A stretch of 38,202 nt of DNA, taken from positions 1-38,202 of the IMG/VR virus record IMGVR_UViG_3300046005_000450. One strand, 5' to 3'. Positions 1 to 38,202 of the stretch are shown one piece after another (positions within the stretch are counted from its first letter, which is position 1; the number at the start of each line of letters is the position of its first letter). A model generated the notes under the pieces. It was given only the letters and a program-made list of their open reading frames with translations. It ran no database searches and had not been told where the DNA came from. The DNA is from a virus. The position numbers and the translations under genes are program-made.

Positions 1-127
1 GCTGCGACTTATTAAGTCGTGGCGTCTACAACTACGCTCAGGACGCCAGCACCGATGTGTTGTGCATGTCTTATGCGTTTGATGATGGTGACGTCATTAC
101 ATGGACGCCTGATCAACCCTTCCCTGA
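1..127. repeat. Left copy of 127-bp terminal repeat (circular overlap)
   Basis: Bases 1-127 are identical to 38076-38202. Both copies lie in the same reading frame of the DNA polymerase gene, so joining them restores one continuous gene. An exact overlap of 127 bases is also a usual k-mer size in short-read assembly. The simplest reading is a circular assembly of a circularly permuted (headful packaged) genome, not a true packaged direct repeat. Confidence 0.95.
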
Positions 128-1910
128 TGAGGTGCGACACTTCACCGGTCAGATACGCGCACACAATGCCGCGTTCGAGAGGCTGATATTTTGGTATGTT
201 TTACAAATTAACTTCGATATTACCCAATTCTATTGCACGGCTGCACAAGCCCGTGCGAACTGTGCGCCTGGCTCACTTGAGGACGTAGGTCGCTTCTCAG
301 GCGCTACCATGCGTAAAGACCATCGCGGTAAGCAGCTAATCCGTTTGCTGTCTATACCTCGCGCCGATGGCACGTTCAATAACGACCCTACCTTGATGGC
401 CGAGATGATTGCGTACTGTGAGCAAGACGTTAAGGTCATGCGGACTATCTCTAAAGCTATGCGTAACCTGTCTGACGACGAGCTGTTTGACTACCACGTC
501 AACGAGCGCATCAATGACAAGGGCGTGTTATTAGATAGGCCATTGGCCGACTCTGCTGTGCGCTACGCAAGCGTAGAGCTTGAGGAAATAGAGCGCATCG
601 TGACTGATGTGACTAAGGGTGCGATAACGTCTGTACGCTCCCCGCGTATGCGTGAGTGGGTGCAAGAGCGTGTCGGCCCTGAAGCATTAAAGCTAATGTC
701 TACAATTAAAGAAGGCGAAACGAAAATGTCTATTGACAAGACCGTTCGCGCTAACTTATTACTACTTGCAGAGGAAAACCCTGATGAAGTACCAAACGAA
801 GTCGCGGACGTTATCCAGTGCGCGGACGATTTATGGGCGTCATCGGTTGCGAAGTTCAACCGACTATCTCAACTTGCTGACATCGAGGATCACCGCGTCA
901 GGGGCGCCTTTGTCTTTGCCGGCGGTAGCGCGACTGGCCGTGCATCTAGCTATGGGGCGCAAGTACACAACTTTACGCGCAAGTGTGCTAAAGAGCCTGA
1001 CGAAGTAAGGCAGGCTATGGTGCGTGGTCATGCTATCGTGCCTAAGTATGGTAAACGTGTGACTGACGTGCTAAAGGGCATGTTGCGTCCTGCGCTAATA
1101 CCGTCACAAGGCAAGTCGCTAGTGGTAGCAGACTGGAACGCAGTAGAGGCTAGGCTAACCCCTTGGCTATCCAATGACACACGCGCTGAGGAGGTGCTAG
1201 ATGTATTCAGATCAGGCAGGGACATATATGTACGAGAAGCGGCTGGAATATTTCACTTGCCTGAAGACAAAATCACGTCAGATAAAAGACAGATTGGTAA
1301 GGTCGCTATCCTATCTTGCGGCTTCGGTGGTGGAGTTGGTGCTTTTGCCGCTATGGGTCGCAACTACGGTATTATCCTCAACGAATCGGATGCTAAACGC
1401 ACTGTTGACGCGTGGAGAAGGTCTAATCAATGGGCTGTTAACTATTGGCAAGCGTTAGAGGAAGCCTATACACGGGCGCTGCGTAACAAGGGCAAAGAAT
1501 TTAGTGCAGGCCGCGTGACATACTTATACGACGGTGTGCATTTATGGTATGCTTTGCCTTCAGGTCGCATACTTTGCTATCCATTTGCAAGGTTAGAACC
1601 TGATGGCGTGACTTATGCTAAGGCTTCATGGAAGCCAGCCGCCGATGCTACCGAATGGCCTAGAGCTAGATTATGGAAGGGTCTTGCGTGTGAGAACATT
1701 ACGCAGGCCGTTGCTAACGATCTACTCCGACATTCATTGAGATTGATTGACGATGTTATTCTTCACGTTCACGACGAGATTGTCGTAGAGACAGATAAAC
1801 CGGATGAAGTTTTGAAACAAATGAGCGATGTAATGTGTACGCCACCTGACTGGGCTAAGGGATTACCTTTGTCTGTCGAAGCTGGCGTTATGTTGCGTTA
1901 TGGTAAGTAG
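1..1910 (+). CDS. DNA polymerase I-like (family A), 5' end at right edge of window
   Basis: Replicative family A DNA polymerase with a 3'-5' exonuclease domain. The gene continues from the GTG at 38042 through the circular join, giving about 647 residues. The N-terminus supplied by the right edge carries an exonuclease I motif (LDFES, Asp6 and Glu8). Polymerase motif A is seen as VADWNAVEARL near residues 386-398, a motif B-like helix as RQIGKVAILSCGFGGG near 441-456, and motif C as HVHDEIV near 598-605. There is no 5' nuclease domain, as is usual for phage PolA proteins. It follows a small gene with a one-base TAG/GTG overlap and precedes the primase-helicase, so it sits in an early replication operon. 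Identification is firm; the exact start is inferred from the wrapped sequence. Confidence 0.95.
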   Translation, partial: CDLLSRGVYNYAQDASTDVLCMSYAFDDGDVITWTPDQPFPDEVRHFTGQIRAHNAAFERLIFWYVLQINFDITQFYCTAAQARANCAPGSLEDVGRFSGATMRKDHRGKQLIRLLSIPRADGTFNNDPTLMAEMIAYCEQDVKVMRTISKAMRNLSDDELFDYHVNERINDKGVLLDRPLADSAVRYASVELEEIERIVTDVTKGAITSVRSPRMREWVQERVGPEALKLMSTIKEGETKMSIDKTVRANLLLLAEENPDEVPNEVADVIQCADDLWASSVAKFNRLSQLADIEDHRVRGAFVFAGGSATGRASSYGAQVHNFTRKCAKEPDEVRQAMVRGHAIVPKYGKRVTDVLKGMLRPALIPSQGKSLVVADWNAVEARLTPWLSNDTRAEEVLDVFRSGRDIYVREAAGIFHLPEDKITSDKRQIGKVAILSCGFGGGVGAFAAMGRNYGIILNESDAKRTVDAWRRSNQWAVNYWQALEEAYTRALRNKGKEFSAGRVTYLYDGVHLWYALPSGRILCYPFARLEPDGVTYAKASWKPAADATEWPRARLWKGLACENITQAVANDLLRHSLRLIDDVILHVHDEIVVETDKPDEVLKQMSDVMCTPPDWAKGLPLSVEAGVMLRYGK

Positions 1911-1918
1911 ATAAAAAA

Positions 1919-1940
1919 AGACCGCCTTGCAGGGCGGTCT
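1919..1940 (-). terminator. Hairpin with T-tract only for minus-strand transcripts
   Basis: AGACCGCC and GGCGGTCT form a perfect 8-bp stem around a 6-base loop. The A-run before it (1913-1919) becomes a U-tract when read on the minus strand. On the + strand no T-run follows, so the hairpin should not stop the polymerase-to-primase transcript. It could stop antisense transcription entering from the primase gene, or serve as an RNA processing or stability hairpin. Confidence 0.55.
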
Positions 1941-1956
1941 CAACTGGAGTATTGCT

Positions 1957-4257
1957 ATGGATTTCCTCGATTATATCACAAACATTGCGCCCGAAGGCGA
2001 AACTATTTTATTGGTAAAGCAAAAGCCTATCCTAGCCGATGGCGCTATCCAATACCATAATGACGGTGCTATGAAGTGTGTTTGGCCTGCCTTTCTACCT
2101 GAGCAAGCTAAGATTAAGAAGGCCGATGCGTGGTATGCCAACACCGCCTGCTTTATCATTGACCGCTTTACCGACGGTAAAGTTTCTGCGTCTGCGGCTA
2201 ATTGTGAGCGCGTAGCGTTCATGGTGCTAGACGACATCGGTACGAAGTCTAAAGTGCCACCGCTTGAGCCGACGTGGATTATTGAAACGTCACCGGACAA
2301 TTACCAATGGGGCTATACCTTTGCCCTTGATGACCAACCTTTAAAGGGAGATTTTAGTGCTGCGATTAAAGCAATTGCTGACGCTGGCTACACAGATGGC
2401 GGTGCAATTAACCCTGTTCGTAACTTTCGTGTGCCTGGCAGCGTCAATCTTAAGCCTGGCCGTGATAGCTTTGCATCGCGCCTTGTAGAGTTACACCCTG
2501 AACGTGAGTTCAGTCTGCCTCAAATATGTGTAGCGTTAGACGTTACACCTGCACCGGCTGACACCGCTACGCATACATCGATCCGCCTTAAAGACGATGG
2601 CGGTGACGATGTGCTTAGTTGGATGAGCAGTAACGGTATGATTATCACGCCTAAGAACGGTGAGGGCTGGGTAGGTGTCGTGTGTCCTAACAGCATTAGC
2701 CATAGCGATGGCAACCCTGAAGCTAGATACAAACCCCTAGACCGTTCATTCTGCTGTTACCATGAGCATTGTCAAGAGCTAGACAGCAAGACCTTCTTAT
2801 CATGGGTTGCCGATAACGGTGGCCCTAAGCATACTCACGGGCTTCGTGAAGAACTATTGGCGGATGTTATGGAAACGGCCTTATCAAAAATTCAACCCTC
2901 TGAGATGTTTACGCACGATGCCGATGACATCATCGCCGAGGTAGAGCGTAAAGAGCTAGGCCGTATAGAGAAGGCAGACTGGTATAAGCGCTTTGCCTAT
3001 ATACAAGAGGACGACGCCTACTTTGACTTGCAAGACCGTAGAGAGGTTAGCCGTTCTACCTTTAACGCCTTGTTCCGCCACATTGATTGCCGTTCTATCC
3101 ACACCGCAGCGCGAGTGTTGCCGGCTGTATCGTATGACGAGAACCGCCAAACTATGGGTGCTAAGGCCCTAGTGGGTATCACCTATGCGGCTGGCGAAAC
3201 GGTGCTTGTGTCCCGTGATGGTGAAATATACGGTAATCGCTGGCGCAATGCGCGGCCTGAGAACCTAGTGGCTGGCGACATAACACCGTGGCTAGAGCAT
3301 GCTAGGACGCTTATACCTAACGAGGACGAGCTAGAGCATATATTTGATGTTATGGCCTATAAGGTGCAACACCCTGAGATTAAGATAAACCATGCTGTCT
3401 TACATGGCGGCGATGAAGGTAGCGGTAAAGACACTTTTTGGGCGCCGTTCCTATGGGCTGTCTGTGGCGATAACTTGCGTAATCGTGGGATTATGGACAA
3501 CAACAGCGTGAACAGCCAATGGGGTTATCAGCTTGAGTCTGAGATCTTAATCATCAATGAGCTAAAAGAGCCGGACGCCTCGGCCCGGCGTCAGCTTGCT
3601 AATCAGCTTAAACCTATCATCGCTGCGCCGCCTGAGATGTTGCCTATCAATCGTAAGGGCTTGCACCCCTATATGATGTTAAACCGTGTTTTCGTATTGG
3701 CATTTTCTAATGATCCTGTGCCTATCAGCTTGGCCTCGCAAGATCGCCGCTGGTTTTGCGTGTGGAGCCAAGCGCCGCGTATGGAGCCAAGCGAGGCAGC
3801 GAAACTATGGCGCTGGTATAAGGCTGGCGGCTTTAGTGCTTGTGCTTCGTGGCTTATGCTACGTGATGTTAGCAAGTTTAACCCTAGCGCGGCCCCTATG
3901 TGGACTGAGTTTAAATCTAACCTGGTTGAACATGGCATGAGTATGGCCGAGTCATTCCTGGTTGAGCAAATGCGCGAACGCATAGGCGAGTTTAGCAAAG
4001 GCGTCATTGGCAGCCCATTCCATTCTATATGTGATAGGCTGGCCGGATCTGCTCCCTTAGGTGTTAAAGTGCCGCAGGCTGCGCTATTGCATGCGCTTAA
4101 GGAAGCCGGCTGGATTGATTGTGGCCGTTTAGCCAGCGCCGAGTATATGAACAAAAAACATATATTCTGCGCTCCAGGCTTTGCTAATTATAGCAAGTCG
4201 GATCTGCGGCGCATGGTTGAAGTAAACGATCCACCTAAGATGGTTGTGGTTAAATAG
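1957..4257 (+). CDS. Primase-helicase, AEP-like primase plus D5/DUF5906-type ATPase
   Basis: Bifunctional replication protein of about 766 residues. The N-terminal half looks like an archaeo-eukaryotic-type (RepB/prim-pol-like) primase: an acidic VLDDIGTK motif near residues 88-95 and RNFRVPGSVNLK near 155-166. A Cys/His cluster (CCYHEHC) lies near 265. The C-terminal half is a superfamily 3/D5-like ATPase with Walker A GGDEGSGKDT near 485, a Walker B-like EILIINEL near 529, and a candidate arginine finger in QDRRWF near 592. I chose the ATG at 1957 because GGAG lies about 8 bases upstream; an upstream alternative start at 1927 would fall in the hairpin. It probably unwinds and primes DNA for the neighbouring polymerase. 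The family is confident; the domain borders are approximate. Confidence 0.88.
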   Translation: MDFLDYITNIAPEGETILLVKQKPILADGAIQYHNDGAMKCVWPAFLPEQAKIKKADAWYANTACFIIDRFTDGKVSASAANCERVAFMVLDDIGTKSKVPPLEPTWIIETSPDNYQWGYTFALDDQPLKGDFSAAIKAIADAGYTDGGAINPVRNFRVPGSVNLKPGRDSFASRLVELHPEREFSLPQICVALDVTPAPADTATHTSIRLKDDGGDDVLSWMSSNGMIITPKNGEGWVGVVCPNSISHSDGNPEARYKPLDRSFCCYHEHCQELDSKTFLSWVADNGGPKHTHGLREELLADVMETALSKIQPSEMFTHDADDIIAEVERKELGRIEKADWYKRFAYIQEDDAYFDLQDRREVSRSTFNALFRHIDCRSIHTAARVLPAVSYDENRQTMGAKALVGITYAAGETVLVSRDGEIYGNRWRNARPENLVAGDITPWLEHARTLIPNEDELEHIFDVMAYKVQHPEIKINHAVLHGGDEGSGKDTFWAPFLWAVCGDNLRNRGIMDNNSVNSQWGYQLESEILIINELKEPDASARRQLANQLKPIIAAPPEMLPINRKGLHPYMMLNRVFVLAFSNDPVPISLASQDRRWFCVWSQAPRMEPSEAAKLWRWYKAGGFSACASWLMLRDVSKFNPSAAPMWTEFKSNLVEHGMSMAESFLVEQMRERIGEFSKGVIGSPFHSICDRLAGSAPLGVKVPQAALLHALKEAGWIDCGRLASAEYMNKKHIFCAPGFANYSKSDLRRMVEVNDPPKMVVVK

Positions 4258-4277
4258 TTTATTTAGTGCTGCATATA

Positions 4278-4327
4278 TAAACTATTAGTTTAGTAGCGTG
4301 TAATAAATTAAACTTTATTACATGCTA
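4278..4327. other. Two AT-rich inverted repeats between convergent genes
   Basis: TAAACT/AGTTTA (4278-4292) forms a 6-bp stem with a 3-base loop. Directly after it, 4294-4307 pairs with 4314-4327 over 14 positions with one G-U wobble, around the loop TTAAAC. Together with the GC-rich terminator just downstream this gives three successive hairpins at the meeting point of two convergent operons. They may strengthen termination or bind a protein. Confidence 0.6.
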
Positions 4328-4337
4328 GACAAAAGAA

Positions 4338-4364
4338 AAACGGCCTTAGGGCCGTTTCTTTTTT
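4338..4364 (+). terminator. Bidirectional intrinsic terminator
   Basis: AAACGGCC and GGCCGTTT form an 8-bp stem with loop TTAG, followed by CTTTTTT on the + strand. On the minus strand the preceding AAAAGAAAA becomes a U-rich tail. It therefore can end both the + strand replication operon and the minus-strand clamp operon that converge here. Confidence 0.88.
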
Positions 4365-4381
4365 GGGTTGATAGGATTGTG

Positions 4382-4441
4382 TCAAATATCTAATATGATC
4401 GCTATAAGCGCCGCGATTAAGGCCGCAATTGCTATCAGCAT
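4382..4441 (-). CDS. Putative 19-residue hydrophobic micropeptide
   Basis: A short frame beginning 2 bases after the stop of the preceding minus-strand gene. It encodes a 19-residue peptide made almost only of Leu, Ile and Ala with one Asp near the end (starts MLIAIAALIAAL), the size of one membrane span. No clear ribosome binding site is visible, so translation would need coupling to the upstream gene. It may be a real membrane micropeptide at the end of the operon or a chance frame. No function can be assigned. Confidence 0.35.
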   Translation of the reverse strand: MLIAIAALIAALIAIILDI

Positions 4442-4442
4442 A

Positions 4443-4715
4443 CTATGCTGCTGCTTGTAGATCGATTAGCGCTTCATAATCATCGTTTAGCGCGTCATAA
4501 CGATCTATTAGCGCCGTATGATCAGCGCGTAAGCGCTCCAGCGCTTTATCCAGCGCGTCATATTCTACCGGCAGATCATGATAATCTAACACTTCATGCA
4601 GCCGGCCAAGCGCTTCACTATCTGCGCTGGTTATTTCTACATACTCCAGCGCTTCGCGCAGCAATTCATTATCCTGGCGCGATAATTCTATCTGTAAACG
4701 GTCTTTTAAATTCAT
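4443..4715 (-). CDS. Hypothetical coiled-coil protein, 90 aa
   Basis: Small acidic, helical protein with regularly spaced leucines and repeated ALxxxYDAL-like units in its second half (LDKALERLRA, DRYDALNDDYEAL), typical of a coiled coil. I chose the ATG at 4715 over the GTG at 4724 because GGAG lies 8 bases before it, while the GTG would overlap that site. It follows the sliding clamp gene, separated by a GC-rich hairpin at 4736-4761. I do not recognise the family. The position suggests an early accessory or host-directed role, which is inference only. Confidence 0.75.
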   Translation of the reverse strand: MNLKDRLQIELSRQDNELLREALEYVEITSADSEALGRLHEVLDYHDLPVEYDALDKALERLRADHTALIDRYDALNDDYEALIDLQAAA

Positions 4716-4735
4716 GTTATACACTCCAAAAAATT

Positions 4736-4761
4736 AGCGCCGGGCTTGTGGGCCTGGCGCT
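4736..4761 (-). other. Intergenic GC-rich hairpin
   Basis: AGCGCCGGGC pairs with GCCTGGCGCT over ten positions with one G-U wobble, loop TTGTGG. It lies between the clamp gene and the coiled-coil gene and is not followed by a T-run, so it looks like an mRNA stability or processing element, not a terminator. Similar hairpins fill other gaps of this operon. Confidence 0.6.
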
Positions 4762-4769
4762 GGTTGATA

Positions 4770-5366
4770 TTATGCTGCTGCCTGTAATGGCGCTGGCAAT
4801 TCGATCCAGGCGGGCCGGTTTAGGTTTTTATGCAGATCATGGCGCAATGGCATAATTACACCAATGGCATTTTCATTTTCATATCGCACTAAAGCGCTAT
4901 TGCCTGGGCCATTTTGTAACACGCTGGCCTTGCCGCCATCAATCAATGCGCCGATTTTGTCAAAATCTACTAAATAGGTATTGTTAAAATCATTGCCTTG
5001 TATACCGCTCACGCTTTCGGGTATGACGCGGCGATAATCCGGAAAAACTCCGTCAGTAATTGATCCGCTGATAGACTGGCCGGCGCTGGCAAGCGTAACA
5101 TTGCCGGCGTCTATTGTTATTTCAATATATACGGATTTAGTTTTAACGGCGGCTTCAATCAATGCACGCGGGATTAAGTTTTTAATGCCTGGCGCATTTT
5201 CAGCCGGTAAGTTTATACATAATAAACGATGACCATCGGTCGCAGCTGCGATCATGCCATTGGCGCTTGATTCAAAATGCACACCATTAAGATAATAGCG
5301 CACGTCGTTTTTAGCAGCGCATAATAGCAGCGCTTTTAATTCATTGGTTTTAATTGTGAATTGCAT
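4770..5366 (-). CDS. Compact DnaN-like sliding clamp, 198 aa
   Basis: Protein related to the bacterial DNA polymerase III beta clamp but about half its usual length (roughly 366 residues). Recognisable clamp motifs are ATDGHRLLC near residues 42-50, GVFPDYRRVIP near 106-116, and a C-terminal VIMPLRH near 170-176 that matches the end of bacterial clamps. In cellular DnaN the first two motifs lie in the middle domain and the last in domain 3, so this looks like a two-domain protein without domain 1. It may form a ring with a different subunit number, or compete with or modify the host clamp. The start has AAGGGA 6 bases upstream. It is encoded on the minus strand, away from the polymerase. Confidence 0.82.
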   Translation of the reverse strand: MQFTIKTNELKALLLCAAKNDVRYYLNGVHFESSANGMIAAATDGHRLLCINLPAENAPGIKNLIPRALIEAAVKTKSVYIEITIDAGNVTLASAGQSISGSITDGVFPDYRRVIPESVSGIQGNDFNNTYLVDFDKIGALIDGGKASVLQNGPGNSALVRYENENAIGVIMPLRHDLHKNLNRPAWIELPAPLQAAA

Positions 5367-5388
5367 TTGATTCCCTTTACAATTAGCA

Positions 5389-5432
5389 GGCTAAAATTAG
5401 CCCGTTAGCCTTCGCGCCAAGCAAAGGCTAAC
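5389..5432 (-). other. Intergenic element with competing hairpins
   Basis: The segments GGCTAA (5389-5394), TTAGCC (5397-5402), GTTAGCC (5404-5410) and GGCTAAC (5426-5432) can pair in alternative ways: two adjacent hairpins, or one central pairing with the others free. It lies directly upstream of the clamp start in the minus-strand mRNA. This could be a simple stability element or a switch; no ligand class is recognised. Confidence 0.5.
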
Positions 5433-5440
5433 AGATAATT

Positions 5441-5755
5441 CTATGCTGTATATTGCGCCTCTTCTTCTAAATCATAAGCCCAGGTATTTAGCAGATCCAA
5501 TGTTAAGCCGGCCGTTTCGGTAAACTCTTCTTCGCCATTATTTGAGTTATACCAGCAGGCCATTAAATCATCGCTGCCAAGCCCAATGTAAAGCGTAAAT
5601 AAATAATCTTCTAGCCATAGGTATACATTGCCGCTGGATTGATTTAATCCTATTTCGCCGAAGCCGGATAGATCCATGCCTAAACGGCTGGCTTCAGTTA
5701 TTAATAGGCCTGCTTTTCTTAATTCATTGCTGCATAAGTTTTTTGCTATATCCAT
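5441..5755 (-). CDS. Hypothetical protein, 104 aa
   Basis: Acidic protein with several aromatic residues in its middle part (YLWLEDYLFTLYIG near residues 46-59) and an acidic C-terminus. The ATG at 5755 is preceded by GGAG with 8 bases spacing. No signal peptide, transmembrane segment or catalytic motif is visible. It belongs to the minus-strand clamp operon, bounded on both sides by GC-rich hairpins. I do not recognise it; a small host-interaction protein would fit its size, charge and place but is unproven. Confidence 0.75.
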   Translation of the reverse strand: MDIAKNLCSNELRKAGLLITEASRLGMDLSGFGEIGLNQSSGNVYLWLEDYLFTLYIGLGSDDLMACWYNSNNGEEEFTETAGLTLDLLNTWAYDLEEEAQYTA

Positions 5756-5775
5756 GATTTACTCCAGTTTATTAG

Positions 5776-5794
5776 CAGGCGCTTATTGCGCCTG
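5776..5794 (-). other. Intergenic GC-rich hairpin
   Basis: CAGGCGC and GCGCCTG make a perfect 7-bp stem with loop TTATT, with no T-run on either side. The flanking core ATTAGCAGGC also occurs at 5382-5391, so the operon gaps share a common element. Confidence 0.65.
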
Positions 5795-5804
5795 GATTGT
5801 TTAA

Positions 5805-6083
5805 TTAGCAATAGATCCGCGCATTAGTTTCAAAATACGCTTCGTAAACTTCTTTTAATACATGCTTAGGTATTTTTCTGTATATATCGCTGTATATATT
5901 GGCCCATGATTGTTTATCAGTCTTAGACACAATATCAAAGTTATACACGGGCTTTTTACTATCAATGAATTGATTGCCAATATATCCAGGCGCTTTAGGC
6001 TGTAAACAAGCATTTTCTACACTGATAACGGCATTGTATGGATCCAGCATGCCGTTTAATTCATTTAAAGTATATTTATTCAT
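5805..6083 (-). CDS. Hypothetical protein, 92 aa
   Basis: Small soluble-looking protein starting MNKYTLNELNGMLDPYN, with many Tyr and Lys residues and no visible motif, signal or membrane segment. The ATG at 6083 has GGGAG at 8 bases spacing. It follows the 40-residue membrane protein gene after a short gap and precedes the 104-residue protein after a hairpin. Gene reality is supported by the start site and operon order; the function is unknown to me. Confidence 0.72.
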   Translation of the reverse strand: MNKYTLNELNGMLDPYNAVISVENACLQPKAPGYIGNQFIDSKKPVYNFDIVSKTDKQSWANIYSDIYRKIPKHVLKEVYEAYFETNARIYC

Positions 6084-6096
6084 TTTTTACGCTCCC

Positions 6097-6219
6097 TTAA
6101 ATTGTTGCGATAAAGATTAAAGATATTAGAATCAGCGCGAAAGACACGGCGCCAAGTATTTCTACGGCGCTTGTCTTTTCTGCTGCTGGCTTATGGTTTT
6201 TATAGTCTTTCATGATCAT
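6097..6219 (-). CDS. Small single-span membrane protein, 40 aa
   Basis: Begins MIMKDYKNHKPAAEKTSAVE, a polar and basic head, followed by one hydrophobic segment near residues 20-38 (ILGAVSFALILISLIFIAT) that should cross the membrane once, with the N-terminus likely inside. Its ATG overlaps the TGA of the upstream gene in an ATGA junction, and GAGGG lies 7 bases before it, so two independent signals support translation. The function is unknown. Small membrane proteins in early phage operons often act on the host envelope or transport, but nothing here shows that. Confidence 0.72.
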   Translation of the reverse strand: MIMKDYKNHKPAAEKTSAVEILGAVSFALILISLIFIATI

Positions 6220-6368
6220 TTTTCTACCCTCTTAAAATAAATTAACCCATCAATATCTGTATATGTTTCAACAAGGCCAATATTTTCAATAATGCCACAT
6301 TCAGAATTAAGGTTTAAATCTAGACTTTCGCCTTTTTCTAGTGCATATATTAAAGTTTCAGTTTGCAT
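6216..6368 (-). CDS. Hypothetical protein, 50 aa, first gene of minus operon
   Basis: Short acidic protein starting MQTETLIYALEKGE and ending FKRVEK. Two ATGs are in frame (6374 and 6368); I prefer 6368 because AAGGG lies 7 bases upstream, whereas the first ATG is only one base from that site. It is the first gene behind a strong promoter at 6415-6442 and is translationally coupled to the next gene by an ATGA overlap. No family is recognised. Confidence 0.68.
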   Translation of the reverse strand: MQTETLIYALEKGESLDLNLNSECGIIENIGLVETYTDIDGLIYFKRVEK

Positions 6369-6390
6369 TTTCATGCCCTTTCACATAATC

Positions 6391-6406
6391 GCGCTAAATC
6401 CAGCGC
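6391..6406. promoter_or_regulatory. Inverted repeat, candidate operator
   Basis: GCGCT-AAATCC-AGCGC is a perfect 5-bp inverted repeat with a 6-base spacer just downstream of the minus-strand -10 box, overlapping the likely transcript start and 5' leader. It could be a repressor site or a leader hairpin. Confidence 0.4.
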
Positions 6407-6414
6407 ATGAATGA

Positions 6415-6442
6415 ATAATACACCAATAAATTAGATTGTCAA
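6415..6442 (-). promoter_or_regulatory. Sigma70-type promoter for minus clamp operon
   Basis: Read on the minus strand: TTGACA (6442-6437), a 16-base spacer, then TATTAT (6420-6415). The -35 box is perfect and the -10 box has 5 of 6 matches. The expected transcript starts near 6408 and leads into the 50-residue gene. The ATTGGCAAT repeat array begins just upstream, so repeat-binding proteins could affect it. Confidence 0.75.
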
Positions 6443-6488
6443 ACAATTCTTTACACTATTTGACGTTATTGGCATTTTATTGTCATGG

Positions 6489-6519
6489 ATTGGCAATAGA
6501 TTGGCAATAGATTGGCAAT
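6489..6519. repeat. Three tandem 11-bp ATTGGCAATAG repeats
   Basis: ATTGGCAATAG occurs at 6489-6499 and 6500-6510, with a third partial copy at 6511-6519. The 11-bp period puts each unit on about the same face of the helix. The core ATTG-G-CAAT is itself a palindrome around the central base, so each unit may bind a dimer. Confidence 0.85.
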
Positions 6520-6667
6520 TGTGGCGGATCGTGCAAAGGCACAAGGCATGCGAGTCTTAGAGCTTTATTGGCAATATTGTCATTTATTATTGGTTATGCT
6601 TAGAAAAGTATATATATAAGGTATGTAAAACCATTGGCGCAAATGCCAGCGACTAAAATTGTCATGG

Positions 6668-6679
6668 CAATATTGCCAA
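6668..6679. repeat. Perfect 12-bp palindrome GGCAATATTGCC (approximate span)
   Basis: GGCAATATTGCC reads the same on both strands. It is the symmetric fusion of two half-sites of the repeat family found upstream and downstream, flanked by ATTGTCAT on the left and AATATGACCAAT on the right. Confidence 0.75.
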
Positions 6680-6741
6680 TATGACCAATAAATTTACCCG
6701 GCGCATTTTGCAGCCAGCATAATTCCAGCACTTAAAATCAA

Positions 6742-6845
6742 ATGACAATATTGCCAATGTTTTCTGAATGACAATATTGCCAATGTTTTCTAAATGACAA
6801 TATTGCCAATAAAAACTAAATGACAATATTGCCAATGCAGACAGC
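6742..6845. repeat. Four iterons at exact 26-bp spacing
   Basis: The 17-bp core ATGACAATATTGCCAAT occurs without change at 6742-6758, 6768-6784, 6794-6810 and 6820-6836. Start-to-start distance is 26 bp each time, about 2.5 helical turns. The 9-bp spacers of copies 1 and 2 are nearly the same (GTTTTCTGA, GTTTTCTAA); those of copies 3 and 4 differ. This conservation of cores with changing spacers points to protein binding sites. Confidence 0.92.
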
Positions 6846-6914
6846 AGACAGCAGCGAGTAAAAAGCGCATGGCAATGTGGCAATAATGCCAATGCAGACT
6901 GCAGACTGCAGACT
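6837..6914. repeat. GCAGAC-type heptamer repeats
   Basis: GCAGACA occurs twice in tandem at 6837-6850 and GCAGACT three times in tandem at 6894-6914. Both runs are preceded by GCCAAT, so the block GCCAATGCAGAC is present twice, 58 bp apart. Between them lie further GGCAAT motifs. Confidence 0.8.
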
Positions 6915-7004
6915 GCGATCTGCTGCCAGCTGCGCTGCTGCCTGGCTGCGCTGCGTAATACGCGCGGCTGCCTGCTGCATGCTGGATTCTGTTTGCATTT
7001 TGAT

Positions 7005-7030
7005 GGGGGGGTAGGGCCTTGGGGGAAGGG
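7005..7030 (+). other. Potential G-quadruplex tract
   Basis: Runs of 7, 3, 5 and 3 G on the + strand are separated by spacers of 2, 4 and 2 bases, which satisfies the classic four-run G-quadruplex pattern. The octamer AGGGCCTT also occurs twice here (7013-7020 and 7027-7034). It lies between the repeat array and pqqA. Confidence 0.6.
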
Positions 7031-7187
7031 CCTTCGTGGACGATGGTGTCAGAAGAAATTTTTATTTTTTATTACACTCAACATTGAGCAACAAGAATCA
7101 TGGTTTTCTGTATGGCGATATGTATAAAAAAGAGCAAAATGTATACATATACACAATGACGTGTATAAAAAACAGGAGAATTTGAAC

Positions 7188-7259
7188 ATGTGGACAACAC
7201 CAGCAGCTACAGAAATGCGTTTTGGCTTTGAAGTTACTATGTACGTAATGAACAAGTAG
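7188..7259 (+). CDS. pqqA: PqqA-like precursor peptide of the cofactor PQQ
   Basis: A 23-residue peptide that begins MWTTPAATEMRFG and ends FEVTMYVMNK. It keeps every hallmark of PqqA: length 22-24, an MW-xx-P start, the RxGFEVTMY core, and the Glu15-x-x-x-Tyr19 pair that PqqE crosslinks and from which PQQ is built. The ATG has AGGAG about 9 bases upstream. In cells PqqA is bound by PqqD, crosslinked by the radical-SAM enzyme PqqE and processed further by PqqB, PqqC and proteases; none of those genes is in this genome, so the peptide would depend on host enzymes. It stands alone between the repeat region and the late operon, a typical place for an acquired gene. PQQ serves methanol and other quinoprotein dehydrogenases in the periplasm, which suggests a methylotrophic host. 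Identification rests on the sequence pattern; the function in infection is inference. Confidence 0.9.
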   Translation: MWTTPAATEMRFGFEVTMYVMNK

Positions 7260-7288
7260 TCTAAACATTTGTTTAAACATAGGCGGTT

Positions 7289-7342
7289 AAGCCGACACTA
7301 GAGGATGTAGTAAGTAACGAGTTTTTCGGCTTTCTGCGTTAC
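7289..7342 (+). ncRNA. Possible RNA pseudoknot downstream of pqqA
   Basis: AAGCCGA (7289-7295) is complementary to TCGGCTT (7326-7332), and GTAACG (7314-7319) is complementary to CGTTAC (7337-7342). The two stems interleave (A, B, A', B'), which is the order of an H-type pseudoknot. It could protect the 3' end of a short pqqA transcript or act in cis upstream of the terminase genes. Chance pairing cannot be excluded. Confidence 0.4.
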
Positions 7343-7370
7343 ATGTAATAACTACCCAATCTACGCCCCC

Positions 7371-7399
7371 TTGACACCAGGCATGTAAACCAATAACAT
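7371..7399 (+). promoter_or_regulatory. Sigma70-type promoter for the late operon
   Basis: TTGACA (7371-7376), a 17-base spacer and TAACAT (7394-7399). The -35 box is perfect and the -10 box matches 4 of 6. The predicted transcript start (about 7406) coincides with the ATG of the terminase small subunit, which would make the message leaderless. Confidence 0.62.
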
Positions 7400-7405
7400 G
7401 CGCTA

Positions 7406-7810
7406 ATGACATTCCTATCGATACCTTTTACGCCACGCGAGGTAAAAGCCACCGAATCGCGTTTACAGAAAATATACGACGCAGCCAAGCTGGGTCTGAA
7501 GAATGACTCTTTGGCTCTCGCCGCCGGCATGTTGCCGTCCGAGTACCGGCAACTGTGCCAACTAGACCCCGTAGCGGAGATGGCGGCGCAGAAAGGTAAA
7601 GCAGACGGTGAGCTGGAGATGGCCCAGGTGCTAATCGCCTCCGCTAAAGAAGGCGACGCTAAGTCGGCGCTGGCTGTGTTGCAGCATGCACACGCATGGA
7701 CAGCCAAGACTGAGATAAGTGTGGATGTGTACCAAAAGATAAGTATCACTCAGGCGCTACAAGAAGCGCAATCACGTATCGTTGAAGGCACCGTCGTAGA
7801 CAACCAATAA
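7406..7810 (+). CDS. Terminase small subunit (putative)
   Basis: 134-residue protein placed directly before the large terminase subunit with a TAATG stop/start overlap, which is the standard order of the packaging genes. The N-terminal half is helical and has a phage-like segment (KNDSLALAAGMLPSEYRQL near residues 32-50) that could be a DNA-binding helix-turn-helix. It should recognise the packaging site and load the large subunit. No ribosome binding site precedes the ATG and the promoter ends 6 bases before it, so the message may be leaderless or a later start may be used. Family assignment is by context and general character. Confidence 0.72.
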   Translation: MTFLSIPFTPREVKATESRLQKIYDAAKLGLKNDSLALAAGMLPSEYRQLCQLDPVAEMAAQKGKADGELEMAQVLIASAKEGDAKSALAVLQHAHAWTAKTEISVDVYQKISITQALQEAQSRIVEGTVVDNQ

Positions 7811-9336
7811 TGCAACTACCTATATATAGCTCGGACGAAGAACAACTCCTCATGTCACGGCTGTGGGATCCGCGTGTTGCGGACGACCCTGAAGCGTTCG
7901 TGCTGTTCGCGTTCCCGTGGGGCCAAGCCAACACGCCACTGGCTAAGTTCAAAGGGCCACGTCAGTGGCAGCGCGACGTCTTAAGAACAATCGGCAAGCA
8001 CATAAAAGAAAACCGTGGGCAGGTCGACATGACGACACTGCGCGAGGCGGTCAGTAGCGGACGGGGTATCGGTAAGTCAGCCCTTGTTAGCTGGCTCATA
8101 ATGTGGATGTTGACAACAAGGATCGGCTCCAGCGTCGTGGTGTCAGCCAACAGTGAGTCACAACTGCGGTCAGTCACCTGGGGTGAGCTGACTAAATGGC
8201 AGGCCATGATAATAAACTCACACTGGTGGGAAATCTCGGCAACTAAGCTGGTGCCAGCGAAATGGGTGTGCGAGCTAGTCGAGCGTGACTTGAAAAAGGG
8301 TACGCGGTACTGGGCGGCAGAGGGTAAGCTGTGGTCGGAAGAGAATCCTGACTCATACGCGGGTGTCCACAACCACGACGGGATGATGTTGATATTTGAC
8401 GAGGCCAGTGGTATACCTGACGCAATATGGTCAGTGGGTGCGGGCTTCTTTACAGAGAACATACTAGACCGGTATTGGTTCGCGTTCAGCAACCCGCGTC
8501 GCAACCAAGGCTACTTCTTTGAGTGCTTTAACTCTAAACGGGACTTTTGGCATGGCAGACAAATTGACGCGCGGCAGGTCGAGGACACGGATAAAGCGGT
8601 ATATGAACAGATTATTGCCGAGTATGGTGAGGACAGTAGCCAGGCGCGGGTCGAGGTTTACGGTGAGTTTCCATCGTCAGGCGAAGACCAGTTTATCAGC
8701 CCGACACTCGTTGAGGACGCGTTCAAACGTGAGAGATATAAGGATACGTCTGCGCCTATCGTTATCGGGGTGGATCCCGCGCGAGGAGGTGCCGACAGCA
8801 CGGTCATCGTTGTCCGTCAAGGGCGGGATATCGTTGCTATTAAGCGCTATCAGGGCGAGGACACAATGACTGTCGTAGGTCGGGTGATCGAGGCAATAGA
8901 AGAATACAAACCAGTGATGACCGTCATAGACGAGGGCGGGCTGGGGTACGGCATATTGGACAGGCTAACCGAGCAGCGGTATAAGGTGCGCGGTGTGAAC
9001 TTTGGGTCACGGGCTAAGAACTCGATAATGTGGGGCAACAAGCGGGCCGAGATGTGGGGTGCGATGCGGGAGTGGTTACGCAGCGCCAGCATACCGGAGG
9101 ATAGAAAATTAAAATCGGACTTGACAGGCCCGATGAAAAAGCCTAACAGCAGCGGGACGATATTCTTAGAAGGTAAGAAAGAGATGAAGGCCAGGGGCAT
9201 GGCAAGCCCGGACGCAGCAGACGCGTTATGCGTGACGTTTGCGTTCCCTGTAGCCCATCGTGAATATGTTGACAAAGCTCCCCGTAAGTCGTATGCTACT
9301 GGTAGCGGAGCATCAAGTTCATGGATGGGGAGTTAA
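7810..9336 (+). CDS. Terminase large subunit (packaging ATPase-nuclease)
   Basis: Packaging motor of 508 residues, a normal length. The ATPase domain has a Walker A-type GRGIGKS at residues 84-90 and Walker B LIFDEAS at 194-200. The nuclease domain shows VIGVDPARGGADST near 318-331, VIDEGGLGYG near 374-383 and DAADAL near the C-terminus, the usual acidic residues of the RNase H-like fold. It pumps DNA into the procapsid through the portal and cuts concatemers. It begins the late operon after the small subunit and is followed by a 46-residue gene. Circular assembly of the genome agrees with headful packaging, but the packaging mode is not shown directly. Confidence 0.95.
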   Translation: MQLPIYSSDEEQLLMSRLWDPRVADDPEAFVLFAFPWGQANTPLAKFKGPRQWQRDVLRTIGKHIKENRGQVDMTTLREAVSSGRGIGKSALVSWLIMWMLTTRIGSSVVVSANSESQLRSVTWGELTKWQAMIINSHWWEISATKLVPAKWVCELVERDLKKGTRYWAAEGKLWSEENPDSYAGVHNHDGMMLIFDEASGIPDAIWSVGAGFFTENILDRYWFAFSNPRRNQGYFFECFNSKRDFWHGRQIDARQVEDTDKAVYEQIIAEYGEDSSQARVEVYGEFPSSGEDQFISPTLVEDAFKRERYKDTSAPIVIGVDPARGGADSTVIVVRQGRDIVAIKRYQGEDTMTVVGRVIEAIEEYKPVMTVIDEGGLGYGILDRLTEQRYKVRGVNFGSRAKNSIMWGNKRAEMWGAMREWLRSASIPEDRKLKSDLTGPMKKPNSSGTIFLEGKKEMKARGMASPDAADALCVTFAFPVAHREYVDKAPRKSYATGSGASSSWMGS

Positions 9337-9338
9337 CT

Positions 9339-9479
9339 ATGCCGTTAAAAAAATCACCTAGTAAAGAGGCTTTCCGTGCTAATGTTAAGGCTGAGATAGA
9401 AGCTGGTAAAAAGCCAGCGCAAGCTGTGGCCATCGCCTACAGTGTAAAACGTGAATCAACTAAAAAAGGCAAAAAATGA
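9339..9479 (+). CDS. Small basic conserved phage protein, 46 aa
   Basis: Very basic peptide starting MPLKKSPSKEAFRANVKAE and containing AGKKPAQAVAIAYSVKRE. Short Lys-rich proteins with the same layout (basic head, then a KPxxQAVAIAxS helix) are common near phage packaging genes; their role is not known to me. It starts two bases after the terminase stop and its TGA overlaps the ATG of the GroES gene (ATGA), so it is translated as part of the late operon. DNA or RNA binding would fit its charge but is not shown. Confidence 0.82.
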   Translation: MPLKKSPSKEAFRANVKAEIEAGKKPAQAVAIAYSVKRESTKKGKK

Positions 9480-9763
9480 AATTAAAACCTTTCGGTGAAC
9501 GCATCGTAGTAAAGCAAAAAGAAGAAGAACTAACAACGGCCAGTGGCATTGTACTGGCAAAGCAAGCTGAGAAGAAGTTTGAAGGTGTGATTGTTGCAGC
9601 AGGCCAAGGTGCCATATTAGATAATGGTACGGTCAGAGCGATGACAGTTAAAGTAGGTGACACAATACTGTTCGGTGAGTATTCAGGACAGAAATTTAAA
9701 TACGAAGATGAAAACTATCTTCTTATGAACGAAAAAGATGTTATTGGAGTGATCGATGGATGA
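9476..9763 (+). CDS. GroES-like co-chaperonin
   Basis: 95 residues, the normal length of the GroES/Cpn10 family. It starts MKLKPFGERIVVKQKEEE and has the mobile loop with GIVL at residues 24-27, the hydrophobic contact with GroEL, then the beta-barrel signature with GxxVGDTILFGEYSG and a C-terminal NEKDVIGVIDG. It should cap the host GroEL ring and help fold phage proteins, most likely the coat protein, as phage T4 gp31 does. It is coupled by ATGA to the small basic gene before it and overlaps the portal start by 8 bases, so it is made with the head proteins. Identification is confident from the whole-length pattern. Confidence 0.92.
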   Translation: MKLKPFGERIVVKQKEEELTTASGIVLAKQAEKKFEGVIVAAGQGAILDNGTVRAMTVKVGDTILFGEYSGQKFKYEDENYLLMNEKDVIGVIDG

Positions 9764-11966
9764 TATGGTTACTGTAGGGGTTGTCGCAGAAGGCGCTAAT
9801 AAGCCAAACGACAAAAAAGACATGCTTGCAACGATGCGAAGCCGCTTTACTATGGCGGTTTCTGCGTATTCAGAGAGCCGTGAAGACGAGCTTGATGACT
9901 TACGTTTCGAGGCAGGCTCCCCCGACAATCAGTGGCAATGGCCTGCGGACGTACTGGCTACCCGTGGCTCAGTTCAAGGTCAAACCATCAACGCACGACC
10001 TTGCTTAACAATCAATAAGTTACCGCAACATGTTCATCAAGTTACTAATGAACAACGCCAAAATCGACCTTCGGTGAAGGTAATCCCTGTGGATGATAAC
10101 GCTGACGTAGAGGTCGCGGAGATATTTGAGGGTGTAATTAGGCATATTGAATATATTTCAGATGCAGATGTCGCATACGACACAGCATGTGAAAACCAAG
10201 TCACCTATGGTGAAGGCTACATCCGTGTACTCACTAAATATTGCGACGACAATTCATTTGACCAAGACCTATACATTGGCCGCATCCGCAATTCCTTTAG
10301 TGTTTATATGGATCCTACAATACAAGACCCATGCGGCAGCGATGCTGAGTGGTGTTTTATTACAGAAGACATGACGAAGGCAGAATACGAGCGTCAGTTC
10401 CCTGATGCCGCGCCAATTTCGTCCATGATGCAGCAAGGTGTGGGCGATTCCTCACTAAGTCAATGGTTAACTGAAGACACAGTGCGTATTGCTGAGTATT
10501 TTTACTACGAGCATACGCCAACCAAGCTAAATCTCTACCAAGGCAACATGAGCGCGGTAGAAGGCAGCCGTGACGACAAAGAATTGAAGGCTTTAGGCTT
10601 AAAACCGCTTAAATCACGCATGGCAGACGTTAAAAAGGTCAAATGGCTCAAAACTAACGGCTTTGAAGTGCTAGAAGAACAAGAATGGGCGGGTAAATTT
10701 ATACCTGTTATCCGTGTTGTAGGTAACGAATACGAAGTTGATGGCCGTTTATACGTGTCAGGCTTAATCCGTAACGCAAAAGACGCGCAACGTATGTACA
10801 ACTATTGGGTTTCACAAGAAGCCGAGATGTTGGCACTGGCACCAAAAGCGCCATTCATAGGTTACGGCGGTCAATTTGAGGGCTACGAGACACAATGGAA
10901 GACAGCCAACACGACCAACTGGCCGTATTTAGAGGTTAACCCTGACGTAACAGACGGTGCTGGTGCGGTATTGCCATTACCTCAACGCGCTCAACCGCCT
11001 ATGGCGTCTAGCGGTCTATTACAGGCTAAAGCTGGTGCATCTGACGATATTAAGTCCTCAACTGGCCAATACGACTCCAGTTTAGGTGCGACAAGTAACG
11101 AACGCTCAGGCCGTGCTATCTTAGCGCGTGAAAAACAAGGCGACACAGGCACATATCACTACGTTGACAATTTAGCGCGTGCTATACGTCACTGTGGACG
11201 TCAATTAGTGGACATGATACCTAAAATTTACGATACAGAACGTATTGCTCGTATTATTGGCGTAGATGGCGAAGTAAAACGGGCTAAAATTAACCCGTCA
11301 CAAGCCGAGCCAGTGAAGAAAATTGTTGATGAGTCAGGCATTGTGATTGAAAAAATCTACAATCCTAGCGTTGGTAAGTACGATGTATGCGTATCTACAG
11401 GCCCAAGCTACATGACTAAACGTCAAGAGTCACTTGATGCCATGAGCCAACTATTGCAAGGCAATCCACAACTATGGGCTGTGGCTGGCGATTTATTCGT
11501 TAAAAACATGGACTGGCCTGGCGCACAAGAAATGGCTAAACGCTTTGCTAAGACTATTGATCCTAAACTACTAAGCGATGCCGATGAAGACCCAGCATTG
11601 CAAGCAGCACAGCAACAACTTGAAGCTATGGGCCAAGAGCTAGACCAATTACACGGCATGTTGCAAAACGTCAGCAAGTCTATGGAAGCGCAAGACTTGG
11701 CAATCAAAGAACAAGAGGCTAACATTAAAGCATACGACGCTGAAACTAAACGTATCAGCGCAGTGCAGGCAAGCATGTCACCTGAACAAATCCAAGACAT
11801 AGTCATGGGTACAGTTCACGGTATGATGGACAGCGGCGACTTAATTGGCGAGATGCCTGGTAGAGAAATGCCTGACGAAACTGCTGAACAGCCTGAAGGC
11901 ATGATGCCTGAAGAACAAATGCAACCCGAACAACCAATGATGCCGCCTGAAGGAATACAACAATGA
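9756..11966 (+). CDS. Portal protein, P22 gp1-like
   Basis: 736 residues, close to the 725 of P22 gp1. The N-terminal half contains typical P22-type portal features such as RPCLTINKLPQHVHQVTNEQ near residues 80-100, followed by NRPSVKVIPVDD and YDTACENQVTYGEGY. The C-terminal 120 residues are helical and Gln/Met/Glu-rich, resembling the barrel of P22-like portals. Twelve copies should form the ring at one head vertex for DNA entry and exit. It follows terminase and GroES and precedes scaffold and coat genes, as expected. The last 40 residues are low-complexity (Met, Pro, Glu, Gln), possibly disordered. Confidence 0.92.
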   Translation: MDDMVTVGVVAEGANKPNDKKDMLATMRSRFTMAVSAYSESREDELDDLRFEAGSPDNQWQWPADVLATRGSVQGQTINARPCLTINKLPQHVHQVTNEQRQNRPSVKVIPVDDNADVEVAEIFEGVIRHIEYISDADVAYDTACENQVTYGEGYIRVLTKYCDDNSFDQDLYIGRIRNSFSVYMDPTIQDPCGSDAEWCFITEDMTKAEYERQFPDAAPISSMMQQGVGDSSLSQWLTEDTVRIAEYFYYEHTPTKLNLYQGNMSAVEGSRDDKELKALGLKPLKSRMADVKKVKWLKTNGFEVLEEQEWAGKFIPVIRVVGNEYEVDGRLYVSGLIRNAKDAQRMYNYWVSQEAEMLALAPKAPFIGYGGQFEGYETQWKTANTTNWPYLEVNPDVTDGAGAVLPLPQRAQPPMASSGLLQAKAGASDDIKSSTGQYDSSLGATSNERSGRAILAREKQGDTGTYHYVDNLARAIRHCGRQLVDMIPKIYDTERIARIIGVDGEVKRAKINPSQAEPVKKIVDESGIVIEKIYNPSVGKYDVCVSTGPSYMTKRQESLDAMSQLLQGNPQLWAVAGDLFVKNMDWPGAQEMAKRFAKTIDPKLLSDADEDPALQAAQQQLEAMGQELDQLHGMLQNVSKSMEAQDLAIKEQEANIKAYDAETKRISAVQASMSPEQIQDIVMGTVHGMMDSGDLIGEMPGREMPDETAEQPEGMMPEEQMQPEQPMMPPEGIQQ

Positions 11967-12325
11967 AAGCCTGTGACTTTGTAGGAATACTATTCTTAGC
12001 TAGGGATGTAGCGCACTCTGTACATCTAAATACTAGAAGCTACTCTAAGCATAAAGCACTACGTGGCTTTTATGACAATGTTATTGACCTGGCAGACAAC
12101 TTTGCTGAAGCCTACCAAGGCCGCCACGGTTTGATGGGGCCTATATCGCTTCAGTCAGCTAAAAAAACTACAAACATTATTGACTTTTTACAGAATCAAT
12201 TAGAAGAAATTGAAGCTGATCGTTACAAAATATGCGACGAAACAGATTCTCCCCTACAGAACATAATTGACGAAATTATAGGTCTATACCTATCAACCTT
12301 GTATAAATTACGGTTCTTAGCATGA
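11963..12325 (+). CDS. Conserved phage protein, DUF5856-like
   Basis: 120-residue helical protein beginning MKACDFVGILFLARDVAHS and containing HLNTRSYSKHKAL, NVIDLADNFAEAYQGRHG and a C-terminal helix. The ARDVAHSxHLxTxSYxxH and DLADxFAExYQGRHG patterns match a conserved phage family that I know as DUF5856, four-helix in appearance with His and Glu residues that recall ferritin-like folds. The role is unknown. It overlaps the portal stop by an ATGA junction and lies in the head-gene block, so a head or host-directed function during assembly is possible. Confidence 0.75.
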   Translation: MKACDFVGILFLARDVAHSVHLNTRSYSKHKALRGFYDNVIDLADNFAEAYQGRHGLMGPISLQSAKKTTNIIDFLQNQLEEIEADRYKICDETDSPLQNIIDEIIGLYLSTLYKLRFLA

Positions 12326-12522
12326 CAATAGCTGTTGCCCACTCAACTACGGCTGATGATAGCTTTAGTGCAACCGGTGCAATAGCATGGAACGCTAATC
12401 ATACTTTAACAGGCGTAGGAACAATGGCTGAACAGAACGCAAATTCTGTGGCCATTACAGGCGGCACGATTACTGTGACTACATTAACTGCCACGTCAGG
12501 CATATCAGGCGGAGCGTTTTAA
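12322..12522 (+). CDS. Small Thr/Gly-rich structural-type protein, 66 aa
   Basis: Begins MTIAVAHSTTADDSFSATG and contains AEQNANSVAITGGTITVTTL, a beta-repeat pattern common in phage fibre and head-fibre proteins. It ends GISGGAF, very like the end of the gene at 18751-19164 (GISGGNF). It overlaps the previous gene by ATGA-type coupling and its stop overlaps the start of the Phe/Gly-rich gene. It could be a decoration or head-fibre part. This is inference from composition. Confidence 0.65.
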   Translation: MTIAVAHSTTADDSFSATGAIAWNANHTLTGVGTMAEQNANSVAITGGTITVTTLTATSGISGGAF

Positions 12523-12638
12523 TGAATAGCTTTTTTGGTGGCAGTTTTTTTGCGGGTGGGTTTTTTCAGGGTATTATTATTGCAGCACAACAATTATGGG
12601 TCGAAATTCGATCCTTTACACAAAGTAGGAGAATTTAG
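12522..12638 (+). CDS. Phe/Gly-rich small protein, 38 aa
   Basis: Starts MNSFFGGSFFAGGFFQG, three FF-GG units, followed by a hydrophobic segment and a basic end (SFTQSRRI). The start overlaps the stop of the previous gene (TAATG) and the next gene begins directly after its stop, which supports real translation. The coding sequence contains runs of six, seven and six T. The motif is seen in small phage proteins near head genes, but I cannot name a function. It could also be the displaced tail of the preceding protein, because both share GG-F units. Confidence 0.6.
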   Translation: MNSFFGGSFFAGGFFQGIIIAAQQLWVEIRSFTQSRRI

Positions 12639-12944
12639 ATGGCAACAACATTAAAAGCAATTACCTCGCGCTTAGGGTATCAGCAAATTACTGATTTAAG
12701 CGGCGCAACCTTTTTAACAGTACCTGTTAAAAATCTTAGCGGATTAGCAGGTGGGCCTTCAATCGCTCTTATTACGCCTGAAGCTCAAGCAGTACGTTGG
12801 CGCGATGATGGTGTAGCTCCTACTTCTACTGTTGGTATGCCACTTGCAGTAGGCGTAACACTACAGTACGATGGTGACTTAACTCAAATTCGTTTTATTG
12901 AGCAAGCTGGCGGTGCTAAATTAAACATTAGCTACTACGCATAG
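12639..12944 (+). CDS. Putative head decoration-type protein, 101 aa
   Basis: Beta-rich protein starting MATTLKAITSRLGYQQITDLS, with QAVRWRDDGVAPTSTVGMPLAVG in the middle and an IRFIEQAGGAKLNISYY end. The RWRDDGVxPTxxxGxPL segment is a recurring pattern in small phage structural proteins. It is preceded by AGGAGAATTTAG and lies between the portal and scaffold genes. A small virion surface or head protein is likely; exact family not identified. Confidence 0.7.
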   Translation: MATTLKAITSRLGYQQITDLSGATFLTVPVKNLSGLAGGPSIALITPEAQAVRWRDDGVAPTSTVGMPLAVGVTLQYDGDLTQIRFIEQAGGAKLNISYYA

Positions 12945-12953
12945 GGGTCTAAA

Positions 12954-13445
12954 ATGAACATTACTAATGATGCAGGTAGCCTAGACTCAGGCAAATTCCT
13001 TGAGTATATCAAGAAAAATTTAAGCTCAGACGTAGCTCAATTGGTTGCAACTAAAGACGAATTGGCTAAACGCCAAGGCGCACTTTCAGCCGTTGAAGCA
13101 ACTATTAAAGCTAAAGATGCTGCTGATGCGTACGCATTAAGCAAAAAAGTAGACGCGGATGCTATATTAGAGAAAGCTAAAGAAGCTAAAGCTACGGCTG
13201 AAGCATTAGTAGCCGAACTTAAAAATAACGGCGCAGAACTTGAAGCTAGAATTGCGGTAAATGACGCTGAATTAGCGCAACGCGAAAAAGATGTTGCAAC
13301 ACGCGAGAAAAAAGTTCAAGCTAATGCAAATGAGCTTGATGTTCGCTTTGGTGAACTTAAAGCAGAAAATGACAAACTGGATGCCGCAACTGCCGCGCTT
13401 GACGCTCGCATTAAAGCATTTCAGGACAGTATTAAGAATATTTAG
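12954..13445 (+). CDS. Coiled-coil protein, 163 aa, scaffold-like
   Basis: Almost wholly helical, Lys/Glu/Ala-rich protein with long heptad patterns (for example AKEAKATAEALVAELKNNG near residues 75-95 and ELAQREKDVATREKKV near 103-118). There are no membrane segments or enzyme motifs. Its place just before the clear scaffold gene and its composition suggest an accessory assembly or scaffold protein. It may instead be a minor internal head protein. No family name is certain. Confidence 0.72.
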   Translation: MNITNDAGSLDSGKFLEYIKKNLSSDVAQLVATKDELAKRQGALSAVEATIKAKDAADAYALSKKVDADAILEKAKEAKATAEALVAELKNNGAELEARIAVNDAELAQREKDVATREKKVQANANELDVRFGELKAENDKLDAATAALDARIKAFQDSIKNI

Positions 13446-13496
13446 TTTTAATCCGTATCGGTAAGGTTAACCGAGATTCCGTTAAGGGATAATAAA

Positions 13497-14276
13497 ATGA
13501 GTGATGATGTTGAATTAGCGGTAGTACCCGCGCCAGTAGAGGAAGTTACGACAGCTCCTGAAACTGTAGCAAATGACGTAGAAGTGTCGGAAGAAAAGCC
13601 AGCAGAAGCAAGCAAGTCATTCTCGCAAGAGGAACTTGATGCTGCAATTGGCAAACGCTTGGCAAGAGAACAACGTAAATGGGAAAGAGAACGTGCTGCA
13701 CAGGCTTCAACCCCTGCGACGCCTAGAGACCTTCCTGCGCCTGAGCAATTTGATACAGTAGAAGCATACGCCGAAGCATTGGCAGTGCAGAAAGCTGAAC
13801 AACTGCTCGAGCAAAGAGATCGTCAAAAGCAACAGCGTGAAATCATTGAGTCCTACCACGATAGAGAAGAAGAAGCGAGAGCTAAGTATGATGACTTCGA
13901 GCAAGTTGCATACAACCCCAGTGTTCCTATTACTGACGTGATGGCCCAATCCATACAGTCATCTGATGTTGGCCCCGAACTGGCTTATTACCTAGGGACT
14001 AATATTAAAGAAGCTGACCGGATTGCTCAGTTACCGCCAATCTTACAAGCTAAAGAAATTGGCCGTCTTGAAGCAAAAATCGCTAATGAGCCGGTAATTA
14101 AAAAAACGTCTAGCGCACCAGCCCCAATTGCGCCTGTGACAGCTCGCGGAGGTAACTCTGCCAACTACGATACAACTGACCCACGCTCAATTAAAACAAT
14201 GAGTACGTCAGAATGGATTGCAGCGGAAAGAGCTAGACAGGTTAAGAAGGCGGAGAGCAACGACAAATATCGCTAA
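13497..14276 (+). CDS. Scaffolding protein (putative)
   Basis: 259 residues, strongly charged and helical, with a disordered acidic N-terminus, then SFSQEELDAAIGKRLAREQRKWERER near residues 40-65, the most typical signature of phage scaffolding proteins, and long coiled-coil stretches (EQLLEQRDRQKQQREI). It lies directly before the coat protein gene, the usual order. It would direct procapsid assembly inside the shell and leave during packaging. The C-terminal helix-rich basic end (AAERARQVKKAESNDKYR) fits coat binding as in P22 gp8. Confident by signature and context. Confidence 0.85.
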   Translation: MSDDVELAVVPAPVEEVTTAPETVANDVEVSEEKPAEASKSFSQEELDAAIGKRLAREQRKWERERAAQASTPATPRDLPAPEQFDTVEAYAEALAVQKAEQLLEQRDRQKQQREIIESYHDREEEARAKYDDFEQVAYNPSVPITDVMAQSIQSSDVGPELAYYLGTNIKEADRIAQLPPILQAKEIGRLEAKIANEPVIKKTSSAPAPIAPVTARGGNSANYDTTDPRSIKTMSTSEWIAAERARQVKKAESNDKYR

Positions 14277-14297
14277 TTTTATAAAAAGGAAGTAAAA

Positions 14298-15512
14298 ATG
14301 TCTAATTCATTATTAACCATTGACATGATTACTCGTAAATCTCTTGAGATTTTAGAGAATAATCTTGTTCTTACCCGTAACGTAAATCGTGCCTACGATG
14401 ACAGCTTTGCTGTTGAAGGCGCTAAAATTGGTTCTACATTGCGTATCCGTTTACCAGATCGTGCATTGGTAACTGACGGTGCTGCCTTGCAAGTGCAAGA
14501 CGACAACGAGCAATACACAACCTTGGCTGTATCTAGCCAAAAACACATTGGTGTTAACTTCACCTCTGCTGAATTAACTATGCAATTAGATGACTTTGCG
14601 GAACGTGTACTTAAACCACGCGTATCTCAATTAGCATCTACTATTGACGCTGATGTAGCTAATGCTTACAAAGGTATCTATGCTTCAGTTGGTACACCAG
14701 GCACTACACCTGCAACTTCATTAGTATTGTTACAAGCTCAACAAAAATTGAACGAGTATGCAACACCTATGAATGAGCGTTTTGCTACGGTTAACCCTGC
14801 GGCTAATGCTGGTTTAGTTGAAGGCATGAAAGGCTTTTTCAATCCTACTAACACTATCTCTCGTCAATTTACTACTGGCATGATGGGTACTGGCGTTTTA
14901 GGCTATGACGAAGTTAATATGTCACAATCAATCCTTAATCACACTACAGGCTCACGCGTTGTAGCTGATTCTGCTGCGATTAAAACAACAATTGCTACAC
15001 AAGGCGCTACTAAGTTAACTATTAAATCGGTTACTAATGCTAAAACATTATTAGTTGGTGATGTGTTCACTGTTGCTGGCGTGTACGCTGTTAACCCACA
15101 AACTCGTCAATCTACAGGCTCATTACAACAATTTGTTGTAACTGCGGCGGCTTTATCAGCAGGTACTGAGTTCGTTGATGTTGAAGTTCAACCACCAATG
15201 TACACTGCGGCTAATGCACTTGCTACAATTGATGCTTTCCCTCAAGCAGACGCATTAATCACTTATGTTGGTGCAGCTTCAACTAGCTATGCTCAAAACT
15301 TAGTGTATAACAAAAATGCTATTACTTTTGCAACGGCTGACTTGTTATTACCACAAGGTGTTGATATGGCTTCACGTCAAGTTCATAACGGTATTTCATT
15401 ACGTATCGTGCGTCAGTACGATATTAACAATGACCGTTTACCTTGCCGTATTGATGTATTGTACGGTTACTCAACAATCCGCCCACAAATGGCTACCCGT
15501 ATTTGGGGATAA
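14298..15512 (+). CDS. Major capsid (coat) protein, P22 gp5-like
   Basis: 404 residues, near the 430 of P22 coat protein. The N-terminus (MSNSLLTIDMITRKSLEILENNLVLTRNVNRAYD, given in parts: SNSLLTIDMITRKSLEIL, then ENNLVLTRNVNRAYD) is the typical start of P22-like coat proteins, followed by GAKIGSTLRIRLP and an ALQVQDDNEQ segment. A central insert near residues 230-300 is rich in beta-type residues and fits the telokin-like domain region. A strong ribosome site (AAGGAAG) precedes the ATG and a strong terminator follows the stop, both expected for the most abundant virion protein. Codon choice here is visibly biased to T- and A-ending codons, consistent with high expression. Confidence 0.92.
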   Translation: MSNSLLTIDMITRKSLEILENNLVLTRNVNRAYDDSFAVEGAKIGSTLRIRLPDRALVTDGAALQVQDDNEQYTTLAVSSQKHIGVNFTSAELTMQLDDFAERVLKPRVSQLASTIDADVANAYKGIYASVGTPGTTPATSLVLLQAQQKLNEYATPMNERFATVNPAANAGLVEGMKGFFNPTNTISRQFTTGMMGTGVLGYDEVNMSQSILNHTTGSRVVADSAAIKTTIATQGATKLTIKSVTNAKTLLVGDVFTVAGVYAVNPQTRQSTGSLQQFVVTAAALSAGTEFVDVEVQPPMYTAANALATIDAFPQADALITYVGAASTSYAQNLVYNKNAITFATADLLLPQGVDMASRQVHNGISLRIVRQYDINNDRLPCRIDVLYGYSTIRPQMATRIWG

Positions 15513-15546
15513 CTAATGGGGCTTCGGCCCCTAGTTTAATTTTTTA
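15511..15546 (+). terminator. Intrinsic terminator after the coat gene
   Basis: AACTA(AT)GGGGC-TTCG-GCCCCTAGTT forms a stem with a stable TTCG tetraloop and a two-base bulge, followed by TAATTTTTT. It lies directly after the coat stop and can separate abundant head transcripts from the following genes, with partial read-through. Confidence 0.88.
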
Positions 15547-15557
15547 GGAGATTTAAG

Positions 15558-15782
15558 ATGACTTATCAAGTTGGTGATGGTAATACAGGTGAAACTTTAA
15601 CCGTAGGCCGTACAGGTGTACCTGTTCAAATTGGTGGCGCTACTACTGCAACTGTTGGCTTTTATGGTGTTACACCAGCAGCACAACAAGCAACTGTAGC
15701 TGCGGGTACTGATGCTGCAACAACCCTAACTTGTGCTAATGCTTGCCGTACAGCATTACGCGCAGTAGGTATAATGGCGTAA
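15558..15782 (+). CDS. Small capsid-associated protein, 74 aa
   Basis: Starts MTYQVGDGNTGETLTVGRTG and is rich in Gly, Thr and Ala with TATVGFYGVTPAAQQATVAAGTD, pattern of phage proteins that bear a GFYGxTPxxQ motif and are found next to coat genes. It has a strong ribosome site (TAGGAG) and follows the coat terminator. A decoration or head-fibre trimer component is likely; this is inferred from position and the GFYG motif. Confidence 0.72.
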   Translation: MTYQVGDGNTGETLTVGRTGVPVQIGGATTATVGFYGVTPAAQQATVAAGTDAATTLTCANACRTALRAVGIMA

Positions 15783-15785
15783 GAA

Positions 15786-16418
15786 ATGTCGGTACTCATT
15801 GCAACACCTTGCTATGATGGTCAGGTTTGTAGTGAGTACCTTCATTCGCTTTTAAAAGCTACTATTACAGTAGACTTTGAGTTAGCGCTTATTACGGGGG
15901 TACATTTTATTGATACCGCGCGTGATATTGCCGCAGCTAAATTGCTTGATTCTAAGCACGAATATTTAATGTTTATTGATTCAGATTTAGGCTGGAATGG
16001 TGACGCGATTAATCAATTAATCTCGCACAATAAAGATATAGTAGGCGGCGCTTATCGCATTAAGCACGATACTGAACTTTATCCAGTTGATTATAGAGCC
16101 AATGAAACGCAAGACGGGTTGCTACGTGCTAATAGCCTTCCAGGTGGTTTTTTGTGTATCCATAGACGCGTTATTGAACGCATGGCAAGCGCATACCCTA
16201 GTTATCAGTTTGTAGTAAAGGATGCGTTTAAACGTATTCCAGCATTATTTAGTAGAGCTTTGTTAGATGACCGCATGGTGTCAGAAGATATAATGTTTTG
16301 CAAACGGGCTTCAGCCGCAGGGTTTGACCTTTGGTTAGACCCTACAATAACTTTTGGGCATATAGGCAGTAAAGCCTTTATTGGTAATTTTGCCACCTAT
16401 TTGGAAGGACAGCAATAA
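15786..16418 (+). CDS. Glycosyltransferase family 2-like protein
   Basis: 210 residues with a GT-A fold pattern: an N-terminal VLIATPCYDGQVCSEYLHSL, a FIDSDLGWNGDAINQLI segment with a DSD metal-binding motif near residues 61-63, GGAYRIK near 86, and SEDIMFCKRASAAGFDLWLDP near 161-181 resembling the acceptor/base region. It should transfer a sugar from a nucleotide donor to an acceptor. The place between the coat and head-completion genes is unusual for a DNA or LPS modifying enzyme, so the acceptor may be a virion protein. The acceptor cannot be told from sequence. Confidence 0.8.
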   Translation: MSVLIATPCYDGQVCSEYLHSLLKATITVDFELALITGVHFIDTARDIAAAKLLDSKHEYLMFIDSDLGWNGDAINQLISHNKDIVGGAYRIKHDTELYPVDYRANETQDGLLRANSLPGGFLCIHRRVIERMASAYPSYQFVVKDAFKRIPALFSRALLDDRMVSEDIMFCKRASAAGFDLWLDPTITFGHIGSKAFIGNFATYLEGQQ

Positions 16419-16594
16419 TGGTTATCTATTTAAAACACCCTGTTCATGGTACTAAAGTAGCTACTATGATTGAAGAAGCAGAAGCAGATGCACAAAACGG
16501 ATGGATAGAGTATAATCCTGATACGCCAGCTAAAATTGAAGCTGAAGCGGCTCCCGTCAATACGCTGGATGTCAAACGACGTAGAAAAGAATAA
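16418..16594 (+). CDS. Hypothetical protein, 58 aa
   Basis: Starts MVIYLKHPVHGTKVATMIEEA and contains DAQNGWIEYNP, a pattern seen in short phage proteins that begin with a HPxHGxKVA strand; the C-terminus is basic (LDVKRRRKE). The ATG overlaps the stop of the glycosyltransferase gene (TAATG) and the next gene follows after 11 bases with AAGGAG inside the gap. It is likely a small virion assembly protein; no function is assigned. Confidence 0.75.
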   Translation: MVIYLKHPVHGTKVATMIEEAEADAQNGWIEYNPDTPAKIEAEAAPVNTLDVKRRRKE

Positions 16595-16605
16595 GGAGCC
16601 GTATT

Positions 16606-17319
16606 ATGGCCACTACCGCAGGCGATCAAATTAATGGTGCGTTACGCTTACTAGGCATACTAGCCGAAGGCGAGACGCCATCTGCTGCAACCTCACAAGA
16701 CGCTCTATCCGCGCTAAATCAAATGGTGGACTCGTGGAACACTGAGCGTTTGTCCGTATTCGCTACCCAAGACCAAATTGTGACTTGGATACCTAACACT
16801 AAAACACATACTTTAGGGCCGTCAGGCGACACTATAGGCAACCGTCCTATCTTAGTAGACGACGCCTCATACTTCCGTGACCCATCAAGCGGTATATCAT
16901 TCGGCATCAAACTAATCAATCAACAACAATACGATGGCATTGCTGTTAAGACCGTGACGTCTACTTATCCACAAGTGATGTGGGTAAACATGGAATACCC
17001 TAACATTTCAATGACAGTGTATCCAGTGCCAACCAAAGTGTTGGAGTTCCACATTGTATCTGTTCAAGAGTTAACTGCACCTGCTACCTTGGCTACAAAC
17101 CTTGCGTTTCCTCCAGGCTATCTACGTGCGTTTAAATACAACTTAGCCTGTGAGATTGCACCTGAGTTTGGCGTAGAGCCTTCGCCTACTGTGCAACGAA
17201 TTGCTATGACAGCTAAACGTGACTTGAAACGTATTAATAATCCTGACGACATTATGTCCATGCCTTATAGCATTGTGGCTACGCGTCAACGCTTTAATAT
17301 CTTTGCGGGTAACTATTAA
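16606..17319 (+). CDS. Head completion / DNA stabilisation protein, P22 gp4-like
   Basis: 237 residues starting MATTAGDQINGALRLLGIL, a highly typical beginning of the P22 gp4 family, followed by ATSQDALSALNQMVDSWNTERL and a C-terminal part with AFKYNLACEIAPEFG. It should bind the portal ring after packaging and form the first tail adaptor, closing the head. It has a strong ribosome site (AAGGAG) and is directly followed by the gp10-like gene with overlapping TAATG. Family assignment is confident from the start motif and gene order. Confidence 0.88.
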   Translation: MATTAGDQINGALRLLGILAEGETPSAATSQDALSALNQMVDSWNTERLSVFATQDQIVTWIPNTKTHTLGPSGDTIGNRPILVDDASYFRDPSSGISFGIKLINQQQYDGIAVKTVTSTYPQVMWVNMEYPNISMTVYPVPTKVLEFHIVSVQELTAPATLATNLAFPPGYLRAFKYNLACEIAPEFGVEPSPTVQRIAMTAKRDLKRINNPDDIMSMPYSIVATRQRFNIFAGNY

Positions 17320-18758
17320 TGAAAACGCCTATCCTTGGACAATCTTATGTTGCAAGGTCTATAAATGCCGCCGATAATAGGTGCGTAAATCTATTCCCTG
17401 AGCAAACACCTGAGAATGGTCTTGAGATAGGCTACCTTAACCGTGCGCCAGGCTTAACTAAGCTAGTCACCATAGGCACAGGGCCTATTCGTGGTCTATG
17501 GGCGCATCAAACTAATGGCACCGATGCGTATTGCGTATCAGGCACCGGTTTTTACCGCATCAACACCGACTACACTTACGAATACATTGGTGAAGTAGCA
17601 GGCACTGGGCCAGTCACGTTTGCCGATAACGGTACGCAAATATTTATTGCAGCTAACCCTAAAGGGTACATATACAATGAAGTTACAGATGTATTTGCTG
17701 AAATTACTGACCTTGACTTTACTGGCGCAGGCACTGTCACCTATCTTGATGGGTATTTCGTGTATAACGAGCCTGACAGCCAAAAGATATGGATTACACA
17801 GCTATTAGATGGTACATCTGTCGATCCGCTAGATTTTGCTAGTGCTGAGGGTTCACCCGACGGCGTTGTAGCCGTTAACTCTATCCACCGTGAGCTATGG
17901 GTATTCGGTACGGACACGACAGAGGTTTGGTATGACTCCGGTGCTACCGATTTCCCATTGATACCAATTCAAGGTGCGTTTAACGAGACAGGCTGTATCG
18001 CACCTTATTCTGTAGCAAAGCTAGATAACTCATTGTTTTGGCTAGGCAACGACCCACGGGGGTTCGGTGTTATTTACAGGTCTAACGGCTACGCATCCCA
18101 ACGCGTGTCAACACATGCTATCGAATACGCTATCCAAGGCTACACCGACATATCCGACGCTGTGGCTTACACATACCAACAAGAAGGTCATGCGTTTTAT
18201 GTTATATCGTTCCCTACTGGCAATGCCACATGGGTTTACGATGTCGCTACTGGCGCGTGGCATGAACGTGCATATTTATCTAGCGGTGAATTTTCACGTC
18301 ATCGTTCAAATTGTCAGTGTAACTTCCAATCTACAACACTTGTGGGCGATTACGCTAATGGTAACATCTACAAATTTGATTTAGACGTTTATGCCGACGA
18401 CGGGGACGAACAAAAATGGCTACGCTCATGGAGAGCGTTACCTAGCGGTCAAAACAACTTACGACGCACAGCGCAACACAGTCTGCAACTAGAGTCTGAG
18501 TCAGGCGTGGGGCTTGTTGTTGGCCAGGGCAATGATCCTCAGGCCATGCTACGTTGGTCTGACGATGGCGGTCACACTTGGTCTAATGAACATTGGAAAT
18601 CTATGGGGGCGATAGGTCAATATGGCTATCGTACTATTTGGCGGCGTCTAGGCATGACACAAAAGCTACGTGACCGCGTGTATGAGGTATCAGGGACTGA
18701 CCCAGTTAAAATAGCAATTATGGGCGCTGAGTTACTCATCAGCGGAACTAATGCTTAA
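17319..18758 (+). CDS. DNA stabilisation / tail hub protein, P22 gp10-like
   Basis: 479 residues, equal in size to P22 gp10 (472). The N-terminus MKTPILGQSYVARSINAAD with CVNLFPEQTP matches the family, followed by GTGPIRGLW, and many beta-propeller-like blade segments (for example GVVAVNSIHRELWVFG and NSLFWLGNDPRG). The C-terminus contains LRWSDDGGHTWSNEHW, a typical phage tail segment. It forms the tail hub below gp4 on which spikes or fibres attach. Stop and next start overlap by 8 bases. Assignment confident. Confidence 0.88.
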   Translation: MKTPILGQSYVARSINAADNRCVNLFPEQTPENGLEIGYLNRAPGLTKLVTIGTGPIRGLWAHQTNGTDAYCVSGTGFYRINTDYTYEYIGEVAGTGPVTFADNGTQIFIAANPKGYIYNEVTDVFAEITDLDFTGAGTVTYLDGYFVYNEPDSQKIWITQLLDGTSVDPLDFASAEGSPDGVVAVNSIHRELWVFGTDTTEVWYDSGATDFPLIPIQGAFNETGCIAPYSVAKLDNSLFWLGNDPRGFGVIYRSNGYASQRVSTHAIEYAIQGYTDISDAVAYTYQQEGHAFYVISFPTGNATWVYDVATGAWHERAYLSSGEFSRHRSNCQCNFQSTTLVGDYANGNIYKFDLDVYADDGDEQKWLRSWRALPSGQNNLRRTAQHSLQLESESGVGLVVGQGNDPQAMLRWSDDGGHTWSNEHWKSMGAIGQYGYRTIWRRLGMTQKLRDRVYEVSGTDPVKIAIMGAELLISGTNA

Positions 18759-19164
18759 TTACACCCGTATACCGGCACCTAGGGTTTCACTTGTCGATCC
18801 ACAGACAGGCATTGTGTCGAACGAATGGTTTAGGTTTTTTAACAACCTGTTTACGATAGCGTACGCTGCCACAGGTAATGTTACACCAGGCACTTACGGC
18901 TCCGCGTCAAAAGTGCCGCAGATAACAGTAGACGCATTTGGGGCTATAGTAGGCATATCAGATGTAACGATTGCAATTAACGCAAGTCAAGTTATTTCGG
19001 GTATACTTAACGGCATTGGATATACAAACGGCGCAATTACTATAAGTACAATTACTAATTGTACAATTAATAGCACGCCAATTGGTGCAACATCACCGGC
19101 AACAGGCACGTTTACAACAGCGACTGCAACTAATTATGTAGGTATTTCAGGGGGCAACTTTTAA
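18751..19164 (+). CDS. Putative tail adaptor protein, 137 aa
   Basis: Starts MLNYTRIPAPRVSLVDPQTG, then VSNEWFRFFNNLF, a motif found at the N-terminus of many phage tail or fibre-attachment proteins. The rest is beta-repeat type rich in Thr, Ile and Asn and ends GISGGNF, like the protein at 12322-12522. It overlaps the gp10-like gene by 8 bases and the tail fibre gene by TAATG. It could replace the P22 tail needle or act as a connector for the fibre; not decided. Confidence 0.7.
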   Translation: MLNYTRIPAPRVSLVDPQTGIVSNEWFRFFNNLFTIAYAATGNVTPGTYGSASKVPQITVDAFGAIVGISDVTIAINASQVISGILNGIGYTNGAITISTITNCTINSTPIGATSPATGTFTTATATNYVGISGGNF

Positions 19165-21557
19165 TGGCTCAATCAGGTTTTACGCCAATACAGATTTATT
19201 CTAGTTCAACCACAGGTAATACACCTGCGGCTGGTAATCTATTGAATAGCACTGGCGGCTCTGAATTAGCCATTAATATCTTTGATGGCAAGCTGTTCTA
19301 CAAGGACAATGCAGGCGCTGTGCAGGTTATTGGCTGGAAAATTGTACCCGTGTCTGCTGGTGGTACAGGCCAAACTAGCTACACAGACGGTCAGCTACTT
19401 ATTGGTAACTCCACTGGCAACACGCTAACCAAAGCCACGCTAACCGCTGGATCAGGCGTGACCATTACTAATGGCGCTGGTGCTATCACCATTAATGCTA
19501 CAGGTTCAGGCGGTACGGTTACAAGCGTATCAGGCACTGCACCTGTAAGTGTAGCGACAGGCACTACAACGCCAGTGATTAGTTTAGCTAGTGGTTACGG
19601 CGATACTCAAAACCCTTACGCAAGCAAAACAGCAAACTATGTCTTAGCCGCGCCTAATGGTTCTGCGGGCGTACCAACATTTAGGGCGTTAGTGTCTGCG
19701 GACATTCCTTCGTTATCTAGTATATACATACCATATACAGGCGCTAGTGCGGCGATAGATTTAAACGCACAAACAGTAGTCAACATAGCCCATTTGGGAA
19801 TAGGCACTACATCGGTACCTACTATTCTATTAAGAGCCGTTGGCGACAACAATTCAACGTCTCGCATAGCAGTCCGAGGTTATTCTAGCAATGCTAATAG
19901 CTCGGCTATACGCATTACTAAATTTAGAGGCACGGTTGCCGCACCGCAAGCACCGCAAAGCGGCGACAGCTTAGGTAAGTTTGAATTTGCAGGTTACGGC
20001 ACTACATCTTCAGAAGGCTACCCTCAAGCGTCTTTTGAGGGCCTTGCTACCGAAACTTGGGGCGCTATAGCTAGGGGCGCTAAGACGGTAATTAAAGTTA
20101 CGCCTAACACTACAACAACGCAAGTTGTAGCGGTGACAATCGATCAAAATTCGGCTGCAACATTTGCTAGTTCAGTAACAGCTACATCGTTCAGCGGATC
20201 AGGCGCAAGTCTTACTTCAATACCTAACAGCGCGTTAGTTAACAGCACTATCTCAGGCGTAGCGCTTGGAGGCAGTCTGTTCAATCTGACTGCTGGTACA
20301 GGCGTGTCGTTTAGCGCTGGCACAACCTATAACGGTTCTACTGCAATTACCATTAATGCCACAGGCACTGGCGGTACAGTCACAAGCGTTGCAGCCTTAA
20401 CTCTAGGCACGTCAGGCACTGACTTAAGCTCAACCGTTGCTAACGGCACCACAACGCCTGTCATTACATTGAACGTGCCAACGGCATCTGCGACTAATCG
20501 CGGTGCATTGAGCGCTGCGGACTGGACGACATTTAACAATAAACAACCTGCAGGCACGTATGTAACTAATCTTACTGGCCCAATCACCTCAGTTGGTAAT
20601 GCCACTAGCATAGCGAGCCAAACAGGTACAGGCACTAAGTTTGTAGTAGATAATACACCTACATTAATTACGCCAGTCTTAGGTGTGGCTACAGCTACTA
20701 GCATTAACAAGATGGCGATTACTGCACCTGCCACATCAAGCACATTAGCAGTAGCAGATAGCAAGACTTTCACCGCAAGTAATACATTGACACTAGCTGG
20801 TACTGACAGCACAACAATGACGTTCCCTACAACGTCTGCTACAATTGCTAGGACAGATGCAGCGCAGACATTTACAGGCGACCAAAAATTTATTAATAGA
20901 ATAGCTGTAGGAACATCAACAATTACTGGAATTATTAATGCAACGGGGGGGAATGGCGCGGCATATATAGATATAAATAACAGCTCTAGTGGAAATTTAT
21001 TTCAAATTGAAAATAATAGCGGCGCGCACAATATCTATTGTACTGGTGCAATCCCTTTTAATATATATGTCAACGGTACATTAAGAACTGTAATTGATGC
21101 TAATGGTGGACTTAAAACTCAAAACACCATTGGCGTGGGCGCAGCCACTCCATCAGCATCAGGCGCAGGTATCACATTCCCTGCCACACAATCAGCCAGT
21201 ACAGATGCTAATACGCTAGATGACTATGAGGAAGGTACTTGGACACCTACTTTTAATAGCATTACAGGTTCACCAACAGGAATAGCAAGGTATGTAAAAA
21301 TAGGAAAGCAAGTGACGCTTACGTTTGAACAAGATGGGGGTACATTCACTTGTACAGGCGGTTTAGGAACAATTACTGGTATTCCATTTTTAGGTATTGG
21401 AGGTGCTGGTACTGTTAGTGCTTGCGGTACTATAAGCAATACAGTAGTTACCAGTGCTTTAGCTTTGTATAACGCCTCGTCAACTGGAACTATGTATGTT
21501 GCGGCTACATTTGCCGCAGCTGCTGGCGTAGGTTTTTCAATAACATATTTCGTTTAA
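19164..21557 (+). CDS. Tail fibre protein, 797 aa
   Basis: Long Gly/Thr/Ser-rich protein with the usual fibre repeats: the N-terminus has KIVPVSAGGTGQTSYTDGQL near residues 60-80; GGTVTSVSGTAPVSVATG and GGTVTSVAALTLGTSGTD are related internal repeats near 112 and 408; RGALSAADWTTFNNKQ near 450 is a classic shaft segment. The C-terminal part contains LDDYEEGTWTPTF near 685, a frequent start of the receptor-binding tip. It should reach the host surface. The DNA around 20881-21120 is more AT-rich and looks like a recombined module. Two receptor-binding candidates (this and the tailspike) are present. Confidence 0.85.
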   Translation: MAQSGFTPIQIYSSSTTGNTPAAGNLLNSTGGSELAINIFDGKLFYKDNAGAVQVIGWKIVPVSAGGTGQTSYTDGQLLIGNSTGNTLTKATLTAGSGVTITNGAGAITINATGSGGTVTSVSGTAPVSVATGTTTPVISLASGYGDTQNPYASKTANYVLAAPNGSAGVPTFRALVSADIPSLSSIYIPYTGASAAIDLNAQTVVNIAHLGIGTTSVPTILLRAVGDNNSTSRIAVRGYSSNANSSAIRITKFRGTVAAPQAPQSGDSLGKFEFAGYGTTSSEGYPQASFEGLATETWGAIARGAKTVIKVTPNTTTTQVVAVTIDQNSAATFASSVTATSFSGSGASLTSIPNSALVNSTISGVALGGSLFNLTAGTGVSFSAGTTYNGSTAITINATGTGGTVTSVAALTLGTSGTDLSSTVANGTTTPVITLNVPTASATNRGALSAADWTTFNNKQPAGTYVTNLTGPITSVGNATSIASQTGTGTKFVVDNTPTLITPVLGVATATSINKMAITAPATSSTLAVADSKTFTASNTLTLAGTDSTTMTFPTTSATIARTDAAQTFTGDQKFINRIAVGTSTITGIINATGGNGAAYIDINNSSSGNLFQIENNSGAHNIYCTGAIPFNIYVNGTLRTVIDANGGLKTQNTIGVGAATPSASGAGITFPATQSASTDANTLDDYEEGTWTPTFNSITGSPTGIARYVKIGKQVTLTFEQDGGTFTCTGGLGTITGIPFLGIGGAGTVSACGTISNTVVTSALALYNASSTGTMYVAATFAAAAGVGFSITYFV

Positions 21558-21603
21558 TTAACTACGCCATATTAGTGTAGTCGGACACAAAGGAGAAACA
21601 CAA

Positions 21604-21849
21604 ATGGCATTAACAGAAAATAAAGTAATAGACCAAATCACAGTCACAGAGAACGGCACTATCCTCTACCGTGAGGCTACTCGTATTATTAAAGATGGTG
21701 AGCAGATAGCACAAACCTATCATCGTTCTAGCCTAGCCCCAGCAAGTGATTTAACAGACGTACCAGCTAACGTAGTGGCAATTGCTAACGTGGCTTGGAC
21801 AACGGAAGTGATTAGCGCATATCAATTAACACAAGAATTAAGGATTTAA
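21604..21849 (+). CDS. Conserved small phage protein, 81 aa
   Basis: Starts MALTENKVIDQITVTENGTI and holds LYREATRIIKDGEQIAQTYHRSSL, a frequent pattern in short proteins beside phage tail fibre genes. It has a strong site (AAGGAG) 8 bases before the ATG and is followed after one base by the tailspike gene. Function unknown, probably linked to fibre or spike assembly by its position. Confidence 0.72.
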   Translation: MALTENKVIDQITVTENGTILYREATRIIKDGEQIAQTYHRSSLAPASDLTDVPANVVAIANVAWTTEVISAYQLTQELRI

Positions 21850-21850
21850 T

Positions 21851-23698
21851 ATGACAACTCTCGTACCTAAATTTCAGCAGACTGGCACAGGCGCAGTCAA
21901 TCGTGATTTTAATCTTAAAATTAAAGATTATGTAAGCGTTACCGATTTCGGCGCAGTAGGCAACGGTGTAGCTAATGATACGACAGCGTTTAATAATGCT
22001 ATTGCTTCAGGCAAACAAGTCTATGTGCCAGCAGGTACTTACTTAATTAATGCCACTATTAATAATAAAACAATTATATTTGGCGATGGATCTACTAAAT
22101 CTATTGTTAAGCCATTTAATACCGCTATTGCGGCTATGACTTATACATACGCTGCAACACAAAGCCCTACGTTTATTTTTTGGTCTTACCATTCAGAAGT
22201 GCGTGATTTGGGCTTTTATGGAGAGTCTAAAGTAGGAATAGGATTTACGTTTGGTACTACTGTACCAGCTAATTATGATGCCAATATGGAATTCGCTAAC
22301 AATGTAAAATTCTACGGCTGTTTCTTTTATGGATTAAATAAAGGTATTCAATTTCCGTTTGGTAACATTGGTTCTGAATTTTATTCATGTGGATTTCAAG
22401 GTAATAAATACGGCGTTTATACATTAAATAATAAATTTGGCGGCATAATGCACTCAGGGGGCAAGTATTTCTATGCTGGCGAATTTAGCGCAAATGAGTG
22501 CGCCGTATATAGTAATAATGTGGCTGATGGCGGCGGTGCAATTTGCTTTACAGACACTATTTTTGAAACTAATAATATTGCTGTATATAGTTATAACACT
22601 GCTAGTAATACAGTTCCGGTTAGTTTTACTAATGTATGGTTTGAAGGTAATGGCGCTGTTGCTAGTTATCCTGCAACTACTATTGACTTATGGACAGGCA
22701 CAACTTTAACTACGCAAACACTAGCCGCTAGAACAGTTATTATTGATGGCTCTTTAGGGCAGTATAATTTTGATAATTCATTCTTTACAGACACATACGT
22801 TAAAGCAACAAATGTTACTGTATTAGCTACTAATTGTAGGTCTGAAAATAGCCTTGGCACTAATGGGTCGCCTTGTACTGTAGATAGCGCTACTTCAAGT
22901 ATTCAATTAATAAATCCCACTACCGATATTGGATTTGCTAAAGGCGATTATATTTCTGTTTCAGGGTTAGTTCGTAACTTTAGTGAAATATCTAATAGCG
23001 CAACAAGGTCAGCAGGAAATCCTTTTAATGTAGCACCTCGTTCAGCAAAACAAAGTCTTTATGGAAATTCTTTAGCGGCTGGGGTTGCTTTTACTTCACC
23101 CGAAGTTACATCAGGTACTTTTGCTTTAACAGGCACTTCAGTAGCAGACGGTAGAATTTACTCAACTTGTAATGAATTTACAAGGGCTGCGTTTGCGGAC
23201 AATGAATTTACTAGGGTTGATACCTCTGCTATCACAACTTCAGCAGGATGGTATGTAGCTACTTTTGACGTAAAGGTAACTGCTGGTGCGCCTTTATTTT
23301 TTATTTGGGATAGAAGCGCAAGCCAATTAGCTTCTAGTATAAGCTGCCCTACCTTAAATAAATGGTATTCTTTTGCTGCTGTAGGATATTCTGCTGGATC
23401 TCAAGCGTTATTTTTAGATACTACTGGTAGCAACGCAACTTGTACATGGCGTTTATCAGCGTATCAAATACACCGTTTTGCCTCGTATGAAGAAGTGCAA
23501 GCCTTCTTAGCTAATGGTGTTTACGCAGACACATCCGTTTACACTGTAGCGTTCTTACCTGCCGTAGCAACTGTACCTGTAGGCACACGATTAGCAGTGA
23601 GTGATGCAACCGCTACTACGTTCGCGTCTACGGTAGCAGGTAATGGTGCTAATAAAGTACCTGTATATTCAGATGGCACTAACTGGAAAATAGGATAA
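21851..23698 (+). CDS. Tailspike with pectate-lyase-like beta-helix
   Basis: 615 residues. A short head-binding part is followed by VSVTDFGAVGNGVANDTTAF near residues 28-47, the hallmark start of the pectate lyase/beta-helix fold (Pectate_lyase_3 type), then a long run of beta-helix turns with Asn/Gly/aromatic pattern up to about 400. A C-terminal beta-sandwich-like part follows (ITTSAGWYVATFDVKVTAG). It probably binds and may cut surface polysaccharide of the host. No catalytic residues can be fixed from sequence alone. The gene is AT-rich compared with the surrounding virion genes, a sign of exchange. Confidence 0.85.
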   Translation: MTTLVPKFQQTGTGAVNRDFNLKIKDYVSVTDFGAVGNGVANDTTAFNNAIASGKQVYVPAGTYLINATINNKTIIFGDGSTKSIVKPFNTAIAAMTYTYAATQSPTFIFWSYHSEVRDLGFYGESKVGIGFTFGTTVPANYDANMEFANNVKFYGCFFYGLNKGIQFPFGNIGSEFYSCGFQGNKYGVYTLNNKFGGIMHSGGKYFYAGEFSANECAVYSNNVADGGGAICFTDTIFETNNIAVYSYNTASNTVPVSFTNVWFEGNGAVASYPATTIDLWTGTTLTTQTLAARTVIIDGSLGQYNFDNSFFTDTYVKATNVTVLATNCRSENSLGTNGSPCTVDSATSSIQLINPTTDIGFAKGDYISVSGLVRNFSEISNSATRSAGNPFNVAPRSAKQSLYGNSLAAGVAFTSPEVTSGTFALTGTSVADGRIYSTCNEFTRAAFADNEFTRVDTSAITTSAGWYVATFDVKVTAGAPLFFIWDRSASQLASSISCPTLNKWYSFAAVGYSAGSQALFLDTTGSNATCTWRLSAYQIHRFASYEEVQAFLANGVYADTSVYTVAFLPAVATVPVGTRLAVSDATATTFASTVAGNGANKVPVYSDGTNWKIG

Positions 23699-23967
23699 TG
23701 GAAAAACTATTCTCACTGTTTATGAAGTTGTCTAGCCCACGTATTCCTGTACGTGTCGATCTACAAGCGCACTTTGCTACAGGCGCTATCCTGGCCTTTG
23801 TAGCATATTATGCTATAGGCTACTGGGCTTTACTGCTTGTATCTATGGTAGCTGGCGCAAAAGAATGGTATGATTACAAGCATCCTGGTCATACCGTAGA
23901 TTTTTATGATTGGGTAGCCACGGTTTTAGGGGCTATTGTTACACTAGGAGTTATATATGGCACTTAA
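23698..23967 (+). CDS. Small two-span membrane protein, 89 aa
   Basis: Two hydrophobic segments near residues 29-52 and 70-88 with a conserved-looking hydrophilic link, GAKEWYDYKHPGHTVDFYDW. The QAHFATGAILAF start and the GAKEWYDxxxxGxxxDxxDW part resemble DUF2279/YfiM-like membrane proteins and small phage membrane proteins of unknown role. It is coupled to the tailspike (TAATG) and overlaps the next gene by 11 bases. A holin role is possible, but a separate lysis cassette lies downstream, so this stays open. Confidence 0.7.
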   Translation: MEKLFSLFMKLSSPRIPVRVDLQAHFATGAILAFVAYYAIGYWALLLVSMVAGAKEWYDYKHPGHTVDFYDWVATVLGAIVTLGVIYGT

Positions 23968-24454
23968 CTTATCCCCTTTAGGCGGCGCAGGCTGGCAGTT
24001 CTTTGATAATAATGGTGTGCCTTTAGCAGGCGGCCTATTATATTCTTACGCCGCTGGTACGACTACTCCTCTTGCAACTTACACTACTAGCTCAGGTTCA
24101 ACAGCTAACTCAAACCCCATCGTATTAGATGCCGCAGGTAGACCGCCTAATGAAATGTGGCTAACTGCTGTCGCATATAAACTTGTGCTAAAAACATCTG
24201 TTGGTGTGCAATTATGGTCTATGGACAATATTGCAGGGCTACCTTCAGCAGGTCAACAAGATGATCAAGTAGCTACAGCAAATCAAACAGCGTTTACTGT
24301 GGGCTTCTCTTATACCGTGGGCAATAATAGCCTAAGCGTATTGGTCAATGGGTCTAAACAAATTATTACATTAAACTACGTCGAAACCAATAGCACAACT
24401 ATTACATTTGTAAGCGGTTTAAATGCGGGCGACGTTGTGGAGTTTGTACAGTAA
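23957..24454 (+). CDS. Fibre-type structural protein, 165 aa
   Basis: Starts MALNLSPLGGAGWQFFDNNG and continues VPLAGGLLYSYAAGTTTPLATYT, then IVLDAAGRPPNEMW, a very common phage N-terminal domain of tailspikes and fibres. The remainder (FTVGFSYTVGNNSLSVLVNG) is a beta-type domain typical of exposed fibre parts. It is too short for a complete spike, so it may be a separate adaptor or short fibre that joins the virion near the tail. Start overlaps the preceding gene; its stop overlaps the next start. Confidence 0.75.
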   Translation: MALNLSPLGGAGWQFFDNNGVPLAGGLLYSYAAGTTTPLATYTTSSGSTANSNPIVLDAAGRPPNEMWLTAVAYKLVLKTSVGVQLWSMDNIAGLPSAGQQDDQVATANQTAFTVGFSYTVGNNSLSVLVNGSKQIITLNYVETNSTTITFVSGLNAGDVVEFVQ

Positions 24455-24924
24455 TGCCAACAATGTCTCAAGAATGGCTAGACCAAAACCAAGCGAATAA
24501 ACAACGCTGGTTCTTAGGGCATGCAGAAGCGATAGACTTTATAAACTGTTTCTTTTCTGCGGTTGAGTTGTGGGATGATTTAATTGATAAAGACGTTGAG
24601 GTATCGGATGACTTTATTAATACGGTGTTTACAAACTTAATGTTTGTTCTACCGCAAAACAAATGGTTTACCGATAACAGCCAGTATTATGCGCCGTTGA
24701 TTATGGCGTCAATTAATGGCTTTCTCGATGCCAACGAAATGTGTAAGAGTGATAAAATACACTTACGCAACTTAGCTTTTCATATCCGTAATTTTGGGAT
24801 AGAGTTGCATATCGCAACTGCTTTCCTACTAGGCGGGTATAAACACATGCGTGAAGTTTCACGCGATATACGCGAGTTTTACGCGTTTGAGTCTTTTGAA
24901 GAATGGGAGATTAATCATGGCTGA
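24454..24924 (+). CDS. Hypothetical protein, 156 aa
   Basis: Helical protein rich in Trp, Phe and Asp/Glu, beginning MPTMSQEWLDQNQANKQRWF. A segment with YAPLIMASINGFLDANEMC and LRNLAFHIRNFGIELHIATAF occupies the middle and end. No signal peptide or enzyme motif is visible. Similar short proteins occur before the ejection protein genes of P22-like phages; a role in virion assembly or injection is likely by position. It overlaps the next gene start by 8 bases. Confidence 0.72.
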   Translation: MPTMSQEWLDQNQANKQRWFLGHAEAIDFINCFFSAVELWDDLIDKDVEVSDDFINTVFTNLMFVLPQNKWFTDNSQYYAPLIMASINGFLDANEMCKSDKIHLRNLAFHIRNFGIELHIATAFLLGGYKHMREVSRDIREFYAFESFEEWEINHG

Positions 24925-25672
24925 TCCAGTCACCGCCATTGTTGGCGGAGGAAGTGTAGTAAGTGGGGTAATGGGTGCTAAAGCCGCTAAGAGTGCGGCT
25001 AGAACACAAGCTGCCTCAGCAGACCGCGCCGCCGATTTACAGCAAGAACAGTTTGAACGCAGCATAGAACTGAACGCCCCATTCCGAGAGGCGGGGCTAA
25101 CTGCACAAAACAAACTGCTAGACTACATGGGCTTGTCAGAAGGTGCTGGCGGTAAGTACGCTAAAGACTTTAGCATGGCAGACTTCCAACAAGACCCAGG
25201 CTATGCGTTCCGTATGTCCGAAGGCATGAAAGCATTAGATCGCACGGCAGCGTCTAGGGGCGGTTTGCTGTCAGGCGCTACTTTACGTGGTGCTACACGG
25301 TTTGGACAAGACATGGCGTCACAAGAGTACACCAACGCGTTTAACCGTTATCAAACCAACCGTGCTAACCAGCTAAACCCATTACAAAGTCTAATGGGCG
25401 CAGGTCAGACTGCCGCAGGAAATGTAGGCGCGGCAGGACAAAACTACGCTACTAACGCTGGTAACGCTTACATGAACGCCGCTAATGCCCGCGCATCAGG
25501 TTACGTTGGCTCAGCTAACGCATGGTCTAACGCATTAGGCGGTGCAGCTAACACGTATAACCAAAATCAAATGATGAACAGATTTTTCCCTCAAGGTGGC
25601 AATGCTGCCGCCGTCGGCGGTGTCGGCGCAAACCCTTACTATTCGTCCGTAAGCGGTGGAATGGTTATTTAA
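24917..25672 (+). CDS. DNA ejection protein, P22 gp7-like
   Basis: 251 residues. It starts MADPVTAIVGGGSVVSGVMG, a hydrophobic Gly-rich N-terminus, then a charged coiled-coil segment (AASADRAADLQQEQFERS), PFREAGLTAQNKLLDYMG and DPGYAFRMSEGMKALDRTAA, all typical of phage gp7-like injection proteins, and ends in a long Ala/Asn/Gly-rich tail. It is released into the host envelope with the DNA to form part of the ejection channel. I chose the ATG at 24917 because it gives the usual family start; a longer frame exists but overlaps the previous gene extensively. Confidence 0.82.
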   Translation: MADPVTAIVGGGSVVSGVMGAKAAKSAARTQAASADRAADLQQEQFERSIELNAPFREAGLTAQNKLLDYMGLSEGAGGKYAKDFSMADFQQDPGYAFRMSEGMKALDRTAASRGGLLSGATLRGATRFGQDMASQEYTNAFNRYQTNRANQLNPLQSLMGAGQTAAGNVGAAGQNYATNAGNAYMNAANARASGYVGSANAWSNALGGAANTYNQNQMMNRFFPQGGNAAAVGGVGANPYYSSVSGGMVI

Positions 25673-25685
25673 AGGATAACTAATT

Positions 25686-26978
25686 ATGGCTATTGATTCA
25701 AGTATTGCTTTAGGTGTTAAGCCCATACAGTTAGAATCGCCCATCAATCAGATGGCAAAAATGTATGAGATGCAAAATGCTGTTCAGTCCAATCAACTTA
25801 ATAAGATGAAGATGGATGAGTACACGCGTGGCGTGGCTGAAGCTGAACAGTTTAAAAATGCACTCGCGCAATCTAATGATGAAACAGCCATTAGAAATGC
25901 GTTCTACGCCAAAGGCGATGTCAAGGGATATAACGACTATTTAAAATCCGTAGCAGAACAGAAAAAGCTAGACCTTGAAGCTACAAACTTGGGTTACTCA
26001 GGGCAAGAGACGCAAGGTAAAGTAGCTAAACAAAAGCAAGAGTTTGTAGCTCAAGCGTTCCGCAATATAGCGCAAAACCCATCTAATGAGAATATCACCG
26101 CATGGGGTCAAGACGCGGTGTTAAATAAACACTTTACGCTTGAACAAGCTAACGGCATTGTTAATCAGTTAACATCAATGCCTGTAGATCAACGCCGGGC
26201 ATTTTTAGCTAGTCAAGGCGCAAGCGCTGGCGAATTAAAACCAAATATTCAAATGCAAAACTTGGGTGGTACCTCTAACGTATTATCTGTTCCAGCTTTT
26301 GGGGGCGCACCTACAACATTAAGTTCAACTAGAATCACCGCAGACCCAGGTCAATTAATGACAGATGCGCGTGAACGTGAGCGTATTAGACAAGGTGATC
26401 GTAGAGATGTTGTTGCATCTACGCTTACTGATGCAGCAGGTAATGTAACGCAATATAATAAGTTTGGTGAATTAGTAGGTACTAAGCCAAATGCGGGTAA
26501 ACCTAGCGCTACGTTTGAAAAAACTAAAGCCGCTAAACAACAATTGGGGTTAGATTTAGATTTAGCAATCAAAGAATTAACAGATGCTACTAAAAAAGGT
26601 GGGCTAATTGAAACGGCTACTGGTAGCGGTGCAGGCGCACTTCGTGATATGGGCGCAGGCTTTTTTGGCAGAACTACAGCGGGTGCAGAAGCACTTGGCG
26701 CATTACAACCTATCTATGATAAGGTACTTAAAATGGTTCCGCGCTTTGAAGGCCCTCAATCAGATAAAGATACTATATCGTATAATAAAGCCGCCGGTGA
26801 CTTAGGTAACCCTAACGCACCTACAGGTAAAAAACTTGCCGCAGCTAAAACAATACTTCGCTTAATGAAAGACCGTAAAGCAGAGTTTTTAACCCGTGAT
26901 TTGGCTGAAGGCGGCGCAATAGCACCTTCGGCTAATCCTGATGTAGACGCATTATTACAAAAATATAGTCAGGAGTAA
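25686..26978 (+). CDS. Putative DNA ejection/internal virion protein, 430 aa
   Basis: Mostly helical protein with coiled-coil character (MQNAVQSNQLNKMKMDEYTRG near residues 29-49, in parts) and a Lys/Ala/Gln-rich central part. It lies between the gp7-like gene and the 656-residue gene, the slot of P22 gp20/gp16. It has a strong ribosome site (AAGGATAAC). No enzyme motif is seen. A role in DNA ejection is inferred from order and composition. Confidence 0.75.
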   Translation: MAIDSSIALGVKPIQLESPINQMAKMYEMQNAVQSNQLNKMKMDEYTRGVAEAEQFKNALAQSNDETAIRNAFYAKGDVKGYNDYLKSVAEQKKLDLEATNLGYSGQETQGKVAKQKQEFVAQAFRNIAQNPSNENITAWGQDAVLNKHFTLEQANGIVNQLTSMPVDQRRAFLASQGASAGELKPNIQMQNLGGTSNVLSVPAFGGAPTTLSSTRITADPGQLMTDARERERIRQGDRRDVVASTLTDAAGNVTQYNKFGELVGTKPNAGKPSATFEKTKAAKQQLGLDLDLAIKELTDATKKGGLIETATGSGAGALRDMGAGFFGRTTAGAEALGALQPIYDKVLKMVPRFEGPQSDKDTISYNKAAGDLGNPNAPTGKKLAAAKTILRLMKDRKAEFLTRDLAEGGAIAPSANPDVDALLQKYSQE

Positions 26979-26982
26979 TACT

Positions 26983-28953
26983 ATGGCTACGCTTGATCAA
27001 TTAAATGCAGCTTTAATAAAAGCTGATGCAGCGGGGAATGTAGATGACGCAAGAGCTTTTGCGGCTGAAATACGCCGCATGCGAAGCGAAACTAGCGCAG
27101 CGCCCACTACTGAAGTTAAGCCGGATTCAATACCAGCTAGACAAACACCGGCGACATTAGGTGAAAAAATAGTAGGATCACCTGTAGGTAGATTTGCTTT
27201 AGGCGCCGCTGAATTACCTATGGGCGTAGGCAGATTTGTTGAAAATGCCGCAATGGCTGCGGGCGTACCTGGTATTGGCGGCATAGGTAATACGTGGGAT
27301 AAACTTCAAGCCATGAAACAAAAAGGCATGAACGCGCCGACTGAACTATCTAGCTATGACCCTATGGGTATTGCAAAACGTGCAGGCGGTGAAATGCTGT
27401 ATAGAGCTGGCGAAGCTGTAGGCTTAGACCCTAGGTCATGGGACATTACAGGTGGAATGGGCGCAACCGTTACGTCAGGTGGCGTATTAAATAAACTTGC
27501 GCCTGCGGCTACGTTAGGTAAACAAGTGCTTCAAGGCGCTGGCGTTGGTGCTGGATTAGGCTTAGTCAACCCTAATGCAAAAGATTTAGGTTCTAACGTA
27601 GAAAATGCAGCCTTGGGTGCAGCCTTGGGTACAATTATTCCAGTTAGCACCGTTGCCGCAGCTAAGGCTTTAGGCTGGGGATATGACATAGCAACAGGTA
27701 AACTTTTCCAAAAACAAGCTGGTAAAATACTTCGTGAAGTAGCAGGAGAAGATGTTAACGCGTTGGCTGCGGCAGGTAGAGCTGCGGCGCCTGAATTAAC
27801 TGGCGCACAAGCCGCTGCGGGTATTCCTAATACGCAAATACAAGCGCTTGGTGAGTTAGCATCAGGCCGAAACACAGGTAATGTGTTTAGTAAAAAAGCC
27901 GCGTTAGCAACGCAGGATGCACAATCAGTATTGAATAACCTTGCTGGCGGCGCTACGCAAGCTGAATCAGCGTTAGCTAGAAAAGGAACTAAAGCGGCAT
28001 TAGGTACCATAACTACTCCTATGCGTGAAGCTCAACTTAAAGCGGCGGCGCCTTCATTAGACACATCTACTATAACGTCATCTATTGACACTAAATTGGC
28101 AGACCCAGCTATAGGGGTAAGCGATGTTAATAAACGCGTCTTAACAGCAGTCAAAAGAAAAATTGAAGACTGGACTGCTAAAAATGGCGGAGTTATAGAT
28201 CCTGTAGCGTTATATGACATTCGTAAAAATACAGTCGGCGAAGTAATTGATCGATTAATTGATAAGGCCGACCCTAAAGCCTCAGCTAAATACGGCGCAA
28301 AACTATTATCTGAAATTAATCCTTTGATTGACGACGCAATTGAAGCGGCTGGTGGAACAGGATGGCGTCAATATCTATCTACTTATTCCGAAGGTCTAAA
28401 AGACATTGAACGTCAAAAAATGGCGTCCGTATTAAGTGATTTATACCGTAATAAATCATACGATAAATTCCGCGCTATTATTGAAGGTAATGATACTAAG
28501 GCTGTAACTAATATTTTTGGCCCAGGCAATGTGGATATTAAAACACTAATGGGCGATAAAATACTACCTTTACAAAAAATATCTGACGATTTAAAACGTA
28601 CGTCAGAAATGACAGATTTAGCAAAACAAGGCGCAATTGGATTAAAAGACATACTTAGTAGTGATGCTACAAAATTGCGTTTACCGGCGTTGTTTAGCCG
28701 TGTAGCTACAGTAACTAATAAAGTTTTAGATGGGTTAGAATTTAAAGTTAACCGCGCCACATTTGCTGCACTTGAAAAAGGTATGCAATCAGGCAAAAGC
28801 ATGGCTGATTTGATTAAGTCTTTACCTACCAGTCAACAAGATGATGTATTACGCGCATTAGCTGATCCTAAAGTAGCAAGACAAATTACAATGCAAACAT
28901 CACGTAATGCCCTTGCGCCTGAACAACAAAATCAAAACGCTTTAGCCCAATAA
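26983..28953 (+). CDS. Large internal virion/ejection protein, 656 aa
   Basis: N-terminal helical part with LGEKIVGSPVGRFALGAAELPMG near residues 58-80 (in parts: GEKIVGSPVGRF, ALGAAELPMGVGRF), then Gly/Ala-rich hydrophobic stretches near 160-235 (GKQVLQGAGVGAGLGLV, ALGAALGTIIPVSTVAAAKA) that could enter a membrane, then a long helical C-terminal half with DIRKNTVGEVIDRLIDK. This is a frequent layout in podophage ejection proteins. It ends the virion-gene block just before the lysis genes. No muramidase or protease motif is visible. Function by context. Confidence 0.75.
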   Translation: MATLDQLNAALIKADAAGNVDDARAFAAEIRRMRSETSAAPTTEVKPDSIPARQTPATLGEKIVGSPVGRFALGAAELPMGVGRFVENAAMAAGVPGIGGIGNTWDKLQAMKQKGMNAPTELSSYDPMGIAKRAGGEMLYRAGEAVGLDPRSWDITGGMGATVTSGGVLNKLAPAATLGKQVLQGAGVGAGLGLVNPNAKDLGSNVENAALGAALGTIIPVSTVAAAKALGWGYDIATGKLFQKQAGKILREVAGEDVNALAAAGRAAAPELTGAQAAAGIPNTQIQALGELASGRNTGNVFSKKAALATQDAQSVLNNLAGGATQAESALARKGTKAALGTITTPMREAQLKAAAPSLDTSTITSSIDTKLADPAIGVSDVNKRVLTAVKRKIEDWTAKNGGVIDPVALYDIRKNTVGEVIDRLIDKADPKASAKYGAKLLSEINPLIDDAIEAAGGTGWRQYLSTYSEGLKDIERQKMASVLSDLYRNKSYDKFRAIIEGNDTKAVTNIFGPGNVDIKTLMGDKILPLQKISDDLKRTSEMTDLAKQGAIGLKDILSSDATKLRLPALFSRVATVTNKVLDGLEFKVNRATFAALEKGMQSGKSMADLIKSLPTSQQDDVLRALADPKVARQITMQTSRNALAPEQQNQNALAQ

Positions 28954-28965
28954 GGTAGAATAATA

Positions 28966-29226
28966 ATGGACGATCAAACAACACGCCTCAATCGTATAGA
29001 AGAAAAGCTGGACAAAGTGTCTGAAGCGATTGTTTCATTGGCCCGCATGGAAGAACGAATGATTACGTTGTTCAAACGCATGGACAACTACGACGACCAT
29101 CACCGCGCCTTAGAAGGCCGTGTAACTAAGGTCGAAGTGTCGCATGCGTCAGGCGCATGGGTTGAGCGCGTGGTGTGGGTCATAGTTTGCGGTATCATCA
29201 TGGGGACTTTATACCTTGGTAAATAG
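28966..29226 (+). CDS. Coiled-coil protein with C-terminal membrane anchor, 86 aa
   Basis: Starts MDDQTTRLNRIEEKLDKVSE, continues with coiled coil (ARMEERMITLFKRMDNYD) and ends in one hydrophobic segment near residues 67-85 (VERVVWVIVCGIIMGTLYLG). The layout (soluble coil, single tail anchor) is common for small proteins in phage lysis cassettes, some related to haemolysin XhlA-type proteins. It could be a holin partner or an antiholin. It overlaps the endolysin gene by 11 bases. Confidence 0.75.
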   Translation: MDDQTTRLNRIEEKLDKVSEAIVSLARMEERMITLFKRMDNYDDHHRALEGRVTKVEVSHASGAWVERVVWVIVCGIIMGTLYLGK

Positions 29227-29632
29227 CCGTAGTTTGTCTGATTTACATCCTAAAGTCGCTGCTATGTGCAAGGCTTTTATTGAAGAATGTGATAAGAAAG
29301 GCATTGACGTACTGATAACATCCACGTATCGTGATGCAGACAGTCAAACAGCGCTCTACAATCAAGGCCGCACAAAGCCTGGCAACATAGTAACTAATGC
29401 CAAGGCGGGGCAGTCTTTTCATAATTGGAAAGTCGCGTTTGACTTCTGTCCTATCGTTAACGGCAAATGCCAGTGGAACGATAAGGGCTTGTTTGCAACC
29501 TGCGGCGCTATCGCAGAAAGCGTAGGGCTTGAATGGGCTGGTCGATGGACTGGCAAGTTTAAGGAAACGGCGCACTGTCAGTTTACCGGCGGTCTGTCAC
29601 TACTCGATTTTCAAAAGGGGAAGACAATATGA
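29216..29632 (+). CDS. Endolysin, M15-family peptidase
   Basis: 138-residue peptidoglycan peptidase of the L-alanyl-D-glutamate/D-Ala-D-Ala peptidase (M15) family. It has ITSTYRDADSQTALYNQGR near residues 34-52, zinc ligands in SFHNWKVAFDF (His69, Asp76) and AHCQF (His120), and a Trp-rich active-site region (EWAGRW). There is no signal peptide, so it should need a holin. The best start is TTG at 29216, giving the family-typical NSRSLSDLHPKV beginning; no ATG lies nearby. It is followed at once by the holin-like gene (ATGA overlap). Confidence 0.9.
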   Translation: MVNSRSLSDLHPKVAAMCKAFIEECDKKGIDVLITSTYRDADSQTALYNQGRTKPGNIVTNAKAGQSFHNWKVAFDFCPIVNGKCQWNDKGLFATCGAIAESVGLEWAGRWTGKFKETAHCQFTGGLSLLDFQKGKTI

Positions 29633-29799
29633 AAGCATATCTAATTGAACGACTTAAAGAAGCATCTACATGGCGCGGTATCGTAGCGCTATTAACCGCC
29701 ATTGGCGTATCGCTATCACCAGAGCAAGGCGACGCGATTGTAGCCTTGGGTCTAGCCGCCATCGGTACATTAGGTGTATTCACAGCGGACAAAAAGTAA
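29629..29799 (+). CDS. Holin-like protein, 56 aa
   Basis: Starts MKAYLIERLKEASTWRGIVA; the ERLKExSTWRG start, a hydrophobic stretch (IVALLTAIGVSLS), a short turn with SPEQGDAI and a second hydrophobic stretch (VALGLAAIGTLGVF) followed by a charged end are typical of a widespread family of short phage holin-type proteins. It probably makes holes in the inner membrane to release or activate the endolysin. It overlaps both neighbours by a few bases. Confidence 0.8.
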   Translation: MKAYLIERLKEASTWRGIVALLTAIGVSLSPEQGDAIVALGLAAIGTLGVFTADKK

Positions 29800-30005
29800 T
29801 GACCGCTATTCTTGCTATCATAGACCGCCTGCTACTTTTAGTAGTAAGGTGGGCTGTGGCAAGAGAACAGGCGAAAGCCCAAAGGTTACGCGATGCAATT
29901 GAAGAAAACCCTGCTGATTGGTATATTGCTCATTTTGACAGCGTGTCAAACCCAGCAAACACTCCTGCCGACAAAACCACACCTGACGATACAAAAGCAA
30001 GCTGA
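29799..30005 (+). CDS. i-spanin-like (Rz-type) protein, 68 aa
   Basis: Starts MTAILAIIDRLLLLVVRWAV, a single hydrophobic anchor, then a charged helix (REQAKAQRLRDAIEENPADW) and a Pro/Thr-rich end. The NPADWYxAHFDxVS part is frequent in short phage proteins of the lysis region. It contains the start of the lipoprotein gene in another frame, as Rz and Rz1 genes do. It is shorter than classical Rz, so the inner-membrane spanin role is probable but not certain. Confidence 0.68.
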   Translation: MTAILAIIDRLLLLVVRWAVAREQAKAQRLRDAIEENPADWYIAHFDSVSNPANTPADKTTPDDTKAS

Positions 30006-30078
30006 CGGCGGCATCTGCTTAGATAGGGACAACGCTGCTAAGTTGGGCGTTTACATCCTTGAACTGGAACGCAGATGA
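29893..30078 (+). CDS. o-spanin-like lipoprotein (Rz1-type), 61 aa
   Basis: Starts MQLKKTLLIGILLILTACQTQ, a lipoprotein signal peptide with the lipobox LTAC at residues 15-18, so Cys18 would be lipidated and the mature part anchored in the outer membrane. The gene starts inside the Rz-like gene in a different frame and extends past it, a classic Rz1 layout. The mature part has KADGG-like QKQADGGICLDRDNAAKLG. It would link with the inner spanin to disrupt the outer membrane. Start overlap with the next gene by ATGA. Confidence 0.8.
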   Translation: MQLKKTLLIGILLILTACQTQQTLLPTKPHLTIQKQADGGICLDRDNAAKLGVYILELERR

Positions 30079-31229
30079 TTAGCGAAGATTTAAAGCAGTT
30101 TGGCACGGACAGGCAAATTGAATTTATTGACGCAATAAACAAATACGGTTCATTAAGAAAAGCCGCCGAAAGATTGCAAATCACGGCAGGTACTATTCAA
30201 AACGGTATTGACCGTGTAAAACGCAAAGCCGCCATCCGCGGTTACGCTCCCCAAAACGATATGGTTCACATAGTACCCGACCCCTTTGTGGTACGCGGTA
30301 CGTCAACACTCTATAAAGATGGCGTAGCTAAAATACAATGGGTTAAGACACGCATTGAGGACACCAAGCTACAGGAAATAATGCGTCAGTCGATTGACGC
30401 CATGAAAGAAGACATCCCACGGCTGACTGCACTACCAGCGCCACCGCTGTCTAATGACAACCTACTAAACTGCTACGTTATCACTGACTACCACCTTGGC
30501 ATGCTATCGTGGGACGAGGAGACCGGAGAGAACTGGGACGTGTCCATCGCTGAACAGCTAGTCGTTAAGTGGTTTGAGCAGGCCATCGCTCAGTCGCCTA
30601 ACGCTGACACGGCTGTGTTTGCACAGCTATCGGACTTCTTACACTTCGACGGTATGGACGCTGTAACGCCTGCGTCTAAACATCTGCTTGACGTGGACAC
30701 GCGGTTTGCTAAATTAGTCCGGTCTGCGATACGTGTATTACGCACAATAATAGACATGCTGTTAGCCAAGCACCAAAAGCTACACATTATTATGGCTGAC
30801 GCTAACCACGATCCGGTCAGTCAGATATGGCTGCGCGAGTGGTTTAGTGTGCTATACGAGAACGAGCCACGCGTTACTGTGGATAAGTCGCCTAACCCGT
30901 ACAATGCGTATGAGTTCGGTAACGTAGCGCTGTTCTTCCACCACGGCCACAAGCGTAAGGTCGCAAACGTATCAGAAGTGTTTGCAGGGCAGTTCAGGGA
31001 AATGTTCGGCAGGACTAAGTATGCCTACGCTCACATGGGACACATGCACCACTTAGATATTAAAGAAAACAACTTGATGATAGTCGAGCAGCATCGTACA
31101 CTAGCACCAGGTGATGCGTATTCTGCTAGGGGCGGTTGGCTATCAGGCCGAGATGCTAAGGTAATAAGTTATGATCGCCGCTACGGTGAAGTCAGCCGGT
31201 TAACAATTAACTCTGATATGTTGAGGTAG
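30075..31229 (+). CDS. Metallophosphoesterase with N-terminal helix-turn-helix
   Basis: 384 residues. The N-terminal part (residues 12-52) is a helix-turn-helix: GSLRKAAERLQITAGTIQNG. The C-terminal part is a calcineurin-like phosphoesterase with DYHLGM (Asp138, His140), DFLHFDGMD near 187-195, ADANHDP (Asn244, His245), HHGHKRK near 295 and GHMHH near 337-341, the five metal-binding motifs in order. It may cut a phosphodiester in DNA, RNA or a nucleotide signal. The fusion with an HTH suggests action at DNA. It follows the spanins at the end of the late operon; related HTH-phosphoesterase proteins occur in other phages without known function. Confidence 0.85.
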   Translation: MISEDLKQFGTDRQIEFIDAINKYGSLRKAAERLQITAGTIQNGIDRVKRKAAIRGYAPQNDMVHIVPDPFVVRGTSTLYKDGVAKIQWVKTRIEDTKLQEIMRQSIDAMKEDIPRLTALPAPPLSNDNLLNCYVITDYHLGMLSWDEETGENWDVSIAEQLVVKWFEQAIAQSPNADTAVFAQLSDFLHFDGMDAVTPASKHLLDVDTRFAKLVRSAIRVLRTIIDMLLAKHQKLHIIMADANHDPVSQIWLREWFSVLYENEPRVTVDKSPNPYNAYEFGNVALFFHHGHKRKVANVSEVFAGQFREMFGRTKYAYAHMGHMHHLDIKENNLMIVEQHRTLAPGDAYSARGGWLSGRDAKVISYDRRYGEVSRLTINSDMLR

Positions 31230-31231
31230 AT

Positions 31232-31405
31232 ATGGCTAAACGTACACCGGAAGAAATCTGTTACGACTTGTTAGGTCAGTCTATCGATGAAATTGAAGTG
31301 GATTACGACAACGAAATTATTGTCATCACCACTAGCATGGGTAGAATTGAATTTACTGGTGATGATTTAGCGATGTACGTCGAAACCGACAAATTTGACG
31401 GGTAA
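31232..31405 (+). CDS. Hypothetical acidic protein, 57 aa
   Basis: Starts MAKRTPEEICYDLLGQSIDE and continues with acidic beta-type sequence IEVDYDNEIIVITTSMGRIEF. The ATG lies two bases after the phosphoesterase stop with GAGG upstream, which supports translation. It is the last gene of the late operon and faces the minus-strand operon. The EIxVDYDNExIxITT pattern recalls small phage proteins that describe a short beta-sheet; function unknown. It is similar in style to the acidic protein encoded at 31932-32153. Confidence 0.75.
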   Translation: MAKRTPEEICYDLLGQSIDEIEVDYDNEIIVITTSMGRIEFTGDDLAMYVETDKFDG

Positions 31406-31424
31406 AGCTAAAAAACGACCTCAC

Positions 31425-31448
31425 CAATCGCTGTATAACAGACGATTG
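31425..31448. terminator. Hairpin between convergent operons
   Basis: CAATCG-CTG pairs with CAG-(A)-CGATTG, nine pairs with one bulged A and a 5-base loop. An A-run at 31410-31415 gives a U-run on the minus strand some bases beyond the stem. It lies at the meeting point of the late operon and the minus operon and may act as a weak terminator. Confidence 0.4.
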
Positions 31449-31524
31449 ATAAGGCGGTAATGCACTGATAGCCACGCATGTACAAAAACCTGTCAAAAAC
31501 GCAGGAAAGTAGCAAATCACGTAT

Positions 31525-31689
31525 TCAAGTATGTTCAATTCGTAATTCATGTATTTCTATCTCTATTTTTTTGTCGGACGGCAATTTTACCATAGCCGTG
31601 GTCGGGAAATGACCGCGAGATAGTATTTCGACAACACATTCACCTTTGTTCCACCATAACCATTTTGGTAATGTCATTTTTTCAGTCAT
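31525..31689 (-). CDS. Hypothetical protein, 54 aa
   Basis: Starts MTEKMTLPKWLWWNKGECVV and continues ILSRGHFPTTAMVKLPSDKK; a short beta-type protein rich in Trp and Lys. CGGAGAAT lies before the ATG, which is one base after the stop of the DUF3310 gene, so translation is well supported. It is the last gene of the minus operon. The layout WLWWNKGECxVxILxxGHFPxxxxVKLP is a pattern of small phage proteins with no known role. Confidence 0.72.
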   Translation of the reverse strand: MTEKMTLPKWLWWNKGECVVEILSRGHFPTTAMVKLPSDKKIEIEIHELRIEHT

Positions 31690-31690
31690 G

Positions 31691-31939
31691 TTATTCTCCG
31701 TATTCCATTTGTAAAAGTAGTTCGCAATAGTGCATCGCTTTTTTGATGTCGTCAGCGCCGTTCTTATTTCGGTGACGGCAGACGTACTTGATGATGTTGC
31801 CCTCTAAAAAGCTAAGTTGGTTAGCCGTGATAAACTCGATGGGTTGAATTGCCATCTCAGCGTAGTGCGACCCGCCAACTTGTTTTTGTAGCGCAGTCAC
31901 TTCTTCTTCCATGTACATCTCTGTCATTCCGTCACTCAT
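31691..31939 (-). CDS. DUF3310 protein, T7 gp1.7-related
   Basis: 82 residues with the full DUF3310 signature: KQVGGSHYAEMAIQPIEFI near residues 19-37, then EGNIIKYVCRHRNKNGADDI near 46-65, a helix that ends KKAMHYCELLLQMEYG. The family includes phage T7 gp1.7, reported as a nucleotide kinase, so a role in nucleotide metabolism is possible. The N-terminal 18 residues are variable. GGAGG lies 9 bases before the ATG. It overlaps the upstream gene by 8 bases. Confidence 0.88.
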   Translation of the reverse strand: MSDGMTEMYMEEEVTALQKQVGGSHYAEMAIQPIEFITANQLSFLEGNIIKYVCRHRNKNGADDIKKAMHYCELLLQMEYGE

Positions 31940-32153
31940 TGTTAGCTACCTCCAATACTAAGTCTTCGACGCGGATCAGCGTGTCGTCTGATAACAAATT
32001 TGATATGTCTTGCGTAGAGTCCGGCAGCTCTATTGACAGTATTTCTACGTCAACGTCGTCAGGGCTGTCGCCAGTGCCAAACCCATCTGAGTAACGGGTG
32101 ATGTTTGCGTACACATCTAGCTCGATGCCGTATAGATTGATTGTGTATATCAT
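31932..32153 (-). CDS. Hypothetical acidic protein, 73 aa
   Basis: Starts MIYTINLYGIELDVYANITR and is very acidic after residue 26 (GDSPDDVDVEILSIELPD). I prefer the ATG at 32153, coupled by ATGA to the upstream gene, over an in-frame TTG at 32171. The style, a short strand-rich start then acidic loop then EIxxIEL, is frequent in phage proteins of unknown role. DNA mimicry would fit the charge but is speculative. Confidence 0.75.
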   Translation of the reverse strand: MIYTINLYGIELDVYANITRYSDGFGTGDSPDDVDVEILSIELPDSTQDISNLLSDDTLIRVEDLVLEVANNE

Positions 32154-32284
32154 TTTGTCACCCACATCCAAACCCTAGTCCAAAAGCCGACTGGTCTATA
32201 TTCTTCTATGGGTAGCCAAGGTGTTGCGTCTACGTTAGTAAACTTGTAATTTTGCCTATCCCAAACTTCACGATAGTTGTTCAT
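32150..32284 (-). CDS. Hypothetical Trp-rich protein, 44 aa
   Basis: Starts MNNYREVWDRQNYKFTNVD and ends VGFWTRVWMWVTK, with six Trp. Both ends are coupled: its ATG overlaps the stop of the upstream gene and its TGA overlaps the next ATG, which strongly suggests it is translated despite its size. No signal peptide; the end is amphipathic and might touch a membrane. Function unknown. Confidence 0.7.
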   Translation of the reverse strand: MNNYREVWDRQNYKFTNVDATPWLPIEEYRPVGFWTRVWMWVTK

Positions 32285-32475
32285 GGTTTTATTGCCTCCT
32301 TAATTATTTCCACACGCTCACGCGCAGCGCGTAAGATGGTGTAGCGTTGATGTAATCGTTGTAACATTGAAATACGGCGCTCGGTCTGTCGCTCATGGTT
32401 TAGCAACGCCAGCACTTCTTCCTCTGTCTTGTCGTTAATGATAGCGTTCAGTGAACGCCAGTTTAGTCTTTCCAT
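32281..32475 (-). CDS. Hypothetical basic helical protein, 64 aa
   Basis: Starts MERLNWRSLNAIINDKTEEE and runs through EEVLALLNHERQTERRISML and a helix rich in Arg (RLHQRYTILRAARERVEIIK). GGAG lies before the ATG at 32475, which I prefer to longer alternatives. The LNAIxNDKTEEEVLALLxxE pattern is typical of a small helical phage family; possibly nucleic-acid binding by charge. It is coupled by ATGA to the next gene. Confidence 0.75.
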   Translation of the reverse strand: MERLNWRSLNAIINDKTEEEVLALLNHERQTERRISMLQRLHQRYTILRAARERVEIIKEAIKP

Positions 32476-32476
32476 C

Positions 32477-32716
32477 CTACTCTCCTTTGTAATGCAGGCC
32501 ATCGTTACCGTTGGCTGCGATAATGTCAATTCTTTGTTCGTCCCAGTTAAGCGGACAACCTGTAAATGCACACTCTTTTGTTGAGGCCAACCCCTTACCG
32601 CAGATGTTGCAGATAGGGTCTTTGTTCCTAAAGATTAAGTCAAAGTTATCCTCAAACTGTTTACTGTTTACACGGCTCTGTATCAAGTCGCCTGTGATGT
32701 CGTTATGTGCCGCCAT
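32477..32716 (-). CDS. Zinc-finger-like protein, 79 aa
   Basis: Starts MAAHNDITGDLIQSRVNSKQ and has four Cys in CNICGK and CAFTGCP near residues 36-54, a likely zinc-binding knuckle. AAGGAG lies 7 bases before the chosen ATG at 32716; an upstream in-frame start would place the ribosome site inside the gene. It is the first gene of a sub-block of the minus operon with a possible own promoter. It may bind nucleic acid or protein; no family name. Confidence 0.75.
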   Translation of the reverse strand: MAAHNDITGDLIQSRVNSKQFEDNFDLIFRNKDPICNICGKGLASTKECAFTGCPLNWDEQRIDIIAANGNDGLHYKGE

Positions 32717-32737
32717 CTTGTTTCTCCTTATGTACAT

Positions 32738-32767
32738 TGTTAACTATGGTTTACACAAATAGGTCAA
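32738..32767 (-). promoter_or_regulatory. Possible minus-strand promoter
   Basis: Read on the minus strand: TTGACC (32767-32762), 18-base spacer, TTAACA (32743-32738). It matches the consensus only partly but lies 20-50 bases before the zinc-finger gene in the one larger gap of the minus operon (32717-32884), so an internal promoter is plausible. Confidence 0.35.
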
Positions 32768-32884
32768 AACTAAACTAAAAGTGTAGACTTACGCTTAAAA
32801 TTAAACTCAAACATCCGCAGACAATGTGCATCGCTTCCTCTGAAACCCGTATACAGACCGGATTAGACCGAAAAAAGTGATATA

Positions 32885-33103
32885 TCAAACAGTCTTACCA
32901 ATGTATGTTGCCTTACTGTCTTTAAATTGCAAAGTCACAGCACACTCCTGGCCTTTGTTTCTATTGATTAGCTTGTATAGCCCAAATCCAATGGAAAACA
33001 AACACAGGATCAGCAATACCGATATAACAACCATTGCACGGTCTACGCTTCTATCACCGCAGTCACACTTGCGGCCTTGATTACAATCTTGATTACATGG
33101 CAT
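32885..33103 (-). CDS. Small Cys-rich membrane protein, 72 aa
   Basis: The N-terminus MPCNQDCNQGRKCDCGDRS contains four Cys in the first 15 residues, followed by one membrane segment near residues 24-43 (MVVISVLLILCLFSIGFGLY) and a basic, then mixed tail. The Cys cluster might bind metal on one side of the membrane. GGGGAG lies 7 bases before the ATG, which overlaps the end of the upstream gene. Not recognised; possible role at the host membrane. Confidence 0.72.
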   Translation of the reverse strand: MPCNQDCNQGRKCDCGDRSVDRAMVVISVLLILCLFSIGFGLYKLINRNKGQECAVTLQFKDSKATYIGKTV

Positions 33104-33284
33104 ATTTTTTCTCCCCTATTTCAACTATAGTAAACTTCTTTTTAGAATACCTTTCGGCAGCCTTACGAGACATAAACACAGGCAACACACCAATCATGCC
33201 ACTGGCAAACTTTAACTCTACCGGAGTAGGGGCGCCAAGCATTTTAAGGTTAGCTTCATGTTGTACAGCCATTACTATGAACAT
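33093..33284 (-). CDS. Hypothetical protein, 63 aa
   Basis: Starts MFIVMAVQHEANLKMLGAPT and ends SKKKFTIVEIGEKKYAM. The part GMIGVLPVFMSRKAAERYS suggests a small alpha/beta protein. GGAGG lies about 10 bases before the ATG at 33284; an in-frame ATG at 33272 is possible. It overlaps both neighbours. Small proteins with RKAAERYxxxxFxIVEI ends are frequent in phages; function not known. Confidence 0.7.
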   Translation of the reverse strand: MFIVMAVQHEANLKMLGAPTPVELKFASGMIGVLPVFMSRKAAERYSKKKFTIVEIGEKKYAM

Positions 33285-33460
33285 GTGTTTTTATCCTCCT
33301 CAACAGCGCGTTCTAAATCAACCAACAACCTGTCCCAAATGGTTTGTTTAAAGTCGTCGGGGTATTCATTCCAAGCCTTAAAGTATTCGGCGTCCGGACG
33401 AAAACCATAAGCATCTTTATAAAGGTCAGACAATATGTCCGTGTCAAATGTGTATTTCAT
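33275..33460 (-). CDS. Hypothetical acidic protein, 61 aa
   Basis: Starts MKYTFDTDILSDLYKDAYGF and goes on RPDAEYFKAWNEYPDDFKQT; an acidic helical protein ending VEEDKNTCS. The SDLYKDAYGxRP segment is well known in short phage proteins of unknown function. The ATG overlaps the helicase stop (ATGA) and has GAGGAA upstream, so it is coupled to the helicase gene. No activity is assigned. Confidence 0.78.
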   Translation of the reverse strand: MKYTFDTDILSDLYKDAYGFRPDAEYFKAWNEYPDDFKQTIWDRLLVDLERAVEEDKNTCS

Positions 33461-34758
33461 TTTAATTCCTCCATTGCAACATCAGAAATAGCCCGCTTGT
33501 CATGCAAGGCCGCCCAAATACGTTCGTCTACTGTCTTATTAGCCAACAATATGTAGCACCACACATCATGCGCTTGGCCACTACGATGCAGACGGCCTAT
33601 GGTTTGTTCGTACAGCTCTAAACTCCACGGCAGTGAGAAGAACACAATCTTACAGCCACCGTGTTGTAAGTTCAGGCCGTGGCCTGCTGACTTAGGGTGT
33701 ATTAGTAACAGCTCAATCTCACCGTTATTCCAACGCTTAATAGCGTCAGGCTCGTCTATCGTCACGGCCTTAGGAAAGCGCTGCTTTAGCTTTTTAAGTT
33801 CTGCCTGGAAGTTATACACCACGATAGTGTTGTCGTGTTGGTTCTCGTCCAGTAAGTCTTCTAGCATGTCAAACTTGTGAAAGCTCAACCATTTAGTCTC
33901 AGAGCTGTCTTCGGTGTCGTAGATAAAGCCTGACGCTAACTGCTGTAGTTTAGACGTCAACACAGCAGCGTTAACGGCAGTCAATGTTTTGCCGTCCAGC
34001 TCCATCACAAACGTCTTCTTAAAGTGTTCGTACTCTTGTCGGTTGGGCAACTCGCACCGCACTTCTACCGTGTGACATGGCGGTAGCTTGTCGCTGTATT
34101 CGCCAGCCTCAAGCACATACGTAGCAGGCTTAATAATCTGCATCACGGTCTTAAGTGCATCAGGGCGTGGCTTCCAGTCATTAAAGTCTTTGTTCATTAG
34201 CACAAAGTGTTGCTGTAAGAACGCGCCTTTGCTACGGCCTAACAAGGTCTGATCGACTATCTTGCACTGGCCAAACACGTCTTCTAAGCCGTTGCTGGTG
34301 AACGATCCGGTCAAGCCCCAGCGTATTGTAATCTTGTCCATCAGCTTGGCGATGGCCTTAAAGCGTTTGCCAGTAGGATTTTTAAGCCTAGTCAGCTCGT
34401 CAAACACCACGGCATCAAAGCCCTTTAATGTTTCTAACGATTGCAGGCTGTCGTAGTTCGTCACCACTACATTAGCGTCGGTTTTGAACGCATCCTGGCG
34501 TTGCTTTTGTGTGCCTACTGCCACAACAAGGGTCAGGCGTGGCGCCCACTTAGGCTGCTCAACGGGCCACACGTCAGTGCAGACACGCTTAGGCGCAACC
34601 ACTAGGAAGCGCTTAACAAGCCCCGCCTCGATAGCGTCCTGCATTGCAGTAAGCGTGATGGCCGTCTTACCCGCGCCCACAGGCGCAAGTATCATGGCAC
34701 GGTCATGCTCGTATATAAAGTCAGCCGCGACTTCTTGGTAGGGTCTAAGTTTTAGCAT
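33457..34758 (-). CDS. SNF2-like superfamily 2 helicase
   Basis: 433 residues, a compact SNF2/DEAD-type DNA-dependent ATPase. Motif I is APVGAGKTAI near residues 25-34, motif II VVFDELTRLKN near 117-127 (DELT in place of DEAH), motif III-like WGLTGSFTSNGLED follows, and motifs V and VI are IHPKSAGHGLNLQHG and QTIGRLHRSGQ (385-395). It probably remodels or unwinds DNA-protein complexes in replication or recombination. It overlaps the methyltransferase stop by 14 bases and is coupled to the next gene by ATGA. This helicase with a VRR-NUC and a methyltransferase is a common phage gene set. Confidence 0.92.
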   Translation of the reverse strand: MLKLRPYQEVAADFIYEHDRAMILAPVGAGKTAITLTAMQDAIEAGLVKRFLVVAPKRVCTDVWPVEQPKWAPRLTLVVAVGTQKQRQDAFKTDANVVVTNYDSLQSLETLKGFDAVVFDELTRLKNPTGKRFKAIAKLMDKITIRWGLTGSFTSNGLEDVFGQCKIVDQTLLGRSKGAFLQQHFVLMNKDFNDWKPRPDALKTVMQIIKPATYVLEAGEYSDKLPPCHTVEVRCELPNRQEYEHFKKTFVMELDGKTLTAVNAAVLTSKLQQLASGFIYDTEDSSETKWLSFHKFDMLEDLLDENQHDNTIVVYNFQAELKKLKQRFPKAVTIDEPDAIKRWNNGEIELLLIHPKSAGHGLNLQHGGCKIVFFSLPWSLELYEQTIGRLHRSGQAHDVWCYILLANKTVDERIWAALHDKRAISDVAMEELK

Positions 34759-35734
34759 ACGCGTTAATTCTTTGTCCTATCCATTTCATTACAGGTACGG
34801 CCATTGAATTACCTAATGCTTTATACCTACTGCCATCAGGTGTTTTTTCTTTAATGTTAGTGTAGTTATCCGGAAAGCCTTGCAAGCGTTCGCACTCGAT
34901 TGGCGTCAATCTACGCACCCGCATAGAATCGCTGGCAATAGGCACGTTGCCTCCGCCTGTACCCCATCGACTTGTCACTGTCTGACATGTCTCGCCCATT
35001 TCTTTTACACGCGAATCAGCAGGGTGTGTCTCGTATACCGTAATTAAATCAGTAGCGTCTTTGTAATCCCTAGCCTTCATTGTGCTGGCGGTTCCGTCTG
35101 TGCTGTATTCACCGAATGCAACAAGGCGGTTAGTAGTAGTTCCGGCAGTGGTTTCCCGCGCTTCTCTGCTCGGCGGATTATCCCGGCGCATGCAGTCGGA
35201 CTCAAATAAAACTTCGGCGGCAGGTCGCCAGTCTCCAAGGTATCCGACAACAAACACACGTCTGCGTCTTTGGGCCACTCCGAAGTATTGAGCGTCAAAC
35301 ACTCGGTAGGCGAACCCATACCCGAGTTCAGCCAACGCCCCGAGGAAGGAGCCAAAATCCCGTCCACCATTTGAACTGAGGACACCTGGTACGTTTTCCC
35401 ACACAAACCATTTGGGTTTATAGTGGTCAAGTAGTCCGCAATAGACGAGGGCAAGGTTGCCTCGAGGGTCGTCAAGTCCTTTTCTAAGTCCTGCGACTGA
35501 GAAGGCTTGGCAGGGTGTTCCGCCAACGAGAAGGTCGATTGATTCATTTATATTCCATTCCTTATATTTAGTCATGTCACCATAGTTAGTGACGTTAGGG
35601 TAATGATGTGCTAATACCTCGCTAGGGTATTTTTCTACTTCTGAAAATCCAACGGGCTTCCACCCCATGTCGTGCCATGCTACGGTTGCTGCTTCAATGC
35701 CACTACATACGCTTAAATAATTTAGCCCAGTCAT
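34745..35734 (-). CDS. DNA (cytosine-5) methyltransferase
   Basis: 329 residues with the ordered C5-methylase motifs: motif I YLSVCSGIEAA near 6-16, motif IV GGTPCQAFSVAG with catalytic Cys75, motif VI WENVPG near 112-117, motif VIII QRRRRVFVVG near 155-164, a target recognition region near 180-270, and motif IX/X RRLTPIECERLQGFPDNYT, then KALGNSMAVPV. It transfers a methyl group from SAM to C5 of cytosine in a specific site, likely to protect phage DNA from host restriction. It overlaps the VRR-NUC gene by 32 bases and the helicase by 14. A second reading frame inside it (35077-35547) is also noteworthy. Confidence 0.95.
   Translation of the reverse strand: MTGLNYLSVCSGIEAATVAWHDMGWKPVGFSEVEKYPSEVLAHHYPNVTNYGDMTKYKEWNINESIDLLVGGTPCQAFSVAGLRKGLDDPRGNLALVYCGLLDHYKPKWFVWENVPGVLSSNGGRDFGSFLGALAELGYGFAYRVFDAQYFGVAQRRRRVFVVGYLGDWRPAAEVLFESDCMRRDNPPSREARETTAGTTTNRLVAFGEYSTDGTASTMKARDYKDATDLITVYETHPADSRVKEMGETCQTVTSRWGTGGGNVPIASDSMRVRRLTPIECERLQGFPDNYTNIKEKTPDGSRYKALGNSMAVPVMKWIGQRINAYAKT
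35077..35547 (-). CDS. Overprinted frame inside the methyltransferase gene, 156 aa
   Basis: An open frame of 157 codons, shifted by one base relative to the methyltransferase and fully inside it. Its product contains FYLSPTACAGIIRRAEKRGK near residues 113-132, then PLPELLLTALL. I recognise this block as recurring in proteins listed for many phages, where it overlaps the same methylase region. An AAGGA and a GGA lie 8-15 bases before the ATG at 35547. It is either a truly translated overlapping gene or a reflection of strong conservation of the methylase codons. I list it as possible. Confidence 0.4.
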   Translation of the reverse strand: MNQSTFSLAEHPAKPSQSQDLEKDLTTLEATLPSSIADYLTTINPNGLCGKTYQVSSVQMVDGILAPSSGRWLNSGMGSPTECLTLNTSEWPKDADVCLLSDTLETGDLPPKFYLSPTACAGIIRRAEKRGKPLPELLLTALLHSVNTAQTEPPAQ

Positions 35735-35984
35735 CTATATCTTCCTTATTCCATAAACATGCGTACTTCTGATTAAGGCGTGTAACCTCTATTGCAAATA
35801 CTTTTTGCAATTCGGACAACTTACCGCCATCTGTTTTTATTTCCACAAACCATGTGTCACCGTTAGGCAGACACGCTATTCGATCCGCTACACCCCGGTG
35901 CGCTGGGCTTGTGAACTTGTAGCTCTTACCGCCTAACTGCTCTACTACTTTCTTAAAATAGGCTTCAACTTGTTTTTCTAACAT
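35703..35984 (-). CDS. VRR-NUC domain nuclease
   Basis: 93 residues, the size of single-domain phage VRR-NUC proteins. The domain runs from MLEKQVEAYFKKVVEQLGG to the end with AHRGVADRIACLPNGDTWFVEIKTDGG: the Asp of GVADR and the Glu-x-Lys of VEIK are the expected metal-binding nuclease residues. It likely cuts branched DNA, working with the SNF2-like helicase encoded two genes downstream. I chose the ATG at 35984 (GGGAGA 5 bases upstream) over longer in-frame starts. It is the first gene behind the divergent minus promoter. Confidence 0.9.
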   Translation of the reverse strand: MLEKQVEAYFKKVVEQLGGKSYKFTSPAHRGVADRIACLPNGDTWFVEIKTDGGKLSELQKVFAIEVTRLNQKYACLWNKEDIDDWAKLFKRM

Positions 35985-36008
35985 GCTTATCTCCCGTTGA
36001 TGATTTAA

Positions 36009-36038
36009 ATAATAACACAATAAAAAATATATTGACAA
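36009..36038 (-). promoter_or_regulatory. Minus-strand promoter of the divergent pair
   Basis: Read on the minus strand: TTGTCA (36038-36033), 18-base spacer, TATTAT (36014-36009). The expected start near 36002 leads into the VRR-NUC gene. Its -35 box shares five bases with the -35 box of the + strand promoter. Confidence 0.62.
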
Positions 36039-36061
36039 CATTTATTTTTAATTGCTATACT
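36032..36061 (+). promoter_or_regulatory. Strong + strand promoter of the replication operon
   Basis: TTGACA (36032-36037), 18-base spacer, TATACT (36056-36061), in an AT-rich stretch. The -35 box is perfect and the -10 box matches 5 of 6. It precedes the DUF2800 gene and can drive the replication genes through the circular join. Confidence 0.8.
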
Positions 36062-36093
36062 GCAATCTCAATAGGTAATCTAAAGGACAGTAA

Positions 36094-37218
36094 ATGAAAC
36101 ATTCATCCGTAGTCGGCGGCTCAACCGCCAAACGTGTTATCTCATGCCCTGGCTCTGTGGCGCTATGCGACAAGATGCCACCACGCCCTTCCAGTAAATA
36201 CGCCGATGTAGGCACGTTGCTACATAATGTGATTGCAGACGTATTAGACAAAGGCTTTGCCCCTGAGCATTACCTTGGCACCACGTACGAAGACCAAGTG
36301 CTAACACAAGAACTAATAGACGATAAGATTAAGCCTGCCTTGGCTGCGCTTGATGCAATCGACCCTGACAAACAAATGGAATACGCAGTAGAGACACGCG
36401 TAGGCTTTGGTGACTTCCTGCCTGACGTGTTCGGATCGACTGACTTTCTAGGTCGCATCGGTGACACTGCCTATGTATTAGACTGGAAGTTTGGCGATGG
36501 CGTAACCGTTGAGGTAGAAGAAAACCCACAGCTTATGTTCTACGCGGCAGCGGCCATGCGAACTAAAGAGGTGGCATGGGTGTTTGAAGGCGTCACTAAT
36601 ATAGAGATGGTTATTGTACAACCGCCTGCCGTTAAACGCTGGACGACAAACGCGGCGCGTATAAGAAAATTCGAGCAGGACTTAGTGGCTGCTGTGCGCC
36701 TAGCTGAGTCACCTGATGCTAAGTTAAACGTGGGTGAGCATTGCCGTTGGTGTGCGGCCAAGCCTATCTGCCCTCAGATGACGGGCGCTGTTGACCGTGC
36801 GCTGCACACAAAACTTGACGCGTTGCCTGTCGAACAAATCGGTGTATACTTACACAATGCTGACATATTAGAGCAGTGGATTACCGATCTACGTGCGCTG
36901 GCATTTCAACTACTGGAGACAGGCAAACCTGTGCCAGGCTTTAAACTAGTCGCTAAACGCGCTACAAGACAATGGGTTAATGAGGATGACGCTAAGGCTG
37001 CACTCCTCAAAGACCTGAAAGAATCTGAGATAGTGGAGACAGCTTTAATCTCTCCGGCCAAGGCTGAGAAGGTGCTTAAAAAACACGGCCTCACGCTACC
37101 GGAGGGTACAGTCGTCGCCATTAGTTCAGGTAGTACGCTGGCAAACGAGGATGACCCTCGCCCAGCTTTGTTGCAAATTGGACAGCAATTGACCGCTGCC
37201 CTTAGTAAAATAATCTAA
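36094..37218 (+). CDS. DUF2800 / RecB-Cas4-like nuclease
   Basis: 374 residues of the DUF2800 family, PD-(D/E)xK nuclease superfamily. The N-terminus has a GGSTAKRVISCPGSVALCDK segment; the active site is seen in FGSTDFLGRI and YVLDWKFGDG (Asp-x-Lys) near residues 110-135, then NPQLMFYAAAAM. Later Cys residues in EHCRWCAAKPICPQ, with the early Cys, could hold an iron-sulphur cluster as in Cas4 and AddB-like nucleases. It is the first gene of the early + operon and likely processes DNA ends in replication or recombination. AAAGGACAG lies before the ATG. Confidence 0.88.
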   Translation: MKHSSVVGGSTAKRVISCPGSVALCDKMPPRPSSKYADVGTLLHNVIADVLDKGFAPEHYLGTTYEDQVLTQELIDDKIKPALAALDAIDPDKQMEYAVETRVGFGDFLPDVFGSTDFLGRIGDTAYVLDWKFGDGVTVEVEENPQLMFYAAAAMRTKEVAWVFEGVTNIEMVIVQPPAVKRWTTNAARIRKFEQDLVAAVRLAESPDAKLNVGEHCRWCAAKPICPQMTGAVDRALHTKLDALPVEQIGVYLHNADILEQWITDLRALAFQLLETGKPVPGFKLVAKRATRQWVNEDDAKAALLKDLKESEIVETALISPAKAEKVLKKHGLTLPEGTVVAISSGSTLANEDDPRPALLQIGQQLTAALSKII

Positions 37219-37229
37219 AGGAAATTAAT

Positions 37230-37874
37230 ATGACTAATCTAGTAAACTTCAATCAAGCAAATCTACCAACCGTAGCATCATTAAGCACTGCACTTCGCGC
37301 TTTAGAGCAAGACGTGTCACCTGCTGGCGTTGCAATCCTTAAAATGGATAAGACTGGCCACTGGGTATACGGTGCTGATCAAACTGAAATCGAAGACGAC
37401 TCTACTTGGGCTGTTAACCCTTTCTCATTCGTTCACGGCTTTATTGCCTGGGGCGACGGTGAAGTGTTAGGCGAGAAAATGGTATCTGTGTCACAACCAT
37501 TACCTGAGTTAGAAGGCGCACCTCAAGCCGCTAAACGCGGATGGGAAACGCAAGTCGGCCTTTCATTAAAGTGCCTAACAGGTGAAGACAAAGGCTTAGA
37601 GGCCCGCTTCTCTACAACGTCTGTTGGTGGTAAACGTGCAGTGCAAGCACTGGCCGTAGCCATCGCAAACCAAGTAGAAGCTAACCAAGCTAAACCAGTG
37701 CCTGTCATTCTACTTAAAAAAGAACACTACCAACATAAGAGCTATGGCCGTATCTTTACGCCAGTGTTTGACATCGTTGAGTGGACTGGCATGGATGCTA
37801 AAGAGGCTACGAACGAAGCCGATGAAGCTACACCTGCTGTAGAAGAAACATCACGTCGTCGTCGCAGTGTATAG
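37230..37874 (+). CDS. Conserved phage replication-associated protein, 214 aa
   Basis: Starts MTNLVNFNQANLPTVASLS and contains MDKTGHWVYGADQTEIEDDS, WAVNPFSFVHGFIAWGDGEV and KKEHYQHKSYGRIFTPVFDI. This pattern recurs in phage genomes between a DUF2800-type nuclease and the polymerase, the place often held by single-strand DNA binding or recombination proteins. The acidic tail (DEATPAVEETS) followed by SRRRRSV is similar to an SSB-like tail but ends basic. I infer a DNA-binding role in replication; the family name is not certain to me. Confidence 0.65.
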   Translation: MTNLVNFNQANLPTVASLSTALRALEQDVSPAGVAILKMDKTGHWVYGADQTEIEDDSTWAVNPFSFVHGFIAWGDGEVLGEKMVSVSQPLPELEGAPQAAKRGWETQVGLSLKCLTGEDKGLEARFSTTSVGGKRAVQALAVAIANQVEANQAKPVPVILLKKEHYQHKSYGRIFTPVFDIVEWTGMDAKEATNEADEATPAVEETSRRRRSV

Positions 37875-37883
37875 GAGATTAAA

Positions 37884-38042
37884 ATGAACTTTAACTTTAC
37901 CGTAGAAGAAATGAATGGCATCTTAGCTATCTTAGCTAAACAACCGTTTGAGCAAGTAACCAGCATCATTGAGAAAATTCGCCAACAAGCGATGGCTCAA
38001 ATGCAACCTGCCCCAATGGAAGCCGATAAGGATGCCGAATAG
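37884..38042 (+). CDS. Small conserved protein, 52 aa
   Basis: Starts MNFNFTVEEMNGILAILAKQ, then PFEQVTSIIEKIRQQAMAQM, ending in an acidic tail (EADKDAE). TAGGAG lies 6 bases before the ATG. The stop TAG overlaps the GTG start of the DNA polymerase by one base, so both are translated together. Short helical proteins of this kind with a FTVxExNxILxxLxKxPFxQVxxxI pattern are common in phages before or near replication genes; function unknown. Confidence 0.8.
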   Translation: MNFNFTVEEMNGILAILAKQPFEQVTSIIEKIRQQAMAQMQPAPMEADKDAE

Positions 38043-38202
38043 TGATCCTGTGGCTCGATTTTGAGTCACGTAGCCGCTGCGACTTATTAAGTCGTGGCGT
38101 CTACAACTACGCTCAGGACGCCAGCACCGATGTGTTGTGCATGTCTTATGCGTTTGATGATGGTGACGTCATTACATGGACGCCTGATCAACCCTTCCCT
38201 GA
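38042..38202 (+). CDS. DNA polymerase I-like, N-terminal part (continues at base 1)
   Basis: Begins with GTG at 38042, giving MILWLDFESRSRCDLL and running in frame into the repeat copy of bases 1-127. It adds the exonuclease motif DFE to the gene at 1-1910. No other start is nearer; the TAG/GTG overlap with the previous gene supports translational coupling. The window edge cuts it only because the circle was opened here. Confidence 0.93.
   Translation, partial: MILWLDFESRSRCDLLSRGVYNYAQDASTDVLCMSYAFDDGDVITWTPDQPFP
38076..38202. repeat. Right copy of 127-bp terminal repeat (circular overlap)
   Basis: Identical to bases 1-127. Removing one copy closes a circle of 38,075 bp and rebuilds the polymerase gene. 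Confidence 0.95.

Follow-up and report, generated by a model that had tools for sequence, protein, structure and literature searches.

pqqA, the gene of the PQQ precursor peptide, is widespread and overlooked in Methylophilaceae phages

Introduction

A 23-codon open reading frame close to the packaging genes of an environmental virus raises the question whether phages encode PqqA, the precursor peptide of the cofactor PQQ, and what this gene would bring to a virus that has nothing else of the pathway. The initial annotation had read the frame as a phage-borne pqqA with its own ribosome site and the residue pair Glu15/Tyr19, carried as substrate peptide without the enzymes and likely to be missed by most gene callers. 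One earlier description of a viral PqqA concerns population VP_266 of Lake Baikal, in which a methanol dehydrogenase, likewise viral, accompanied it (PMC7678222), and pqqA is also found among viral genes of a reservoir (PMC13188868). The present case resembles VP_266 in that pqqA is viral and the phage is presumed to infect methylotrophs (PMC7678222). The window, as the term is used here, is the whole stretch analyzed, an IMG/VR virus record of 38,202 bp.

Results

A PqqA peptide encoded by a podophage

The gene and the features downstream of it are the following:

7174..7178, + strand: Shine-Dalgarno sequence AGGAG, 9 nt 5′ of the pqqA start codon (direct reading)
7188..7259, + strand: pqqA, 23-aa PQQ precursor peptide MWTTPAATEMRFGFEVTMYVMNK (translation, profile matches, homologues)
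7371..7399, + strand: sigma-70-like promoter TTGACA-17-TAACAT, 3′ of pqqA (direct comparison with shuffles)
7406..7810, + strand: ORF directly before the large terminase (ORF list; position conserved in relatives)
7810..9336, + strand: terminase large subunit (phrog_2, 3.7e-45)
9756..11966, + strand: P22-like portal protein (PF16510, 3.8e-179; phrog_156)

The frame begins with ATG, comprises 23 codons and ends with TAG. An AGGA(G)-type ribosome site such as the one found here precedes nearly every viral and host pqqA copy. The peptide scored 40.3 bits against Pfam PF08042 (cut-off 21.1; E 3e-10), over model positions 1–19 of 19, and 38.8 bits against NCBIfam TIGR02107 (cut-off 20), an equivalog model; both cut-offs are curated. 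Glu15 and Tyr19, the source of the PQQ carbons, satisfy the E-x3-Y spacing. Judged by its sequence, the product of 7188–7259 belongs to the PqqA family. It shares with the Methylophilaceae type of PqqA the length of 23 aa, the match to the full profile, the Glu15/Tyr19 pair and the core EMRFGFEVTMY, but differs in being phage-encoded and remote from any pqqBCDE. No solved PqqA structure was found by sequence search, and an Rfam scan of window positions 6300–7500 gave no match close to gathering scores.

The virus hallmark genes of the window are those for the terminase, the portal, the major head protein and the head scaffold. Head-closure and tail-fibre proteins, a DNA polymerase A, a primase, a RusA-like resolvase, a helicase and a methyltransferase are encoded as well, and the portal protein, of P22-like type, identifies the virus as a podophage. 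Neither pqqE, the radical SAM enzyme of PQQ synthesis, nor a PQQ alcohol dehydrogenase was matched in the window. The gene, its ribosome site, its key residues and its solitary carriage were hence all as initially annotated.

On one side of pqqA is a non-coding stretch rich in repeats, on the other the ORF that precedes the large terminase. This ORF matched no family; judged by its position, it is probably the small terminase. The promoter at 7371..7399 probably serves the terminase operon, and it is weak, since one such site was found and 1.5 were expected in shuffles. The non-coding stretch beside the packaging genes (6569–6891) contains seven iterons resembling TGRCAATATTGCCA, of which four have a spacing of 26 nt, and is possibly a replication origin or a packaging site; the related loci L254 and L285 have different repeat units in its place. 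A further non-coding element (7000–7072), GGGGGGGTAGGGCCTTGGGGGAAGGGCCTTCGTGGACGATGGTGTCAGAAG with A/T runs after it, is strongly conserved in close relatives and recognizable in the distant L285. A phage-borne co-chaperonin GroES (phrog_3188, 9476–9763) adjoins the portal gene. The reading of the locus as an attachment site was rejected, the PF00589 integrase being absent from the window and from 15 related records.

pqqA in close relatives of the phage

When IMG/VR was scanned with the large terminase of the window, 80 loci were obtained. Among the eight loci with 95–99% terminase identity and enough upstream DNA, seven (L253, L256–L260 and L037) have an intact pqqA at the same place, 541 to 1059 nt before terL, with synonymous changes. 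The eighth, L254, keeps the leader, the ribosome site and the ATG but lacks 58 nt of pqqA, which represents either a pseudogene or an assembly gap; because of this loss, pqqA appears to be dispensable at least in L254. pqqA was present in none of 51 relatives with terminase identity of 84% or less and at least 1.5 kb of upstream DNA. It therefore marks one subclade. The relatives examined that have no pqqA are mostly of higher G+C content (47–64% vs. 44–48%).

pqqA in cultured phages and environmental viruses

The 23-mer was used as tblastn query against INPHARED. Nine genomes of cultured Methylophilales phages, of several unrelated phage types, were located there, and pqqA is present in every one. 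Peptide identity is 100% in P19250A, 91% in MEP301 and Venkman, 83% in MEP401 and MEP402, and 73% in four Melnitz isolates. These phages resemble the window in the peptide (73–100% identical) but belong to other phage families and carry the gene at other genome positions. The Manatee Spring podovirus ctXG6705 encodes a PqqA 96% identical. As to P19250A, a megablast of window positions 1–24000 returned a single match of 123 bp, 84% identical, that covers the gene together with some 50 nt in front of it. Since an identical peptide is encoded by a phage whose remaining DNA differs, the occurrence of pqqA in the window is beyond chance. MEP431–434, HIM624-A and EXVC038S are present in the taxonomy and stand outside the count of nine; HIM624-A and Venkman EXVC038S gave no match in INPHARED and are either absent from the collection or devoid of the gene.

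That the gene is overlooked, as initially proposed, was borne out: pqqA is annotated in none of the phage records opened, and in Melnitz and ctXG6705 an annotated ORF on the opposite strand overlaps it. The phage papers PMC8024684, PMC10580990, PMC9004378 and PMC8163748 make no mention of PqqA. A match in Acinetobacter phage MD-2021a was rejected, as pqqBCDE lie beside it on a bacterial contig; this entry (L129, CAKLQF020000010.1) also has fur and ppk and appears bacterial.

A degenerate pattern detected pqqA in at least 120 IMG/VR contigs; among the matches listed, every peptide is complete and nearly all have a ribosome site. With a narrower sub-pattern, a complete count of IMG/VR gave 70 contigs. 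Extrapolation from this count by the codon frequencies in the samples (24/120 and 17/120) results in about 2,500 pqqA contigs, a rough figure that includes some bacterial DNA. Gene sharing divided 128 loci, among the matches listed, into 14 groups, the largest with 77 members. Fifty long records were then considered for gene content. One terminase family is matched by 26 of them, pqqE is above cut-off in none, and a PQQ alcohol dehydrogenase of the methanol-dehydrogenase type was found in a single one, about 6 kb from pqqA. In this 72-kb contig (L042, group G012) the dehydrogenase spans 34049–35731 (608 bits summed) and pqqA lies at 41887, an arrangement that resembles Baikal VP_266. VP_266 has a methanol dehydrogenase alongside, whereas the window and 49 of the 50 long records have pqqA without one. 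Other PqqA types account for a minority of the viral copies (L004, L013, L018, L023, L115 and similar), and these viruses probably have hosts other than Methylophilaceae. We conclude that pqqA, beyond this single phage, is a widespread and overlooked gene of Methylophilaceae phages.

Host homologues and selection

When one genome per GTDB species was searched with the pattern EMRFGFEVTMY, matches came almost only from Methylophilaceae (Methylotenera, Methylophilus, Methylobacillus, Methylovorus, Methylopumilus and OM43), with a few from other Betaproteobacteria; several of the matched genomes have more than one pqqA copy. The host gene closest to pqqA of the window is a Methylotenera copy that differs at 2 of 72 nt. 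One bacterial bin (L235, CAIYXB010000030.1) contains P19250A-like phage DNA, the 150 nt 3′ of its pqqA being 95% identical to P19250A.

Among the matches listed, 116 distinct viral pqqA sequences encode 52 peptides. Viral pN/pS is 0.25 at codons outside the search pattern, vs. 0.24 at comparable host codons, and 0.08 at codons 9–12, 18 and 19. Arg11 is constant in these 116 sequences with all six codons in use. Tyr19 is constant despite codon change and is present in every copy listed without a filter on Tyr19. The invariance of Glu15 among the 116 sequences is conditioned, because Glu15 is part of the search pattern; it is also retained in the copies read from the pattern-free INPHARED matches. 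Viral pqqA is under purifying selection.

An upstream dyad box shared with the hosts

The region upstream of pqqA in the window includes the following elements:

7097..7114, + strand: ATCATGGTTTTCTGTATG, degenerate copy of the host pqqA dyad box (5.9 bits, host-only matrix)
7135..7140, + strand: -10-like hexamer CAAAAT, 20 nt past the box, the modal phage spacing (4/6 TATAAT matches; weak alone)
7148..7167, + strand: inverted repeat TATACAC-N6-GTGTATA in the pqqA leader (direct reading)

Expectation-maximization on host pqqA upstream regions, with L235 dropped from the training as phage DNA in a bacterial bin, resulted in an 18-nt, partly palindromic box, CTCATGAttTTCaTTAG, found in 107 of 115 hosts vs. 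2 in shuffles, and mostly located 110–150 nt before the pqqA start. A second half-site, TTCATGA, lies about 23 nt further on, and the -10 begins 43 nt after the box. The pattern is rare in six host genomes, and five of its six distinct exact sites precede pqqA. One near-exact site precedes an ORF that is probably pqqB. The box CTCATGAttTTCaTTAG, near-dedicated to Methylophilaceae pqqA and the probable pqqB, is a candidate operator of a putative pqq regulator. Box sites were recorded at L332, L335, L337, L343 and L353 and at host pqqA loci; a further one, at L346, precedes an ORF resembling catalase-peroxidase.

Upstream of viral pqqA, the host-trained matrix exceeds 8 bits in 65% of the regions, vs. 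2.4% of block shuffles, and the viral box is most often located near -90. The -10 starts 20–21 nt past the box in 31 of 82 phage sequences. From the box half-site to the -10 the distance is 37 nt in phage class A, and the same distance separates the proximal half-site of the hosts from their -10; the phage promoter therefore resembles the host promoter minus the distal box. The box of the window is weak at 5.9 bits, yet it is positioned as in other phages; five sites with an equal or better score occur on both strands of the whole window, and 0.015 are expected per 250-nt stretch. Dyads comparable to the inverted repeat of the leader occur in L253, L257 and L235.

Discussion

We consider it likely that pqqA of the phage is host-derived and its sole gene of the pathway, and that with it the phage feeds a consumable PQQ substrate to PqqB-E of the host. 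In an infected methylotroph, host RNA polymerase would transcribe the phage gene from the pqq-type promoter and translation would follow; the peptide would be bound by host PqqD, its Glu15 would be cross-linked to Tyr19 by host PqqE, and PQQ would be completed by host PqqB, PqqC and peptidases. Because each PQQ consumes one PqqA, an extra template could sustain the PQQ supply, so that supply and methanol oxidation would be kept up or raised under shutdown or degradation of the host chromosome. A phage that halts or degrades that chromosome while needing energy from methanol oxidation would gain from a pqqA of its own. Since the viruses carry the peptide without the processing enzymes, PqqA supply probably tops up methanol oxidation by the host, and we infer that PQQ may rise in infection.

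Work on PQQ production is pertinent here. As cited in PMC7936290, PQQ levels change in Gluconobacter oxydans on pqqA overexpression, and, as cited in PMC9851590, PqqA added to a cell-free extract led to PQQ; extra PqqA, supplied or overexpressed, can thus increase PQQ in other bacteria. The OM43 medium described in PMC9004378 includes PQQ. PQQ rises more when the whole operon is overexpressed than with pqqAB alone (PMC7936290), and one PQQ-producing methylotroph strain has five pqqA copies (PMC9851590). The precursor need not be limiting, because hosts often have several pqqA copies. With distinctly less assurance, we lean towards a broader proposal: that pqqA, driven by a host-type pqq promoter which the phages captured, is a hidden, substrate-only gene close to core status across unrelated Methylophilaceae phage families, and that one consumable peptide limits infections.

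It is unlikely that PQQ is boosted for redox protection, for signalling or for a different PQQ-dependent enzyme (a dehydrogenase of sugars or aldehydes, for instance), rather than for energy from methanol. PQQ does have several users and antioxidant roles; however, viral pqqA follows the Methylophilaceae, a family of methylotrophs, and is coupled to enzymes of the methanol-dehydrogenase type in viruses from Baikal and IMG/VR. We give still less credit to a decoy or regulator, a peptide that would occupy PqqD/PqqE or a protease, or damp PQQ synthesis, and so stop or redirect methanol oxidation. Short peptides are frequent phage inhibitors, and in the 50 long records and the window the substrate alone is carried, the enzymes never. 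Some lineages of a dead-end decoy should nevertheless have dropped Glu15 or Tyr19, and all residues of a good substrate are retained, including Tyr19, which lies outside the search pattern; moreover, pqqA and a viral PQQ dehydrogenase occur together in one record, which suggests an increase of PQQ and not a decrease. Least probable of all is that pqqA is a neutral passenger, a contaminant from host DNA or a leftover of recombination (e.g., an attachment site), since, although some IMG/VR contigs and the INPHARED entry MD-2021a are bacterial and a short, often multicopy gene is readily picked up, pqqA is present in genomes of cultured isolates, is retained in one place throughout the window subclade at 95–99% terminase identity and is under purifying selection, and the integrase PF00589 is missing from the window, from the cultured phages and from eight additional records.

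The supply of substrate to the host enzymes, our preferred reading, has a counterpart in psbA of cyanophages, a host-derived auxiliary metabolic gene that sustains a component of host energy metabolism with rapid consumption. The two differ in that psbA encodes a protein of the machine, whereas pqqA encodes a peptide that a cofactor pathway uses up as substrate. In the literature searched, which covers subscription journals thinly, we found no report of unannotated pqqA in all located cultured Methylophilales phages, of its solitary carriage, of evidence for its selection or of the shared pqq box.

pqqA is an auxiliary gene for a consumable ribosomal peptide, not for an enzyme, and one that standard gene callers overlook. 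It provides a marker, read from sequence only, for phages of methylotrophs, and the shared box may point to an undescribed pqq regulator used by phages. OM43 and Methylopumilus count among the abundant methanol oxidisers of sea and lakes; should pqqA be a routine gene of their phages, methanol oxidation may be sustained or raised in infected cells, and carbon flux would be affected.
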